Positions 1-64,000 of a stretch of DNA of 64,000 nucleotides are shown here, one piece after another (positions within the stretch are counted from its first letter, which is position 1; each line of letters begins with the position of its first letter). This stretch comes from Pseudoxanthomonas indica (GTDB lineage Bacteria > Pseudomonadota > Gammaproteobacteria > Xanthomonadales > Xanthomonadaceae): the NCBI RefSeq assembly GCF_900167565.1, contig NZ_FUZV01000002.1:186001-250000 (forward strand). The letters run 5' to 3'. The notes beneath the pieces were generated by a model. That model ran no database searches and was not told the origin of the DNA. It was given only the letters and a program-made list of their open reading frames with translations. A program made the translations under genes and the position numbers.

Positions 1-1
1 T

Positions 2-388
2 CTGTTCCTGCCGGCGCTGGCCTTTGTGGTCTGGGGCGAACAGGGCCATGGCGGTGGCTTCATCCAGGGCTGGGGCTGGCAGATCGATCTGCTGCTGATC
101 CTGGGCGGCGTGGTCTCGGCCATTCCGCTGATTGGCTTTTCCTACGGCGTGCGGCGGATTCCACTGACCATCGTCGGGCTGCTGCAGTACATCGCGCCGA
201 GCATCCAGTTCCTGATCGGCGTGTTCGTGTTCAAGGAAGCCTTTGGAACGGCGCAGGCCATCGGCTTCGCCACCATCTGGACGGGCCTGATTATCTTTGC
301 CGGCGACAACCTGTGGCGCTCGCGCAAGCGCAGCGTCGTGACCGGCGTGGCCGCGGTGGCCGAGCCGGTGGTCGCCACCCGGCGCTGA
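2..388 (+). CDS. rarD: RarD-like EamA-family permease, C-terminal part
   Basis: The reading frame is open from the window edge, so only the last ~128 residues are present. They hold at least three hydrophobic helices and the stretch LLQYIAPSIQFLIGVFVF, which resembles the conserved C-terminal region of RarD (inner-membrane drug/metabolite transporter superfamily, historically linked to chloramphenicol sensitivity). The protein ends in a short Arg/Val-rich cytoplasmic tail. The transported substrate is not known for the family. The next gene is convergent, 27 bases away. Confidence 0.8.
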   Translation: MFLPALAFVVWGEQGHGGGFIQGWGWQIDLLLILGGVVSAIPLIGFSYGVRRIPLTIVGLLQYIAPSIQFLIGVFVFKEAFGTAQAIGFATIWTGLIIFAGDNLWRSRKRSVVTGVAAVAEPVVATRR

Positions 389-415
389 TCGTCGATTACC
401 CGAACGGGTCGCGAA

Positions 416-994
416 TCAACCCGGGCAGGGCGCGCCCGCGTCCATCCAGGTCTTGAACGCCGCCACGAACTGCGCGTGCGGCACCGGCACCGGCACGCGA
501 TTACCGCCGGGGTCCCAACCCCACAGCACCAGCTTGTCCTCGGACACATGCTTGAACATCGCGGCCATGTCGCGATCGCCATTGCGCTTGCGGTCCTGGA
601 TCATCGAACACAGTTCGGCGGCAGGCACGCCAATCCACGCCATCTTTTGATCCGGCGGCGGCAGCGCCCAATGCGGCGCACCCGGTGGCGCGTGCGCGCT
701 GTAGCCAGCGGGCGGGTTGGCTTCGCCATGGCAACTGGCGCAGGGCAGGCCGACGGCGCCTTTGCCTTCGGGGCCACGTACCACGTTCATCATGTGCGGG
801 GTCTGGCTGTCGAACTGCAGCGGCTGATCGCCCGGGATATGGCAGTTGCTGCAGCGTGGATGCTGGAACACCTGCTCCACCGTGGCGAAGGCTTTCAAGG
901 CCTGCGCCTTTTGCTCCTCACTGACGCGCGGCTTGCACGCGGCCAGCAGCAACGCGGCCAGGGAAAGCAGGAGCAGCATTCGGAAAGATCGCAT
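416..994 (-). CDS. Di-heme c-type cytochrome lipoprotein of the molybdenum hydroxylase cluster
   Basis: 192 residues. The N-terminus is a lipoprotein signal ending in LLLAAC, so the mature protein should be anchored to a membrane on the periplasmic side. Two heme c motifs are visible, CSNCH (about residue 48) and CASCH (about residue 81). The gene follows the molybdopterin subunit gene by 13 bases on the same strand. This suggests it accepts electrons from that oxidoreductase and passes them to the respiratory chain. The role is inferred from context. The heme sites are seen directly. Confidence 0.8.
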   Translation of the reverse strand: MRSFRMLLLLSLAALLLAACKPRVSEEQKAQALKAFATVEQVFQHPRCSNCHIPGDQPLQFDSQTPHMMNVVRGPEGKGAVGLPCASCHGEANPPAGYSAHAPPGAPHWALPPPDQKMAWIGVPAAELCSMIQDRKRNGDRDMAAMFKHVSEDKLVLWGWDPGGNRVPVPVPHAQFVAAFKTWMDAGAPCPG

Positions 995-1007
995 CGTCGT
1001 CGTCTCC

Positions 1008-3224
1008 TTACGCAGGCGTGGCGGCGACAGGCGCCAGGGTCAGCGGCAGATCACGCAGGCGTTGTCCGGTCAACGCGAACACCGCATTGGCCACGGCCGG
1101 GGCAATCGGCGGCGTACCCGGTTCGCCGACACCGCCCATCTTTTCCGTACTCGGCACGATGTAAGCCTCCACCACCGGCATCTCGTTCAAGCGCAGCACC
1201 CGGTAGTCGTGATAGTTCGATTCCTGCACCTGCCCCTGCTTGAAACTCAGGCGGCTGTACAGCGTGGCGCCCAGGCCGAAGGCGATGCCGCTCTCCATCT
1301 GCGCCTTGATGTTGTCCGGGTTCACCGCCAGCCCGCAGTCGATGGCGCAGACCACGCGATGCACACGAATCTGCCCGTTCTCCACCGACACTTCCGCTGC
1401 CTGCGCGACGAAGCTGCCGAACGACTCGTGCACGGCAATGCCATGGCCGCGACCTTTCGCCGCCGGCGTGCCCCAGCCGAACTTCTCCGCCGCCAGGTTC
1501 AACGCGGCTAAATGGCGCGGGTGAGCCTTGAGCAGGCGGCGTCGATAGGCGACCGGATCCTGGCCGGCGGCATGCGCCAGCTCGTCGATCAGGCTCTCCA
1601 TCACGAAGCCGTTGTAGCTATGGCCGACCGACCGCCACCACAGCACCGGAATGCCGGTCTGCGGCGAATGCAGTTCGACCCGATGCGCGGCCGTGCCCAG
1701 CACGTACGGCGAGTCGGCCACGCCTTCCACCGAGGTGGCGTCAATCCCGTTCTTCACCGTGAATGGTTCAAACGGCGTGCCCGCGGTGATCGATTGGCCT
1801 ACCAGGCGTTGCTGCCACGCCACCGGCAGGCCGTCCGCATCCAGGCCGACCTTGGCCCACTGCACGTAAGCGGGGCGGTAGTAGCCGCCGCGCACATCGT
1901 CTTCGCGCGACCACACGGTCTTGACCGGCGCATTCGCGGCCTTGGCCACATGCACGGCCTCGGTCACGAAGTCGGCCACCGGCGTGGCGCGCCGGCCGAA
2001 GCCGCCACCCAGGAAGGTGGTGTGGATGGTGATCTGCTCCGGCTTCAAGCCGGTGATGCCGGCAGCGACCTGTTGATCCACCGTCTGGAACTGCGTGCCG
2101 GTCCAGATCTCGCAGGCGTCGGCGCTGATCTTGACCGTGCAGTTGAGCGGTTCCATCGGCGCGTGCGCCAGGTACGGCACGCTGTATTGCGCCTCGATGG
2201 TCTTGCTGGCCTGGGCCATCGCGGCCTCCGCATTGCCGGCCTGCACGGCCAGCGTGCCCGGCGAACGCGCCATCGTGGCGAAATCGCTGCGCAGCTTTTC
2301 GGTATCCAGGCCGGCATGCGGGCCGGCGTCCCATTCCACCACCAGCGCCGCACGTCCCTGCAGCGCCGCCCAGTAGTGATCGGCAATCACCGCCACGCCA
2401 CTGGGTACCTGCACCACGTTGCGCACGCCCGCTACCGCCTTGGCGGCGGTGGCGTCGAAGGACACCAGCTTGCCGCCGAACACCGGCGCGCGCGCCACCA
2501 CCGCGGTGAGCAGTCCTTCAAACTGCACGTCCATGCCGAACTTCGCACGGCCGGTGATCTTGTCGGCGCTGTCCAGGCGCTTGGCGCCCTTGCCGATCAG
2601 TTTCCAGTCCTTGGGATCCTTGAGCACCAGGGTCTTGGGATCCGGCGCCTTCAACAGCGCGGCAGCGTCGGCGAGATCGCCATAGCGCAGCTTCTCGCTG
2701 CCGTTGATCACGGTGCCGTTGTCCGTGCGCAGGTTAGCCACCGGCACCTGCCAACGTTGCGCCGCTGCCTGCAACAACAGGGCGCGCGCCATCGCACCCG
2801 CGGCGCGGTAACGATCAAACTCCGACCAGGTGGTGCTGGAACCGCCGGTCATCTGCATGCCGAACGCCGGATGGGCATAGGCCGGGCCGGCCGGCGCATG
2901 CTCGACGCTGATGCGGCTCCAGTCGGCGTCCAGTTCCTCGGCAATCAAAAGTGGCAGCGTGGTCCAGATGCCCTGGCCCATTTCCGAATGTGCGAGCAGC
3001 ACGGTCAGGCGGTCATCATTGCCGATGCGCAGGAAGGCGTTCGGGGCAAAGCCACGGGCCGGGTCGCTGGCGGGCAGCGGCAGCGGTGGATTCTGTGCGC
3101 GCGCCAGCCGATGCGCAGCCGGCACCACGAAGCCGATCACTAGCCCGCCACCGAGCACCGCGCCGGTCTTGAGAAATTCGCGACGCGTCGAGGCGTCGCT
3201 TCGTTTGGACGGGAAGGTAGCCAC
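1008..3224 (-). CDS. Xanthine dehydrogenase-family molybdopterin subunit (IorB-like, Tat-exported)
   Basis: 738 residues, the single-chain molybdopterin-binding subunit typical of IorB-like aldehyde or isoquinoline oxidoreductases. The N-terminus has a twin-arginine signal (STRREFLKTGAVLGGG, residues 12-27), so it is probably folded with its cofactor in the cytoplasm and exported. Family motifs are visible: GGGFGRR in the middle and GGVGEPGTPP near the C-terminus, which contains the catalytic Glu of the molybdenum site. The 2Fe-2S subunit lies directly upstream and a cytochrome c gene directly downstream, giving a complete periplasmic hydroxylase. The substrate cannot be read from the sequence. 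Confidence 0.9.
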   Translation of the reverse strand: MATFPSKRSDASTRREFLKTGAVLGGGLVIGFVVPAAHRLARAQNPPLPLPASDPARGFAPNAFLRIGNDDRLTVLLAHSEMGQGIWTTLPLLIAEELDADWSRISVEHAPAGPAYAHPAFGMQMTGGSSTTWSEFDRYRAAGAMARALLLQAAAQRWQVPVANLRTDNGTVINGSEKLRYGDLADAAALLKAPDPKTLVLKDPKDWKLIGKGAKRLDSADKITGRAKFGMDVQFEGLLTAVVARAPVFGGKLVSFDATAAKAVAGVRNVVQVPSGVAVIADHYWAALQGRAALVVEWDAGPHAGLDTEKLRSDFATMARSPGTLAVQAGNAEAAMAQASKTIEAQYSVPYLAHAPMEPLNCTVKISADACEIWTGTQFQTVDQQVAAGITGLKPEQITIHTTFLGGGFGRRATPVADFVTEAVHVAKAANAPVKTVWSREDDVRGGYYRPAYVQWAKVGLDADGLPVAWQQRLVGQSITAGTPFEPFTVKNGIDATSVEGVADSPYVLGTAAHRVELHSPQTGIPVLWWRSVGHSYNGFVMESLIDELAHAAGQDPVAYRRRLLKAHPRHLAALNLAAEKFGWGTPAAKGRGHGIAVHESFGSFVAQAAEVSVENGQIRVHRVVCAIDCGLAVNPDNIKAQMESGIAFGLGATLYSRLSFKQGQVQESNYHDYRVLRLNEMPVVEAYIVPSTEKMGGVGEPGTPPIAPAVANAVFALTGQRLRDLPLTLAPVAATPA

Positions 3225-3278
3225 ACAACCTCCGACAGCGATGCGGGCCGCGCGCGACCCGATGAGGAAGAATCCGAC

Positions 3279-3734
3279 TCAGCCTTTGCTCAATGCAGCG
3301 GCGCGATGCACCGCCGCGCGGATGCGCGGGTAGGTGCCGCAGCGGCAAATGTTGCCGGCCAGCGCCTGGTCGATGTCCTGGTCGCTGGGCGTGGGCAACT
3401 TGGCCAGCAGGGCCGCGGCCGACATGATCTGGCCGGACTGGCAGTAGCCGCACTGGACCACGTCCAGTTCCGCCCACGCCTGCTGGACCGGATGCTGGCC
3501 GTCGCTGGACAGGCCTTCGATGGTGGTGATCTTCTTGCCGGCTACCGCCGATACCGGGGTGACGCAGGAGCGCAGCGGTGCGCCATCCACGTGCACGGTG
3601 CAGGCGCCGCATTGGGCGATGCCGCAGCCGAATTTGGTCCCGGTCAATCCCATCAGATCCCGCAGCGCCCACAACAGGGGCATGTCGGGAGTGGCCGTCA
3701 CTTCGTGCTCGGCCCCGTTGACGTACAACTTCAT
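3279..3734 (-). CDS. (2Fe-2S)-binding subunit of molybdenum hydroxylase (IorA-like)
   Basis: 151 residues from the ATG at 3734; a longer frame exists upstream, but the protein homology begins at [12 protein letters not shown]. There are two cluster-binding cysteine sets: the plant-ferredoxin-like [12 protein letters not shown] (about residue 40) and the C-terminal QCGYCQSGQ...[11 protein letters not shown], as in all small subunits of the xanthine oxidase family. It relays electrons from the Moco subunit encoded 54 bases downstream. There is no signal peptide, so it presumably travels through Tat as a hitchhiker with the large subunit. It is divergent from xdhC with an 83-base shared upstream region. 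Confidence 0.92.
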
Positions 3735-3817
3735 GGTCGATCCCTGGCGGCAGCTGGGGTGTTGGCACGATATCCCCCCCAATGCGACATTGCCAGCGCC
3801 CCCGACCCGGAGTTTCC

Positions 3818-4777
3818 ATGACCGTGCCGCGTACCGTGTTGTCCGCCGTGGCCCAGGCCCTGCACGAGCCATCCGACACCGCCGCCCTGGCGGTGGTGGT
3901 GGATACCGAAGGCTCGACCTATGCGCATGCCGGCGCGATGGCCTTGTTCGGCGCCACGCAGGGGCAGGTGGGTTGGCTCAGTGGCGGTTGCCTGGAGCCG
4001 GACATCGAACGCCGCGCGTTGCAGGCCGCACGTGATGGCGTGCTGGATTGGATGGACATCGACACCCGCGATGACGAAGACCTGCTGGCCGGGTCGGCGG
4101 TGGGTTGCCGTGGCCGCCTGCACCTGGCGCTGTGGCCGTTGGCGCGCATGCCCGGCATGCTTGAACTGATCCACGCCTGGCAGCAGCAGCGCCGCGGCCT
4201 GCAACTGGTGTTTGCCGCGGACGGCAGCATCAGTGCGAACGTCGCTGACCAGCAGGCGAGCTGGAAGCTGCCCGTCACGGGCGAACCCACATCACGCGAG
4301 GGCTACCGCATCAGCATCGCCCCGCCGCCGCGCGTGCTGGTGTTCGGTGGTGGCCCGGAATCGCCCGTGCTGCTGCCGTTGTTGCGTCAGCTCGGCTGGC
4401 AGGTCGTGCTGATCGAACGCCGTCCGCGTTGGCGCGCGCAGGGCCAATTCGCCGACGAGGCCTGGGAGCTTTCGCCGGAAGAAGCGGCTACCCGGCTTGC
4501 GACTGACGATGTGGTGGTGGTGATGCACCACCACTTCGAGCTCGATCGCGAAGCGCTGGCCGCCCTGTCCGCGCATGCGCCTGGCTACCTGGGCCTGCTC
4601 GGCCCGAGTCGACGCCGCGATGACCTGTTCCGGGTATTGCCAGCGCATGCGCGTGAGGCATTGCGCGCTTGCCTTCGCTCACCCGTGGGCTTGCCGCTGG
4701 GCGGGCAGGGCGCGGAGGCAATCGCGCTGAGTATTGCCGCGCAACTGCAGGCACACCGGCACGGGGTGATGGCGTGA
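3818..4777 (+). CDS. XdhC/CoxI-family molybdenum hydroxylase maturation protein
   Basis: 319 residues from the ATG at 3818. The N-terminal XdhC_CoxI part carries [13 protein letters not shown] and a GGCLEPD motif. The C-terminal Rossmann part has [15 protein letters not shown]. XdhC proteins bind molybdenum cofactor, help its sulfuration and insert it into hydroxylases. The gene is divergent from the three structural genes and overlaps the next maturation gene by one base (TGATG), so both should serve the neighbouring enzyme. Confidence 0.9.
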
Positions 4778-5367
4778 TGCTGCCGGGTGGACACAACGTG
4801 GTGATCCTGGCCGCGGGCGGCAGCGCCCGCCTGGGCCAGGCCAAGCAACTCTTGCGGCGTGACGGCGAAACGTTGGTGGCGCGCATGGTGCGGCTGGCCG
4901 AAGCCACCCGGCCGACGCGCCTGATGATGGTGGTCGGCGCGCAGGCCGACGCAGTGATCGCTGCGGTCCACGAGCCGCACCTGGAAGTGCTGATCAATCC
5001 GCAGTGGCAGGAGGGCCTGGCCAGCAGCCTGCGCTATGCCGCGTGCGCGTTGGCGCGGGAATCGGCGCCGACCATGATCCTCGGCTGCGATCAGGTGGCG
5101 CTGGAGCTGCCGCATCTGCTACGGCTGCTCGACGGCTACGCCGCCTACGGTTGCGCCGTGACCCGGCTTGGCGATGCGCGGGGTCTGCCGGTCATGGTGC
5201 CGGCAGACGTGTTGTCGCGCGCACTGCAACTGCATGGAGATGTTGGCTTGCGCACCGTGCTGCGGCAACGAACGGACGTGTTCGAACTGGATGTGCCCGA
5301 GTTGGCGCTGGACGTGGACACTGCCGAAGATCTCGTGCGTGCGCGCGCGCGACGCTGGCTGGACTAG
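4777..5367 (+). CDS. MobA-like NTP transferase (MocA/CoxI-associated molybdenum cofactor nucleotidyltransferase)
   Basis: 196 residues from the ATG at 4777, which shares its first base with the xdhC stop codon. The N-terminal nucleotide-binding signature is ILAAGGSARLGQAKQLL, followed further on by a GCDQV motif, as in MocA/MobA transferases that attach CMP or GMP to molybdopterin. Xanthine-oxidase-family enzymes often use the CMP form, so a MocA-like role is the best guess. The specificity for CTP over GTP is not readable by eye. Confidence 0.85.
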   Translation: MLPGGHNVVILAAGGSARLGQAKQLLRRDGETLVARMVRLAEATRPTRLMMVVGAQADAVIAAVHEPHLEVLINPQWQEGLASSLRYAACALARESAPTMILGCDQVALELPHLLRLLDGYAAYGCAVTRLGDARGLPVMVPADVLSRALQLHGDVGLRTVLRQRTDVFELDVPELALDVDTAEDLVRARARRWLD

Positions 5368-5435
5368 CGATCGCCGGCCAGCGCCGTTCCGGAGCAGCCG
5401 GCGCGGGTCAGCCAATTCCGCGTCGTCCGCGACGC

Positions 5436-5702
5436 TCAGCCGTTGCCGAAATCCTCCGGCAACGTAGCGCATACCGCGCAGTTCTCCATGCATCGGGCAG
5501 AGCCGAGGGGTCGTAGCCGCGAATGCAGCGGGTCGAGGAAGGTGGGTTCGCACTTGATCACCGCCTCCTCGTCCGTGGTGCATTCGAGCGTGGCATGCGA
5601 TGGGAATGACGTGCAAGCCGCTACCAGCAGGACACCGGTGGCGAAGGCCGATGCGTGTCGGGAACCGCGACGTTGGGGCGATGATGGTGTGTTGGCAGCC
5701 AT
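5436..5702 (-). CDS. Small putative lipoprotein, unknown function
   Basis: 88 residues. A basic N-terminus and a short hydrophobic stretch end in LLVAAC, a possible lipobox. The rest is short and Cys-rich (CTTDEE, CEPTF, CMENCAVC). A GGAG sequence lies 7 bases before the ATG. I recognise no family. The coding call rests on the plausible signal and ribosome site only, so it could be spurious. Confidence 0.4.
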   Translation of the reverse strand: MAANTPSSPQRRGSRHASAFATGVLLVAACTSFPSHATLECTTDEEAVIKCEPTFLDPLHSRLRPLGSARCMENCAVCATLPEDFGNG

Positions 5703-5756
5703 GGTATGTCTCCAAGTCAGTCATGGGCAGCGGCAGCCGCGCGCCGCCACACAGGG

Positions 5757-6977
5757 TCAGGGCAACGGTGTGACGACGCCGGTTTCGTTGTCGTCACCAT
5801 CCAGGGCGGCGCCCACTGCATATTGGCCATTGGACGACACCGCCACCAGGCCGCTTTCGAAGCCGTCATCGAAGAACCCGACCGAACTCGTGCCTACGGC
5901 GGCGCGCCAGAAGGCACCTTCGTTGTCCTGATCGTCGTTGTCGCTGTTGAGGATCACGAAATCGTTGTCGGCAATGTCCACCACCTCGCTGCGTACGCCG
6001 CCAGGCAACGGTGGGATGACGGTGAAAGTGTTGGTGGCCGGGTTCCAGAAGGCGGATTCCTCATTGCCCTGCGCGTCCTGGAACACCAATACCGCGCGGC
6101 CCAGGTTGTTCAGCGCAACCGCATGGCTGCGAGCGCCATTGGACAGCACCGTCGGGGTTGCGCCGGGGCTTGACCAGAACGACACGCGCGGCAGATCCGG
6201 TGCGGGGTAATGACAGGTGCCCAACACCTGCAAGCTGGAATTGATGGCCTTGACCGTGCAGTAGTTGGCGCCGCCGGGCAGCGGCAGCGAGGTGGCCACG
6301 TAAGCGTTGAGCAGGCCGGTGGCCTGTGCCACCTTGGCGGTGAGCGTGGCCGAGGCATTGGGGCAATTCATCGCCACTGCCGGACGTCCGGCCACGGTGG
6401 ATTCGCTGAGGTCCGAGACGTTGCAGTTGTCGCCGCGGGTGGAAGCCAGCAGCGCCGTATCGTCTCCGGCCAGCCAGACCACCGCGCTGGTGTCGCCACT
6501 GGCTGATACGCTGCTGCCGGCCACCGCGCCGGTCTGATTGAACGCGGTGGGGAACGTCCGCACGTCCGCCAGCAGTCCCAGTAGACCCTGCAAGGGCAGC
6601 AGGCGCAGCGGCGCACTGGTGGGTGCTGCGGAGTGCCACACCACCGCGAAGCGCGCATTGCTGCTGGTGCGGCACATGCCGATGATCGATCCGCTGTTGG
6701 CGATGCCGCCGGTGGTGCAGTGCTGCCCCGTGGCCAGTGGCAACAAGGTGGTCTCCACGTTGGCCGAAGTGGTCATCCACGCGGTCATGGCGCCGCCTAC
6801 ACTGGCCGGCGAGCAGGAACCCACCACGGTGCCGCTGTTGTTGACGCCCGCGGTGACGCACTGCGCACCGCTGCCCTGGCCCACTTCGCTCAGGCTGGCC
6901 GCCGCGCAGGGAATGGCGGCAAGCGCCAGCAACGACAACGGCCATGCACTGGCAACCGCTGAAAAGATCGTACGCAT
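5757..6977 (-). CDS. Secreted protein with HAF-like repeats
   Basis: 406 residues from the ATG at 6977 (the open frame continues 20 codons upstream, but the signal peptide starts here). It has a Sec signal ending near CAAAS. The body contains repeated units of roughly 50 residues with an NNSGxVVGxC pattern: NNSGTVVGSC, ANSGSIIGMC, NQTGAVAGSS, NSSLQVLGTC, NNLGRAVL. This resembles HAF-type repeats of extracellular beta-propeller-like proteins. Many repeats carry a Cys, so disulfides are likely. The function is unknown. The upstream and downstream genes give no clue. Confidence 0.7.
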   Translation of the reverse strand: MRTIFSAVASAWPLSLLALAAIPCAAASLSEVGQGSGAQCVTAGVNNSGTVVGSCSPASVGGAMTAWMTTSANVETTLLPLATGQHCTTGGIANSGSIIGMCRTSSNARFAVVWHSAAPTSAPLRLLPLQGLLGLLADVRTFPTAFNQTGAVAGSSVSASGDTSAVVWLAGDDTALLASTRGDNCNVSDLSESTVAGRPAVAMNCPNASATLTAKVAQATGLLNAYVATSLPLPGGANYCTVKAINSSLQVLGTCHYPAPDLPRVSFWSSPGATPTVLSNGARSHAVALNNLGRAVLVFQDAQGNEESAFWNPATNTFTVIPPLPGGVRSEVVDIADNDFVILNSDNDDQDNEGAFWRAAVGTSSVGFFDDGFESGLVAVSSNGQYAVGAALDGDDNETGVVTPLP

Positions 6978-7296
6978 GATGCGCTCCCGTGCAATGAAAG
7001 GGCGCTCTAGGTACGCCCGCACGGCGCGTCTTTCCATGAAAATCCGGAAATAAAAACTACGCAGGATTTACCGCCGGAGATGCGCGCGCCACAAGTTCGC
7101 GGCATGCCGTTGCGTTGGCCTGTCGCAGGCAGCAACTGCGCGTACCTGCAAGCGTCCTGGCACGCACGGCGTTGACGGCAGACTGACGAAAGGATGCGCG
7201 CTATGCGGGCAATGCCGATGCGGCGCTTGCCGCTGCCACGCAATCAGCGCCGCGCGCTTGCGCTGCGATGGCGATACCGATGGTGCGGGCGATGAA
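6978..7296. other. Gene-free stretch between the HAF-like gene and the response regulator
   Basis: This holds the 5' flank of the HAF-like gene and the 3' flank of the response-regulator gene, both on the minus strand. I see no convincing coding sequence, RNA gene or T-tract terminator. The promoter of the HAF-like gene must lie in its left half. Confidence 0.5.
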
Positions 7297-7899
7297 TCAG
7301 AGCAGGCCGCGCTGCCGGGCCAACCGATAGGCCTCGATACGATTGCTCACGCCCAACTTTCCAATCGCTTCGGACAGATAGTTGCGCACTGTCCCTTGCG
7401 ACAAACTCAGCTGTTTGGCGATGTCGGCGGCCGACAATCCTTCGCCGGCCAGGCGCAGGATATGCCGCTCGCGGTCATTCAAGGGATCCGCACTCGACCA
7501 CGCATCCATCGCCAGCTGCGGATCGATCACCTTGCCGCCAGCCTGCACCTTGCGCAGCGCATCGGCCAGTTGCTCGGCCGGTGCGTCCTTGAGCAGATAG
7601 CCGCATACACCCGCTTCCAGCGCACGCCGCAGATAGCCGGCACGCGCGAAGGTGGTGACGATCACCACCCGGATCGGAAGTTCATTACGCTGGATGCGCT
7701 GTGCCAGTTCGATGCCGGTCAGGCCGGGCATCTCGATATCGGTCACCAACAGGTCCGGTTGGCAGCGTTGCAGTTCGCGCCAGGCGCTTTCGCCATCGCC
7801 TACCGCCGAGACCACCTCGATGTCCGCTTCCAGGTTCAACAGGGCCGCCAGCGCGCTGCGCAGCATGGCCTGGTCCTCGGCCAGCAGCACGCGGATCAT
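7297..7899 (-). CDS. LuxR/NarL-family response regulator (DesR-like)
   Basis: 200 residues from the ATG at 7899. The receiver domain (1-120) has the acidic pocket LLAEDQ and the phospho-acceptor Asp in LLVTDIEMPG. The C-terminal LuxR-type HTH contains LSAADIAKQLSLSQGTVRNYLSEAI. Its start overlaps the kinase stop by ATGA, so the pair is translationally coupled. It most likely controls the ABC exporter genes of the same operon in response to the upstream kinase, as in DesK-DesR and similar ABC-linked systems. Confidence 0.9.
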   Translation of the reverse strand: MIRVLLAEDQAMLRSALAALLNLEADIEVVSAVGDGESAWRELQRCQPDLLVTDIEMPGLTGIELAQRIQRNELPIRVVIVTTFARAGYLRRALEAGVCGYLLKDAPAEQLADALRKVQAGGKVIDPQLAMDAWSSADPLNDRERHILRLAGEGLSAADIAKQLSLSQGTVRNYLSEAIGKLGVSNRIEAYRLARQRGLL

Positions 7900-9107
7900 G
7901 CGCGTGCTCCCGCCCCGGAACCCGCACGCAGGGCGCCGTCTTCGGCCGTCGACGCCACCGCCGCTGCCGAAACGCCCGGCCACGGCACCACCGCTTCCAG
8001 ACGCATGCCACGGAACGGTTGCGCATCCACGCGCAGGCTGCCGCCGATCGCCTCCAGCCGCTCACGCATGCCGCTCAAGCCATTGCCCGGCACAATCGCC
8101 CCGCCGCGGCCGTTGTCCTGGATCACCAGTCGCAGCTGGCCATCTTCCTGCTGCAGGCGGATATCGGCGGTGGTCGCACGCGCATGCCGCTGCAGATTGG
8201 TGATGGCTTCGCGCAGGGTCAGCGCCAGCACGGATTCGAGCTCGGGTGACAACGCAGGCAGATCGGGCGGGCAGGTCATGGCAACGCCGTCGGATTCCAG
8301 CAGCAGGCGCGCCGACGCCAGTTCCGCCGCCAACCCGGCCGCGCGGATGCCGGTGACCGCACTGCGCACCTGCGCCAGCGCATCGCGGGCGACCCGGCTG
8401 ACATCGTCTATCTCGCGCCGCGCGGCAGCGGGATCGCGGTCAATCAAGCGCCCGGCCAGATCGGACTTCAGTGCGACCAGTGACAGTGTGTGGCCGAGCA
8501 GGTCATGCAGATCGCGGCCGATGCGCTCGCGCTCGGCTACCGCCGCCAGCCGGCGCACTTCCTCATGGCTGAGCATCAACGCGGCATCGGCGCGGGCCTT
8601 GCGGGCGAAACTGATGTTCATCAGTCCCACCGCCAGGCTGACCATGACCGTGCTGAGCAGGTAGATCACCGGCCAGCCAATCAGCTGCCACTCGATTGAA
8701 AAGATCGCCAGCAAACCCAGCATCCAGGCAATCACCCGCTTGGGCGGGCCGCAGAACGCCAGGAACGCGCAGGAATAGATCAGATAGCTCTGCCCACCCG
8801 GATTGAACGGCACCAGCAGATAGCCCAGCAGCGCGATGCCCAGCGCGTTGGCCAGCAACCAGCGCCGGTCGCAGTAGTAGGCGGCGTAGAACATGCCCAG
8901 GAACAGCGCATAGCTGGCCAGCGTCGGCCATAGCCAGTGCGGGAAGAACTGCGGCTCGTACAACGGCGTGATGAAAATCCACACCGACCACACCAGCATC
9001 AACAACGGGAAGTAGCGATTGGCGATTCCACGCCGATGCACGCTGCGGCGTTCGTGCACGCGCGAGAGCGAGTTTTCGGCGGAAGGGGGGAACAGCCAGA
9101 ACACCAT
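7896..9107 (-). CDS. Sensor histidine kinase, HisKA_3 type (DesK-like)
   Basis: 403 residues from the ATG at 9107, chosen because GGAGA stands at Shine-Dalgarno distance. An alternative ATG at 9125 overlaps the permease stop by ATGA and adds six residues. The N-terminal half holds about five or six membrane helices and little periplasmic sequence, which suggests sensing within the membrane. The phospho-acceptor motif is ERERIGRDLHDLLGHTLS. The HATPase domain follows with QDNGRGGAIVPGNGLSGM. Its partner is the response regulator encoded downstream. Confidence 0.9.
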   Translation of the reverse strand: MVFWLFPPSAENSLSRVHERRSVHRRGIANRYFPLLMLVWSVWIFITPLYEPQFFPHWLWPTLASYALFLGMFYAAYYCDRRWLLANALGIALLGYLLVPFNPGGQSYLIYSCAFLAFCGPPKRVIAWMLGLLAIFSIEWQLIGWPVIYLLSTVMVSLAVGLMNISFARKARADAALMLSHEEVRRLAAVAERERIGRDLHDLLGHTLSLVALKSDLAGRLIDRDPAAARREIDDVSRVARDALAQVRSAVTGIRAAGLAAELASARLLLESDGVAMTCPPDLPALSPELESVLALTLREAITNLQRHARATTADIRLQQEDGQLRLVIQDNGRGGAIVPGNGLSGMRERLEAIGGSLRVDAQPFRGMRLEAVVPWPGVSAAAVASTAEDGALRAGSGAGARA

Positions 9108-9121
9108 GCTTCTCCGTTCAA

Positions 9122-9936
9122 TCATGAGCGCCGGGCCAGGCGCCGTGCGGCCAGTACCGCAAAGATCAGCGTGACCCCCGTCAGCACGGCGACATGCACG
9201 GTCACCGCTTGGCCCGCATCCTTGCCGACCACCCGCAACGCAAGCTGGGCCAGATGATACGACGGCCAGATCGGCGCGGCGCGCGCCAGCGCATCCGGCA
9301 ACAGGCTCAGCGGCAGCCACAGCCCGGACAGGAAAGCCATCGGCAGGTAGACCAGGTTGACCACCGCCGGCGCGCCCTGACCACCGATCAGATTGCCCAG
9401 CCACAGCCCCAGCGCGGAGAACGGCAACACGCCCAGCACGTTGATCAGCCACAGCAGCGCCCATTGCCCGGCGGACAGCTGCACGCCCGCGGCGGTGAAC
9501 GCGATCATCGCCAGCAGCAGGCTGATGATCGCGCTGAAGATCATCGCCATCGCCATCTTTGCCAGCAGATAGGCGCCGGGCGGCATCGGCAGGGCGCGCT
9601 TCCAGGTCAGCAGGCCGCGCTCGCGATCCAGCGCCACGCTCACGCCAAAGCCGAACAAGGACACGCCCATCACCCCGAACACGCCGTAGGTGGCCAGCAG
9701 GTACTGCGATGCACCGGCATGACCGCGCGATCCCATCAGCACGCCGAACAAGAGATAGAACAGCGCCGGGAACAGCAGCGTCGGCACGGAGAACGAAGGC
9801 GAGCGCAGCAGGCGCAGGAATTCGTAGCGCGCTTCCAGCACGTAGGCGCGTACAGGCGACCAGGCGATGCGGCGGTCGGCGCGGGGGCTGTTGTTGCGGG
9901 TGCCATGACCGGGCAGGTTGTCGGCGTGCGTATCCA

Positions 9937-9937
<1 letters not shown>
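9122..9937 (-). CDS. ABC transporter permease (ABC-2 type)
   Basis: 271 residues with about six hydrophobic helices, in the style of ABC-2/DrrB exporters (FSVPTLLFPALFYLLFG near the N-terminus, then GVFGVMGVSLFGFG). Its start shares one base with the stop of the ATPase gene (TGATG). Together with the ATPase and the two-component pair it forms a four-gene exporter/sensor operon. The cargo is probably a peptide, lipid or antibiotic, but this is not readable. Confidence 0.87.
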
Positions 9938-10863
<926 letters not shown>

Positions 10864-11104
10864 TGCCGCCGCTCCAACGGGGGATGTGGCGGCAAGACTA
10901 GGACGCAGGCGCGGAGGCCGGCAGTGGCGATTCACATGGAATGCGGATGACAGCTGTCACTTGGCCCCGGCGCCCATTCGCGGCATCCTGTGTCCCTATC
11001 GTGGCGCCGCCTTCGCCCCGCGCCCCTCATGAAGTGACTTCCGGCAACTGGGCTGGGTACGCTCGGCCGGTCACACTTTTCGTCATTCTCCGTCTGGATA
11101 CGGT

Positions 11105-12355
11105 ATGAACAGTTCTGCTGACCTGCTGAAGGAACTCCGCATCGATCGCAAAGCCCCGCCCTCGCAGCCGCCCTCGCGGCGCGGGTTGTGGATCGGGCTG
11201 GGCGTGGTGGTGCTGCTGGTCATCCTGGCCATCGCCGGCTGGGCGTTGTTCGGCCGCGACAAGGGCATCGAAGTGACCACCGCGCCGGTAGCCGCCATCA
11301 GCAGCGGCAGCGCGTCGGCGTCGGTGCTGGACGCCACCGGCTATGTGGTGGCGCGGCGCATGGCCACGGTCTCGTCCAAGGTCACTGGCAAGGTCCAGGA
11401 AGTGCTGATCGAAGAAGGCATGCGGGTGGAAGCCAACCAGGTGCTGGCGCGGCTGGAGCCGATTGACGCCGACGCCGAGCGCGCGCTGGCCGAGAGCCTG
11501 TTGCAGGCCGCACGCAGCAACGCCACCGGCGTGGCCGCGCAGTTGAAGGAAGGCGAGGCCAATGTGCGCCGCCTCAACCAACTGGTGAACACCCAGCTGG
11601 TCTCGCGCGCCGCCTACGACCAGGCCATCGCCGAGCGCGACGCCCTGCGCGCACAGGCCATCTCCGCCCAGCGCAACGAACGCGCCGCCGCCGACCGCCT
11701 GCGCATCGCCGTGATTGGCCAGGACAATACCGTGGTGCGCGCACCGTTCTCCGGCGTGGTGATCGCCAAGGCCGCACAGCCCGGCGAAATCGTCTCGCCG
11801 CTGTCGGCCGGCGGTGGCTTCACCCGAACCGGCATCGGCACCATCGTCGACATGGACTCGCTGGAAGTGGAAGTGGACGTGGGCGAGTCCTACATCGGCC
11901 GCGTGCAGCCCAAGATGCCGGTGGAAGCCACCTTGAACGCCTACCCGGACTGGAAGATCCCGGCCGAGGTGATCGCCATCATCCCCACTGCCGATCGCGG
12001 CAAGGCCACGGTCAAGGTGCGCATTGCGCTGAAGGTGAAGGATCCGCGCATCGTGCCGGACATGGGCGTGCGGGTGAGCTTCCTGGAAGCCGCGCGCCCG
12101 GCCGAGCAGAGCCAGCCGCAGGGCGTGCGTGCACCGGGCGCCTCGGTGGTCGAGCGTGCTGGCCAGCAGGTGGCCTTTGCATTGACGCCGGAGAACACCG
12201 TCGAGCAGCGCACGCTCAAGGTCGGCCGCGCGCTGGGTGATGATCGCCAGGTGCTGTCTGGCCTGAGCGCCGGCGACACCGTCGTGCTGAACCCGCCGGA
12301 TGAACTGAAGGACGGCAGCAAGGTCCGCCTGGCCGAGGAAGGCAAGGAAGAGTAG
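11105..12355 (+). CDS. Periplasmic adaptor (membrane fusion protein, MacA/HlyD-like) of ABC efflux system
   Basis: 416 residues. A cytoplasmic N-terminus is followed by one membrane helix (about 29-50), then biotinyl-lipoyl-like halves and a coiled-coil hairpin (about 115-200, rich in Ala, Glu, Arg) and beta-barrel domains. This is the adaptor layout of MacA-type and RND-type pumps. The next three genes encode a LolD/MacB-type ATPase and two permeases, so it belongs to a tripartite ABC exporter. No outer-membrane channel gene is nearby, so a TolC encoded elsewhere is presumably used. Confidence 0.9.
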   Translation: MNSSADLLKELRIDRKAPPSQPPSRRGLWIGLGVVVLLVILAIAGWALFGRDKGIEVTTAPVAAISSGSASASVLDATGYVVARRMATVSSKVTGKVQEVLIEEGMRVEANQVLARLEPIDADAERALAESLLQAARSNATGVAAQLKEGEANVRRLNQLVNTQLVSRAAYDQAIAERDALRAQAISAQRNERAAADRLRIAVIGQDNTVVRAPFSGVVIAKAAQPGEIVSPLSAGGGFTRTGIGTIVDMDSLEVEVDVGESYIGRVQPKMPVEATLNAYPDWKIPAEVIAIIPTADRGKATVKVRIALKVKDPRIVPDMGVRVSFLEAARPAEQSQPQGVRAPGASVVERAGQQVAFALTPENTVEQRTLKVGRALGDDRQVLSGLSAGDTVVLNPPDELKDGSKVRLAEEGKEE

Positions 12356-12529
12356 AAAACCTGCGCAGTCCAGGCGCGTTGTCGCGCCTGCTGCGACCGG
12401 CGCCACGCAGGCTGCGCGGCGTCGTCACCGGAGCGCAGCGCGATCCGGGCAACATCGCACCATTGCAAGGCCGCGTGGCCCGTTGAAGTTCTGGGCCTCG
12501 TCCATCGAACTCCATAGAAGGAAACCACG

Positions 12530-13222
<693 letters not shown>

Positions 13223-13235
13223 TCCGGAGATCGCG

Positions 13236-14393
13236 ATGAAATATTTCTCGCTTATCTGGGCGCAGCTGTTCCGCAGCAAGACGCGGACGCTGCTGACCCT
13301 GTTCTCGGTGGTGGTGGCTTTCATGCTGTTCGGCATGCTCGATGCCGTGCGCGTGGCCTTCAACTCGGGCGGCAGCGTCGACGGTGCCAACCGCCTGGTG
13401 GTGTCCTCACGCCTGTCCATCACCCAATCGCTGCCGATCAACCTGCTGCCCAAGATCGAACAGATCCCCGGGGTGAAGCGGGCCACCTACGCGATGTGGT
13501 TCGGCGGCATCTACCAGGATCCGAAGAACTTCTTCCCCAACTTTTCGGTCGGTCCCAATTTCTTCGACGTCTACACCGAGTACGAAGTGCCGCCGGACCA
13601 GCTCAAGGCATTCGTGGATACCCGCGACGGCGCCATCGTCGGTGAAGTGCTGGCCAAGAAGCACGGCTGGAAGGTGGGCGACACCATCCCGCTGCAGGCC
13701 ACGATCTTCCCGCGCGGCGGCAGCAATGACTGGCCCTTGCAGCTCAAGGCCATCTTCAAGGTCAAGGACCCGAAGAACGTCGGCGCCGAAAACCAGTTGA
13801 TGATGAACTGGAAATACTTCGACGAGTCCAACGACTACATCAAGAACCAGGTCAGCTGGTACACCGTGACCCTGGCCAATGCGCAGCAGGCCAACCAGGT
13901 GTCCAAGGCCATCGATGCGCTGTCGGCCAATTCCGATCACGAGACCAAGAGCCAGACCGAGTCGGCCTTCCAACAGGCATTCGCCAAGCAGATTGGCGAT
14001 ATCGGCCTGATCGTCACCGGCATCATGGCGGCGGTGTTCTTCACTTTGCTGCTGCTGACCGGCAACACCATGTCGCAGGCGGTGCGCGAGCGCATCCCGG
14101 AACTGGCGGTGCTCAAGACGTTGGGTTTCCGCGACGGCACGGTGCTGACGCTGGTGATGATCGAATCGGTGTTGCTGATCGTGCTGGGCGGCATGATTGG
14201 CATGGGCCTGGCCTCGATCATCATGCCGATCCTCACTGGCGCCAGCCAGGGAATGATCAGCCTGCCGGGCATGCCGATGCAGACCTGGATCGTCGCGCTG
14301 GTACTGATGGTGGTCATTGGCATCGTGGTCGGCCTGTTGCCGGCCCTGCGCGCCAAGCGGCTGAAGATTGTCGACGCACTGGCCGGACGCTGA
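13236..14393 (+). CDS. ABC transporter permease (MacB/FtsX type), first copy
   Basis: 385 residues from the ATG at 13236, which has a GGAGA ribosome site and follows the ATPase gene by 13 bases. One N-terminal helix, a large periplasmic domain (about 40-260) and three C-terminal helices ending in GLLPALRAKRLKIVDALAGR are the FtsX/MacB layout. It likely forms a heterodimer with the permease encoded immediately downstream and acts as a mechanotransmission exporter rather than a classical channel. Confidence 0.9.
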   Translation: MKYFSLIWAQLFRSKTRTLLTLFSVVVAFMLFGMLDAVRVAFNSGGSVDGANRLVVSSRLSITQSLPINLLPKIEQIPGVKRATYAMWFGGIYQDPKNFFPNFSVGPNFFDVYTEYEVPPDQLKAFVDTRDGAIVGEVLAKKHGWKVGDTIPLQATIFPRGGSNDWPLQLKAIFKVKDPKNVGAENQLMMNWKYFDESNDYIKNQVSWYTVTLANAQQANQVSKAIDALSANSDHETKSQTESAFQQAFAKQIGDIGLIVTGIMAAVFFTLLLLTGNTMSQAVRERIPELAVLKTLGFRDGTVLTLVMIESVLLIVLGGMIGMGLASIIMPILTGASQGMISLPGMPMQTWIVALVLMVVIGIVVGLLPALRAKRLKIVDALAGR

Positions 14394-14403
14394 GGAGAAC
14401 GAC

Positions 14404-15714
14404 ATGCCCAAGTGGATTGCAAACATTCTCTCCGTACTCGCGCTGATCGTCGGCCTGATCCTGTGGATTGCCGCGCCGTGGTGGGCGCTGCTGGGCGTCG
14501 CGGTGCTGCTGGCGCTATGGCTGGTGTTCACCCGCACCGGCCGGCTGTCGCTGGCGGCTGCCGGCATCGGTATCGCCAGCCTGCCGCAGCGTTGGGGCGC
14601 CTCCTCGGTGATCGTGGTCGGCATTGCCGGCGTGGTCGCGGTGCTGGTGGCCATGCTGGCGATGGGCGAGGGCTTCAAGGCCACGCTGGATCGCACCGGC
14701 GATGAAAACACCGCCATCGTGTTGCGCGGTGGTTCGCAGGCCGAGACCAACTCCGTGCTCACGCGTGATCAGGCGCCGCTGCTCACCAGCCTGCCTGGCA
14801 TCGCCAAGGGACCGAGCGGCAAGCCGCTGTTGTCGGCCGAGCTCTCGCAGATCGTCAACCTGCCCAGCATGGAAGACGGCACCGACGCCAACGCGCAGTT
14901 CCGCGGCGTGGGCGAGGATGCCTGGTTGGTGCGCGGCGACAAGATCAAGCTGGTCGAAGGGCGCAAGTTCGCTCCCGGCCTGCGCGAGATCGTGGTCGGC
15001 ACCGGCGCAGCGGGCCAGTTCCGTGGCCTCAAGGTCGGCAACAAGATCAACCTGGGCAACCAGGAATGGACCGTGGTGGGGCGCTTCGCATCCGGCGATT
15101 CGCATGACTCCGAAATCTGGGGCGATGCCGAAACCCTGGGCTCCACCTACAACCGCCGCGCCTACCAGTCGATCACCGTGCGCACCGAAGGCAAGGCGGG
15201 CTTCGATCAGTTCAAGGCGGCGGTGGACGCGGATCCGCGCCTGAAGCTGGACGTGGAAACCACCAAGGCCTACTACGCAAAGCAGTCCGGCCAGTTGTCC
15301 AAGGTGCTCAACGTGATCGGCAAGATCATCGGCGTGATCATGGCCTTCGGCGCGGTGTTCGGTGCGCTCAACACCATGTATGCGGCCGTCGCCGGACGCG
15401 CCCGCGAAATCGCCACCATGCGCGCGATTGGCTTCCGCGGCCTGCCGGTGGTGATGGCGGTGATGCTGGAGACCATGCTGCTGGCGCTGGTCGGTGGCCT
15501 GCTCGGTGGCTTGCTGGCCTGGGCGGTGTTCAATGGCTACAGCGTGTCCACGCTGGGCAACAACTTCAGCCAGGTGGTGTTCCAGTTCAAGGTCTCGCCG
15601 GAACTGCTGTGGAATGGGCTCAAGTGGGCGCTGGCGATTGGTTTGATTGGCGGCTTGTTCCCGGCGTTGCGGGCGGCCAGGTTGCCGATTACGACGGCGC
15701 TCAGGGCGCTGTGA
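14404..15714 (+). CDS. ABC transporter permease (MacB/FtsX type), second copy
   Basis: 436 residues from the ATG at 14404, 10 bases after the first permease, with GAGGAG upstream. It differs from its partner in having extra hydrophobic segments at the N-terminus (about 5-55) before the helix that leads into the periplasmic domain. The C-terminal three-helix FtsX domain ends in GGLFPALRAARLPITTALRAL. It is the last gene of the efflux operon and is followed directly by a strong terminator. Confidence 0.9.
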   Translation: MPKWIANILSVLALIVGLILWIAAPWWALLGVAVLLALWLVFTRTGRLSLAAAGIGIASLPQRWGASSVIVVGIAGVVAVLVAMLAMGEGFKATLDRTGDENTAIVLRGGSQAETNSVLTRDQAPLLTSLPGIAKGPSGKPLLSAELSQIVNLPSMEDGTDANAQFRGVGEDAWLVRGDKIKLVEGRKFAPGLREIVVGTGAAGQFRGLKVGNKINLGNQEWTVVGRFASGDSHDSEIWGDAETLGSTYNRRAYQSITVRTEGKAGFDQFKAAVDADPRLKLDVETTKAYYAKQSGQLSKVLNVIGKIIGVIMAFGAVFGALNTMYAAVAGRAREIATMRAIGFRGLPVVMAVMLETMLLALVGGLLGGLLAWAVFNGYSVSTLGNNFSQVVFQFKVSPELLWNGLKWALAIGLIGGLFPALRAARLPITTALRAL

Positions 15715-15727
15715 GGCAAGCACCCAC

Positions 15728-15755
15728 AAAAACCCCGGCCAGGCCGGGGTTTTTG
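15728..15755 (+). terminator. Rho-independent terminator of the efflux operon
   Basis: A GC-rich inverted repeat (ACCCCGGCC / GGCCGGGGT with a two-base loop) is preceded by A residues and followed by TTTTT. It lies 13 bases after the second permease stop codon. The A/T symmetry would allow some function on the other strand too. Confidence 0.92.
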
Positions 15756-15905
15756 TTCGCGTCATCGGGTGGCTGGGGTGCCGTAGCGAGTGGGCTGCCA
15801 GTGGGGATATCAGGTAATGCCGGTGCGTGGCCTGCGATACTTCTGATGGCTGTGCAGGGAAATTCCTCTATGCGTATCCGGCATTCGGTCATGGGGTGGG
15901 GAATC

Positions 15906-16292
15906 ATGAGAGTGGTCCGAACGTTTGTGCTGCTGTTGGTCATAGGCTCCGCGCAAGCAGAGGAGCAGCCCAGCTGCACCCCCCTTGAGCAATGGCAGGA
16001 AGTACCGGCCGGCATCCGCGAGGATCTGGAAACCCTCATTGGCCCGATTGCGGAAGAAGGTGCGCGCTTCAATGCCACCGATGTCGTCAGCGGCGACCTC
16101 GCTTCAAACCGATTCCTGACCGCCTGCCGATCCAGTGATCTCGTTGCAGTTGCTTTGGAACGAGGCGGACGGGGCTATCACATCGAGGTGTTCCAGTTCC
16201 GCGAGGGGCAACTCGCGACCCGCTGGACGCAGCTGTTGGACCAGGACGGGAAGGCCGAGATCAATCTCTTGCAAGCGCCGGATGCACGCTAG
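15906..16292 (+). CDS. Small secreted protein, unknown function
   Basis: 128 residues from the ATG at 15906, chosen because the signal peptide MRVVRTFVLLLVIGSAQA begins there and a G-rich ribosome site precedes it. In-frame ATGs at 15870 and 15891 are possible. The mature part is acidic and about 110 residues long, with two Cys (near CTPLEQ and TACRSS) that could form a disulfide. I recognise no family. It stands alone between the efflux operon terminator and a convergent transporter gene. Confidence 0.65.
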   Translation: MRVVRTFVLLLVIGSAQAEEQPSCTPLEQWQEVPAGIREDLETLIGPIAEEGARFNATDVVSGDLASNRFLTACRSSDLVAVALERGGRGYHIEVFQFREGQLATRWTQLLDQDGKAEINLLQAPDAR

Positions 16293-16385
16293 TTGGAGCC
16301 TGCAGCCGAGCCACGCAGGGGCAAGCCGCTCAGCACACGCAGGTAAGCGGGATCGCGGCTGACCGGCCGCGAGCCCGTCGATTAT

Positions 16386-17237
16386 TCAGCGGCCCGCACG
16401 CCGCCGAGCGGCCATGACGAACGGAATGCCCACGACTACGTTGAGCAGCACGTAGATCAACACGGCCAGCGCCGCCAGCTTGGCCTCGGGCAGACTGGAT
16501 CCAATCACGCCGATGGCCACGCCGGGATGCCGCGTCGCCGAAGCCAGCGCCAAGGCGGTGCGCGTACTCCTCGTGGGGCCGCCCAGCAGATAGCCGGCGG
16601 CCAGCGCCGCCACGATCACCAGCAGCATCACCAGCAAGGTGCCGCCGCCGATCAAACGCCACAGCGCGGGGGCGAGCATCGCCACGGCCAGCACCGATCC
16701 CACCACCAGCAGCACGAATCCGGCCTTGGCGATCAGGTAAGCGACGCGGTCGGCGCGGGGGCCCAGCGCCTTCTGCGCAATCAAACCCAGCAGCATGGGG
16801 CCGGCAACCGTGATGGCCAGCGTCTTGGCGATGGGCGCGGTCGGTACCTGCAGGTTGTGGCCGAACAGGGACGTCAGCAGCGGCAACCCGAGCGGCATCA
16901 GCAGCAGCGACGCGAGCGCGGCGAATACCAGCAAGCCCAGGATGTAGGCGCCGTCGCCGCCCGACTTCAGTTGCTTCTTGGGCAGCAGCGGCGGGACCGG
17001 AGCCAGCGACAACACCAGCAAAGCCAGCGCCACGCCAGGGCGTGGGTCGACCAGCAGGATGGCCAGCGAGGCGATCACCGGCACGACGACGTACAGCGAG
17101 ATGGCGGCGCGCAATGCAACCGCCGGGCGACTCAGCAGGTACAGCATCTGCTCCGCGCTCGCTCGCATGGCCAGCGCCATGGCACTGAGGACCACACTGA
17201 TGACAATCACCAGCTTGACGATCAGGAAGAAGGACAT
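16386..17237 (-). CDS. Putative Na+-dependent transporter (bile acid:sodium symporter-like)
   Basis: 283 residues from the ATG at 17237, which has GGAGGAACC just upstream; the open frame extends far beyond it without homology. About nine or ten hydrophobic helices run through the protein in the style of the BASS/SBF superfamily (ASATRHPGVAIGVIGSSLPEAKLAAL near the C-terminus resembles the crossover-helix region). The substrate is unknown. It is divergent from the GTPase island. Confidence 0.75.
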   Translation of the reverse strand: MSFFLIVKLVIVISVVLSAMALAMRASAEQMLYLLSRPAVALRAAISLYVVVPVIASLAILLVDPRPGVALALLVLSLAPVPPLLPKKQLKSGGDGAYILGLLVFAALASLLLMPLGLPLLTSLFGHNLQVPTAPIAKTLAITVAGPMLLGLIAQKALGPRADRVAYLIAKAGFVLLVVGSVLAVAMLAPALWRLIGGGTLLVMLLVIVAALAAGYLLGGPTRSTRTALALASATRHPGVAIGVIGSSLPEAKLAALAVLIYVLLNVVVGIPFVMAARRRAGR

Positions 17238-17603
17238 GGTTCCTCCGGGGCAGGTGCTGCGACAGGGCCCGTATAGTAGGCGCTGATCAGGTCGCATATG
17301 CACGTCCCCGGTGCAGTGGACGGCAGGGGCAAAGTCGGTACCCGCTGCCCCGGGTTTCTGCTGGCCGTCATCAAGTTGCATCCGACCCAGCCACGCCACC
17401 GTCTTTCTGATGGGCCGAGCGGGCAGGTGTCGACTTGTGAGCAAGACAAAGCGGCCCTAAAATCGAGTCGTTCCAGGGGATAAGCCACCATCCGGTGCGG
17501 TGTGGCCTGATTGAACTGCCGCGTCGCGAGACGTAAGAACGTAGTCAACACGATACCGTTGAGTGGCGGCGCATAAACCGTCTCACCCGATGAGAGCCAT
17601 TGA
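17238..17603. other. Gene-free stretch upstream of the GTPase module
   Basis: 366 bases between two divergent genes. The left part holds the promoter region of the SBF-like transporter and a possible hairpin (GGGGCA...TGCCCC near 17325-17350). The right part holds the candidate promoter listed separately. Short open frames here show no ribosome site or recognisable protein. Confidence 0.5.
17435..17463 (+). promoter_or_regulatory. Candidate sigma-70 promoter of the GTPase module
   Basis: TTGTGA (17435-17440) and TAAAAT (17458-17463) are separated by exactly 17 bases. They lie 140 bases before the GTPase start codon, leaving a leader of roughly 130 bases. This was found by eye and has not been tested. 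Confidence 0.5.
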
Positions 17604-18281
17604 ATGCCTTTGCCCTTTATTCCGATAGTGATTGGTGTTGTAACCCTTCTTGCAGGGACCGCCATCACGGTGAAGTGGGATGCCATCATGGTGGCGCTGC
17701 GAGGCAAAAGGCTCGCTGTCCTGGGTGCACGCGGCGTGGGCAAAACGCACCTGGTGAAGTTTCTGGCCACCGGCTCCATCCCTGCGGAGTACAAACAAAC
17801 GGTCGCCCCTGAGAAGTCCGCGTCCCGCCGCTTTCAGCTGCACGATCTGGACCTGAAGGTAAAGAGCTCACTCGACGTGTCGGGCGACAAGGCGGCGTAC
17901 GGAGAATGGAAGCAGCTCCATGACCAGGCGGACGTCATCTTCTATCTACTACGGGCAGACCGGCTCATTGCAGGCGATCATAAGGTCGAGAGCCGAGTCA
18001 GGGATGACCTGAAGCACATCGGTGGATGGCTGCAAACCAGCGTCTCACGTCCCCGCTTCTTCATCATCGGTACCCACTGCGACCTGGATGCGAACTTTGT
18101 CCGCACTCCAGCCGACAACTTCGGAGACTACGTCGATAGATTCCGGGCGCTACCCATCGTGACGGAACTGGTCTCGCGTGGTGGCGGTGCGCAGCAGGTG
18201 AATGTGGTTCTTGGGAGCATGAAGTCGCACCAGGACACGGAAGCGCTGGTCTACCAGATCTTTCGGCAGGTGGTCTCATGA
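17604..18281 (+). CDS. Membrane-anchored small GTPase (Ras/Arf-like), function unknown
   Basis: 225 residues. One N-terminal membrane helix (about 5-23) is followed by a compact G domain: P-loop GARGVGKT (41-48), a Thr in the switch I region (about 66), DVSG as the G3 motif (91-94), THCD in place of NKxD (157-160) and a G5-like GSMKS (204-208). The size and order fit a Ras/Arf-like TRAFAC GTPase. Its stop overlaps the next start by ATGA. Base composition is visibly less GC-rich than in the housekeeping genes, which suggests acquisition. Single-domain anchored GTPases of this sort occur in bacterial conflict systems, but I cannot assign a described one. Confidence 0.75.
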   Translation: MPLPFIPIVIGVVTLLAGTAITVKWDAIMVALRGKRLAVLGARGVGKTHLVKFLATGSIPAEYKQTVAPEKSASRRFQLHDLDLKVKSSLDVSGDKAAYGEWKQLHDQADVIFYLLRADRLIAGDHKVESRVRDDLKHIGGWLQTSVSRPRFFIIGTHCDLDANFVRTPADNFGDYVDRFRALPIVTELVSRGGGAQQVNVVLGSMKSHQDTEALVYQIFRQVVS

Positions 18282-18781
18282 CAGACCAGTTCATCCTCTG
18301 GGCCCAAGCCTTGGATAACTCGTCTCCTGACCACTTCACCGTGCATGGCAACGACCTGGGGAACAGCGACACGGTGCAACGCCAGGAAGCCGTTTCCAAG
18401 GTCTCGGCCGTCATAAAAAAAGGAGCGCGCCTGTTCGAGCGGGACGGTGTGATGTTGACCGCCGACGCGTCCCACTTTGTCATCGAGATTCCCTCGGTTC
18501 AGAGCGATCTCGCTGGCCGGATTGCGCCCATCGTCTGCTACGGGCCGAATGGCGTGGTGGCCACTGGTGGGCATGGAATCATGGCGGTCGCTGCCCTCAC
18601 CGCCTTTGCAAGGCGGATTGGCCGGACCCTGCAACCCGAGCAGTTGAAATTGGTCGACGTGTCGTTCGATGCATTAAAAAAAAAATCGAAGGTGGGAAGA
18701 ATGGTACGCACGGCCGGGTTGAGCGGCCTGGCTCTCGCGCTTCTGGTGCTCGTCTACTGGTTACGGCAAAGGGGCTGGTAG
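18278..18781 (+). CDS. C-terminally anchored membrane protein, partner of the small GTPase
   Basis: 167 residues. The first 140 are soluble and mixed in charge; a single hydrophobic helix (about 146-163) at the extreme C-terminus makes it a tail-anchored protein. It overlaps the GTPase gene by four bases (ATGA), so the two products are probably made in a fixed ratio and meet at the membrane. A glycine-rich turn (GPNGVVATGGHGIM, 89-102) sits before a helical region. I recognise no family; an effector or regulator of the GTPase is a guess from context. Confidence 0.6.
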   Translation: MTDQFILWAQALDNSSPDHFTVHGNDLGNSDTVQRQEAVSKVSAVIKKGARLFERDGVMLTADASHFVIEIPSVQSDLAGRIAPIVCYGPNGVVATGGHGIMAVAALTAFARRIGRTLQPEQLKLVDVSFDALKKKSKVGRMVRTAGLSGLALALLVLVYWLRQRGW

Positions 18782-18825
18782 CGAGGACGAAAGCGAGTCT
18801 GAAAGTGGCCGAACCCGAGGTCGAA

Positions 18826-19641
18826 ATGACGGCTCCGGTTCTCAACGAACATGCATCGAAAGGCATTCGAGCAATGGCGACAGGTTCTTTTCCCGAAAAC
18901 CCCGGAAGTCGGAAGGCAATTCTGATCCTTCAACAGCACGACTTGGAGAAGTGTGCGTACGAACCCGGAGCCGCTCAGTCATTGTTCGATGAAGAGGCGT
19001 ATGTACTGGAATACCCGCTTCGTCCACAGGGCGGGGTATCGACGGCGCTCGAAAACATTGTCGATGCAAACCTTGCACGCCCCGGCACGGTGCTGGTTCA
19101 AAGCCCCTTTGATTCCAACACTTACGAGGAAGCTTCGCTTGCACCCCAGCGCTTCGCACTGGCCAAGCACATGTACTTCTCCACGCTTTGCATGCATCTG
19201 GGCGCGAAAGAGGTCACTGTCGAGCAGATTGATCTCCGCACCAGCAGCGGCAAGACCTCGGTTGATGTGAAGGGCGAGCGCTTGGGCGGGAGCGCCCAAG
19301 CGACTGTTGATGCGGAGAACCTCGAAACCTTCCGAGCGCAGATGAACCTGCATGACGTATTCACCGGTGGACCGGCAGATATCGTCGCAGCCGATCGCCT
19401 TCTGCGTCGAACCGGATTGTTGAACGATCCGAACATGCGCACGTTGATCGAGATGCGACGGGATGGCGCCAACCAACTGAAGTCCCGAAAGCTGGTATTG
19501 AACCTGTCCAGCGAAGCGAAGAGCAATTTGAACGTCGTGGGGCGACTGAAGGTGCCAAACTTCGTGAAACTCTCCGTCGAGTTCGACCGGGTCATCAAGG
19601 AGCAACACGAGTACACGCTGACCGTTTTCGTGAAGTTCTGA
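18826..19641 (+). CDS. Soluble protein of unknown function, third gene of the GTPase module
   Basis: 271 residues from the ATG at 18826, chosen because GAGG stands five bases before it; a GTG at 18805 would add seven residues. There is no signal peptide or membrane helix. The sequence looks like an alpha/beta fold with an extended C-terminal beta part (LKVPNFVKLSVEFDRVI...YTLTVFVKF). I cannot recognise a catalytic motif. It follows the tail-anchored protein gene by 44 bases on the same strand and shares its lower GC content, so it is likely part of the same unit. Confidence 0.6.
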   Translation: MTAPVLNEHASKGIRAMATGSFPENPGSRKAILILQQHDLEKCAYEPGAAQSLFDEEAYVLEYPLRPQGGVSTALENIVDANLARPGTVLVQSPFDSNTYEEASLAPQRFALAKHMYFSTLCMHLGAKEVTVEQIDLRTSSGKTSVDVKGERLGGSAQATVDAENLETFRAQMNLHDVFTGGPADIVAADRLLRRTGLLNDPNMRTLIEMRRDGANQLKSRKLVLNLSSEAKSNLNVVGRLKVPNFVKLSVEFDRVIKEQHEYTLTVFVKF

Positions 19642-19828
19642 CACTTCGACGGACTCGGACCTGTGCGTGCTCAGGCGAAATGTCTGGTGCGCTCAGTAGA
19701 AAAACCTCGCATGCATCGGCGTGGCCTTGGATGTCAGACGGAAAGTGCTTTTTCATCGGAGTTCTTGAGGACGGAACGTACAGCGTTCGCAGGCTGCATT
19801 GATTGGAAATCAAACCAAGGAGATGGAG

Positions 19829-21532
19829 ATGGCCAGAGCGGAAGCAACGGTGGAAGAACTTGTCAGCATGATCGAACGCGGGCGCCTGAGACTACCGGAG
19901 ATGCAGCGGCGGTATGTCTGGCGATCTCCACGTGTCCGCGACCTGATGGATTCCCTGTACCGCGGCTACCCTTCCGGCGCGATCCTGCTTTGGGAGACTG
20001 CCGAAGACGTACCTCTGCAAGACTTCGCTATCGCTCAGCAGTCCAATCCCTATCAGACAACGCAGCTGCTGCTTGATGGCCAGCAGCGCCTTACCTCGCT
20101 CTCGGCTGTCGTCAGAGGCGAGCCGGTGACAGTACGAGGGCGAAAGCGCCCAATTGAGCTGCTGTTCAATCTGGAGCATCCTGACCACCTCGCGTTCGTA
20201 ACCGAAGTCAACGAAGACGCGGATGTTGACGAGGAAGGAGGGGAGACCGACGCGGATGACGTGGATTCCAGCGCGGATGAACTGATGGAGCGTTTCAACA
20301 AGATGGCCTTTGTCGTATCGACGCGCAAGCTGGAGCAGCATCCGCATTGGGTGAAAGTCTCCGATGTGTTCCGGACCAGTAGCGACAGGGAGTTCCTGCG
20401 AAAGGCCGGTGTCGCTGACTTCGACGATCCGCGAGTTGAGAAATACAGCAAGCGACTCGCCAGACTGCGGGACATACGGAAGTATGTGTATCGCATGGAT
20501 GTTCTGGAAAGTTCGATGGGATACGACGAAGTCACCGAGATATTCGTTCGTGTCAACTCGCTGGGAGCCAAGTTGCGAAGTTCCGATCTTGCGCTTGCCC
20601 AGATAACCGCCAAGTGGAGAAATTCACTGAGTGAATTCCAAGCCTTCCAGAAGTCCTGCGCACAGCTTGGATTCGACCTCGACCTGGGCATTCATCTGAA
20701 GAATATGGTGGCGTTTGCCACAGGCCAGTCCCGGTTCTTGACGGTTGGCAGCCTGGATGTCGAGACACTCAAGTCGGCATGGAAGGAATCGCGCAGAGGG
20801 ATGGAGTTCGCATTGAACTTCATGCGAAGCAATGTGGGCATAACAAGCCCCGCACTTCTTTCATCGCCGTTTATCCTGATTGCAATTGCCTATTTCGGAC
20901 ATAGGCGCGACTACGTACTCAAGCCAGAAGAATCGTCCAAACTGCGCTACTGGATACTGGCAGCGAACGCCAAGGGTCGATTCTCGCGTGGTTCCAGCGA
21001 ATCCATCCTCGATCAGGATCTGGCCTCACTGCGACAAGGCGGCGGTACACAGGAGATGATTGATCGCCTTCGGCTGCAGTTTGGTCGCCTGGACATTACC
21101 GCGGAAGAGCTTGAGGGGCGCAATCAGCGCAGCGCCTTGTTCAAGACGATGTTCCTTGCATTTCATGCTGGCGGGGCGACCGATTGGCGTTCGAATCTGC
21201 GCATCTCCCTCGATCACAAGGGGAGCCAGGACCGGCTGCAGTTCCACCATATCTTTCCCAAGGCGGTGCTCAGGGCAGCGGGACGCAGTCTGCGCGAGGC
21301 AGACGATATCTCCAATCTGTCATTCATATCTGGTAAGACTAACAGACAGATAAGCGACAAGGCCCCGTCGACGTACATACACAAGTACAGTAGTGGCACT
21401 GGCGGCGCAGCCTTTGTCGCCCAGTGCATTCCCACTGAGGACACGCTATTGAGCGTGGATGCTTACCTGGAATTTCTGCAGGAACGGCGCGCTCGGATCG
21501 CGTCCAAGCTCAACGAGTTCCTCGAGAGCTGA
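19829..21532 (+). CDS. Fused GmrSD-type endonuclease (DUF262 plus DUF1524/HNH)
   Basis: 567 residues. The start is the ATG at 19829, six bases after AAGGAG; an ATG at 19823 and a TTG at 19799 are also in frame. The N-terminal DUF262 domain shows the ParB-like DGQQR motif (83-87) and the preceding YPSGAILLWE. The C-terminal DUF1524 domain has the HNH-like HHIFP (473-477) and the typical NLSFISGKTNRQISDKAP. This is the layout of type IV, modification-dependent restriction enzymes (GmrSD, BrxU) that attack modified phage DNA, with both subunits in one chain. An acidic linker (about 130-160) is specific to this protein. It is encoded downstream of the GTPase module. Confidence 0.85.
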   Translation: MARAEATVEELVSMIERGRLRLPEMQRRYVWRSPRVRDLMDSLYRGYPSGAILLWETAEDVPLQDFAIAQQSNPYQTTQLLLDGQQRLTSLSAVVRGEPVTVRGRKRPIELLFNLEHPDHLAFVTEVNEDADVDEEGGETDADDVDSSADELMERFNKMAFVVSTRKLEQHPHWVKVSDVFRTSSDREFLRKAGVADFDDPRVEKYSKRLARLRDIRKYVYRMDVLESSMGYDEVTEIFVRVNSLGAKLRSSDLALAQITAKWRNSLSEFQAFQKSCAQLGFDLDLGIHLKNMVAFATGQSRFLTVGSLDVETLKSAWKESRRGMEFALNFMRSNVGITSPALLSSPFILIAIAYFGHRRDYVLKPEESSKLRYWILAANAKGRFSRGSSESILDQDLASLRQGGGTQEMIDRLRLQFGRLDITAEELEGRNQRSALFKTMFLAFHAGGATDWRSNLRISLDHKGSQDRLQFHHIFPKAVLRAAGRSLREADDISNLSFISGKTNRQISDKAPSTYIHKYSSGTGGAAFVAQCIPTEDTLLSVDAYLEFLQERRARIASKLNEFLES

Positions 21533-21560
21533 GATGTCCAGAAGCGCCTGGCGAGGCAAG

Positions 21561-21854
21561 ATGACGATGTCCAATCGCGATGTGCGGATAGATTCCTACT
21601 TCTCGCTGCCTACAGATCTTGCAAAGGAGTTTGCCGCCTGGCCCGAATTTGTACTCGGCCACGCGTATAACGTCGAGCTTCGTTCGGACAACGAGGTCGT
21701 TGTTGTTCGACTTGAAGATGACGAGGGCAAAAAATTCGTACGCATTCGTGGCTCAGGGGGTGGACCGCTGTTTCATTGCGCTCTCGGTACCGTGATGCAT
21801 GCCTTGTCTGCCAACAGCGATAGTGTGTTTCTGACTCGGTGGTCTGACGATTAG
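21561..21854 (+). CDS. Small protein downstream of the GmrSD-type nuclease
   Basis: 97 residues from the ATG at 21561, which has GAGG four bases upstream; ATGs at 21534 and 21567 are alternatives. It is an acidic, probably single-domain alpha/beta protein with no signal or membrane helix. It starts 28 bases after the nuclease stop codon on the same strand and shares its composition, so it may be an accessory or immunity-like partner. I recognise no family. Confidence 0.55.
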   Translation: MTMSNRDVRIDSYFSLPTDLAKEFAAWPEFVLGHAYNVELRSDNEVVVVRLEDDEGKKFVRIRGSGGGPLFHCALGTVMHALSANSDSVFLTRWSDD

Positions 21855-21952
21855 AAGACGAGGCAAGGGGAGTCGAGAAGGGGCTGGCCGAAGGATGGCT
21901 CTTGCTGGTTCCGATTCGTGAGACAGGCTGACTACACAAAAGGATTCGACTT

Positions 21953-22444
21953 ATGAACCGTATGCTCTTTGCTGCCGTCGCTTTGGGTGGATTGCTGATG
22001 TCGGCGCGAGCGTTTGGACATGACGGGCCGGCGGCTACCCACGCTCCTGGTCGCGCTGACGACCCGCTGCCCGCCGAACTGGACCGCGTCCTCCGCGACT
22101 ACGAGCGCGCATGGCGTGCCGGAGATGCTGCGGCGCTCGCCTCGCTCTTCGCGGAAGACGGATTCGTGCTGCAAAGCAACCAACCACCCGTCCGCGGGCG
22201 GGCCGCGATCCAGGCCGCGTACGAGGAGCAGGGCGGCGCACCGTTGCGTCTGCGCGCACTGGCCTACGCCGTCGATGACACCACCGGCTACATCATCGGC
22301 GCCTACGGCTACGGCGATGCCCCCGGCGACATGGGCAAGTTCACGCTCACGCTGAGGCGTGCCCCGGGAGGCCAGTGGCTGATCTTCTCGGACATGGACA
22401 ACATGAACGCACTACCGAAGCCCCCGCGGAAAGACGCGCCCTAG
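21953..22444 (+). CDS. Secreted NTF2-like (SnoaL/DUF4440-type) protein
   Basis: 163 residues. A Sec signal (MNRMLFAAVALGGLLMSARAFG) leads into an NTF2-like fold: LRDYERAWRAGDAAALASLFAEDGFVLQSNQPPVRGRAAI is the typical start of DUF4440/SgcJ-like domains, and the last strand contains GGQWLIFSDMDN. Such cone-shaped domains bind small ligands or act as enzymes or structural modules. No catalytic set can be assigned here. It is convergent with the next gene, nine bases apart. Confidence 0.8.
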   Translation: MNRMLFAAVALGGLLMSARAFGHDGPAATHAPGRADDPLPAELDRVLRDYERAWRAGDAAALASLFAEDGFVLQSNQPPVRGRAAIQAAYEEQGGAPLRLRALAYAVDDTTGYIIGAYGYGDAPGDMGKFTLTLRRAPGGQWLIFSDMDNMNALPKPPRKDAP

Positions 22445-22453
22445 GCAACGCTG

Positions 22454-23467
22454 CTAGAGCACTGCGCCCGTGGCCTCGCGCCAGTGGACACTGACGCTCT
22501 GCGCGGCCTGCGTTAGCGGTGAGTCGGGCAGCAATAGCCGGGTGGTCGCTTCCGTCGCGCCGATGCGCTCGATTTCCCGAAGCAGGAAGGACAAGTCGGG
22601 AGCAAGCGAAAACAAGGCTTCCGACTTGTGATGGGCGGGAAGACCGACACGCTCGCCAATCAACTTCAACCGTGCAGCAGCAGTGTCTGCCTGCACCTGC
22701 AGATCCTTGACCACCGGCGAGTCGGCTCGTAGGCTCAGTTCCAGCCAACCCATGACGGTGGCGGCGGCCAGCTCTTCCCGCGCAAGCAGGTTGAATGGGC
22801 GACGCGCAAGCAGCAAGGTTCTCAGCTCTTCCACGCGCGCCTGGATGACGGCGTGATTGCGCTGGCTGGTCATCCACGGGCGAGCGGTCCTGGCCGTCAC
22901 TCGCCGAACGGCGCGAAGCAAGGCCTCGAAGACGTCTACGAACGCCGAGTTGCTCGCCTCGGCCTTGTCGAACGCGGCAGGCTCATTGCGATCCGTGCCA
23001 AACGCCAGCTCCATGCCGAACATGCGCCAGTAGGCGTTCCGCCGCACCGACTCCGGGGCAGGGCGCGCCAGGCCGGGCGATGCCCAGAGACCGGAAGGAA
23101 TCGGATCCAGCAGCGCCTCGGTGGTGTCCGCCCAGCGTTGTGTCAGCGCGCTCGGTATCCCCAGCCGCTCACCGCTTCGATACTCCTGCACGACGCGGCG
23201 AAAGATCTGCGCGACGCGGGAATTCTCGAGCGCGTAGCTGTACCCGAGATGTTCCCACGCAGGCGTTGCGTCCGGCGCGAAGGCTGCGAATGCGCCCATT
23301 GACCACAGGGCACGACGAGCACGCGGATCGTTCGGCGGGTCGGATGCGGACTGCTCGAAGGCATCCCAAACCTGCGCGGCATACAAGCCCAAGTCGAGCG
23401 CATCAGTGCCAAAGAGGTTCGCTGCCGACGCCTCGCCTGCCATTCGATGGACCAGCTGTCGAATCAT
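22454..23467 (-). CDS. Protein of unknown function, mostly helical
   Basis: 337 residues, no signal peptide or membrane helix, rich in Ala, Arg, Glu and Leu and predicted by eye to be almost all helical. Several Trp-containing segments recur (WRMFGMEL, WMTSQRNHAVI, WLELSLRAD). I recognise no family. It is followed by the zinc-ribbon/SPFH operon on the same strand but separated from it by 48 bases, so co-transcription is possible. The composition matches the chromosome rather than the GTPase island. Confidence 0.6.
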   Translation of the reverse strand: MIRQLVHRMAGEASAANLFGTDALDLGLYAAQVWDAFEQSASDPPNDPRARRALWSMGAFAAFAPDATPAWEHLGYSYALENSRVAQIFRRVVQEYRSGERLGIPSALTQRWADTTEALLDPIPSGLWASPGLARPAPESVRRNAYWRMFGMELAFGTDRNEPAAFDKAEASNSAFVDVFEALLRAVRRVTARTARPWMTSQRNHAVIQARVEELRTLLLARRPFNLLAREELAAATVMGWLELSLRADSPVVKDLQVQADTAAARLKLIGERVGLPAHHKSEALFSLAPDLSFLLREIERIGATEATTRLLLPDSPLTQAAQSVSVHWREATGAVL

Positions 23468-23515
23468 GTCCGGAGCCCGCCGTGCTGCCCGGACGCATCA
23501 TAGGCCAGGCAGGCG

Positions 23516-23767
23516 CTACTTGCCGTTCCTCTGCACGCGCTTGCGGTACTCGTACACGTTGTCGCCGCCGATACGCGTCTCCTGCGTCCCGGTCACGGTG
23601 CCGACCTTGCTGTCCGAGCCGGTGATCGGCTTGGCCTCGATCGTGGTCTCGCGCTCGAACGCGTGCGACTTGTCGGTGTTGCGGTAGTAGCGGTACAGCA
23701 TCCAGTACAGCGCGGTGGCGCCCACCGGGCCTGCGGCCAGCAACCAGAGTCCACTGTCATCGCTCAT
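23516..23767 (-). CDS. Small single-pass membrane protein of the zinc-ribbon/SPFH operon
   Basis: 83 residues. One hydrophobic helix near the N-terminus (about 8-26, WLLAAGPVGATALYWMLY) is followed by a charged cytoplasmic tail with many Thr, Gly and Lys. The start overlaps the stop of the zinc-ribbon gene by four bases (ATGA), so it is translated together with it. It has no recognised function, but its position suggests a subunit of the same membrane complex. Confidence 0.7.
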   Translation of the reverse strand: MSDDSGLWLLAAGPVGATALYWMLYRYYRNTDKSHAFERETTIEAKPITGSDSKVGTVTGTQETRIGGDNVYEYRKRVQRNGK

Positions 23768-25080
23768 GAGCCCACCACCAGGAACCAGAGTACGAGGGAT
23801 TCGATGATCGAACCGGTGGTCAGCGCGGCCAGCAACAGCTTCCACTGCTGTACCGGCACGCTGCCCATCGTTTCGCCGGTGCGGCCGTTGACCGCGATGT
23901 AGTGCAGCATGCCGCCGTTGCGACCGGGCTGGTGGTAGGAGTACAGCCAGACCGGCAGGTACATCGACACCCAGCGGGTGCCATGCACGTCCAGCTGTTC
24001 CTGCTCCCAGCGCACGCCGCGATCGTAGCGGCGCACGGAGCCTTCCACCTGCGAACGCGCGATGGACAGCAGCTGGTCTTCCAGGCGCGGGCGCATCTTC
24101 TCCACGTCCAGGTTGCGCTTCTCGGAACTGAAACCCAGCAGGTAGGAGGCGTTCCACTTCAGCGCGTTCTTGGTGTCGAACGGCAGGATGGTGTTGATGA
24201 TGTTGTTGGTGTTGACGCGCGTGTCCAGGTTGCCGCGTTCGGCGGAGGACTCCAGCGGCAGATCATCCACGGTGAAGTCGACCTGCCGATGCACCTGGTA
24301 TACGTCGGCGTCGTAGTAGGTCTTCTTCTTGTCGCCGCTGCCGCGGGTGTATTCGCGGGTCTTGATCTCGCCCTTGCCGGCCACGCTGGCGCTGACGTTG
24401 CTGTCGACGATCATGTAAGGCAGGTACACGCCCACCACGTTTTCGGGGGTGAACTGCTCCTTGAATGCCTTCAGCGCGAACAGGCGCCGCTTGTCGACGA
24501 ACTGGCGGATGCGCGCCACCGCATCCTCCTTGCTGATGTGGAACGGCAGCACCGCATCGGGCACCGCGCCATTGGCCACCTGCTCGTTGACGCCGAACAC
24601 ATGCCGGCACCAGTGGCAGCGGGCGGTCATGGTGCTCTCGGTATTGACCGTCACCTCGGCGCCGCAGCCGGTGCACTTGAAGCTCATCAGGCTGGCCGTG
24701 CCGGCGTCGATGTCGCGTGCGCCCGAGGCGATGATGGTGCCGCGCAGTTGATCCAGGCCCACGCCCAGCTCGAACTCTTCCTCCACCCGCGCGCCAATCC
24801 ATTCGTGGCGGCAGTACTGGCAGATCAGAACATCGCTGCCAAGCTTGTGGCGGATGTCGGTGGCGCCGCACTTCGGGCAGCGGTTCAGTCCGTCCTTGAG
24901 TTCGGCCGAGGCGGTATCCAGCGCCACCGGATCCGGCGCCTGCAGTTCCTCGCGGATGGCGTCGGGCAGGCTCGCCGGGTCGACCGGAAACTGGCCGGGC
25001 AGGGGCGGTACGTCGCGCGGCGAACCGGGGCCGGTGACGGACGCCGCCGGTAGCGGCGGCGGTACTTTGGGGTCGGACAT
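23764..25080 (-). CDS. Zinc-ribbon membrane protein (YdjG-like)
   Basis: 438 residues. After a Pro-rich N-terminus there are three CxxC zinc-ribbon pairs, CPKC/CQYC (about 69-91) and CTGC plus CHWC further on, as in TFIIB-type zinc ribbons. A long beta-rich middle part and a C-terminal membrane segment (LLLAALTTGSIIESLVLWFLVV) follow. The pairing of a zinc-ribbon protein with an SPFH protein resembles ydjG-ydjI of the Bacillus subtilis pspA locus, where the proteins form a membrane-stress complex. No pspA is present here. The function is inferred by analogy. Confidence 0.7.
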   Translation of the reverse strand: MSDPKVPPPLPAASVTGPGSPRDVPPLPGQFPVDPASLPDAIREELQAPDPVALDTASAELKDGLNRCPKCGATDIRHKLGSDVLICQYCRHEWIGARVEEEFELGVGLDQLRGTIIASGARDIDAGTASLMSFKCTGCGAEVTVNTESTMTARCHWCRHVFGVNEQVANGAVPDAVLPFHISKEDAVARIRQFVDKRRLFALKAFKEQFTPENVVGVYLPYMIVDSNVSASVAGKGEIKTREYTRGSGDKKKTYYDADVYQVHRQVDFTVDDLPLESSAERGNLDTRVNTNNIINTILPFDTKNALKWNASYLLGFSSEKRNLDVEKMRPRLEDQLLSIARSQVEGSVRRYDRGVRWEQEQLDVHGTRWVSMYLPVWLYSYHQPGRNGGMLHYIAVNGRTGETMGSVPVQQWKLLLAALTTGSIIESLVLWFLVVGS

Positions 25081-25101
25081 GGGTGTCGTGCGCCTTGCCT
25101 G

Positions 25102-26253
25102 TTACAGACCCAATGCCTTGGCTTTGAGTGCGTCGTAGTCCTGCTGCGTGATCAAGCCCAGGTCCAGCATTTCCTTGGCCTTTTTCAACTTGGCGACCGG
25201 ATCATCGGCAGCGGGTGCGGCCGGAGCCACCGGCTGTTGCAGGCCACCGATACCACCGAGCATGCCCGAGGCCATGCCCACGCCCACCAGGCCTGCCGCG
25301 CCGCCGTTCTCGCCTGCCGACTGGATGCCCTGCGCCACGCTCGCCTGCAAATTGGAGTTGCCACGCCCGCCCGACAGCGCATCGGCGCGCTGCACGGTCT
25401 TGAGCAGTTCGCGCGTGTTGGCGTCGTACTCGATGGAGACGATGGCGGTCTTGACGATGGCCAGGCCGCGATCGGACTTCCACTGATAACCCTGTTCCAC
25501 CGCATCGGACAGACTCTTGGCAAAGCCCAGCGAATCCTGCTGCAGCTTGGTGATGCGATTGCCCTTGGCCGGATCATTGGAGTACAGGCTGAAAGCCGGC
25601 GCGAGCGAACCCACCACCTCGTTGAACAGCTGGCCGGCGGCAGCGTTGTCCATGTCGGTGAAGTCGAACACCTTGCCCGGCTGCAGGTAGCTGGCCGGCA
25701 CGAAGTTCTTCACGAACAGAATCGGGTCGACAATCTTCAAGGTGTACGAGCCGCGCGTGACCGCGCCGACCTGGGTATTGAGGAAGCCGTCGTCCCAGTA
25801 GATTTCCGACTGCGTGCCGAAGCGGTTGTCCGGCAGTTCCTTGAGCGATACGAAGAACGCCGCCTGCTGGCCGCCCGGCTGGCCGCCGAACTTGAAGCGT
25901 TCCCAGCTCTGCTTGATCAGCGGGCTGACGATGCCGTCGCCGGCGAAGATGGACTGGGAGTTGATGTCGTCCGAGCGCCATTCGTAACCGCCCGGCTCGG
26001 CGACGAAGCCAGTGATCTTGCCGTCCTGGAACAGCAGCAGGCCGTAGCCTTCGGGCACGACGATCTTCGAGCCGTTGCTGATGATGTTGGACGAGCCGCT
26101 GGTGTTCGAACCGCGGCCGGCGTTGGTGCCCTGCGGCACGGCGGCGAACAGCGCCGCAGTGGCGGGCAGGCCCGCCGGCACGGTGTAGAAGTCCTTCCAC
26201 TGATCCGCCAGAACGCCGCCGACTGCGCCTGCTACTGCCTGTACGAGACCCAT
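25102..26253 (-). CDS. SPFH/Band-7 domain protein with C-terminal SHOCT domain (YdjI-like)
   Basis: 383 residues. The central SPFH (flotillin/band 7) region is of the virion-core-protein-like type (VPEGYGLLLFQDGKITGFVAEPGGYEW, about 62-92). After a Gly/Ala/Pro-rich stretch, the C-terminus is a SHOCT motif (LKKAKEMLDLGLITQQDYDALKAKALGL). It is the first gene of the three-gene operon with the zinc-ribbon and small membrane proteins. Such proteins assemble into rings or patches at membranes. Confidence 0.85.
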   Translation of the reverse strand: MGLVQAVAGAVGGVLADQWKDFYTVPAGLPATAALFAAVPQGTNAGRGSNTSGSSNIISNGSKIVVPEGYGLLLFQDGKITGFVAEPGGYEWRSDDINSQSIFAGDGIVSPLIKQSWERFKFGGQPGGQQAAFFVSLKELPDNRFGTQSEIYWDDGFLNTQVGAVTRGSYTLKIVDPILFVKNFVPASYLQPGKVFDFTDMDNAAAGQLFNEVVGSLAPAFSLYSNDPAKGNRITKLQQDSLGFAKSLSDAVEQGYQWKSDRGLAIVKTAIVSIEYDANTRELLKTVQRADALSGGRGNSNLQASVAQGIQSAGENGGAAGLVGVGMASGMLGGIGGLQQPVAPAAPAADDPVAKLKKAKEMLDLGLITQQDYDALKAKALGL

Positions 26254-26403
26254 GACAACTCCTTAACGTTTTTGGGGGCGGGCGTGGCGCCCGGATGCGC
26301 TACTAAATATAGCAGTGGGGTGTTACGGACAAGGCCGGAAGTCATGGCGGGCTCTTTTTGTTTGTCGGCGGTTGAATGGGTGGGTTCCTTGTGATGGTTG
26401 GGC

Positions 26404-26650
26404 GTTGGTTGGCGCTGGCGCGGCGGCGCTACGTTGGTTTGGTTTCTACGCGCTCCCCGCGAGGGGTAACTTTCTTTTCTTGTGCAAAAGAAAGTCACCA
26501 AAGAAAACACACCCCAGGCGGCACGCCCTGCGCGCTGCGCGCTCCGGGTCCGCTCCCGGTTCGGGAATTTTTGGAGCACACATCCTGTGTGTCCAAAAAC
26601 GCCGCGCATCCATGCGCGGCGCCCTGCGGGTTTTACCCGAACCACTCGCC
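26404..26650. repeat. Left arm of a large inverted repeat
   Basis: About 240 bases that match the right arm (26885-27121) in inverted orientation along their whole length, beginning with GTTGGTTGGCGCTGGCGCG. The arm contains its own palindromes: a TTTCTTTTCTTGTGCAAAAGAAAG hairpin near 26470, CACACATCCTGTGTG near 26580 and CGCCGCGCATCCATGCGCGGCG near 26600. This repeat type is scattered through intergenic regions of Xanthomonadaceae. The short open frames in it are Arg/Pro/Cys-rich and look spurious. Confidence 0.85.
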
Positions 26651-26666
26651 GTGCCTCATGGGGACC

Positions 26667-26722
26667 CGAAAAGCCGAAAAGCCGAAAAGCCGAAAAGCCG
26701 AAAAGCCGAAAAGCCGAAAAGC
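26667..26722. repeat. Octanucleotide microsatellite, (CGAAAAGC)7
   Basis: Seven perfect head-to-tail copies of the 8-mer CGAAAAGC lie in the space between the two arms of the large inverted repeat. No gene spans it convincingly, so length changes would not alter a protein. Confidence 0.95.
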
Positions 26723-26729
26723 TGGAATG

Positions 26730-26778
26730 CTCAAAGCTCAAAGCTCAAAGCTCAAAGCTCAAAGCTCAAAGCTCAAAG
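26730..26778. repeat. Heptanucleotide microsatellite, (CTCAAAG)7
   Basis: Seven perfect copies of the 7-mer CTCAAAG begin seven bases after the octanucleotide tract. The two neighbouring tracts have the same copy number but different unit length. Confidence 0.95.
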
Positions 26779-26884
26779 CGAGCAAATCACTAGTTTCGAG
26801 CCAAGAACCGAGAGCCTGCACGCCGCTCTGTCTTCCGCTTCTCGCCTTTTTGTTTTCGGGCCCCGTTAGGAGCGGTGGGGACGG

Positions 26885-27121
26885 AGCGTAGACCCGCAGG
26901 GCGTCGCGCATGGATGCGCGACGTTTTCGGACACACAGGATGTGTGTTCCGAAAATCAGCTCCGGCGCCACGGACCCCCACGGCTTCACCGTGGGGGCGC
27001 GACGTCCGGGGTGTGCTTTCTTTTGGTTACTTTTCTTTGCACAAGCAAAGAAAAGTGACCCCCCGCGGGGAGCGCGCGAAAACCACTCCACCCAAATCCC
27101 CCCGCGCCAGCGCCAACCAAC
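26885..27121. repeat. Right arm of a large inverted repeat
   Basis: Inverted counterpart of 26404-26650. The reverse complement shows the same order of landmarks: terminal TTGGTTGGCGCTGGCGCG, the CTCCCCGCG block, the TTTCTTTGC...GCAAAGAAA hairpin, the CACACATCCTGTGTG palindrome and the GCGCATCCATGCGC palindrome. The rest of the gene-free stretch up to 27257 is C/A-rich and holds the promoter region of the GGDEF gene, with no clear -10 or -35. Confidence 0.85.
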
Positions 27122-27257
27122 AGCGCGAAGCCAGCATCCACAACCATAACGCCATGGCCACCACAACCACAGAGGGCGCCCACTCTGTGCCCCCTGCCAC
27201 ACAATCCCCTCCCAAATCATTGTCGAATCCCCCCACACCCCGTACGCTTGCACCCGC

Positions 27258-28976
27258 ATGACAAGCCCCCCCGCCATGCCGCACCGTCGCTACGCCAACC
27301 AGTACGGCCTGCTGGCGGCGGCGCTGATCTTCATCGCCATCGGCGTGGGCATCCTGCTGGGCGCGCAGCGCTTCATCACCGACGCCAACAAGGTCTCGCA
27401 CACCAATGAAGTGATCGCGATGATTGGCGCGGTCGAAGCGCAGCTGCGCGACAGCGAGTCGGCGCAGCGCGGTTACCTGCTCACTGGCGAAGTGAGCTAT
27501 CTGGCCGACTACGGTCGCAGCCGCGACAAGCTGCCGGAACTGCTGGCCCAGTTGCAGACCCTGGTCCGCGACAACCCCGTGCAGGCGCCGCGCGTGCGCA
27601 GCTGGAGCATCGAGATCGAGCGGCGCATCTCGCAGATGGAAGCCACCTTGGGCAACTATCGCCTGGGCGGTTTGCCGGCGGCGCAGCGCGCCATCAACCA
27701 GGACGTGCGCAATGCGTCCAACAACATCCGCCACCAGGCCGAACAACTGGTGGCCACCGAGCGTGAGCTGCTGGCCGCGCGCGGGCAGTCCAGCCAGTCC
27801 AGCGCCTGGATGCTGCGCGGCATCGCACTGCTCGGCATTCCGCTGGGGCTGGGCCTGATCGGCTGGGTGTACTGGCTGCTGGTCGGCGAGATTCGTCGCC
27901 GCGCCGCGGCCGAACTGGTCAGCAGCGAGTCCGAGCAACGCCTGCAGACCAACATCACCACCCTGCAGCGGCACAGCGCCGACCTCAATGAGTTGAGCCG
28001 CTATGGCGGCATGCTGCAGAGCTGCGTGCGTACCGACGAGGCCGTGCGGCTGGCCGCGCAGCATTTCGCGCGTTTGTTGCCGGGCGTGGGCGGCACGCTC
28101 TATCGCATCCGCTCCTCGCAGGACTACGCCGAGGAAGTGGCGCACTGGGGCGCGCATGCACTGCACAGCGCGGCGATGTTCCCGCTGGAAGCCTGCTGGG
28201 CGCTGCGGCGCGGGCAGCCGCATCTGCACCTGGCGCACGACGAAGTGCTGGCCTGCACCCATATCGACGCGCCGACGATCCAGCGCACGCCGTCCACCGC
28301 CTGCATTCCGCTGATCGCGCAGGGCAACCAGATGGGCCTGCTCTATCTGTCGAGTTCCGATGACGAGTTCCTGGATCGGCTCGACCTGGCCGAAACCGCG
28401 GCCGAGCAACTGTCGATGGCGTTGTCCAACCTGGATCTGCAGGAGCGCCTGCGCATCCAGTCGATCCGCGAACCGCTCACCGGTCTGTTCAATCGCCGCT
28501 ACCTGGAAGAATCGCTGTCACGCGAACTGGCGCGTTGCGAGCGCCGCGGCCTGCCGTTGTCGCTGATGATGCTGGATCTGGATCACTTCAAGACCTTCAA
28601 TGATCTGCACGGCCATGTCGGCGGCGATGCTCTGCTCGCCGGCTTCGGCCAGTTGCTGCAGACCCATTCGCGCCACGAAGACATCGCCTGCCGCTACGGC
28701 GGCGAAGAGTTCACCCTGATCCTGCCGGAAGCGGATCTGCAGGCCGCCTGTGATCGCGCCGAAGCCATCCGCGAGGCGGTGGAGACCATGCGCATCCGCC
28801 ATCTGGGCCAGGAGTTGCCGGCGGTGACCGTGTCGATCGGCGTGGCCAGCTTCCCGCTGCACGGACGCGATGGCGACAGTCTGCTGCGCAGCGCGGACAA
28901 GGCGCTGTACCGGGCCAAGCGCGAGGGCCGCAACCAGGTGGTGTCGGCCGCCGAAATCCAGGATCAGCCGGCGTAA
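27258..28976 (+). CDS. Diguanylate cyclase with CHASE3-like sensor, GAF-like and GGDEF domains
   Basis: 572 residues. Two membrane helices (about 18-36 and 182-205) enclose a CHASE3-like periplasmic domain with RDSESAQRGYLLTGE. A GAF-like domain (about 250-390) follows, and the C-terminal GGDEF domain has an intact active site RYGGEEF (481-485) and an inhibitory I-site RHED (472-475) at the standard spacing. It should therefore make cyclic di-GMP and be feedback-inhibited. There is no EAL domain. The window also encodes Clp, a cyclic di-GMP-responsive regulator in this family. It is convergent with the aminopeptidase gene and overlaps its end by 13 bases. Confidence 0.93.
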   Translation: MTSPPAMPHRRYANQYGLLAAALIFIAIGVGILLGAQRFITDANKVSHTNEVIAMIGAVEAQLRDSESAQRGYLLTGEVSYLADYGRSRDKLPELLAQLQTLVRDNPVQAPRVRSWSIEIERRISQMEATLGNYRLGGLPAAQRAINQDVRNASNNIRHQAEQLVATERELLAARGQSSQSSAWMLRGIALLGIPLGLGLIGWVYWLLVGEIRRRAAAELVSSESEQRLQTNITTLQRHSADLNELSRYGGMLQSCVRTDEAVRLAAQHFARLLPGVGGTLYRIRSSQDYAEEVAHWGAHALHSAAMFPLEACWALRRGQPHLHLAHDEVLACTHIDAPTIQRTPSTACIPLIAQGNQMGLLYLSSSDDEFLDRLDLAETAAEQLSMALSNLDLQERLRIQSIREPLTGLFNRRYLEESLSRELARCERRGLPLSLMMLDLDHFKTFNDLHGHVGGDALLAGFGQLLQTHSRHEDIACRYGGEEFTLILPEADLQAACDRAEAIREAVETMRIRHLGQELPAVTVSIGVASFPLHGRDGDSLLRSADKALYRAKREGRNQVVSAAEIQDQPA

Positions 28977-30334
28977 CGCGCCTTCAGCATCGCGTAGGCG
29001 CTGCGCAGGGCCATGGCTTCGCCACCGGCCGGGCGACCCGGGCGATCGCTGTCATTCCATGCGTACACATCCAGATGCGCCCACGGCAAGTCTGCCGGCA
29101 GGAAGCGTTCCAGGTACAGCGCGGCGGTGATCGCGCCACCCATGCGCGAACCGGCATTGGCCAGGTCCGCCACATGGCTGGTCAGGTAGCGCAGGTAAGG
29201 GCGCCACAGCGGCATCCGCCAGAGCGGATCGCGTGACTGCTGGCCGGCATGGATCCAGTCGTTGGCCAGCGCATCGTCGTTGGCGAACAGCGCCGGCAGT
29301 TCCGGGCCCAGCGCAATACGCGCCGCGCCGGTGAGCGTGGCGAAATCCAGCACCAGCTGCGGTGACTGTTCGGCGGCGTAGGTGAGCGCATCGCAGAGCA
29401 CCACGCGGCCTTCGGCGTCGGTGTTGTCGATTTCCACGCTGATGCCCTTGCGGGTGTCGATCACTTCGCCCGGGCGGAACGCATCCGGGCCAATCGCGTT
29501 TTCCACCGCCGGAATCAGCAGGGTCAGCCGCACCGGCAAGGCGCGCGCCATGATCAGCCCGGCCAGGGCCAGCGCATGCGCCGCGCCGCCCATGTCCTTC
29601 TTCATGTTGCGCATGCCGTCGGCCGGCTTGATGTCCAAGCCGCCGGTGTCGAAGCACACGCCCTTGCCGACCAACGCCACGTGCGGATGCGCGGCATCAC
29701 CCCAGCGCAGCACGATCAGGCGCGGGGCGCGATGCGAGGCGCGACCCACCGCATGGATGGCGGGGAAGTTCTGCAGCAGCAGCTCGTCGCCGGCGATCAC
29801 TTCGATTTGCGCGCCATGGATGCCGGCGATTTCGCGCGCGGCTTCTTCCAGTTGCTCGGGGCCCATGTGCTCGGTGGGCGTGTTGACCCAGTCGCGCACG
29901 CGCACGGCCGCCGTCAACAGATCATCGGCCTCGGCGTCGGCCTCGGTCAGCAGCAACTGCGCGGGTGCGCGCGGCGGCGTCTTGTAGCGATCAAACCGAT
30001 AAGCGCCCAGGCCCCATCCCAGTTGCAGGGCGTGGCGCGCGGCTTCCGGCAGTTCCGTCGCCAGCGTCCAGCGCCCGACCGGCAAACCATAAGGCGCGTG
30101 GGCATAGCTATGCGGGTCCAGCGGATCGCCGATGCCGATCACCGCGCCGGCCAATCCGTCTTCGCCCGGCAACAAGGCCAGGCTGCCAGCGCCGCCGGTG
30201 AGGTGTTGCGACTCCAGCCATGCGCGCACGGACGGGGTCTGCGTCTGCAGCCACCGCTCCCAATGCGCGCGTTCGACCACGTGCAAGGGACGCGCATTGC
30301 GGGCGTCGTCGGTGTAGGCGTGGCTCAGGTCCAT
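28964..30334 (-). CDS. Leucyl aminopeptidase family protein (M17)
   Basis: 456 residues, similar in length to PepB/PepA-like enzymes. The C-terminal catalytic domain has the M17 signature NTDAEGRVVLCDAL and the metal-site regions VGKGVCFDTGGLDIK and MKKDMGGAAHALAL. It removes N-terminal residues from peptides in the cytoplasm using two metal ions. The start at 30334 lies 10 bases inside the end of the HAD hydrolase gene, so the two are co-transcribed. The N-terminal domain is shorter and less conserved than in PepA, so a DNA-binding role is not implied. Confidence 0.92.
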   Translation of the reverse strand: MDLSHAYTDDARNARPLHVVERAHWERWLQTQTPSVRAWLESQHLTGGAGSLALLPGEDGLAGAVIGIGDPLDPHSYAHAPYGLPVGRWTLATELPEAARHALQLGWGLGAYRFDRYKTPPRAPAQLLLTEADAEADDLLTAAVRVRDWVNTPTEHMGPEQLEEAAREIAGIHGAQIEVIAGDELLLQNFPAIHAVGRASHRAPRLIVLRWGDAAHPHVALVGKGVCFDTGGLDIKPADGMRNMKKDMGGAAHALALAGLIMARALPVRLTLLIPAVENAIGPDAFRPGEVIDTRKGISVEIDNTDAEGRVVLCDALTYAAEQSPQLVLDFATLTGAARIALGPELPALFANDDALANDWIHAGQQSRDPLWRMPLWRPYLRYLTSHVADLANAGSRMGGAITAALYLERFLPADLPWAHLDVYAWNDSDRPGRPAGGEAMALRSAYAMLKARYAG

Positions 30335-31083
30335 GCGGGTGCGGGCTCCATTGCGGAATCGACTGCGGCAAATTGCGGATGCGCATCCAGCCAGTCGGCC
30401 AGCGCGGTCAAGGTGTTGAACTCCAGATCCGGCAGCGGATCCGGATGCGGCCAGGCCAGCACCTGGCCGGCGTCGTCGTGGCGGTTGAGCCAGCAGGTGC
30501 GCAAACCAGCGCGCGCGGCGCCGACCACGTCCAGATCGATGTGGTCGCCCACATGCAAGACGTGTTCGGCGGGCACACCCAGGCGATCACAGGCGGCCAG
30601 GAAAATGCCCGCCGACGGCTTGGCCGCACCGAACTCGCGCGAACCCAGCGAGAAGGCGAAGTGCTGCATCAAGCCGATGCGCTGCAGATCCGCATTGCCG
30701 TTCGACACCGCCGCCACGGGCACGCGCGCGGCAATGCGCGCCAGTGCGTCGATGGCGTCGGGATAGCATTCCACCTGGTTGCGCGCGGCATAGAACACTT
30801 CGTAGGCCGGCTCCAGCAACGCCATGTCGGCGCCGCTGCGCTGCAGGGCGAGCTCCAGGGTCAGGCGGCGCAGCGCGCTCAGGTCATGCAGCAGGTGCGG
30901 ATGATCGGCAAACACCTGCTCGCGCAGGGCGCGCATGGTTTCGACCGGAAATTGCTCGGCGGTCGCCGGGCTGTGCTGCAGCAGCCAGTCGTGCAGCACG
31001 CGTTCGATGCGTGCGCCGATGGGCGCGAACGGCCACAGGGTGTCGTCGAGATCCAGGGTGATGGCGCGGACAGGAAAGTTCAC
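30325..31083 (-). CDS. HAD-superfamily hydrolase (subfamily IA)
   Basis: 252 residues. Motif I is LDLDDTLWPFAP with the nucleophile and acid Asp pair, motif II is VAAVSNGNAD, motif III is the Lys in FGAAKPSAGIF and motif IV is HVGDHIDLDVVGA. The long cap inserted after motif I is of the C1 type. It should be a cytoplasmic phosphatase for a small metabolite; the substrate is not readable. It overlaps the aminopeptidase gene by 10 bases. Confidence 0.9.
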   Translation of the reverse strand: MNFPVRAITLDLDDTLWPFAPIGARIERVLHDWLLQHSPATAEQFPVETMRALREQVFADHPHLLHDLSALRRLTLELALQRSGADMALLEPAYEVFYAARNQVECYPDAIDALARIAARVPVAAVSNGNADLQRIGLMQHFAFSLGSREFGAAKPSAGIFLAACDRLGVPAEHVLHVGDHIDLDVVGAARAGLRTCWLNRHDDAGQVLAWPHPDPLPDLEFNTLTALADWLDAHPQFAAVDSAMEPAPAWT

Positions 31084-31129
31084 CCGCCGATTTTAGCGCC
31101 TGCCGCGTCATCCGGCCGTAGCGGTCGCT

Positions 31130-32239
31130 TCATTCCAGCAACCGTGCCCAGCCTTCCATGCCTTCCACCCGCGCCAGCACCAGCTTCACGCAGACCAGCA
31201 GCGGTACCGCCAGCAGCAGGCCGACGATGCCCCAGGCCGAGCCGAATACCATCAGCGCCAGGATCAGCACCAGCGGCGAGAGCGCCATCCGCCGGCCCAG
31301 GATGATCGGGGTGACAATCTGCCCTTCCAGCGTATGCAGCAGCAGGTAGGCGCCGGCCGGGGCCAGCGAGTGCAGCGGATCGTCGAAGGTGATGAAGCCC
31401 ACCAGCAGCATCGCCACCACGCCAATCAGCGGGCCCACGTAGGGGGCGAAGTTCAACAGCGCCGCCAGCGTGCCCCACAGCAGCGCCTCGGACAGCGGGA
31501 ACTCGAGCAGGTACAGCACGCCGGCGAAGATCAGCCCCACGCAGGAGTTGATCAGGCTGATGGTCAGCACGTAGCGCGAGACCTCGCGCTCGATCGAGTG
31601 CAGGATTTCCACGGTGAACTTCTTCTGCTGGCGGCTGGGCATCAGCGCGATCGCCTGCCGCTGCAGGTTTTCGCCGTAGACCATGAAGAAGAACGTGAGC
31701 AGTACCACCGCCAGGATCGAGGCCACCAGCTTGGGCGTGGTCACCAGCATCCGGTAGGGGTCGTCCTGGGTGGTGCGCACGATCTGCGCGCGCTTGCCGG
31801 CTTCGCCGCCCGCCACCCGGGCGAAGTTCTCCGCCGCCAGGTTGGCCTCCTGCACCGGCTTGGCGAACTCGCGCAGCTTGGGCGCCAGTTGGCGCAGTTC
31901 GCGCGGCGCGTCGCGGAACCAGTCGCTGGCCGGCTCCCACAGCTGCATGCCCAGTGCACCGGCCGCGGTGATGCCGCCGACCAGCACGATCAAGGCGCCG
32001 AGGAAGCGCGGCAGATGGATGCGGCGGAACAGGCGGATGATCGGATTTCCGACCAGGGCGAAGAAGGCTGCCAGCAGCACCGGCAACACCACGTCCTGCG
32101 CGGCGTAGAGCACGGCGGCCACCAGCAGTACCGCAATCACCACCACCGAGGTGGGCGCACGCGGACGTGGCGCCGGCGGCGGTGGCGCCGGTTCGACAGG
32201 CGCCGGCGACTCGTCGCTGGCAGTGACAGGTATGGTCAT
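31130..32239 (-). CDS. AI-2E/PerM-family transporter
   Basis: 369 residues from the ATG at 32239, preceded by GGGGAAGG; an ATG at 32254 would add five residues. A Pro-rich cytoplasmic N-terminus is followed by about seven or eight membrane helices, with the family pattern LLWGTLAALLNFAPYVGPLIG in the C-terminal half. Members export small molecules or ions; the AI-2 role applies only to some. It lies 46 bases upstream of the HAD gene on the same strand. Confidence 0.88.
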   Translation of the reverse strand: MTIPVTASDESPAPVEPAPPPPAPRPRAPTSVVVIAVLLVAAVLYAAQDVVLPVLLAAFFALVGNPIIRLFRRIHLPRFLGALIVLVGGITAAGALGMQLWEPASDWFRDAPRELRQLAPKLREFAKPVQEANLAAENFARVAGGEAGKRAQIVRTTQDDPYRMLVTTPKLVASILAVVLLTFFFMVYGENLQRQAIALMPSRQQKKFTVEILHSIEREVSRYVLTISLINSCVGLIFAGVLYLLEFPLSEALLWGTLAALLNFAPYVGPLIGVVAMLLVGFITFDDPLHSLAPAGAYLLLHTLEGQIVTPIILGRRMALSPLVLILALMVFGSAWGIVGLLLAVPLLVCVKLVLARVEGMEGWARLLE

Positions 32240-32336
32240 CGCACCTTCCCCCATGGTTGAGGCCGATTATGCGGCCACGCCACATCGCGGCTGCGTGTAG
32301 AAGATCCTGCGTGGGGGAATCTGTGGGAGGGGAATC

Positions 32337-32408
32337 TGTGGGAGGGACTTTAGTCCCGACAGGTGCTTGCTGGCGTTGCGGCGTGTCGGGACTGAAGTCC
32401 CTCCCACA
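32337..32408. repeat. REP-like palindromic element
   Basis: Two 24-base arms (32337-32360 and 32385-32408), TGTGGGAGGGACTT...CCCGAC and its inverse, face each other with one mismatch. Each arm is itself partly palindromic (GGGACTT-AGTCCC). A partial extra copy of the first bases precedes it. This is the GTGGGAGGGACTTCAGTCCC type of repeat common between genes of Xanthomonadaceae and pseudomonads. It lies between two genes on the minus strand, where it could also stabilise transcript ends. Confidence 0.88.
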
Positions 32409-32417
32409 AAGCGCTGG

Positions 32418-32948
32418 CTAGCGCTCGGACACTTCTGTCGCGGCCTCGGCCGGGCGCGGCTGCACCACCACGCGCTCGGCGAATTCGTCTTCGACCAGGC
32501 GTTCTTCCGGGTAGTCGAGCGGGGCAGTGACGCGTTCTTCCTCTGCGTCGACGCGTCCGCCAGCGGCCGCATGCGCGCCGCCCGCTCCTGCGCCCGTCTT
32601 CGCCGCATGCGCACTGTCGGCGGCATCGCCGGCTTCGTCCGCCGCGGTGCTGGCCTCGTCGGCGGCGGTACTGGCTTCACCGGCGGCGGTGGCCGCAGTG
32701 ACACTGGCAAACAAGCTGGAGAGCGAGCCCACCATCTGCAGCCACTTGGCGCCGGTCATCGCCCGCATCGGCTCGGCGCGACCGCTGAGGAAACCGCTGA
32801 CCAGGCCGGCGACGATGATCCGCCCCGGCGTCCACGCTTCGCGCCAGGTGCTCTTGAATTCCTGCCAATGCGTCTGCGTCTGCAGCGCCCGGCCTTCGAC
32901 CAGCTGTTCGGCCTTTTCAACCCGACGCAGGGCGCGTTCGAAGTTCAC
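32418..32948 (-). CDS. Small Ala/Glu-rich envelope-associated protein
   Basis: 176 residues with a GTG start at 32948 that overlaps the stop of the holin-like gene (GTGA). A charged, probably helical N-terminus, a short hydrophobic segment (GRIIVAGLVSGFLSG) and a low-complexity Ala/Glu/Asp/Gly tail that repeats ASTAADE are visible. I cannot assign a family. With the next two genes it forms a three-gene unit of small membrane-related proteins. Confidence 0.7.
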   Translation of the reverse strand: MNFERALRRVEKAEQLVEGRALQTQTHWQEFKSTWREAWTPGRIIVAGLVSGFLSGRAEPMRAMTGAKWLQMVGSLSSLFASVTAATAAGEASTAADEASTAADEAGDAADSAHAAKTGAGAGGAHAAAGGRVDAEEERVTAPLDYPEERLVEDEFAERVVVQPRPAEAATEVSER

Positions 32949-33412
32949 TTGTCGCGCTCCGGTTTGTCGCCGTCGGCGCTGTCGTCGTCTTCGTCAAACA
33001 GGCCCAGTCGGTGCAACTGGCGACGGGTGGCGTGCATGCCGGTGTAGTCGAAGTAGCGGCCGACTTTCCAGGCCGCGAACACGGTGACGATGATGCTGAT
33101 CAGGGCCGCCAGCGACAGCGCGCCCAGCCACGACCAGCCAAAGAAACCCACCAGCAGCGCAATCAACGAGCCGGCGAGCAGCGCCCAGGCCGAAGCGCCG
33201 AACACGATCGCCACGCCGGCCCAGGCCAGGCCGCGCCCGAAGGCGCTGCGCATCAGGGCAAAGTCGGCCGACACCAGCCGGCGCAGGGCGCGGCCGGTGT
33301 CCTGGGCCGAGGCAAACGCCGCCTTGCCGGTATGACCGACCAGACGCAGGCTGTCTTCCAGGCCTGGCGGCGGGGTGCGCTCGCCGTCCGTCGCGGCGCG
33401 ATCGTCGCTCAC
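32945..33412 (-). CDS. Phage-holin-family (DUF1469-like) membrane protein
   Basis: 155 residues with a GTG start (MSDDRAAT). Two adjacent membrane helices (about 60-85 and 90-112) are flanked by charged cytoplasmic tails. This is the layout of the Phage_holin_3_6/DUF1469 family, which is found next to DUF883-like genes as here. Despite the name, there is no sign of a prophage nearby. The role is probably in envelope stress. Confidence 0.82.
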   Translation of the reverse strand: MSDDRAATDGERTPPPGLEDSLRLVGHTGKAAFASAQDTGRALRRLVSADFALMRSAFGRGLAWAGVAIVFGASAWALLAGSLIALLVGFFGWSWLGALSLAALISIIVTVFAAWKVGRYFDYTGMHATRRQLHRLGLFDEDDDSADGDKPERDK

Positions 33413-33421
33413 GCGTGCGGC

Positions 33422-33790
33422 TTACTTGTCGCCGCCACTGCGCGCCAGCTTGGCGATGATCCAGCCGGCGGCGAAGGCGACACCGAACGAAGCCAGTGGA
33501 CGCTCGCGAATCAACTCGGCGGCGCTGTCGATCAGATCGCGGCCCTTGTCCATCAGCGCGTCCATCTGCTCGCGCGCGGCTTCGCCGCCCACTTCGGCGG
33601 CGGCAATGCCGGCCAGCGCGCTGTCGGCCAGTTCGGATTTGACGTTGGCCCGGCCCAGGCGCAATTCATCGCCGGCGGCGCTCGCGGCGCCCTTGACGGC
33701 TTCGCCCGCGGCCGAGGCTGCGGACTTCAGATGCGAACCGGCTTCGCCCAGGTTGCTTTTGACGGCGTCGGTAGCGGTAGGAACAGTCAT
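33422..33790 (-). CDS. DUF883/ElaB-like inner-membrane-anchored protein
   Basis: 122 residues from the ATG at 33790, which has GGAG upstream; a start five codons earlier is possible. A long amphipathic Ala/Glu/Lys helix is followed by a C-terminal helix (RPLASFGVAFAAGWIIAKLA) that inserts in the membrane, as in the ElaB/YqjD family that binds ribosomes or membranes in stationary phase. It is the first gene of the three-gene unit with the holin-like protein. Confidence 0.82.
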   Translation of the reverse strand: MTVPTATDAVKSNLGEAGSHLKSAASAAGEAVKGAASAAGDELRLGRANVKSELADSALAGIAAAEVGGEAAREQMDALMDKGRDLIDSAAELIRERPLASFGVAFAAGWIIAKLARSGGDK

Positions 33791-33888
33791 GGGGTTCTCC
33801 AGCAATAGGGGATGGCGCGGCCAACTCTAGCGCATGGCCCCATGAACGCATTGTCATGGGGATTGTCTGTACAGGCGTGCGGAACGCC

Positions 33889-35352
33889 TTACTGCATCAC
33901 GATGTCGCCGGAACTGCGGCCGCGCATGATCCGCAGCACCAGCTGTTGCGGCTTGCGTTCGAAACTGGCGCGGAACGCGGCCAGATCGCCGAAGTCGCCG
34001 TTGCTGCCGGCCACCACGATGTCGTTGGGGCGCAAGCCACTGGTCCAGGCGCGGCTGTTGCGGGCCACGTTGCTCACCTGCAGGCCGCCATTGGCGCCCA
34101 TCTGCCGCAGCTGCTGACGGGTGGCTTCGTCCAGTTCCTTGAAGCTGGCGCCGGTCAGGCGCGGATCCACCGTGCCGCCTTCGAGCGAGCGCAGGCCTTC
34201 CTTCAAGGTCACCGCCAGGGTCAGCGGCTTGCCGTCGCGGCGCACGTCCAGACTGATGCGGCTGCCCACATCCTGCAGGCCTTCGAAGTTGTGCAGCGAA
34301 GGACTGTTGTCGATGCGTTGGCCGTTGGCGGCCAGCACCACGTCGCCAGACTGCAGCCCTGCCGCGGCGGCGGCTGAACCCGGATACACCCGCGTCACCA
34401 GCGCGCCGCGCGGCACATCCAGGCCCAGGCCCTTGGCCAGGCGTTCGTCCACGTTCTGGGTTTCGATACCCAGCGTGCCGCGGCGCACTTCGCCGGTGGC
34501 GACCAGCTGATCCTTGATGTTGCGCGCCAGGTTGATCGGAATCGCAAAGCCCAGGCCGATATTGCCGGCCATGCTGCCGCGTGGATTGAAGCTGGCGGTA
34601 TTGATGCCCACCAGTTCGCCGCGCAGGTTGACCAGCGGCCCACCCGAATTGCCCGGGTTGATCGAGGCATCGGTCTGGATGAAGTTCTGGAAACCCATCA
34701 CCGGAATGCCGCTGCGGCCCACCGCGGAAACAATCCCCGAGGTGACCGTCTGCCCCAGCCCGTACGGGTTGCCCATCGCCACCACGAAATCGCCCACCTG
34801 CAGCTGATCACTGTTGGCCAGCGGGATGGCGGTGAGGTTGGTGGCGGGGATGCGGATCACCGCCACGTCGGTATCGGGATCGGAGCCGATGAATTCGGCT
34901 TCCAGCGTGCGGCCATCGGCCAGGGTCACCGACACGCCGTCGGCGTTTTCCACCACGTGGTGGTTGGTCAGCACCAAGCCCTGCTGCGCATCGATGATCA
35001 CGCCCGAGCCCAGCGCCCGCTCCACCCGTTCCTTGGGCATGTCGGGAATGCCGAACAGGCGGCGGAAGAACGGGTCATCGGCAAACGGGCCCAGCGGGCT
35101 GGCCACGCGCACGGTCTGGCGGCTGTAGACGCTGACCACGGCCGGGCTGACCTGCTTGATCATCGGCGCCAGCGACGGCAGCGCCTGCCCGTTCACCGAC
35201 ACCGGCAAGGCGCCGGCAGCGGGAATGGCGGCGGCCGGCATGGCCTGGGCCGGTTGCTGGACGATTTCGTGCACCGCGGTGGCGGCAAAGCCGCCAAACA
35301 TGGCGGCGGCGGACAGGGCGAGCAGGGTGGGCAAGGGTCGCAGGGTTCGCAT
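33889..35352 (-). CDS. Periplasmic Do/DegP-DegQ-family serine protease
   Basis: 487 residues from the ATG at 35352, where the signal peptide MRTLRPLPTLLALSAAAMFG begins; the longer open frame overlaps the promoter. The catalytic triad is His132 (TNHHVVE), Asp162 (DTDVAVI) and Ser236 (GNSGGP). Two PDZ domains follow (first about 270-370 with GALVTRVYPGSAAAAAGLQ, second at the C-terminus with RNSRAWTSGLRPNDIV). It degrades or refolds misfolded envelope proteins. A sigma-E-like promoter lies upstream, in keeping with this role. Confidence 0.92.
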   Translation of the reverse strand: MRTLRPLPTLLALSAAAMFGGFAATAVHEIVQQPAQAMPAAAIPAAGALPVSVNGQALPSLAPMIKQVSPAVVSVYSRQTVRVASPLGPFADDPFFRRLFGIPDMPKERVERALGSGVIIDAQQGLVLTNHHVVENADGVSVTLADGRTLEAEFIGSDPDTDVAVIRIPATNLTAIPLANSDQLQVGDFVVAMGNPYGLGQTVTSGIVSAVGRSGIPVMGFQNFIQTDASINPGNSGGPLVNLRGELVGINTASFNPRGSMAGNIGLGFAIPINLARNIKDQLVATGEVRRGTLGIETQNVDERLAKGLGLDVPRGALVTRVYPGSAAAAAGLQSGDVVLAANGQRIDNSPSLHNFEGLQDVGSRISLDVRRDGKPLTLAVTLKEGLRSLEGGTVDPRLTGASFKELDEATRQQLRQMGANGGLQVSNVARNSRAWTSGLRPNDIVVAGSNGDFGDLAAFRASFERKPQQLVLRIMRGRSSGDIVMQ

Positions 35353-35458
35353 GGGACGTTGAAAGCTCGGCAAATGGGCTGGCGGGGTCAACAGGAGACA
35401 ATCTAGAGGCGAATCTATGACGCTTTGCAGCGTGACGTGCATCCTGAACGAGTGTGCG

Positions 35459-35488
35459 TAGAGACCGTTAAACCCGCAATGAAGTTCC
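35459..35488 (-). promoter_or_regulatory. Candidate sigma-E (RpoE) promoter of the Deg protease gene
   Basis: On the minus strand GGAACTT (35488 to 35482) is followed after 17 bases by TCTCTA (35464 to 35459), close to the sigma-E consensus GGAACTT-N15-17-TCnnA. The leader to the start codon would be about 100 bases. Deg proteases are classic sigma-E targets. Confidence 0.6.
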
Positions 35489-35556
35489 ACGCGAGGCGGG
35501 TTGAGGGTTTCACTGGATCGGCATGATCTGTAACGAAAAAATTCTCTGAAATCTCA

Positions 35557-35585
35557 TTGACACACCCCTGGAGCGGGGGTAGCTT
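35557..35585 (+). promoter_or_regulatory. nrdJ: Candidate promoter of nrdJa
   Basis: TTGACA (35557-35562) is a perfect -35 hexamer. TAGCTT (35580-35585) stands 17 bases further as a weak -10. The paired palindromes listed next begin 16 bases downstream, where a bound repressor could block transcription. Confidence 0.5.
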
Positions 35586-35600
35586 GCATACCTCGTGCCG

Positions 35601-35647
35601 CCACTACATGTAGCGGTTTGGCACGAGATGGACCCAAGTACTGGGGT
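35601..35647 (+). promoter_or_regulatory. Paired palindromes, probable NrdR boxes
   Basis: Box 1 (35601-35616) is CCACTACATGTAGCGG and box 2 (35632-35647) is ACCCAAGTACTGGGGT; each is an imperfect 16-base palindrome. They are separated by 15 bases, so the centres are 31 bases (three helical turns) apart. That is the known spacing of tandem NrdR operators, and the downstream gene is a ribonucleotide reductase. Box 1 also lies inside a longer inverted repeat (CTCGTGCC 35592-35599 with GGCACGAG 35620-35627). Confidence 0.65.
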
Positions 35648-35700
35648 TTTTTGCGGGAAAACAAGCCAGAAGGGGGAGGCGCCGGAAAGGCAATGCCGCA

Positions 35701-35726
35701 GGCCCGGGACATAGGTATCCCGGGCC
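35701..35726 (+). promoter_or_regulatory. Strong hairpin in the nrdJa leader
   Basis: A perfect nine-base-pair stem (GGCCCGGGA / TCCCGGGCC) closes an eight-base loop in the 5' leader, about 140 bases before the nrdJa start. No T-tract follows, so it is not a plain terminator. Its role, for instance within a structured cis-regulatory RNA, is open. Confidence 0.55.
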
Positions 35727-35864
35727 GGCAATACACAGGTTGGTAGTGAACGCCGCGCACGCTGTCCGGCTGCGCGCCGACCGACCCGTTGCCCCCTTCC
35801 GATTGCCGGGTCCAAGCGTCTCACCACAACTAGAACCAGATCAGGACAAGGAGAAACACAGAAC

Positions 35865-38018
35865 ATGAGCACGGTGCGCCTTGAGGCGGTGAAAACGGCG
35901 GAAGTGGATGCGGAAATCCCCATGCAGCCGGCGTCGCAGGATATCTGGGACAAGAAGTACCGCCTGAAGACCAAGCAAGGCGAGGCCCTGGATGCCGATA
36001 TCGACGGCACCTACCAGCGAGTCGCACGTGCCCTGGCCGATGCCGAAGCCACTCCTGAAAAGCGCGCCTACTGGCACGAACGTTTTGTCTGGGCGCTGCG
36101 CCGCGGTGCGATTCCCGCCGGCCGCATCACCTCCAACGCCGGCGCGCAGCAGCACAAGCCGGCCACCAGCACGATCAACTGCACCGTCTCCGGCACCATC
36201 GAAGACTCGATGGACGGCATCCTGGAAAAAGTCCACGAAGCCGGCCTGACCCTCAAGGCAGGTTGCGGTATTGGTTACGAATTCTCCACCCTGCGACCGC
36301 GCGGTGCGTTTGTCGCCGGCGCCGGCGCGTACACTTCCGGCCCGATGTCCTTCATGGATATCTACGACAAGATGTGCTTCACCGTGTCCTCGGCCGGTGG
36401 CCGTCGCGGCGCGCAGATGGGCACCTTCGATGTCTCGCACCCGGACGTCAAAGACTTCATCCGCGCCAAGCGCGAAGACGGCCGCCTGCGCCAGTTCAAC
36501 CTGTCGCTGCTGATCACCGACGGCTTCATGGAAGCGGTCAACACCGACGCCGACTGGCCGCTGGTGTTCCCGGTCAACATCAAGGAAAAGGGCGACCTGG
36601 ATCTGGAAGACGCCAGCCAGGTGGTGTGGCGCGACTGGCCGACCCACAAGACCTACGTCAGCCGCGATGACGGCCTGGTCGCCTGCAAGATCTACGGCCA
36701 TATCCGTGCGCGTCACCTGTGGGACATGATCATGGTGTCCACCTATGACTACGCCGAGCCGGGCTTCATCCTGATTGACCGCGTCAACGAGATGAACAAC
36801 AACTGGTGGTGCGAAACCATCCGCGCCACCAACCCGTGTGGCGAGCAGCCGCTGCCGCCGTATGGCGCCTGCCTGCTGGGTTCGGTCAACCTGACCAAGT
36901 TCGTGCGCAAGCCCTTCACCGATGAAGCCTCCTTTGACTGGGAGGAATACAAGGAAGTGGTGCGCGTGTTCACCCGCATGCTCGACAACGTGGTCGAGGT
37001 CAACGGCCTGCCGCTGGAACAGCAGCGCGCCGAGATCCTGCGCAAGCGTCGCCACGGCATGGGCTTCCTGGGCCTGGGTTCGACCCTGACCATGCTCAAG
37101 CACAAGTACGGCAGCCCGGAATCGTGCGAGTTCACCGAATCCATCGCCCGCGAAATGGCCGTGGCCGGTTGGGAAATGGGCCTGGCCCTGGCCAAGGAGA
37201 AGGGCGCCGCCCCGATCATGGAAGAGCTGTTCACCGTCACCGCCGAGATGCTGCGCAAGCGCCCGGAAATGGCGAAGGACGGCTGGAAGGCCGGCCAGGA
37301 AATCCCCGGCAAGGTGCTGCACGCCAAGTACAGTCGCTACATGCAGCGCGTGGCCTCGGTCGCGCCGGACCTGGTCGATGAGATGGCCGAAGTGGGTAGC
37401 CGCTTCACCCACCACAGCTCGATTGCTCCGACCGGCACCATCAGCCTGTCGCTGGCCAACAACGCGAGCAACGGCATCGAGCCCTCGTTCGCCCACCACT
37501 ACAGCCGCAACGTGATCCGCGAAGGCAAGAAGTCCAAGGAAAAGGTGGACGTCTATTCCTTCGAGCTGCTTGCCTATCGCGAGTTGATCAACGCCAAGGC
37601 CATGCCGTTCAGCGATGAAGCCGACGCCCGCCTGCCGGACTACTTCATCTCCGCCGACGACATCAGCCCCAAGGAACACGTGGACGTGCAGGCCGCCGCC
37701 CAGAAGTGGGTGGACAGCTCCATCTCCAAGACCGCCAACGTGCCCACGGACTACCCGTACGAGCAGTTCAAGGACATCTACCGCTACGCCCACGAGCAGG
37801 GCCTGAAGGGCTGCACCACCTTCCGCTTCAACCCGGCCGCCTTCCAGGGCGTGCTGGTCAAGGAAGCGGATCTGGAAAACACCACCTACCGTTTCGAACT
37901 CGAAGACGGCAACGTCATCGAAGTCAAGGGCAACGAGCAGATTGAATACGACGGCGAAATGCACACCGCCGCCAACCTGTTCGACGCCCTCAAGGAAGGC
38001 TATTACGGCAAGTTCTAA
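35865..38018 (+). CDS. nrdJ: Adenosylcobalamin-dependent ribonucleotide reductase, large part (class II, NrdJa)
   Basis: 717 residues. The active-site pieces of the 10-strand barrel are visible: NCTVSGTIEDSMDGI (about 105-120), the finger-loop NPCGEQPLPPYGACLLGSVNL with the radical-carrying Cys near residue 325, and GCTTFRFNP near the C-terminus. The protein stops without the Cys-rich zinc tail that usually ends class II enzymes. That part is encoded by the separate gene at 38984 (NrdJb), as in Pseudomonas. It makes deoxynucleotides with a B12 radical and does not need oxygen. GGAGAAA precedes the ATG. Confidence 0.92.
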   Translation: MSTVRLEAVKTAEVDAEIPMQPASQDIWDKKYRLKTKQGEALDADIDGTYQRVARALADAEATPEKRAYWHERFVWALRRGAIPAGRITSNAGAQQHKPATSTINCTVSGTIEDSMDGILEKVHEAGLTLKAGCGIGYEFSTLRPRGAFVAGAGAYTSGPMSFMDIYDKMCFTVSSAGGRRGAQMGTFDVSHPDVKDFIRAKREDGRLRQFNLSLLITDGFMEAVNTDADWPLVFPVNIKEKGDLDLEDASQVVWRDWPTHKTYVSRDDGLVACKIYGHIRARHLWDMIMVSTYDYAEPGFILIDRVNEMNNNWWCETIRATNPCGEQPLPPYGACLLGSVNLTKFVRKPFTDEASFDWEEYKEVVRVFTRMLDNVVEVNGLPLEQQRAEILRKRRHGMGFLGLGSTLTMLKHKYGSPESCEFTESIAREMAVAGWEMGLALAKEKGAAPIMEELFTVTAEMLRKRPEMAKDGWKAGQEIPGKVLHAKYSRYMQRVASVAPDLVDEMAEVGSRFTHHSSIAPTGTISLSLANNASNGIEPSFAHHYSRNVIREGKKSKEKVDVYSFELLAYRELINAKAMPFSDEADARLPDYFISADDISPKEHVDVQAAAQKWVDSSISKTANVPTDYPYEQFKDIYRYAHEQGLKGCTTFRFNPAAFQGVLVKEADLENTTYRFELEDGNVIEVKGNEQIEYDGEMHTAANLFDALKEGYYGKF

Positions 38019-38021
38019 GGA

Positions 38022-38040
38022 CTGTTCCAAATTGGAACAG
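38022..38040. repeat. Perfect 19-base palindrome after nrdJa
   Basis: CTGTTCCAA and its inverse meet around a single central A, three bases after the nrdJa stop codon. There is no T-tract behind it, so it is more like a binding site or a transcript-end structure than a terminator. Confidence 0.6.
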
Positions 38041-38052
38041 CCCTAGGTTCCG

Positions 38053-38105
38053 CCCCCGCTTGCGGGGGAGAGCAAGTAAATTTCCTCCCCCGCTTGCGGG
38101 GGAGG
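38053..38105. repeat. Two CCCCCGCTTGCGGGGG palindromic repeats
   Basis: Unit 1 (38053-38068) and unit 2 (38084-38105, extended to CCTCCCCCGC-TT-GCGGGGGAGG) lie between nrdJa and the histone-like gene. They belong to the short GC-rich intergenic repeats common in Xanthomonadaceae. A third unit follows the histone-like gene. Confidence 0.85.
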
Positions 38106-38221
38106 GTAGGGTGGGGGGGAGCGAGCGCAGCGAGCTGCTCTTGCTCCTAACCACAACAAACACAAACAAAGCAGTAGCATCGGCGTCGTCAAACAATGAC
38201 AAGGCCCACAGGAGGGCAGTT

Positions 38222-38854
38222 ATGAGCAACGGTAACGGTGTCACGGCGACGCTTTCCGACGCCGCCGAGACGGTAAAAGAAAAGGCACTGGAGATCGGCG
38301 AAGCCGCCGCCGCCAGCGTCAGCAAGACGGTGGCCAAGGCGAAAAAAGCCGCCAAGAAGGCGCGCAAGACCGTGACGGCCGATGTCGCCAAGGTTCGCAA
38401 GGCCGTGACCAAGCGCACCACCAAGGCGACCAAGGCCGTCAAGAAGTCGGTCGCCAAGGCCAAGAAGCGCCTGGAAGAAGCCAGCGCCACCGCCAAGAAG
38501 GAAGCCACCGCCCTGACCCGCAAGGTCGGCAAGAAGGCAACCAAGAAGACCGCGAAGAAGGCCACCAGGAAGGCAGCTGCCACGAAGACCGCCCGCAAGG
38601 CGGCTCCGAAGAAAGCCGCCAAGAAGGTTGCAAAGAAAGTCGCCAAGAAAGCCAGCGCCACCAAGAAAACGGTAAAGAAGGCAGCCAAAAAAGTGGCCAA
38701 GAAAGCCACGGCCGCCAAGAAGACCGTAAAGAAAGCGGCCAAGAAGGTCGCCCGCAAGGCAGCACCGAAAAAAGCGGCAAAGACCGCACGCAAGACCCCG
38801 AGTACCGCCAAAAAGGCCAGCAAGAAGGCCGCCAAGAAAGCTTCCAGAAAGTAA
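38222..38854 (+). CDS. Histone H1-like Lys/Ala-rich protein
   Basis: 210 residues from the ATG at 38222, preceded by AGGAGGGCAGTT. After a short N-terminal helix (about 1-38), the rest is a long run of KKAAKK / KKVAKK / KKTAKKA type repeats with almost no acidic residues, like AlgP and other eukaryotic-H1-like bacterial proteins. It should bind DNA or RNA without sequence preference. It sits between the two halves of the class II reductase. The low-complexity repeat region is prone to length change by recombination. Confidence 0.9.
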   Translation: MSNGNGVTATLSDAAETVKEKALEIGEAAAASVSKTVAKAKKAAKKARKTVTADVAKVRKAVTKRTTKATKAVKKSVAKAKKRLEEASATAKKEATALTRKVGKKATKKTAKKATRKAAATKTARKAAPKKAAKKVAKKVAKKASATKKTVKKAAKKVAKKATAAKKTVKKAAKKVARKAAPKKAAKTARKTPSTAKKASKKAAKKASRK

Positions 38855-38865
38855 GACGCTCCATC

Positions 38866-38889
38866 CCCTCCCCCGCACGCGGGGGAGGG
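38866..38889. repeat. CCCTCCCCCGC palindromic repeat
   Basis: Left arm CCCTCCCCCGC and right arm GCGGGGGAGGG close a two-base loop, 11 bases after the histone-like gene. It is the third copy of the repeat type that also lies before the gene, so the gene is bracketed by them. Confidence 0.85.
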
Positions 38890-38983
38890 CTGGGGTGGGG
38901 GCAAAAGGCGCCAGTACTCCTTCCGCCAGCCCCTCCGCCCACCGCCCAATCACCACACAAGAACCAAGCACAGGATTCGCGCC

Positions 38984-39850
38984 ATGGCCGTCAAAATCGA
39001 CAAGAAGATCAAGGGCTACACCGTCCTCACCCCGGAAGACAAAGCGCGCGAAGCCGCCGCCCCGGTGCAGGCCGAGTCGATCAGCCGCAGCAAGGCCGAA
39101 TCCGAATTGCCCACCGCCGAAGTCATCCACATGCACGAGCGCATCGAGCGCCCGGAAGTGCTGGTGGGCAGCACCTACAAGATCAAATCCCCGCTGGTGG
39201 AACACGCCATGTACGTGACCATCAACGACATCGTGCTCAACGCCGGCACCGAGCACGAACTGCGCCGCCCGTTCGAAATCTTCGTCAACAGCAAGTCGAT
39301 GGAACACTTCCAGTGGATCGTCGCGCTCACCCGCATCATGAGCGCCGTGTTCCGCAAGGGCGGCGATGTCACCTTCCTGGTCGATGAAATGAAGGCCGTG
39401 TTCGATCCGCGCGGCGGCTACTTCAAGGCCGGCGGCGTCTACATGCCGAGCCTGGTCGCCGAACTGGGCGCCATCGTCGAAGAGCACATGAAGTCGATCG
39501 GCCTGATCCACGACCCGGAAATGAGCGAGCACCAGCGCGCCATCCTGGCCGACAAGCGCAAGCAGTACGAAGAACGCGCAAAAAAAAACTCTGAAGTAAG
39601 CCCGGCCGCGCCGGCATCAGTCTCCTCCGCCAGCGCCACCCCTTCTCCCGCCAAAGCGGGAGAAGGTGCGCGAAGGGCGGATGAGGGCAACGCCGTGCAA
39701 AACGGCAGCTCCGAAGACATCGCCGTGACCGGCGACGGCACCAGCTTCCCGCCTTCGGCGACGCTTTGTCACAAGTGCAGCACCAAGGCCCTGGTGATCA
39801 TGGATGGGTGTGCTACTTGCTTGAATTGTGGGTATTCGAAGTGCGGGTGA
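38984..39850 (+). CDS. nrdJb: Class II ribonucleotide reductase, small part (NrdJb)
   Basis: 288 residues. The N-terminal two thirds (about 45-200) form the TSCPD-like domain of class II reductases. The C-terminus is a zinc-ribbon-like tail with CHKC and CATCLNCGYSKCG, whose cysteines reduce the active site between turnovers. In Pseudomonas this second chain is needed together with NrdJa for activity. A linker at about residues 205-250 is low in complexity, and part of it (about 219-236) is encoded by a palindromic intergenic-type repeat. A terminator follows 53 bases downstream. Confidence 0.87.
   Translation: MAVKIDKKIKGYTVLTPEDKAREAAAPVQAESISRSKAESELPTAEVIHMHERIERPEVLVGSTYKIKSPLVEHAMYVTINDIVLNAGTEHELRRPFEIFVNSKSMEHFQWIVALTRIMSAVFRKGGDVTFLVDEMKAVFDPRGGYFKAGGVYMPSLVAELGAIVEEHMKSIGLIHDPEMSEHQRAILADKRKQYEERAKKNSEVSPAAPASVSSASATPSPAKAGEGARRADEGNAVQNGSSEDIAVTGDGTSFPPSATLCHKCSTKALVIMDGCATCLNCGYSKCG
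39641..39687. repeat. Palindromic intergenic-type repeat inside the nrdJb reading frame
   Basis: CCTTCTCCCGC (39641-39651) and GCGGGAGAAGG (39656-39666) form a perfect 11-base stem, followed by the GCGCGAAGGGCGGATGAGGG tail (39668-39687) typical of this repeat in Xanthomonadaceae. Here it is read through in frame between the reductase domain and the Cys tail. Confidence 0.85.
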
Positions 39851-40177
39851 GGTGATCGCGCCACACCAGGTTCTCAAGACTTCGTTCTTGCAAACAGCGC
39901 AGCGGGGCTCCTTCTTGGGGCCCCTTTTGCTTCCTGGACTGCAAACTCTAATAGATGCACCCGGCCTCAGGAACACGGATATCGCCAGCTTACTCAGTCG
40001 TGCTACGACGATCACTTTTTGCAGAGGGAACATTAGCTTCGTCGTGGCAAAAGGACCGCACTATCGCGTGCATCTCAGGCTGAAGATTCCGCAACCTTTC
40101 GCCGCAATGTAAGTTGACGCTTTGAACGCACGGGAAGCAGGCTGGTCATCAACTTCCCTCGCAAGTTCACCGCGCGC
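39851..40177. other. Gene-free stretch between nrdJb and the RES-Xre pair
   Basis: 327 bases. The left part carries the nrdJb terminator. The right part is less GC-rich and holds the promoter region of the toxin-antitoxin pair, including an inverted repeat GGGAAG (40132-40137) / CTTCCC (40153-40158) that could be an autoregulatory operator. An open frame of 94 codons crosses the terminator and is judged spurious. Confidence 0.5.
39904..39928 (+). terminator. Rho-independent terminator after nrdJb
   Basis: GGGGCTCC (39904-39911) pairs with GGGGCCCC (39917-39924), including one G-T pair, around a five-base loop and is followed by TTTT. It lies 53 bases behind the nrdJb stop codon. Confidence 0.85.
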
Positions 40178-40633
40178 ATGACGCACACACTCTCCCCACC
40201 GGCAGACCAGACCCCAACACTCGAAGATGCCCTTCGCGCCTTCGAGTTCCTCGACCTCAAGGCCCAACCGCCGACAAGCAAAACCGCCCGCGCGCCCCTG
40301 CTGCCCGGGCGCGTTATTCGAGTGCTGGCAAACAAGCTCGCAATTCACGAGCGAAACGTGCTGGCCTTGCTGAAAATTCCGGAGCAGGCCTTCCAACGCA
40401 GGCAAGCGGCCCATGGGTCTCTGACCGAAGTCGAATCCGGACGCGTCCTGCGCATTGCACGCATCGCCGGCTTGGCCCGACACGTCTTCGAGAGTGATGC
40501 CAAAGCCACGCGCTGGTTGTCCAGCCGGCATCTGATCCTGGGTGGACGGCCCATCGATATGCTCGTTTCGGATGCTGGCGCCAGAGAGGTGGAAGATGAA
40601 CTCTGGCGAATCGAGTGGTGCGACTTCGCCTGA
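40178..40633 (+). CDS. Xre/ParS-family antitoxin (DUF2384, toxin-binding)
   Basis: 151 residues. The N-terminal part (about 45-75) is a degenerate Xre helix-turn-helix. The C-terminal half is the MbcA/ParS toxin-binding domain, with GRVLRIARIAGLARHVFES...WLSSRHLILGGRPIDMLVSDAGAREVEDELWRIEW. It neutralises the RES toxin encoded next and normally represses its own promoter. The stop overlaps the toxin start by one base (TGATG), giving coupled synthesis with the antitoxin first. Confidence 0.92.
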   Translation: MTHTLSPPADQTPTLEDALRAFEFLDLKAQPPTSKTARAPLLPGRVIRVLANKLAIHERNVLALLKIPEQAFQRRQAAHGSLTEVESGRVLRIARIAGLARHVFESDAKATRWLSSRHLILGGRPIDMLVSDAGAREVEDELWRIEWCDFA

Positions 40634-41091
40634 TGCGCGTGTACCGCATCAGCAAGTCCAGGTACATCGAACAAGCATTGTCAGGCATCGGAGCAGCCCG
40701 CAAACCGGGCCGGTGGAACTCGTGTGACAGACGGGTCGCCTACACGTCCAGCTCTGTTGCTCTGGCGATGCTCGAGTCGTTGGCCCACATGGACGAGGAA
40801 AACATGCCGAACGGCTGCATGCTGCTGGGATTCGACGTTCCCGATGCCGCCATCACCACGCTACCGGAGGTGGCGTATCCACCCGGCTGGAACAGGCTTC
40901 CGTACTCCGCCACCGTGCAGCGGGTCGGCGACAACTGGCTCAGGACCTCAGGCTCCCTGGCGCTTCGAGTACCCAGCGCCATCGCGCGCTATGAGTTCAA
41001 CTTGTTGATCAATCCCCTCCACGCCAGATTCGCCGAGATAAGGCGCGTCTCGCTGGACCCGTTCTCGCTGGATACCCGACTTCAAAAATAG
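40633..41091 (+). CDS. RES-domain toxin (NAD+-degrading, ParT-like)
   Basis: 152 residues from the ATG at 40633. RES signature pieces are visible: the N-terminal VYRISKSRY with its Arg, GRWNSCDRRVAYTSSSVALAMLESLAHM with the conserved Tyr and Glu, and LRVPSAIARYEFNLLINPLHARF with the Ser near the end. RES toxins have an ADP-ribosyltransferase-like fold and deplete NAD+ or modify a host enzyme, stopping growth. The preceding gene encodes the matching antitoxin. All key residues appear to be intact. Confidence 0.92.
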   Translation: MRVYRISKSRYIEQALSGIGAARKPGRWNSCDRRVAYTSSSVALAMLESLAHMDEENMPNGCMLLGFDVPDAAITTLPEVAYPPGWNRLPYSATVQRVGDNWLRTSGSLALRVPSAIARYEFNLLINPLHARFAEIRRVSLDPFSLDTRLQK

Positions 41092-41157
41092 GGAAAGCCA
41101 AGTTGCGCCCGCCGCATCGAATTGCCATGCTCCGTCCAGGGAAGCGGGGAGCAAGTC

Positions 41158-41829
41158 ATGGCAGACGGGGAATTGTCGTTCGCGGCGCTTGAGGCGCGGT
41201 TGAAGGAAATACCAGATGGACCGTCCTCGGTCCTGGACACACCCGGATGGCTGAAGGTATTCGTGGCTGTCTTCATCGCGGGATCCATCCTAGGCTTGGC
41301 GCCGTTGTTGCTCGTGCAGTTTCTGACGCCGCAGGAATGGATGGTGACGATGGCGCGCTTCGGGTTGATCTCATGCGCTTTGGGTGCGCTTCCCTACATC
41401 GTCCGTCACGGTTATGTCTTCGTCATGCAGATGCGTCGATGGCGCACTGAGCAAACAGCACAGCTGGACCATGACCGGATTGAATTCATGACGCTGGCGA
41501 GCTGGCTTGCCAAGCATTCGCCGGACCAAGTCAGCGAGCTCAGGGCCACCGTTCGCCTGCACCTGTGCACGATGGATTCGAAGGTGGGCCTGATCTCGGG
41601 CGGGCTGGCGCGGCTCGGTTTTCTGCCCGCTGCAATTGCTATCTGCACGTTCTTCGCGAATTGGAGGCAGCCACTGGACATGCCGGCCTGGCTCTTCGTG
41701 CTCGCCGTGTCTGTGGTGATGATGTACGTCGTATCTGTTGTGGCTGCGTTGATGCTGATTCGGTTGCAGTTTCTGGATGCGGTTTTGTCGGCGGCATTGA
41801 AGGACTTTGAAGCAGACAGCATCGTTTGA
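41158..41829 (+). CDS. Membrane protein with two helical hairpins, unknown function
   Basis: 223 residues from the ATG at 41158, preceded by GGGGAG. Four hydrophobic helices in two pairs (about 33-55, 67-85, 152-170 and 180-205) enclose a charged, probably cytoplasmic, helical region (about 95-145). I recognise no family. It lies 66 bases behind the RES toxin gene on the same strand and could belong to the same accessory patch, though no functional link is visible. Confidence 0.7.
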   Translation: MADGELSFAALEARLKEIPDGPSSVLDTPGWLKVFVAVFIAGSILGLAPLLLVQFLTPQEWMVTMARFGLISCALGALPYIVRHGYVFVMQMRRWRTEQTAQLDHDRIEFMTLASWLAKHSPDQVSELRATVRLHLCTMDSKVGLISGGLARLGFLPAAIAICTFFANWRQPLDMPAWLFVLAVSVVMMYVVSVVAALMLIRLQFLDAVLSAALKDFEADSIV

Positions 41830-41843
41830 TAGAGGGTCGGGTT

Positions 41844-41866
41844 CGGGGCTGAAGCCCCTCCTACAG
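41844..41866. repeat. Single REP-like unit
   Basis: GGGGCTGAAGCCCC followed by TCCTACA, the core of the GGGGCTGAAGCCCCTCCTACA repeat type related to the element at 32337. It lies in the convergent gap between the membrane protein gene and the DUF2235 gene, where it may end both transcripts. Confidence 0.75.
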
Positions 41867-41896
41867 TTCCTCGGTTCGATTTTTTGGGGGCGGTGA

Positions 41897-43042
41897 TTAC
41901 GCCGGACTCGGCGCCTTGACCCCCATCCCCACCTTCGCGACCCTCGGGTCATTCACCATCTTCAAATACCGCACCAGGTTGTTCGGGCGATAGCTCGGGT
42001 CCTTGTCCCAGCGCTCCAGCACGGACGGATGCAGATGCTGGGTGGGGTCGCGTTCGGTGGTGCTTTCGGTGGGTTGTTCCTGCAGCTTGGCGGCCATGCC
42101 GATCACGCGTTCGATGCCGGGGGTGACGCGGTACAGGCCTTTCTTGGATTCGTGCTTGTCGGCCAGCGGGTCGCTGTTCAACTGGTTCTGCGGGGCGGCT
42201 TCGAGGGTGGGGTCCATGTGCAGGCGCAGGGCTTCGGCCTTGTCACGCATCCATTTGAGCGGGATATCGGAGAGGCGGCGCTTGTGCGCGTCGGGCGGGT
42301 AGCCGCCGCCCACGTCGGTGTGCACGCCGCAGAACCACATCTGCTCCACGTACTGCTCGTCCTTCGGGCGCGGCACCCAGCGAGCGGCTTCGAAGGGCGC
42401 GCGGTGTTCGTCGATGGCCAGGGCCTGGTAGGCGTTCTTGACCGCGCTACTCAGCTCGACGTCGTGGAATTTGTACTTGTCGGCGGTGACCCAGCGCAGG
42501 CCGCGCACGGGGATGCCGAGTGAGCCCACGGTGTCCCACACGCCGATCATCTTGATCGGGATTTCCTTGCTGGTGGCGATGGAATGCTCGCAGCGGAACG
42601 CGGTGGGGCCTTCGTCGCCGGGGCGGGCGTTGTCGCAGTAGGTGTCGATGGCTTGCCGGTAGTGATCGACGGACAACCGATTGAGAATGCCGCACTTGCG
42701 GATCATTCCGGCCAGGCTGCGCACGGTGTAGGCGCCACGGCTGAAACCGAACAGGAAAATCTCGTCGCCCACTTCGTAGTTCAACATCAGGAAGCGGTAG
42801 GCCTCGTAGAGGTTGATATCCAGGCCCTTGCCGAATGCGCCGCCGGTGAGGCGATCGAGCTGGTTGCCGGTGCCCACGCCCTGGTCGTAGTAGGTGATCT
42901 GCGGCAGGCCGTCGGCGCCGGTGCGGGCCACGCGGGTGGCCAGCCGCATCACGTTGCTGGGGCAGGCCTGGCCGTCGTGTTCCTGGTCGGCCTGGTTCCA
43001 GGTGCCATCGCAGAAGATCGCCAGTCGCTTCATGGCCGCCAT
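41897..43042 (-). CDS. DUF2235 alpha/beta hydrolase (Tle1-like lipase family)
   Basis: 381 residues from the ATG at 43042, with GGAGG 12 bases upstream; an ATG at 43033 is an alternative. The N-terminus KRLAIFCDGTWNQ and the nucleophile elbow GFSRGAYTVRSLAGMI (Ser101) are diagnostic for DUF2235. The acid/His region is seen around VWDTVGSLGIP and CGVHTDVGGGY. The family includes type VI secretion phospholipase effectors, but no secretion or immunity gene lies here. It is divergent from a patatin-like phospholipase gene, 187 bases away, so both may act on lipids under common control. Confidence 0.88.
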   Translation of the reverse strand: MAAMKRLAIFCDGTWNQADQEHDGQACPSNVMRLATRVARTGADGLPQITYYDQGVGTGNQLDRLTGGAFGKGLDINLYEAYRFLMLNYEVGDEIFLFGFSRGAYTVRSLAGMIRKCGILNRLSVDHYRQAIDTYCDNARPGDEGPTAFRCEHSIATSKEIPIKMIGVWDTVGSLGIPVRGLRWVTADKYKFHDVELSSAVKNAYQALAIDEHRAPFEAARWVPRPKDEQYVEQMWFCGVHTDVGGGYPPDAHKRRLSDIPLKWMRDKAEALRLHMDPTLEAAPQNQLNSDPLADKHESKKGLYRVTPGIERVIGMAAKLQEQPTESTTERDPTQHLHPSVLERWDKDPSYRPNNLVRYLKMVNDPRVAKVGMGVKAPSPA

Positions 43043-43229
43043 CCGGTTGCCCGTCCTCCCTGGTTCAACGCGGCACCGCGGGGGAACAGGCCAATCCCGC
43101 GGAGCATGGCGAGCCTCGCACCCGCGCCCACGCTGTCCGCGCTTCACGCCATTGCACGTGCAGGCTTGTGAGCATGGACGTCGGAAAGCCCGGAACGGTC
43201 CGGGTGGCGCATGACGCGAGGACACCACG

Positions 43230-45200
43230 ATGCCCCACGAATCGGCCACTCCCGCTGCCGCAGGCCAGCGCGTATTCGCCACCCAGTGCGATCTGATCAT
43301 GAAGGGCGGCATCACCAGCGGCATCGTCTATCCGCTGGCGGTGGCGGAAATCGCCAAGGCCTTCGAGCTGCGCTGCATCGGTGGGACCAGCGCGGGCGCG
43401 ATTGCCGCGGCGGCGGCGGCAGCAGCGGAACTGGGGCGGCAGCGCTACAGGAACGGCAAGCTCGCTGAGGATCCGCAGGGCTTCCGGAAACTGGAAACCT
43501 TGCCCGCGCAACTGGCGGGCAAGCCGGCGGACGGGCAGGGCACGCTGTTGAAGGCGTTCTTCAAGCCCGTGCCCACGCTGCGGCCGTTGTTCGATGTGTT
43601 CCTGTCGATGCTGGGCGACAAGAGTCGCGGCGCGCGTGTGGTCTCGGTGGTCTGGGCCCTGCTGCGTCACTTCGGCTTCTGGATCGTGTTGGGCGCGCTG
43701 ATCGGCGGCGCGCCGCTGGCATGGCTGGCCGGGCGGCAGCTGGTGTTCTGGCCATGGGTGCTGGCCGGCGCACTGGCGGGGGCGGTACTGGTGGTGATCG
43801 CCAATATCGTGCGCCTGCTGTTCCGCGAACTGCCGGCCAATCGCTTCGGCGCCTGCTCGGGCATGGCCGCTCCGGACGATCCCGCGCCCGATGAGGCGCT
43901 CACTCCCTGGCTGACGCAGTACTTCGACGACCTGTGCGGACAGGCGCAACGTTGGCGCGAGGACAATGACGCCATCCAGCGCGCCAAGCCGCTCACCTTC
44001 GGCGACTTGAACGAGGGCGACATCGACCTGCAGGTGATGACCACCTGCCTGACCCTGGGTCGCCCTTTCCGCATGCCGTTCCGCGACGACGACAAGGTGC
44101 GCGAGAACAAGCAGTTCTACTACCGCGATGCCGATTTCGAAGCGCTGTTCCCGCCGCGGATCACCGAATGGATGAAGGCGCGCGAGCGGCCGGCGTCGGA
44201 TGAAGACCGCAGCGACATCGACCTGACCGGCTTCCGTCGCCTGCCCGCACCCGAAGACCTGCCGGTGGTGGTGGCGGTGCGCATGAGCCTGAGCTTTCCG
44301 CTGCTGCTCAGCGCCATCCCGCTGTACTCGGTGGATTACCTCAAGCCCAAGGCCGAGCGCAGGCTGGAGCGGTTGTGGTTTACCGATGGCGGGGTGGGTT
44401 CCAACTTCCCCATCCACTTTTTCGACAGCGCGTTGCCGTCGCGGCCGACGTTTGGCCTCAACCTCGGGCAGATCGACAGCGAGGACGCGCGCGATCCCGC
44501 GCACGGCCGCAACCAGCGCGTGGTGTTTCCCGCCACCAACGACAAGGCGCGGCTGCATCCGTGGCGGCGGTTTCCCGCTACGGGCGTGGCCGGGGTGATG
44601 GGGTTCCTGGGCGCGGTGGTGCATGTGGCCAAGGACTGGAACCACGACACCTTGTCGCATCTGGCCGGCTTTCGTGATCGCATCGGTTTGATCCGCCTGA
44701 CGAAGCAAGAGGGTGGCCTGAACCTGACGATGGAAGACGCGCTGATCACCAAACTCACCGACTACGGGCGCGAGGCGGGCCGGGTGTTCGTGGAGCGTTT
44801 TGGCGATCCCGTGCATTGGACCACCGCCACCGAGCCGTCGAAGATGGGCTGGGGCAACCACCAGATCATCCGCCTGCGCCTGCTGCTGTCGAGCACGGCC
44901 GAGCTGCTGGAGTCACTGGAGAAGTCATGCAGCCGACTCGATGGCACGGACGCCGAGTACGCGCGCTTCTTTGACCCCGAAACTGGCAAGGGCAGCTATG
45001 CCTTCCACGGCTTGGGCGAGCTGGGCACCGACGAACAAGGCTTGTACCTGACGCAGGCCGGGCTCGCGCAGGAATCGCTGCGTCGCCTGCGTGAGTTGTC
45101 GAAGCTGATCATGGCCAGCAACGCGGCGCGCCCGGCCACGCAGTTGGATGTGGGCGCACCCAAGCCGACTCCGGAGTTGAAGTTGCGGCCGAGGATCTGA
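43230..45200 (+). CDS. Patatin-like phospholipase with internal membrane segment
   Basis: 656 residues. The patatin oxyanion loop is in MKGGITSGIVYP (24-35), the nucleophile Ser54 is in GTSAGA (52-57), and the catalytic Asp is in FTDGGVGSNFP. Between them lies a large insertion with two membrane helices (about 150-200), so the enzyme is probably fixed to the inner membrane and acts on phospholipids there. The C-terminal part after about residue 500 has no recognised domain. It is transcribed away from the DUF2235 hydrolase gene. Confidence 0.87.
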   Translation: MPHESATPAAAGQRVFATQCDLIMKGGITSGIVYPLAVAEIAKAFELRCIGGTSAGAIAAAAAAAAELGRQRYRNGKLAEDPQGFRKLETLPAQLAGKPADGQGTLLKAFFKPVPTLRPLFDVFLSMLGDKSRGARVVSVVWALLRHFGFWIVLGALIGGAPLAWLAGRQLVFWPWVLAGALAGAVLVVIANIVRLLFRELPANRFGACSGMAAPDDPAPDEALTPWLTQYFDDLCGQAQRWREDNDAIQRAKPLTFGDLNEGDIDLQVMTTCLTLGRPFRMPFRDDDKVRENKQFYYRDADFEALFPPRITEWMKARERPASDEDRSDIDLTGFRRLPAPEDLPVVVAVRMSLSFPLLLSAIPLYSVDYLKPKAERRLERLWFTDGGVGSNFPIHFFDSALPSRPTFGLNLGQIDSEDARDPAHGRNQRVVFPATNDKARLHPWRRFPATGVAGVMGFLGAVVHVAKDWNHDTLSHLAGFRDRIGLIRLTKQEGGLNLTMEDALITKLTDYGREAGRVFVERFGDPVHWTTATEPSKMGWGNHQIIRLRLLLSSTAELLESLEKSCSRLDGTDAEYARFFDPETGKGSYAFHGLGELGTDEQGLYLTQAGLAQESLRRLRELSKLIMASNAARPATQLDVGAPKPTPELKLRPRI

Positions 45201-45325
45201 GCTTCGTCGCGAGGCCAGCTGCGTAATTGGATGCGGGGAGCTGGCCCCAACTGCCACAGGCGCTCGCCGTATCGGGCGTGTGCACATCGTGCTGGGTATA
45301 GTGCCGAAAAAGAACGAGACCCGGC

Positions 45326-45715
45326 ATGCGCATCGCTACCATGAATCGAATCCTTGGCCTGGCGTTGGCGGCGACCACGCTACTCGCTTGCAGCGCCCAT
45401 CCCGTTGGTGACGCGGCCATGCCCGACTGGCTGCAGCAACGCATTGCCGGCTATGAAGCCGGCGCGGAGCACGAATCGCCTTCCGCCATCTGGAAGATCC
45501 GCCACAACGGCGCCACCGCTTATTACGTGGTCGCGCCATGCTGCGATCAGTTCAACCCATTGTGGGATGCACGCGGCGACACGCTGTGTCATCCCTCGGG
45601 TGGCTTTGCGGGACACGGAGACGGCAAGTGCCCGGCGCCGAAGGATGCCGGCAGCGAAGCGACCTTGCTCTGGTCGGACCCGCGCAAGCCCGCGCCGGAA
45701 ACGGTGCCTCCCTGA
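45326..45715 (+). CDS. DUF6970-type lipoprotein
   Basis: 129 residues. The signal ends in a lipobox (TTLLAC), so it is a lipoprotein. The mature part has the family pattern YYVVAPCCDQFNPLWD...CHPSGGFAGHGDGKCP, with four conserved Cys that probably form two disulfides. The biochemical function is unknown. An ATG five codons later (45341) also fits. A two-way terminator separates it from purC. Confidence 0.8.
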   Translation: MRIATMNRILGLALAATTLLACSAHPVGDAAMPDWLQQRIAGYEAGAEHESPSAIWKIRHNGATAYYVVAPCCDQFNPLWDARGDTLCHPSGGFAGHGDGKCPAPKDAGSEATLLWSDPRKPAPETVPP

Positions 45716-45721
45716 AAAAGA

Positions 45722-45749
45722 ATCGCCCGGCAAGCGGGCGATACTTTCC
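45722..45749. terminator. Terminator between the lipoprotein gene and purC
   Basis: ATCGCCCG (45722-45729) and CGGGCGAT (45735-45742) form an eight-base stem with a five-base loop, with A residues before and TTTCC after. It can serve both convergent genes. Confidence 0.75.
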
Positions 45750-45768
45750 TTGCTTGCGTAGCGCTACC

Positions 45769-46695
45769 TCAGTCGACGTGGATATCCGCCAACTTCAACA
45801 ACGCCTCGGCGTACTTGGCGCGCGTGCGCTCAATCACTTCGGCCGGCAAGCGCGGGCCGGGCGCGGTCTTGCCCCAGTCCAGCGTCTCCAGGTAATCGCG
45901 CACGAACTGCTTGTCGTAGCTCGGCGGGCTGGTGCCTATCTCGTACTGATCGGCCGGCCAGTAGCGCGAGGAATCCGGCGTGAGCATCTCGTCCATGATG
46001 TACAGGCGACCATCGGCATCGGTGCCGAATTCGAACTTGGTGTCGGCCAGCAGGATGCCGCGTTCGGCCGCGTATTCGGCGGCGTAGCGGTAGATGCGCA
46101 GGGTGGCGTCGCGCACGCGCTCGGCCAGCTCCGCACCCACGGTCTTGACCATGGTGTCGAAGTCGATGTTCTCGTCGTGATCGCCAACCGCCGCCTTGGT
46201 CGACGGGGTGAAGATCGGCTCGGGCAGGCGCTCGGCCTGACGCAGGCCATCGGCCAGGTCGATGCCGCTGACCTTGCCGGTGCGCTGGTAGTCCTTCCAG
46301 CCGCTGCCAATCAGATAGCCACGCGCAATCGCTTCCACCGGCACCGGTTTGAGCTTGCGGGTGACCACGGCGCGTTTGGCGTACAGCGCCGGGTCCACGC
46401 CTGCGGGCAGCACGCTGGCCACGTCGATGCCGGTCAGGTGGTTGGGCATCAGGTGCGCGGTCTTGGCGAACCAGAAATTGGAAATCTGGCAGAGCATCTC
46501 GCCCTTGCCGGGAATCGGGTCCGGCAGCACCACGTCGAACGCGCTCAGGCGATCGGTGGCCACCATCAACAGGTAGTCGCCGGGCGGGGCGTCGGCGGGC
46601 AGGCGCTCGCGGGGCAGGTCGAACACATCGCGGACCTTGCCGCGATGGCGCAGCGGCAAGCCGGGCAGATCGGATTCAAGCAACGTCGTCGGCAC
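45769..46695 (-). CDS. purC: Phosphoribosylaminoimidazole-succinocarboxamide synthase (SAICAR synthetase)
   Basis: 308 residues from a GTG at 46695, which has GGAG at five bases; the upstream open frame overlaps the divergent DnaJ-like gene's leader and is not homologous. It carries the ATP-grasp-like signature [10 protein letters not shown] near the N-terminus and the substrate motifs [14 protein letters not shown] and ADTKFEFG. It joins CAIR and aspartate with ATP in purine synthesis. This is the long, eukaryote-like type of about 300 residues rather than the 237-residue E. coli type. Confidence 0.95.
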
Positions 46696-46783
46696 AAACA
46701 CTCCAGAAACGGCCGGGCCGCGTAGTGTACGGCGGGAATGGCCGGCTGTGACGTAAAATGCCCGGGAATTTTGAGGAGTGCGG

Positions 46784-47110
46784 ATGAAGCGCTGGTACGG
46801 GAAATTGCTCGGATTCATCGCCGGCTGGCTGCTCATGCGCCACCCCCTGGGCGGCCTGCTCGGCGCCATCATCGGCCATGCCTTCGACGAGGACTGGTTC
46901 AAGCTGTCCCGCGAAAATCCCTACCGGATCTTCAACCTGACCAGCGAGGCCAGCGATGCCGAGGTCGACCAGGCCTACCGGCGGCTGATCTCCCAGTACC
47001 ACCCGGACAAGATGGCCGGCGCGGCGCCCGAACTGGTGCGCCAGGCCGAACGCAAGGCCGGCGAGATCAACGCCGCCTACGACCGCATCAAGACCCTGCG
47101 CAAACGCTGA
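46784..47110 (+). CDS. J-domain membrane protein (DjlA-like, short)
   Basis: 108 residues from the ATG at 46784, five bases after GAGGAG. One hydrophobic hairpin at the N-terminus (about 7-32, [26 protein letters not shown]) resembles the TerB/DjlA membrane segment. The rest is a complete J domain with HPD in QYHPDKMAG. It should stimulate a DnaK-type chaperone at the inner membrane. It is much shorter than DjlA because the central TerB domain is missing. Confidence 0.85.
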
Positions 47111-47131
47111 CCCATTGCCGAGAGCCGCCCC

Positions 47132-47806
47132 ATGTCGACCTGCCTGATTGCCCCGTCCATCCTGTCCGCCAACTTCGCCAAGCTGGGCGAGGAAGTGGAC
47201 AACGTGCTCGCCGCCGGTGCGGACTGGGTGCATTTCGACGTGATGGACAACCACTACGTGCCCAACCTGACCATCGGCCCGATGGTCTGCCAGGCGCTGC
47301 GCAAGCATGGGGTGACCGCGCCCATCGACGTGCACCTGATGGTGGAGCCGGTGGACCGCATCGTGCCGGACTTCGCCGAGGCCGGCGCCAGCATCATCAG
47401 CTTCCACCCGGAAGCCTCGCGCCACGTGCACCGCACGATCCAGCTGATCAAGTCGCACGGCTGCAAGGCCGGGCTGGTGCTGAATCCGGCCACGCCGGTG
47501 GATGTGCTGGACTGGGTGCTGGACGACCTGGACCTGGTGCTGCTGATGTCGGTCAATCCGGGCTTTGGCGGCCAGGCGTTCATTCATTCCACGCTGGAAA
47601 AACTGCGCGCCGTGCGCCGCAAGATCGACGCCACCGGCAAGGACATCCGCCTGGAAATCGATGGCGGGGTGAAGGCCGACAACATCGGTGAGATTGCGGC
47701 AGCGGGCGCGGACGCCTTCGTGGCGGGCTCGGCGATTTTCAACGCGCCGGACTATGCCGACGTGATCCGCCGCATGCGCGCGGCAGTGGCGGCTGCGCGC
47801 GGCTGA
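47132..47806 (+). CDS. rpe: Ribulose-phosphate 3-epimerase
   Basis: 224 residues, the normal length. Signatures include [17 protein letters not shown] at the N-terminus, [18 protein letters not shown] with the metal-binding residues, [10 protein letters not shown] and [12 protein letters not shown]. It interconverts ribulose 5-phosphate and xylulose 5-phosphate in the pentose phosphate pathway. It starts 21 bases behind the J-domain gene. Confidence 0.97.
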
Positions 47807-47883
47807 GCGAAGCCGGACAACGCCTGCACACGCTGCGTCAGGGTGACCGGCTACGCTTGCGCACCCCCACCGGAACTTCCTCC

Positions 47884-48852
47884 ATGGCAGCACCGCATTG
47901 GCGCCTGATCCTCAATGGCAAGGCCGCTGGCAACGACGATCTGCGCGAGGCCGTGGCGCATTGGCGCAAGCAGGGCATTGCCCTGTCGGTGCGGGTGACC
48001 TGGGAAGCCGGCGATGCCGAGCGCTACGTGGCCGAGGCGATCGAGGCGGGCGTGGATTGCCTGGTGGCCGCAGGCGGGGATGGCACCCTCGGTGAAGTCG
48101 CCGCGACCCTGGCCTTGCGTCCGGAAGCGGCCGAAGACCTGCCCAGCCTGGCGCTGGTGCCGCTGGGCACCGCCAACGATTTCGCCAGTGCGGCCGGCGT
48201 GGCGCAGGAGCCGCGCGATGCGCTGGGCCTGATCGCCGTGGCCCCGGCGGTGCCGGTGGATCTGCTGAAGGTGCAGGCCGACGATGGCCCGCACTGGTGC
48301 GCCAACCTGGCCAGCGGCGGCTTCGGCACCGACGTGACGGTGGAAACCGATGAAGGCTTGAAGAAGGTGCTCGGCGGCCTGGCGTATCTGATTACCGGCA
48401 TCGCCAAGCTGGGCCGGATCGAGCCGATTCCGGCGCGCATCAGTGGTCCGGAGTTCGAGTGGAGCGGTGAATTCATCGCCCTGGGCATCGGCAATGGCCG
48501 CCAGGCCGGCGGTGGCCAGGCGCTGTGTCCGGAAGCGCTGGTCGATGATGGCCTGCTCGATCTGACCATCATCCCGGAGCTGCAGGGCGAACTGGCCGGT
48601 ACCGTCAGCACCTTGTTGACCCAGGGCAAGCAGCCCGCACTGGAACGCATCGCCACGCGTGCGCGTCTGCCGTGGCTGGAACTGCAAAGCGATCAGCCCA
48701 TCACCTTGAACCTGGATGGCGAACCGCTGCGTTCACGCCGGTTCCGGGTCGAATGCGTTCCAGGCCGGTTGCGCATGCATCTGCCGCAGGATTGCCCCTT
48801 GCTGGCCCCGAATCGCGCTTCACGACTGGTCCAGGCGGACACCCTCGGGTAA
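47884..48852 (+). CDS. Lipid kinase YegS-like (diacylglycerol/sphingosine kinase family)
   Basis: 322 residues from the ATG at 47884; nine more codons are open upstream. The ATP-binding start [12 protein letters not shown] and the kinase motif [12 protein letters not shown] are visible, followed by [11 protein letters not shown] and the C-terminal beta-sandwich with NLDGEP. It phosphorylates a membrane lipid; YegS acts on phosphatidylglycerol in vitro. The gene lies between rpe and trpE on the same strand. Confidence 0.9.
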
Positions 48853-48970
48853 AGTACGGTCGTGCCCACGCAGACGCCCCTGCTTTCCGAAATTTCCGCT
48901 CGCCACGGCTGGCGATGGTGGCCTGTTGCCGTCGTCTGCCATGCCCCCGCGTCCCGGAAGGAAAGCCACC

Positions 48971-50446
48971 TTGATCTCGTTCGAGCAGTTCCAGCGCTAC
49001 GCCGCTGAAGGCCACACCCGCATTCCCGTTGTCCGTGAGGTGTTGTCCGATCTGGACACGCCGCTGTCGGTCTATCTGAAATTGGCCGACGCGCCGCACA
49101 CCTATCTGTTCGAATCGGTTGAAGGCGGCGAGCGTTTCGGCCGCTACTCGATCATCGGCCTGCCGGCGCGACGGGTCATCACCGTGCGCGGCCAGACCCT
49201 GGAAATCCGCGACCATGGCGCGCTGATCGAGCAACGCGAGGTCAGTGATCCGTTTGCCGAAGTCGAAGGCCTGCGCGCGGCTCACTTCGTGCCACAGCTG
49301 GAAGGCCTGCCCGGCTTCACCGGTGGCCTGGTGGGCTGGTTCGGCTTCGAGTGCATCGGCTACATCGAGCCGCGGCTGGCGCGTGGCGACAAGCCGGATG
49401 AGCTGGGCACGCCCGACATCCTGTTGATGCTGTCCGAAGAACTGGCGGTGTTCGACAACCTCAAGGGCCGGCTGTACCTGATCGTGCATGCCGATCCGCG
49501 CGAGGACGGCGCCTGGGAGAACGCGCAGGAACGCCTGGATTCGCTCACCGCCACCCTGCGCCAGCCCGGTTCGGGCTATCCGGCGCCGATCACCCGCGAT
49601 GTGCTGGACGAAAGCCATTTTGTCTCCGGCTTCACCCGCGAGGGTTTCATCGCCGCGGTCGAGAAATCCAAGGAATACATCCGCGCCGGCGACATCTTCC
49701 AGGTAGTGCTGTCGCAGCGCCTGAGCGTGCCGTTCAATGCGCGGCCGGTGGATGTGTACCGCGCGCTGCGCGCGCTCAATCCTTCGCCGTACATGTACTT
49801 CCTGGATGTGGGCGATGTGCAGGTGGTGGGTTCCTCGCCGGAAATCCTGGTCCGCCTGCAGGACGGCGAAGTGACCGTGCGCCCGATTGCCGGCACCCGT
49901 CCGCGCGGCCGCAGCCACGAGGAAGACGTGGCGCTGGAAGCCGAGCTGCTGGCCGATCCCAAGGAACGCGCCGAGCACCTGATGTTGATCGACCTGGGCC
50001 GCAACGACGCCGGTCGCGTGTCGCAGGCCGGCACCGTGGAAGTGGGCGAGCAGTTCGTCATCGAGCGCTACAGCCATGTCATGCACATCGTCAGCGAGGT
50101 CACCGGCCGCCTGCTGCCGGGCCTGAGCTATGCCGATGTGCTGCGCGCGACCTTCCCGGCCGGCACGGTCAGTGGCGCGCCGAAGATTCGCGCGCTGGAA
50201 GTGATCCGCGAGCTGGAACCGATCAAGCGCAATGTCTATGCCGGCAGCATCGGCTACATCGGCTGGCATGGCGATGCCGATACCGCGATCGCCATACGCA
50301 CCGCGGTGATCCGCGATGGTCGCCTGCACGTGCAGGCCGGCGCCGGCATCGTCTACGACTCCGACCCGCAGAAAGAGTGGGAGGAGACCATGAACAAGGG
50401 ACGTGCCTTGTTCCGCGCCGTGGCCGAGGCGGCCAAGGGTCTTTGA
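48971..50446 (+). CDS. trpE: Anthranilate synthase component I
   Basis: 491 residues from a TTG at 48971, which has AAGGAAA at ribosome-site distance; an in-frame ATG at 48941 would put that site inside the gene. The N-terminal regulatory half is followed by the chorismate-binding domain with RPIAGTRPRGRSHEED, AERAEHLMLIDLGRND-like motifs and FPAGTVSGAPKIRA. It makes anthranilate from chorismate with ammonia from TrpG, the first step of tryptophan synthesis. No leader peptide with a Trp run or attenuator is visible in the preceding 118 bases. Confidence 0.95.
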   Translation: MISFEQFQRYAAEGHTRIPVVREVLSDLDTPLSVYLKLADAPHTYLFESVEGGERFGRYSIIGLPARRVITVRGQTLEIRDHGALIEQREVSDPFAEVEGLRAAHFVPQLEGLPGFTGGLVGWFGFECIGYIEPRLARGDKPDELGTPDILLMLSEELAVFDNLKGRLYLIVHADPREDGAWENAQERLDSLTATLRQPGSGYPAPITRDVLDESHFVSGFTREGFIAAVEKSKEYIRAGDIFQVVLSQRLSVPFNARPVDVYRALRALNPSPYMYFLDVGDVQVVGSSPEILVRLQDGEVTVRPIAGTRPRGRSHEEDVALEAELLADPKERAEHLMLIDLGRNDAGRVSQAGTVEVGEQFVIERYSHVMHIVSEVTGRLLPGLSYADVLRATFPAGTVSGAPKIRALEVIRELEPIKRNVYAGSIGYIGWHGDADTAIAIRTAVIRDGRLHVQAGAGIVYDSDPQKEWEETMNKGRALFRAVAEAAKGL

Positions 50447-50473
50447 TTTCCGCCGAGTGAGCAGGAGGGTGCG

Positions 50474-51169
50474 GTGACGGACAACGACAGCCAATTCCAG
50501 GAAAACTGGTTCGAACACAACATCCCGCAATGGCGGGAGTGGCTGGGCGCATTCGCCGGCCGGGCCGGCTTGCGCGCGCTGGAAATCGGCAGCTTCGAAG
50601 GCCGCTCGACCCGCTGGCTCTGCGGCAACATCCTGACCGCGCCGGACGCGCATATCGACTGCGTGGACTTCTTCGCCGTGGATCCGGTGTATGGCGACTA
50701 CCACGCGCGGTTCCGCAAGAACACCGCCGCCTACCAGGACAAAATCAGCGAATACGCCGGCCCCAGTTTCGAGATGCTGCGCCAGCTCGAAGGTCCGTAC
50801 GACATCGTCTATATCGATGGTTGGCACTCGGCGTTCGGCGCGCTGTCCGATGGCGTGATGACCTGGCCGCTGCTCAACGTGGGCGGGGTGATGATCTTCG
50901 ACGACTACCTGTGGCTGCCGCCGAAACTGGGCAAGGTGGCAAAACCCAGTGGCTTGTCGCGACGCCTGACCAAACTGCGCGGCGGCGACTGGCGACGTGA
51001 AGCCCTGCAACGCAGGATCGACAGCGTCGCCGTGGATACGCCCAAGCTGGGCGTGGACCATCTGCTGGATACCCTGCGCGGCTACCATGAAGTGATTGGC
51101 AGCCAGTACCAGCTGGCCGTGCGCAAGACGCGCGGCTTCGACCAGGGCCAGGTGGGTCATGACACCTGA
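50474..51169 (+). CDS. Class I SAM-dependent methyltransferase-like protein
   Basis: 231 residues with a GTG start preceded by GGAGG. The Rossmann motif I is ALEIGSFEGRSTRWL (about 35-50), the second acidic residue region is IDCVDFF, and the motif IV-like DIVYIDGWHSA fits the Methyltransf_24 type. Catalytic substrate is unknown. It lies between trpE and trpG on the same strand, but nothing suggests a role in tryptophan synthesis. Confidence 0.8.
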   Translation: MTDNDSQFQENWFEHNIPQWREWLGAFAGRAGLRALEIGSFEGRSTRWLCGNILTAPDAHIDCVDFFAVDPVYGDYHARFRKNTAAYQDKISEYAGPSFEMLRQLEGPYDIVYIDGWHSAFGALSDGVMTWPLLNVGGVMIFDDYLWLPPKLGKVAKPSGLSRRLTKLRGGDWRREALQRRIDSVAVDTPKLGVDHLLDTLRGYHEVIGSQYQLAVRKTRGFDQGQVGHDT

Positions 51170-51226
51170 GCATTCCGCGACATCCGCGCGCCCGGCGCGC
51201 GCCCCCCACTTAGCGAGACCGTTCCC

Positions 51227-51805
51227 GTGCTGCTGATGCTCGACAACTACGACAGCTTTACCTACAACCTGGTGCAGTACCTGCAGGCATTGGGCGCGGA
51301 GGTGAAGGTGGTGCGCAACGACGCGATGACGGTCGACGAAATCGCGGCGTTGGCGCCCGAACGCATCGTGATCTCGCCAGGTCCGTGCACGCCCAACGAG
51401 GCCGGCGTCTCGCTGGAAGTCATCGAACGGCTGGGCGCGACCACGCCGATTCTCGGCGTGTGCCTGGGCCACCAGGGCATCGGCCAGGCCTACGGCGGCA
51501 AGGTCATCCGCGCCGGCCAGATCATGCATGGCAAGACTTCGCGCATCCGCCACGAAGGAAAGGGTGTGTTTGCCGGCTTGCCGGACAGTTACGAGGCCAC
51601 GCGCTACCACTCGCTGGTGGTGGAACGCAGCTCATTGCCCGAGGCGCTGGAAATCACCGCCTGGACCGAGAACGAGGACGGCAGCTTCGAGGAAATCATG
51701 GGCCTGCGCCATCGCGAGTTTCCGGTCGAGGGCGTGCAGTTCCATCCGGAGTCGATCCTCACCGAGCATGGCCACGCCCTGCTGAAGAACTTCCTGGAGC
51801 GCTGA
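51227..51805 (+). CDS. trpG: Anthranilate synthase component II (glutamine amidotransferase)
   Basis: 192 residues with a GTG start. Class I amidotransferase motifs: [26 protein letters not shown], the nucleophile Cys in [15 protein letters not shown], and the His/Glu pair in [13 protein letters not shown]. It provides ammonia for TrpE and in some species also for PabB. It is followed by trpD after three bases. Confidence 0.96.
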
Positions 51806-51808
51806 ACC

Positions 51809-52846
51809 ATGCCGATGTCGCCACAAGAAGCGCTGCAGCGCACGATCGAGCACCGTGAAATCTTCCATGACGAGATGGTCGATCTGATGCGCCAGATCAT
51901 GCGCGGCGATGTCTCGCCGACCATGACCGCGGCGATCCTGACCGGCCTGCGGGTGAAGAAGGAAACGGTGGGCGAAATCGCCGGTGCGGCCACGGTGATG
52001 CGCGAGTTCTCGCGCACGGTGCCGGTCAGTGATCGCAGCCGGCTGGTGGACATCGTCGGCACCGGCGGCGATGGTTCGCACACCTTCAATATTTCCACCT
52101 GCTCGATGTTCGTCGCGGCGGCGGCGGGTGCGCGCATCGCCAAGCATGGCAATCGCAGCGTGTCGTCCAAGTCCGGCAGCGCCGATGTGCTGGAAGCGCT
52201 GGGCGCGGCCATTGAATTGCAGCCCGAACAGGTGGCCGCTTCCATCGAGCAGGCCGGCATCGGCTTCATGTTCGCGCCCATCCACCATCCGGCGATGAAG
52301 GTGGTGGCGCCGGTGCGTCGCGAGATGGGCGTGCGCACGATCTTCAACATTCTCGGCCCGCTGACCAATCCGGCCGGTGCGCCCAACATCCTGATGGGCG
52401 TGTTCCATCCGGATCTGGTCGGCATCCAGGCGCGCGTGCTGCAGGAACTGGGCGCCGAACGCGCACTGGTCGTGTGGGGCCGCGACGGCATGGATGAGCT
52501 TTCGCTGGGCGCGGCCACCCTGGTGGGCGAACTGCGTGATGGCGAGGTACGCGAGTACGAGCTGCATCCGGAAGACTTCGGCATCGCCATGGCCGCCAGC
52601 CGCAACCTGCGCGTGGCGGATGCGGCCGAATCGCGCGAGATGCTGCTGGGTGTGCTCGACAACCGGCCGGGGCCGGCGCGCGAAATCGTGGTGCTCAACG
52701 CCGGCGCGGCGCTGTACGTGGCCGGCGTGGCGGAAAGCGTCGAAGAAGGCATCGCGCAGTCGCGCGAAGCCATTGCCAGCGGCCATGCCTTGGCGCGCTT
52801 GCAGGACTTTGTACGGGTCAGCCAGTCGCTGGCCAAGGGCGCATGA
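51809..52846 (+). CDS. trpD: Anthranilate phosphoribosyltransferase
   Basis: 345 residues. Family motifs are [17 protein letters not shown] (PRPP loop), [21 protein letters not shown] and [10 protein letters not shown]. It joins anthranilate and PRPP in the second step of tryptophan synthesis. The start lies three bases behind trpG and the stop one base before the ABM gene. Confidence 0.97.
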
Positions 52847-52847
52847 C

Positions 52848-53195
52848 ATGTCAGCCAGCGGATTCGCCAGCCTGCCCAAGCCGCCGTATTACGCGGTGAT
52901 TTTTTCCTCCCTGCGCAATGACCGGGATGACGCCGGATACGGCGCCATGGCCGATCGCATGGTCGAGCTGGCCGCGCAGCAGCCCGGCTTCCTGGGGGTG
53001 GAGTCCACCCGCGGCGCCGACGGCTTCGGCATCACCGTGGCGTACTGGGACAGCGAGGACGCGATCCGCGCCTGGCGCCAGCATGCCGAACACACCGCCG
53101 CGCGCGAGCAGGGTCGCCGCGACTGGTACGATCACTTTGAATTGCGCGTGGCCAAGGTGGAACGCGCCTACGGTTGGAACCGATCCCCCGAATGA
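52848..53195 (+). CDS. ABM-domain (antibiotic biosynthesis monooxygenase-like) protein
   Basis: 115 residues. [12 protein letters not shown] at the start and the middle [33 protein letters not shown] are typical of dimeric alpha/beta-barrel ABM proteins, which bind or oxidise small aromatic or heme-like molecules. It starts one base after trpD and overlaps trpC by four bases (ATGA), so it is translated within the trp set. Its function there is unknown. Confidence 0.88.
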
Positions 53196-53986
53196 GCGAC
53201 ATCCTGGAAAAAATCCTGGCGCGCAAGGCTGAGGAAATCGCCGCGCGCCGCGCCGTCACGCCCCTGCAGGAGCTGGTGGCGCGGGCGGCGGACGCGCCGG
53301 CCACGCGTGGCTTTGCCAACGCCTTGAACGCGATGATCGCGCAGGGCGATCCGGCGGTGATTGCCGAAGTGAAGAAGGCCAGCCCGTCCAAGGGCGTGAT
53401 CCGGCCGGATTTCCGCCCGGCGGATATCGCGGTGAGCTACGAGTTTGGCGGTGCGGCCTGCCTGTCGGTGCTGACCGACGTGGATTTTTTCCAGGGCGCC
53501 GATGACTACCTGCGGCAAGCGCGCGACGCCTGCACGCTGCCGGTGCTGCGCAAGGATTTCACCGTCGATCCCTACCAGGTCTACGAGGCGCGCACGCTCG
53601 GCGCGGACTGCATCCTGCTGATCGTGGCGGCCCTGGATGACCACCAGTTGGTGGGGCTGTCGGACCTGGCGCTGGAACTGGGCATGGACGTGCTGGTGGA
53701 AGTGCACGACATCGACGAGCTGGAGCGTGCGCTGCAGGTGCCGGTGCCGCTGATCGGCATCAACAACCGCAACCTGCGCACCTTCGAGGTGTCGCTGGAC
53801 GTGACCCTGGAAATGAAGGACGCGGTGCCGCGCGATCGCCTGCTGGTCACCGAGAGCGGCATCCTGGTGCCGGATGACGTGGCGAAAATGCGTGCCGCCG
53901 GGGTCGATGCCTTCCTGGTCGGCGAGACGTTCATGCGCGCCGAAGAGCCGGGCGAGGCGCTGCGTCAGCTATTCTTCGCCGCATGA
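53192..53986 (+). CDS. trpC: Indole-3-glycerol-phosphate synthase
   Basis: 264 residues, a single-function enzyme rather than a TrpC-TrpF fusion. Motifs include [15 protein letters not shown] with the catalytic Glu and Lys, [34 protein letters not shown] and LLVTESGI. It closes the indole ring in tryptophan synthesis. It is coupled by ATGA overlaps to the ABM gene before and the HAD gene after. Confidence 0.97.
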
Positions 53987-54735
53987 GCAAGTCCGTGTAC
54001 CCCCGGCCCCGGCCGGAAGCCCCGCTGGTGGTGTTCGATTTCGATCACACCCTGTACGACGGCGATTCCGGTGGGCATTTGGTCAAGTGGTTGCTGGTGC
54101 GCAATCCCCTGCGCGCGCTGGTGGCGGTGGCCGCTTCGCTGGTGCTGGGGCCGATGACGGCGTTCCTGCCCACCCGTCGTCATGGCATCTCCGGCTATAT
54201 CTGGATCGGCACGTTCGGCCTGCATGGCCGGCGCAGCTTCGACTCGCTGATTGACCGCTATGTGGCCACGCATCGCGAGGAAATCCAGGCCCGGCTGCTG
54301 CCAGTGGCGCTGGAGGTGTTCCGCGAACATCGTGCCGCTGGCGATTGCGTGGTGGTGGCCACCGGCGCACCGCCGGAACTGGCGCGTGCGATCCTGAAAT
54401 TCGTGGCCCACGAAGACGTGCCGGTGGTGGGCACCGCGGTGGGCCCGCGCCTGGGCGCGGTGGTGGCCACGCGCCACTGCCACAACGAGGAAAAGATGCG
54501 CATGCTGCGCGAGCGCGGCTATGGCGAAGTGGCCGTGGCCTATTCGGACAGCAGCGCCGACCTGCCGTTGCTGAAAGCAGCGCGCGCGCCGGTAGTGGTC
54601 AATCCCAAGGCCTCGCGGGTGCCGATGTTCCGCAAGGTGCTGCCGCCCGGCACGCCGATACTCAACTGGGGTTGTGCGGATCGGGCCGGTAGCCGCGACC
54701 CGCTGGCGGTCCATCGCGAAGCCGACGGCCAGTAG
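53983..54735 (+). CDS. HAD-IB family phosphatase (SerB-like)
   Basis: 250 residues. Motif I is [15 protein letters not shown], motif [17 protein letters not shown] and motif [15 protein letters not shown] hydrophobic segment after motif I (about 35-60) is unusual for SerB and could touch the membrane. It resembles the SerB-like phosphatases found beside trp genes in this family. The substrate is unknown. It overlaps trpC by four bases (ATGA). Confidence 0.87.
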
Positions 54736-54782
54736 CCGTCCTTGCCGCCGGTGGGGCGCTGCCCGCCGGAGCGGTAGCCGTC

Positions 54783-55469
54783 TCAGCGGGTGCCGTAAAC
54801 CACGACGGTTTTGCCACGCGCGTGCAGCGCGCCGTCGGCCTGCAGCTTCTTGAGCACGCGGCCGGCCATTTCGCGCGAGCAGCCGACCAGGCGGGCCAGT
54901 TCCTGGCGCGAGACGCGCAGCTGGGTGCCTTGCGGATGGCTCATCGCTTCGGGTTCGCGCGCCAGATCATGCAGCGTGCGCACGATGCGGTCGGTGACAT
55001 CCAGGAACGCAAGGCGGCTGGCCTTGCGGCTGGTATCCAGCAGGCGCCGCGAAAGCTGCGCGCCAATGGCGTAGAGCAGCTTGGGCGCGTCGGCCGAGAG
55101 CGTGCCCAGGAACAGCTGGTGCAGGCGCTCGTAGCTGATTTCCGCCAGCTCGCACTGGGTGCGGGTGCGGAGGATGACCTCGCGCCGGTCGGACTCGATG
55201 AACAGGCCCATTTCACCGACGAACTCGCCGGAGCCGAAGTAGCCCAGGACCAGCTCGCGGTCGTCGTCTTCCTCGGTGATGATGCTGACCGAGCCGCTGA
55301 CCACGTAATACAAGGTGCCGGCCGGGTCGCCGGGCCGGAAGACATCGGCGCGGGCGGGGTAGCGGCGGCGATGACTGTGAGCCAGGAACCGCTCAAGCGT
55401 CGCCGTATCCGGCGTCAGCGGGTTGGCGGCAGCACGGGCGGGGGCGGAAAGGGGGATGCCTGGGCTCAT
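54783..55469 (-). CDS. clp: Clp, Crp-like transcriptional regulator responding to cyclic di-GMP
   Basis: 228 residues. The cNMP-binding beta-roll (about 35-130) holds VFRPGDPAGTLYYVVSGSVSIITEEDDDRELVLGYFGSGEFVGEMGLF and is very close to Xanthomonas Clp. The C-terminal winged helix has SRQELARLVGCSREMAGRVLKKL. In Xanthomonas, Clp activates genes for extracellular enzymes and exopolysaccharide and is released from DNA by cyclic di-GMP. The N-terminal 20 residues differ from the Xanthomonas protein. It is divergent from speD. Confidence 0.96.
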   Translation of the reverse strand: MSPGIPLSAPARAAANPLTPDTATLERFLAHSHRRRYPARADVFRPGDPAGTLYYVVSGSVSIITEEDDDRELVLGYFGSGEFVGEMGLFIESDRREVILRTRTQCELAEISYERLHQLFLGTLSADAPKLLYAIGAQLSRRLLDTSRKASRLAFLDVTDRIVRTLHDLAREPEAMSHPQGTQLRVSRQELARLVGCSREMAGRVLKKLQADGALHARGKTVVVYGTR

Positions 55470-55667
55470 GGTGGTCGGGGCAGTGAATTCACGAAGCTTA
55501 GGTCAACGTGAGCCCCACGGCAAACCCCGCCATGCAAGGGCTGGGCCAAAGCGGCGTCGGCGGGCCGACGCCCCTGCCGGGCCTGCGGGCCACCGACATT
55601 TCGTTGTCACGCGGTTTGCCTCATAATCGCGCCCCTTCACCGACACCCCCAGAGAGGGACCGCTGCC

Positions 55668-56462
55668 GTGGTAAAACCACTGCCTCGCCTCAGGCTGCAA
55701 GGCTTCAACAACCTCACCAAGGCGCTGAGCTTCAATATCTACGACGTGTGCTACGCCGTCTCCGAAGACGAGCGCCAGCGCTACATCGAATACATCGACG
55801 AGGAATACAACGCCGATCGCCTGACCCAGATCCTGACGGATGTGGCGGAGATCATCGGCGCCAACATCCTGAACGTGGCCCGCCAGGACTACGACCCGCA
55901 GGGCGCCTCGGTGACGATCCTGATCTCCGAAGAACCGGTGATCGACAAGAAGCAGGCAGGCAAGGAAATCATCTCCGACGCCGTGGTCGCGCATATGGAC
56001 AAGAGCCATATCACCGTCCATACGTACCCGGAGACGCATCCGCAGCACGGCATCGCCACCTTCCGCGCCGACATCGACGTGGCCACCTGCGGCGTGATCT
56101 CGCCGCTGAAGGCGTTGAACTACCTGATCGAAAGCCTGGAATCGGACATCGTGATCATGGACTACCGCGTCCGTGGCTTCACCCGTGACGTGAAGGGCAA
56201 GAAGCACTACATCGATCACAAGATCAATTCGATCCAGAACTTCCTGGCCAGCAACATCAAGTCGCGCTACGAGATGTTCGACGTCAACGTCTATCAGGAA
56301 AACATCTTCCACACCAAGATGCACCTGAAGGACTTCGACCTGGACCAGTACCTGTTCGAAGAGAAGGCCAAGAACCTGTCGTTCAAGGAACGCATGAAGA
56401 TCGAAGCGCTGCTCAAGCGCGAGATCGAAGAGCTGTTCCATGGGCGCAACCTGTCCGAGTAA
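55668..56462 (+). CDS. speD: S-adenosylmethionine decarboxylase (bacterial class 1A)
   Basis: 264 residues with a GTG start, the size of E. coli SpeD. The chain is expected to self-cleave between Lys112 and Ser113 (in [13 protein letters not shown]), turning the Ser into the pyruvoyl cofactor. It supplies decarboxylated SAM for spermidine synthesis. A good -10 (CATAAT at 55622-55627) lies 40 bases upstream, but the -35 is weak. No speE lies nearby in the window. Confidence 0.96.
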
Positions 56463-56523
56463 GCCCGGCAGGCGCCGACGGGTTACATCCCGTTCGGCAC
56501 CGGCGGATTAGTCTGGCGGCACA

Positions 56524-56595
56524 GTGAGCGGGACGACCCGCCCGCGGCTCGCGCCGCGAACCAGGACCGACGGCGGTCCGGAACGTAAGTTCCGG
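56524..56595 (+). promoter_or_regulatory. Guanidine-II (mini-ykkC) riboswitch
   Basis: Two hairpins carry ACGR tetraloops, the hallmark of this class. P1 is GCGGG-ACGA-CCCGC (56528-56541) and P2 is GGACCG-ACGG-CGGTCC (56564-56579), separated by 22 bases. A third hairpin, CCGGAAC-GTAA-GTTCCGG (56578-56595), shares two bases with P2, so the two may exclude each other, and TTTT (56600-56603) follows shortly after. The gene behind it is a sugE/gdx-type guanidinium exporter, the most common target of this riboswitch. Confidence 0.92.
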
Positions 56596-56637
56596 GCCGT
56601 TTTGCGTTACAGGCCCGGGAAAAACCTGGAGGTAATC

Positions 56638-56967
56638 ATGGCGTGGGTATATCTGGTGTTGGCGGGTGTGTTGGAAGTGGTGTGGGCGGTGGGGCTGAAG
56701 TACTCCGAAGGCTTCAGCAAGCTCTGGCCGAGCGTGATCACGTTGGTCGCCACGGTAGCCAGCTTCTGGCTGCTGGCTCTGGCCTTGAAGCATTTGCCGC
56801 TGGGCACGGGCTATGCGATCTGGGTCGGCATCGGCGCGGTCGGCACGGCCGTGCTGGGCATGCTGATCTTCAAGGAACCGGCGACGGTGGCGCGGCTGAT
56901 GTGCATCGGCCTGATCGTGGCCGGCATCATCGGCCTGAAGTTGACCTCGGGCGCCGACGCGGCCTGA
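56638..56967 (+). CDS. gdx: Guanidinium exporter (SMR family, Gdx/SugE)
   Basis: 109 residues from the ATG at 56638, with GGAGG at seven bases. Four membrane helices; the essential Glu sits in VLEVVWAVGLKYSEGF in helix 1, and the subtype-typical Trp and Lys following it fit the Gdx/SugE branch rather than EmrE-like polyspecific pumps. It works as an antiparallel dimer that exports guanidinium in exchange for protons. The guanidine-II riboswitch in its leader supports this role. The gene was formerly named sugE. Confidence 0.94.
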   Translation: MAWVYLVLAGVLEVVWAVGLKYSEGFSKLWPSVITLVATVASFWLLALALKHLPLGTGYAIWVGIGAVGTAVLGMLIFKEPATVARLMCIGLIVAGIIGLKLTSGADAA

Positions 56968-56976
56968 GGCGGTGGC

Positions 56977-57621
56977 TCACAGCCGGTAGGCGATCGCCTT
57001 CATGAAGTTGGAGGCGGTCGCCATCAGCCGCGGAATCGGCTGCGGCAACGCGCGCGCGCCGGCCTGCTCGGCGTGCTCGGCGTGGCGGGCTTCATCGGCT
57101 TTCATCACCTGCAGGATTTCGCGGCTGCGCAGATCGGCCGGCGGCAGGGTTTCCAGGTGTTCGTCCAGATGGGCTTCCACCTGGTGCTCGGTTTCCACCA
57201 CGAAGCCCAGGCTCCAGCCGTCACCGCGCAGGCCGGCCAGCGCACCCAGTGCATAGCTGCCGGCGTACCAGAGCGGATTGAACAGGCTGGCGCGGCTGTC
57301 CAGTTCGCGCAGGCGATCAGCGCACCAGGCCAGATGATCGGTTTCTTCCTGCGCGGCTTCGAGCAGCTGCGCGCGGGTCTGCTCGTCGCGGGCGACCGCG
57401 GCCTGGCCGAAATACAGGCCTTGCGCGCAGACCTCGCCGACGTGGTTGATGCGCATCAGGCCGGCCGCATGGCGGCGCTCATCGGCCGTCAGCTCCACTT
57501 CGGGGGTGTCGCCGGCCGGATTGGCGCGCAGGGCGGGCGGATTGCCGAACACCGTCTCCAGCGCCCGCTGTGATTCCACCAGCAGGCGGTCCAGGGGGGT
57601 ATGCAGACGCTGGGCAGTCAT
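56977..57621 (-). CDS. coq7: Demethoxyubiquinone hydroxylase
   Basis: 214 residues from the ATG at 57621. The di-iron ligands are in the repeated helices: [30 protein letters not shown] and, in the C-terminal half, [14 protein letters not shown] and DEARHAEHA. It adds the last hydroxyl group in ubiquinone synthesis and sits at the inner membrane. It is divergent from rplM, and the gap holds the rplM promoter. Confidence 0.95.
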
Positions 57622-57730
57622 GGGCGGGGCGGGGTGGGGGACCAGCCGGCATTGTCTCCGCCACCGGCGATACTGCCAACCGGTGGGCCGGATCCGCTTC
57701 CGGCCCCGCTCAGGCAAGCCAACCCCGGAC

Positions 57731-57759
57731 TTGCGTGAACCCGGCCGGGTCCGTACAAT
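57731..57759 (+). promoter_or_regulatory. Promoter of rplM-rpsI
   Basis: TTGCGT (57731-57736) and TACAAT (57754-57759) are separated by exactly 17 bases and lie 88 bases before the rplM start. This is a good match to the sigma-70 consensus for a strongly expressed operon. Confidence 0.75.
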
Positions 57760-57846
57760 CCCGCTCCTTTCCGCCGTACCACAACGCGTGGCAGAGTTCC
57801 GCCGGCTTTCCGGTGCAATGAGCCCGACCAAACAACAGAGTCAGTC

Positions 57847-58275
57847 ATGAAAACCTTTACCGCCAAGTCCGAGACCGTCCAGCGCGACTGGTATCTCGTC
57901 GACGCCGCTGGCAAGACGCTGGGTCGTCTTTCCACCGAGCTCGCCCGCCGCCTGCGTGGCAAGCACAAGCCCGTCTACACCCCGCACGTCGATACCGGTG
58001 ATTACCTCGTCGTAATCAATGCCGAGAAGATCGCGGTGACCGGCAACAAGCTGCAGGACAAGAAGTACCATCGCTTCACCGGCTACATCGGCAACCTGAA
58101 GACGGAAACCCTGGCGCAAGCGCTGGAACGTCATCCGGAGCGCGTCATCGAGACCGCCGTGAAGGGCATGCTGCCGAAGGGCCCGCTGGGTCGCGACATG
58201 TACCGCAAGCTCAAGGTCTACAAGGGCTCCGAGCATCCGCATTCCGCACAGCAGCCGCAGCCGCTGGACATCTGA
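57847..58275 (+). CDS. rplM: 50S ribosomal protein L13
   Basis: 142 residues, the exact family size. Typical are the start [28 protein letters not shown], the motif [14 protein letters not shown] and [15 protein letters not shown] near the end. It binds 23S rRNA early in assembly. It is followed by rpsI after seven bases, the usual pairing. Confidence 0.98.
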
Positions 58276-58282
58276 GGCAATC

Positions 58283-58675
58283 ATGGCAATCACCCAAAAT
58301 TACGGCACCGGCCGTCGCAAGTCCTCCACCGCCCGCGTGTTTCTGCGCAAGGGCGCCGGCAACATCACGGTCAACGGTCGTCCGCTGGACGAGTTCTTTG
58401 GTCGCGAAACCGCGCGCATGATCGTGCGCCAGCCGCTGGAGCTGACCAAGAACACTGAAAACTTCGACATCCTGGTCACCGCCACCGGCGGCGGCACCAC
58501 CGGTCAGGCCGGCGCTATCCGTCTGGGTATCGCACGCGCGCTGGTGGAGTATGATGAAACCCTGAAGAGCGAACTGCGCAAGGCAGGCTTCATGACCCGC
58601 GACGCCCGCGAAGTCGAGCGTAAGAAGGTCGGTCTGCACAAGGCACGTCGCGCTACCCAGTTCTCGAAGCGCTAA
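58283..58675 (+). CDS. rpsI: 30S ribosomal protein S9
   Basis: 130 residues. Typical are the start [18 protein letters not shown], the central [19 protein letters not shown] and the basic C-terminus [10 protein letters not shown], whose last Arg contacts the P-site tRNA. It is co-transcribed with rplM. Confidence 0.98.
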
Positions 58676-58696
58676 TCCAGGCTTCCAACGCGTTAC

Positions 58697-58771
58697 AGCC
58701 CCGTCGCCAAGCGGTAAGGCACCTGACTCTGACTCAGGCATTCGGTGGTTCGAATCCATCCGGGGCTGCCA
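58697..58771 (+). tRNA. tRNA-Gln (anticodon CTG)
   Basis: A full cloverleaf can be drawn: acceptor stem AGCCCCG/CGGGGCT, D arm GCCAAGCGGTAAGGC, anticodon arm CCTGA-CTCTGAC-TCAGG with anticodon CTG reading CAG, T arm GGTGG-TTCGAAT-CCATC (one G-T pair), discriminator G and encoded CCA. It lies 21 bases after rpsI and is followed by a terminator, so it may be co-transcribed with the ribosomal genes. Confidence 0.95.
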
Positions 58772-58796
58772 ATTCGAAGTCCGCAAGGACATCAGC

Positions 58797-58829
58797 AAAA
58801 AGCTCGCTACGGCGAGCTTTTTGTTTTTG
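58797..58829 (+). terminator. Terminator after tRNA-Gln
   Basis: AAGCTCGC (58801-58808) and GCGAGCTT (58813-58820) form an eight-base stem with a TACG loop, preceded by A residues and followed by TTTGTTTTTG. Confidence 0.9.
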
Positions 58830-58884
58830 GCGCTCCGATAATGGAGGCCTTCGCGCTTGCGCTCGCTGTGATCGGATCCCCGCC

Positions 58885-59625
58885 ATGGTCGCCACGTTCC
58901 TGCCTCCCTTTTCAACTGCCGAGCAACTGCAGCCGTGCATGCGCGAGCGCGGTTACGCGGTGTTGACGCCGGAGGCGCTGGCGCAAGCCACGGGCGTTGC
59001 CCTTGCGGATCTGCAGGCCTTGACGCCTGACTGGGACGATCTGGAAGTGGATCAGTACCTCAAGGATGGCGGACGCTATCGCCGCCGCCGCCATTCCTGT
59101 TTCATCGCGGACCACAGTCGGCTGGAGCAGGCGCCGCATCGCGCGCATTGGCAGTCGGTGGACTACAACGCGCTGCACGGTGGCATGCATCGCTGGTTCG
59201 AGCCGATGAAGCCGGCCACAGCGGCCAATGACGCCTGGCAGACGCTGCTGCTGGGGCTGTCCCGGCATTGCTCGGCGTTGAAGGGCGAGCAGCCCTGGTA
59301 CATCGAGGCGCATCAGTTCCGCATCGATACCATCGATGGCATCGGCCGGCCGACGCCGGAAGGCGCGCACCGCGACGGCGTGGATTTCGTGGCGGTGCTG
59401 CTGGTGGCGCGAGAAGGCATCAAGGGCGGCGAAACCCGTGTGTTCGAGGCCGCTGGCCCCGACGGCCAGCGTTTTACCCTGGAGACACCGTGGTCACTGC
59501 TGTTGCTGGATGATGCCCGCGTCATCCACGAATCCACGCCGATCCAGCCCGCTGCCGATGGCGGTGGGCATCGCGATACGCTCGTGCTGACCTTCCGCTC
59601 CGGGGGCTTCCAGGGCGAAGCCTGA
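58885..59625 (+). CDS. 2OG-Fe dioxygenase family protein
   Basis: 246 residues. The iron and 2-oxoglutarate ligands are visible: HRDG (the H-x-D pair) in TPEGAHRDGVDFVAVLL, the distal His in DDARVIHESTPI, and the Arg in HRDTLVLTFRSG. This fits the PF10014-type (2OG-Fe_Oxy_2) family, whose known members hydroxylate free amino acids such as isoleucine. The substrate cannot be read here. It has no signal peptide. Confidence 0.88.
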   Translation: MVATFLPPFSTAEQLQPCMRERGYAVLTPEALAQATGVALADLQALTPDWDDLEVDQYLKDGGRYRRRRHSCFIADHSRLEQAPHRAHWQSVDYNALHGGMHRWFEPMKPATAANDAWQTLLLGLSRHCSALKGEQPWYIEAHQFRIDTIDGIGRPTPEGAHRDGVDFVAVLLVAREGIKGGETRVFEAAGPDGQRFTLETPWSLLLLDDARVIHESTPIQPAADGGGHRDTLVLTFRSGGFQGEA

Positions 59626-59693
59626 TGCGGCCCCCGAACGGACCCGGGGTAGTTACAATTGAAACCAACAGTCAGCCAACGAGTGGGGAAAGA

Positions 59694-60683
59694 ATGAAGC
59701 TGGGTTCGTTGAAAGAAGGCGGCCGCGACGGCACGCTGATCGTGGTGTCGCGTGATCTGACCCGCGCCGTGCGCGCCACCAGCATTGCCGCCACGCTGCA
59801 GGCCGCACTGGAAGACTGGTCCAACCTGGCGCCGCGCCTGAACGCGTTGTCCGAATCGATCAACGCGGATGATGCCGACGGCGTCTTCGATCTGGATCCC
59901 AAGGCGCTGGCCGCACCGTTGCCGCGCGCCTACGAATTTGTCGATGGCAGCGCCTACCTGCCGCATGTGGAGCGCGTGCGGCGTGCGCGCGGCGCCGAGA
60001 TTCCGGACACCTTCTACACCGACCCGCTGATGTACCAGGCCACCAGCGCTGGTTTCTACGGCCCGCGCGATGCGGTGCGCGTGGTCAGCGAGGACTACGG
60101 CATCGACCTGGAAGCCGAACTGGTGGTGATCACCGACGACGTGCCGATGGCGGTGACGCCGGAACAGGCCGCCGCGCACATCCAGCTCGTGGGTTTGGTC
60201 AACGATGTCTCGCTGCGCAATCTGATCCCGCCGGAGCTGGCCAAGGGCTTCGGCTTCCTGCAGTCCAAGCCGCGCTCGGCCTTGTCGCCGGTGTTCGTAA
60301 CCCCGGACGAGCTGGGCGCCGCCTGGCAGGACAGCAAGGTGCACCTGCCGCTGCTGACCCACATCAACGGCCAGTGGTTTGGCGCGCCGGAAGCGGGCGA
60401 GGACATGCAGTTCAATTTCGCCCAGTTGGTGGCGCACGCGGCCAAGACGCGTCCGCTGTCGGCCGGCGCCATCGTCGGCTCGGGCACCATCGCCAACCAG
60501 GACACCAGCAAGGGCGCCTCGTGCTTTGCCGAGCAGCGCACGGTGGAAACATTGCGTGACGGCAAGCCGAGCACTCCGTTCATGAAATTTGGTGACGTGG
60601 TCCGCATCGAGATGCTGGACCGTGACGGCCATTCCATTTTTGGTGCAATCGAGCAGCGAATCGAGCAGCAGTCCTTGTCTTGA
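59694..60683 (+). CDS. Fumarylacetoacetate hydrolase family protein
   Basis: 329 residues from the ATG at 59694, preceded by GGGGAAAGA. The FAH-type C-terminal domain shows DLEAELVVITDDVP with metal-binding Glu/Asp residues and GTIANQDTSKGASCFAEQR. It is followed by maiA, so it most likely splits fumarylacetoacetate in the last step of tyrosine/homogentisate degradation. The genes for the earlier steps (hppD, hmgA) are not next to it in this window. TACAAT at 59654 could be its -10 but has no good -35. Confidence 0.88.
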   Translation: MKLGSLKEGGRDGTLIVVSRDLTRAVRATSIAATLQAALEDWSNLAPRLNALSESINADDADGVFDLDPKALAAPLPRAYEFVDGSAYLPHVERVRRARGAEIPDTFYTDPLMYQATSAGFYGPRDAVRVVSEDYGIDLEAELVVITDDVPMAVTPEQAAAHIQLVGLVNDVSLRNLIPPELAKGFGFLQSKPRSALSPVFVTPDELGAAWQDSKVHLPLLTHINGQWFGAPEAGEDMQFNFAQLVAHAAKTRPLSAGAIVGSGTIANQDTSKGASCFAEQRTVETLRDGKPSTPFMKFGDVVRIEMLDRDGHSIFGAIEQRIEQQSLS

Positions 60684-60779
60684 GGCAAGGCAGCGGCAAA
60701 CTGGGTCAGCGCGAGCAGGGGAAACGCATGGTCAGTGGGTTACAGGGAAGTCGGTTCGACCGGCCGCAGGATCGCGGCC

Positions 60780-61436
60780 ATGGGTGAGCATTTGCGCCTG
60801 TACTCGTACTGGCGGTCGAGCGCCGCCTATCGCGTGCGCATTGGCCTGAACCTGAAAGGCTTGAGCTACGAAATCCTGCCCGTGCACCTGGTGCGCGACG
60901 GCGGCCAGCAGCACCAGCCCGACTACGCGGCCAAGAATCCCCAGCACCTGGTGCCGACGCTGCTGCATGGCACCCGCGTGGTGCGGCAGTCGTTGGCGAT
61001 CCTGGAATATCTGGACGAGGCCTGGCCGTCGCCGCGGCTGCTGCCGATGACCGCCCGCGATCGCGCCCGCGTGCGCGCGCTGGCGCAGATGGTCACCAGC
61101 GACATCCATCCGCTCAACAATCTGCGCGTGCTGCAATACTTCGAGAACACCTGGCATGTGCCGCACGCCGAGCGCGATGACTGGATCAAGCACTGGATCC
61201 TGGAAGGCTTCACCGCCATGGAGTCACTGCTGTCGCAGGACTCGGCCACCGGCGTCTATTGCCATGGCCAGAGCCCGGGCATGGCCGATTGTTGTCTGAT
61301 TCCGCAGATCTTCAATGCGCGCCGCTTTGGCGTGGACATGGATGCGTTTCCGACCCTGGTGCGCATCGAGCAGGCCTGCCTGGCCTTGCCCGCCTTCGAT
61401 CATGCTCGTCCGGAGCGGCAGCCGGACGCGCAGTAA
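60780..61436 (+). CDS. maiA: Maleylacetoacetate isomerase (GST zeta class)
   Basis: 218 residues from the ATG at 60780. The zeta-class signature is LYSYWRSSAAYRVRIGLNLKGLSYE, with the glutathione-activating Ser-Ser, followed by QSLAILEYLDE. It isomerises maleylacetoacetate to fumarylacetoacetate with glutathione, one step before the hydrolase encoded upstream. The gene order is thus reversed relative to the reaction order. Confidence 0.95.
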   Translation: MGEHLRLYSYWRSSAAYRVRIGLNLKGLSYEILPVHLVRDGGQQHQPDYAAKNPQHLVPTLLHGTRVVRQSLAILEYLDEAWPSPRLLPMTARDRARVRALAQMVTSDIHPLNNLRVLQYFENTWHVPHAERDDWIKHWILEGFTAMESLLSQDSATGVYCHGQSPGMADCCLIPQIFNARRFGVDMDAFPTLVRIEQACLALPAFDHARPERQPDAQ

Positions 61437-61469
61437 GGCGGTTGCGGCGACGCAGTGCGTCGCCGGCGG

Positions 61470-62603
61470 TTACGAAAAGCCCTGGGTGATGCGCGGCGCG
61501 CTGCCGGTGTCGTAGTCGGCGTATGGATCGTGTTCGCCCTTGCTGCCTTCGGACAGGCGGAATTTCAGCGCCAGGCCATCACGCGAATCGGCGGCACGCA
61601 GCGCTTCTTCCTGCTCGATCTGGCCTTCCTTGACCATGCGGAACAGGCACTGGTCGAAGGTTTCCATGCCTTCTTCCAGCGATTCTTCCATCGCCTGCTT
61701 GATTTCGTGGACCTGGCCGCGGCGCAGCAGGTCGCGAATCATCGGCGTGTTGATCAGCACTTCCGCGGCCGGCAGGCGGCGACCATCCTCACCCTTGACC
61801 AGACGCTGCGAGACCACGGCGCGCAGGTTCAGCGCCAGGTTCATCAGCACGTTCTTGTGCGCACTCTCGGGGAAGAAGTTGAGGATGCGTTCGATGGTCT
61901 GGTCGGCGTTGTTCGAGTGCAGCGTGGCCAGGCACAGGTGACCGGTTTCGGCAAAGGCGATGGCCGCCTCCATCGTGGTGGCGTCCAGGATTTCGCCAAT
62001 CAGGATGACGTCCGGCGCCTCGCGCATCGCATTCTTCAGCGCGTTGTGGAAGGCATGCGTATCCAGGCCTACTTCGCGCTGGTTGACGATAGACTGCTTG
62101 TGCTTGTGCAGGTATTCGATCGGATCTTCGATGGTCAGGATGTGGCCGGTGGTGCTGTTGTTGCGGTGGTCGATCATCGACGCCAGCGTGGTCGACTTGC
62201 CCGAACCGGTGGAGCCGACAATCAGCACCAGCCCGCGCGGGGTCATGATGATGTCCTTGAGCACCGACGGCAGGTGCAGCTCCTCGATCGAGGGGATCAC
62301 GCTGCGGATGGCGCGGATGACCATGCCCACTTCGCCGCGCTGCTTGAACACGTTGACGCGGAAGCGTCCGGCGTCCTGCAGAGCGATCGCCATGTTGAGT
62401 TCCAGCTCGCGCTCGAAGGTGGGCACCTGGCCCTCGTCCATCAGCGAGTAAGCGATCTTCTTGACCATGCCCGCCGGCAGGCCAGTGTTGCCCAGCGGGT
62501 AGAGCTTGCCTTCAATCTTGATGTAGACCGGCGCCCCGGTGGTCAAAAACATGTCCGAGGCGTTTTTCTCGGTCATCAGCTTCAGGAAATAGCCGATGTC
62601 CAT
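61470..62603 (-). CDS. pilU: Type IV pilus retraction ATPase PilU
   Basis: 377 residues from the ATG at 62603, the length of PilU rather than PilT (~345). The N-terminal domain starts MDIGYFLKLMTEKNASDMFLTTG. Walker A is GSTGSGKS (130-137), the Asp box is around LTIEDPIEY (157-165) and the Walker B region is DVILIGEILDATTMEAA (198-214). A Leu (206) stands where PilT-like ATPases usually have Arg in the GE(I/M)RD sequence. It works with PilT in pilus retraction and twitching. No pilT is in the window. Confidence 0.94.
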   Translation of the reverse strand: MDIGYFLKLMTEKNASDMFLTTGAPVYIKIEGKLYPLGNTGLPAGMVKKIAYSLMDEGQVPTFERELELNMAIALQDAGRFRVNVFKQRGEVGMVIRAIRSVIPSIEELHLPSVLKDIIMTPRGLVLIVGSTGSGKSTTLASMIDHRNNSTTGHILTIEDPIEYLHKHKQSIVNQREVGLDTHAFHNALKNAMREAPDVILIGEILDATTMEAAIAFAETGHLCLATLHSNNADQTIERILNFFPESAHKNVLMNLALNLRAVVSQRLVKGEDGRRLPAAEVLINTPMIRDLLRRGQVHEIKQAMEESLEEGMETFDQCLFRMVKEGQIEQEEALRAADSRDGLALKFRLSEGSKGEHDPYADYDTGSAPRITQGFS

Positions 62604-62697
62604 ATGCAAGCATCCCCAATATGGCGGCCACCATTGCAACGGCGCCGCAGGCTTCCGACAATGGCCGCGCGATCCCCTGATACGACACGGCACCCGA

Positions 62698-63093
62698 ATG
62701 AATCGTAGCTTCGCACAATTCCATATCCCGCTGCATGTGATGGCGGCCTCACTCGCGCTCATGCTGGCCTTCATCGGCACGGCAAATGCCCAGTCGGCGC
62801 CCATTCCGGAAGTGGATACCGCCCGCCAGGCCGTGGACCGGGCCGACCAGGCCGACGCCGACCAGTACGCGCCCGATGCCATGGCGCGTGCACGCAACCT
62901 GCTCGCCCAGGCCCAGCAGGCGCAAAGCAACCGCGACAAGAAGGACGCCATCGAGTTTGCCCTGCGCGCCTCTGCCGACGCCGATCTGGCACGCGCATTG
63001 AGCCAGGAAGCCCTGGCCAATGCCGAGTTGCAGCATCGGCGCGCGGAGATTTCGGAACTGCAGCGCAAGCTCGGCACGGAGGAGACCCCATGA
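62698..63093 (+). CDS. DUF4398-type periplasmic protein
   Basis: 131 residues from the ATG at 62698. A signal peptide (about 1-31, ending in TANAQ) is followed by a long alpha-helical part rich in Ala, Gln, Arg and Asp (VDTARQAVDRADQADADQYAPDAMARARNLLAQAQQAQ), as in DUF4398 proteins encoded beside OmpA-like genes. It overlaps the OmpA-like gene by four bases (ATGA). Confidence 0.85.
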   Translation: MNRSFAQFHIPLHVMAASLALMLAFIGTANAQSAPIPEVDTARQAVDRADQADADQYAPDAMARARNLLAQAQQAQSNRDKKDAIEFALRASADADLARALSQEALANAELQHRRAEISELQRKLGTEETP

Positions 63094-63977
63094 AGGCATG
63101 GACGCAGCTGGCCCTGGCCACCGCTCTGACGCTATCGACCATCGGCGCTGCGACTGCCGCCGACGACCCGATAGCGGTCCAGCTCAACCAGCGCCTGCGC
63201 GCGCTGCAGGCTGACCCGAGCAGCAATGAACTGGCGGCGTTCGAACGGCTGCAGGCCCAGCAAGCCATTTCCGATATCCAAGAGGTCCGCCGCAGCCAGC
63301 GGGAGCGCGCCCAGTACGTGGCCACCCGTCGGGTGGAGATCGCCGAAGCCGTGGCCCGCACCCAAGCCGCGCAGCGCGAGCTTTCCCGACTGGACCGCAC
63401 CCGCAGTGAATTGCTGGTCGAAGCCAGCCGCCGCGACGCAGAACGCGCCCGCCAGGAAGCCGACCGCCTGCGCCTGCAGGCGCAGATCCAGGCCGAGGAG
63501 ACCGAGCGCCTGCGCCAGGCCGCCGAAGCCGAGACCCTGGCCCGGCAGGATGCCGAGCTGGCCCTGACCAGCGTGGCCGGCCAGCAGTCGGCGCGCCTGA
63601 GCGCGGCCCGGCAGAAGGAAGCCAGGCTGGCGCGCGAGGAAGCCGAGCTGGTCGCCGGCAGCAAACTGCCGGCCTCGAAATTCGAGGCCCGCGGCGAGGT
63701 CTTCACCTTGCCGGCCTCGCTGTTCGCCAGCGGCAGCGCCAAGCTCTCGGCCAGTGGCCAGGACATCGTCAACGCGCTGGCCGCTTACCTGCAGGCGAGC
63801 CCGAAAGCCAAGGCCCGCATCGAAGGCTACGGCGACAAGCAGACCAACGGCCAGCGCCGCGCCGATGCCCTGCGCGATGCGCTGGTGGCGGCCGGTGTTC
63901 CCAAGGCGCGCGTGCAGACAGCCGGTAAGGGCACAGGCAGCGCGGCGAAGGCGGCAGAATTCATCGTGACGCAGTAA
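63090..63977 (+). CDS. OmpA-family peptidoglycan-binding protein
   Basis: 295 residues. A Sec signal (MKAWTQLALATALTLSTIGAATAA) leads into a long coiled-coil region rich in Arg, Glu and Ala (about 60-190). The C-terminal OmpA domain (about 205-295) has LPASLFASGSAKLSASGQDIVNALAAYL and the binding motif IEGYGDKQTNGQRRADALRDALVAAGV. It should bind peptidoglycan noncovalently in the periplasm. It is coupled to the DUF4398 gene by ATGA; together they may form a coiled-coil envelope unit. The last 23 bases of the window are non-coding. Confidence 0.9.
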   Translation: MKAWTQLALATALTLSTIGAATAADDPIAVQLNQRLRALQADPSSNELAAFERLQAQQAISDIQEVRRSQRERAQYVATRRVEIAEAVARTQAAQRELSRLDRTRSELLVEASRRDAERARQEADRLRLQAQIQAEETERLRQAAEAETLARQDAELALTSVAGQQSARLSAARQKEARLAREEAELVAGSKLPASKFEARGEVFTLPASLFASGSAKLSASGQDIVNALAAYLQASPKAKARIEGYGDKQTNGQRRADALRDALVAAGVPKARVQTAGKGTGSAAKAAEFIVTQ

Positions 63978-64000
63978 TTTCTGCCTATATTTCAATGGCT

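Follow-up and report, generated by a model that had tools for sequence, protein, structure and literature searches.

Small GTPases paired with longin or roadblock proteins are central to eukaryotic membrane traffic, and MglA and MglB, which are not known to have membrane helices, are the well-studied bacterial pair. Longin and roadblock proteins are described as GEFs or GAPs in several complexes (PMC9481161). The beta subunit of the SRP receptor, as outlined in PMC4686813, is an ARF/Sar1-related GTPase with a single N-terminal membrane helix that is paired with the longin-fold SRX of SR-alpha. Rup operons, in the account of PMC4316618, encode a small GTPase together with a coiled-coil protein and a membrane protein that is uncharacterised; those of Group 1 also have a signal-output gene and a protein whose C-terminal end is often formed by an OmpA-type peptidoglycan-binding domain. 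GTPase switches with obligate partners are known as a kind; the composition of the three-gene module analysed here matches no described system that we found, and a search of open-licence literature returned no description of it.

The nearest analogies are SRbeta–SRX and, in bacteria, MglA–MglB. With SRbeta–SRX the module shares a GTPase on one N-terminal membrane helix and a partner, here longin-like only by a weak prediction; it differs in that the partner is tail-anchored and has no NG GTPase domain, and in being bacterial, mobile and composed of three genes. As in MglA/MglB, a bacterial small GTPase is encoded next to a small candidate regulator, but proteins 1 and 2 of the module carry membrane helices, and alignment of protein 1 with MglA gave 24% identity over 117 columns with a probability of 6.9%. 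The resemblance to Rup operons is that a small GTPase and an uncharacterised membrane protein are encoded in one conserved operon, whereas the OmpA-type domain protein and signal-output gene of the Group 1 operons were not seen in the module. Likewise, the DO-GTPase/GAP1 systems have a GTPase switch with an obligate partner, often membrane-sited according to PMC7159879, but the partners in the module are small and constant and no variable effector was found.

Results

Layout of the locus

The window, by which we mean the whole stretch of DNA analysed, comprises 64,000 nucleotides (G000:C2:186001-250000) of a 3.96-Mb genome. The following features are discussed, with positions given in the window.

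17604..18281, + strand: gene 1, small Ras/Arf-like GTPase, 225 aa (ORF, G motifs, homologues)
18278..18781, + strand: gene 2, tail-anchored protein, 167 aa (ORF, homologues)
18874..19641, + strand: gene 3, soluble protein, conserved core of 255 aa (ORF, homologue lengths)
19829..21532, + strand: fused GmrSD-type type IV restriction gene (Pfam GmrSD_N, PADLOC HEC-05)
17435..17463, + strand: sigma-70-like hexamers upstream of gene 1 (chance-level match, 9/12)

An earlier note had placed this module in DNA of lower GC content than its flanks, with a sigma-70-like promoter in front and a fused GmrSD-type nuclease gene behind, and much of that layout was confirmed. Genes 1 and 2 overlap by ATGA at 18278-18281, and the second encodes the C-terminally anchored protein of 167 residues that had been proposed. 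GC content is 0.55–0.58 over 17.5–22.0 kb (1-kb windows) compared with 0.61–0.69 in the remaining windows between 10 and 30 kb. The low-GC island ends with the fused GmrSD-type gene and a small ORF. This restriction gene starts 187 bp 3' of gene 3, within the same island, and matches GmrSD_N (E 6.9e-28) and, below the cut-off, GmrSD_C (E 0.069) in Pfam, and HEC-05 in PADLOC (E 1.1e-50); it is a neighbour of the module and was probably acquired with the same island. The length of 271 residues claimed for protein 3 is that of one of three candidate starts for the ORF ending at 19641, namely 18805 (278 aa), 18826 (271 aa) and 18874 (255 aa). Since 255 aa is the common length of gene 3 homologues (60 of the best 120 of 190), the ATG at 18874 fits, although the closest homologue among the matches listed has 271 aa. 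The promoter could not be upheld: the candidate, TTGTGA-17-TAAAAT at 17435, matches at 9/12 positions, a score for which shuffles predict 0.8 sites by chance alone over the 2661 bases covered. Elsewhere in the window are a gene pair for an Xre/MbcA/ParS-type antitoxin and a RES-domain toxin (40178-41091) and a gene for a patatin-like phospholipase (43230-45200).

A putative membrane-held GTPase, a tail-anchored protein and a soluble protein

The G-domain motifs first read in protein 1 as P-loop 41-48, DVSG, THCD and GSMKS were recovered as G41-T48, D91-V-S-G94, T157-H-C-D160 and G204-S-M-K207; across an alignment of 34 sequences, residues G41, G46, K47, G94, T157, C159 and D160 do not vary. 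The G1, G3, G4 and G5 motifs are thus present in a single domain, in the manner of Ras/Arf-like (TRAFAC) GTPases. Pfam matches to Ras (E 0.0018) and Roc (E 0.0031) are both under the Pfam cut-off, and a profile of protein 1 compared with the PDB found Ras-like chains at E 0.002–0.006. The N-terminal membrane helix that had been noted lies at about residues 5–23 and, by hydropathy, recurs in 111 of 120 GTPase homologues (best 120 of 285). Mean net charge in these 111 homologues is +0.1 before the helix and +1.7 after it; by the positive-inside rule, the G domain is predicted to be cytosolic. Ras has a glutamine after DxxG, whereas in protein 1 this motif is directly followed by D95-K96, which may leave the active site to be completed by a partner. 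Taken together, the motifs and the helix support protein 1 as a putative GTP switch sited at the membrane.

Protein 2 is predicted to consist of an alpha/beta domain (about residues 1–117), a long helix and a C-terminal membrane helix (about 142–160), the last of which is detected by hydropathy in 73 of the 76 gene 2 proteins, including the window copy. The mean net charge of these 73 members is +4.5 before the helix and +0.9 after it, a bias from which the soluble part is predicted to be cytosolic. A hallmark near the N-terminus, W8-x-Q10-x-L12-D13-N14-x-x-x-D18, is invariant in 18 aligned sequences, among them the L007 copy at 22% identity; the L047 protein keeps QALDN and the D and lacks W8. 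When a model of the whole protein was searched with Foldseek, LOV, profilin, longin/TRAPP-type or roadblock structures made up 30 of 50 matches, longin-type or roadblock 11 of 50, and MglB chains, all weak, 7 of 50 (among the matches listed). The longin fold runs beta2-alpha-beta3-alpha2, which the order of elements in protein 2, beta-beta-alpha-beta-beta-beta-(beta)-alpha-alpha, resembles in a fold prediction that is itself weak. The cytosolic domain is thus weakly predicted, on modelled structure, to be PAS/longin/roadblock-like in shape. No sequence link to MglB emerged from hhalign of 46 gene 2 sequences against seven MglB proteins (probability 0.3%), and Robl_LC7 is not among the 25 Pfam families listed, out of 30 with a match (E <= 1) in at least one of 44 homologues.

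Protein 3 is soluble, as had been claimed, with no membrane helix by hydropathy in any of 120 homologues (best 120 of 190), and no recognised fold was returned by the searches made. Neither gene 2 nor gene 3 has a family in any library searched, and Pfam-type searches that included their homologues gave no match beyond chance to a housekeeping family.

Genes 1, 2 and 3 are conserved together

The order 1-2-3 is found at four loci: the window, L002, L038 and L047. Relative to the window, identities in genes 1, 2 and 3 are 33, 22 and 31% at L038 and 24, 21 and 27% at L047. We also asked how often homologues (285 for gene 1; 76 for gene 2, its own protein included; 190 for gene 3) lie together, with longest contigs of equal size as a proxy for two homologues on the same contig and with lists of the best 120 of 285 for gene 1, the best 120 of 190 for gene 3 and all 76 for gene 2. 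Among the matches listed, genes 1 and 3 have 45 of 119 distinct longest-contig sizes in common (jitter control 1.4), genes 1 and 2 have 32 (control 1.1), genes 2 and 3 have 30, and all three genes share 20; 33 of 75 gene 2 sizes, including that of the window's own contig, are unmatched in the gene 1 or gene 3 lists. Distance matrices of the co-located pairs are correlated, with rho 0.48 for genes 1 and 3 (43 pairs), 0.60 for genes 1 and 2 (30 pairs) and 0.56 for genes 2 and 3 (29 pairs), where the maxima of 1000 shuffles, which ignore shared ancestry, were 0.42, 0.42 and 0.38, respectively.

A metagenomic protein, P0169, is a fusion of genes 2 and 3 (51% identity over 136 aa and 70% over 255 aa to the window) with no clear membrane helix between its two parts. 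The fusion fits a contact between proteins 2 and 3, but it may be an assembly error. Gene 3 was met alone once, truncated and frame-broken, on a 3.7-kb contig (L048 143-811) of genome G1280, which has no GTPase match; this copy, which counts against a unit, is either an orphan in decay or an artefact of assembly. At the small number of loci covered, the homologues are not routinely apart, and the earlier reading of a membrane-sited GTP switch with two partners is supported. A blastp comparison of the genes 3' of gene 3 at L038 with those at L047 found nothing in common at E <= 1, and a fourth conserved gene is therefore not claimed.

Distribution and mobility

The module is sparse but not unique. 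Gene 3 was found in the window's own genome only, in samples of 369 genomes from the class, 398 from the phylum and 395 from the family; for gene 1, 100 relatives yielded two further matches, both weak and partial, with genes 2 and 3 not alongside. Around a Kofleriaceae MAG that carries the module (L002/L039), gene 3 occurs in 2 genomes out of 282 from its phylum, in 1 out of 57 from the class to which G499 belongs and in 3 out of 317 from that of G466, samples that overlap and contain four distinct gene 3 genomes in total. A GTPase match is present in three of the four, and each of these three has genes 1-2-3 in that order (L002/L039, L038 and L047). Named carriers in the protein database include Pseudoxanthomonas mexicana, Achromobacter, Duganella, Janthinobacterium, Alcaligenes and Cupriavidus. 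Gene 1 of the Kofleriaceae MAG is 76% identical to that of the window, and among the matches listed identities of 67–76% are seen in Kofleriaceae, Desulfuromonadaceae, Achromobacter, Duganella, Aeromonas and Pseudoxanthomonas. Such patchiness, together with 67–76% identity across named carriers that presumably span several phyla, points to horizontal transfer; the low-GC island in the window and the large serine recombinases that flank the module on either side at L039 were also counted toward mobility.

Genes 1 and 3 had no match in 72,556 plasmid records, and no direct repeat of note flanks the island. An integration site was sought in four same-genus regions chosen by a match to the SnoaL gene, and no empty site was found: of 14 query genes in the flanks, 13 of them usable, the SnoaL gene was present in 4/4 regions, two genes further out in 1/4 and the others in none. 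Within the SnoaL-like gene, 31 bases (22279-22309) are shared at 93–97% identity by seven genomes of the genus; in three of these the bases lie on a different contig from the main match of that gene.

Neighbours of the module

Restriction or defence genes lie near two of the four module loci, the window and L038, in a small sample without a matched control. Upstream at L038, one small gene separates the GTPase from genes for a DrmD-like helicase (E 1.7e-81) and for a type IIG restriction enzyme (E 8e-271). Downstream, a 564-aa protein with no Pfam or PADLOC match adjoins the module (11088-12782), and 3.9 kb away a 1268-aa protein (14903-18709) matches DUF7226, the C-terminal domain of RNA polymerase alpha and region 4 of sigma-70 and is weakly PglW-like. 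No defence gene was recognised among the genes tested at the other two loci: three at L039 and four at L047 had no PADLOC match. The diverged L047 module has radical SAM and aldo-keto reductase genes as neighbours and is adjoined downstream by a 662-aa ORF (7575-9563) with an HD-domain match just under the cut-off. Genes 2 and 3 match no PADLOC-DB model at E <= 1; gene 1 reaches four models, only at E 0.015–0.06 and over or around the P-loop.

Discussion

We tentatively favour, at somewhat below an even chance, a GTP switch of three components, spread by horizontal transfer and sited at the inner side of the cell membrane, that most likely serves as a conflict (anti-invader) module. Its purpose in defence, which the earlier note had also suggested, is the least certain step: it is plausible and unproven, being favoured over other signalling by the patchiness and the restriction-gene neighbours, while the two loci that lack them, and proteins that evolve slowly, argue against a strong claim. 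Mechanistically, the cytosolic domain of protein 2 would dock on the GTPase, with the invariant QALDN loop as a candidate contact. By analogy with longin/roadblock proteins on Rab/Rag/MglA-type GTPases, protein 2 could be a regulatory platform controlling the nucleotide state of protein 1, and protein 3 could be a sensor or output whose recruitment to, or release from, the membrane pair is set by GTP state. If protein 2 shares the fold class, the mobile operon would be an independent bacterial case of a GTPase with a longin/roadblock-type partner; should it also act against phage, it would represent a new immune system built on a GTP switch.

Alternatively, the module could be a mobile membrane-signalling accessory in which the state of the envelope is passed by the GTPase and its tail-anchored partner to a soluble output, a reading that we regard as possible though rather unlikely. 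It would be comparable to Group 2 MglA (conservon) and Group 1 Rup GTPases, reported in conserved operons with membrane-linked signalling or uncharacterised membrane proteins (PMC4316618), and an identity of 67–76% in gene 1 among named carriers would be unusual for arms-race genes, and two of the four loci yielded no recognised defence gene in the set tested; the confinement to one genome among 395 of the family and the restriction-gene neighbours at the other two loci speak against it. We consider it unlikely that the module is an undescribed immune system in the fuller sense that a membrane GTPase and a tail-anchored longin-type partner (SRbeta–SRX or R-SNARE-like) respond to infection at the membrane and pass the signal to a soluble protein of new fold.

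An addiction-like stabilisation module, serving a mobile element and not the host, is improbable. The two large serine recombinases around the L039 copy and the low-GC island around the window copy would suit it, but Pfam-type searches of the proteins and homologues gave no toxin-like domain, genes 1 and 3 are absent from the plasmid records, and a set of three components that evolve slowly and include two membrane anchors is unlike known toxin–antitoxin pairs. That the module belongs, as an outlier, to the described conflict systems centred on a GTPase (DO-GTPase with GAP1) is more improbable still. Pfam holds models of both, and no such family is among the Pfam matches listed for the three proteins and their homologues. 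The match of a TRAFAC GTPase with an obligate partner, in systems of which part have membrane helices (PMC7159879), is offset by proteins 2 and 3 being small and constant, whereas GAP1 is a three-domain protein with variable effectors. That unrelated genes became chance neighbours in a common island is scarcely credible: the degenerate solo gene 3 and the unmatched gene 2 contig sizes would allow it, but the order is kept at four loci down to 21–33% identity, and contigs are shared, distances correlated and genes 2 and 3 fused.
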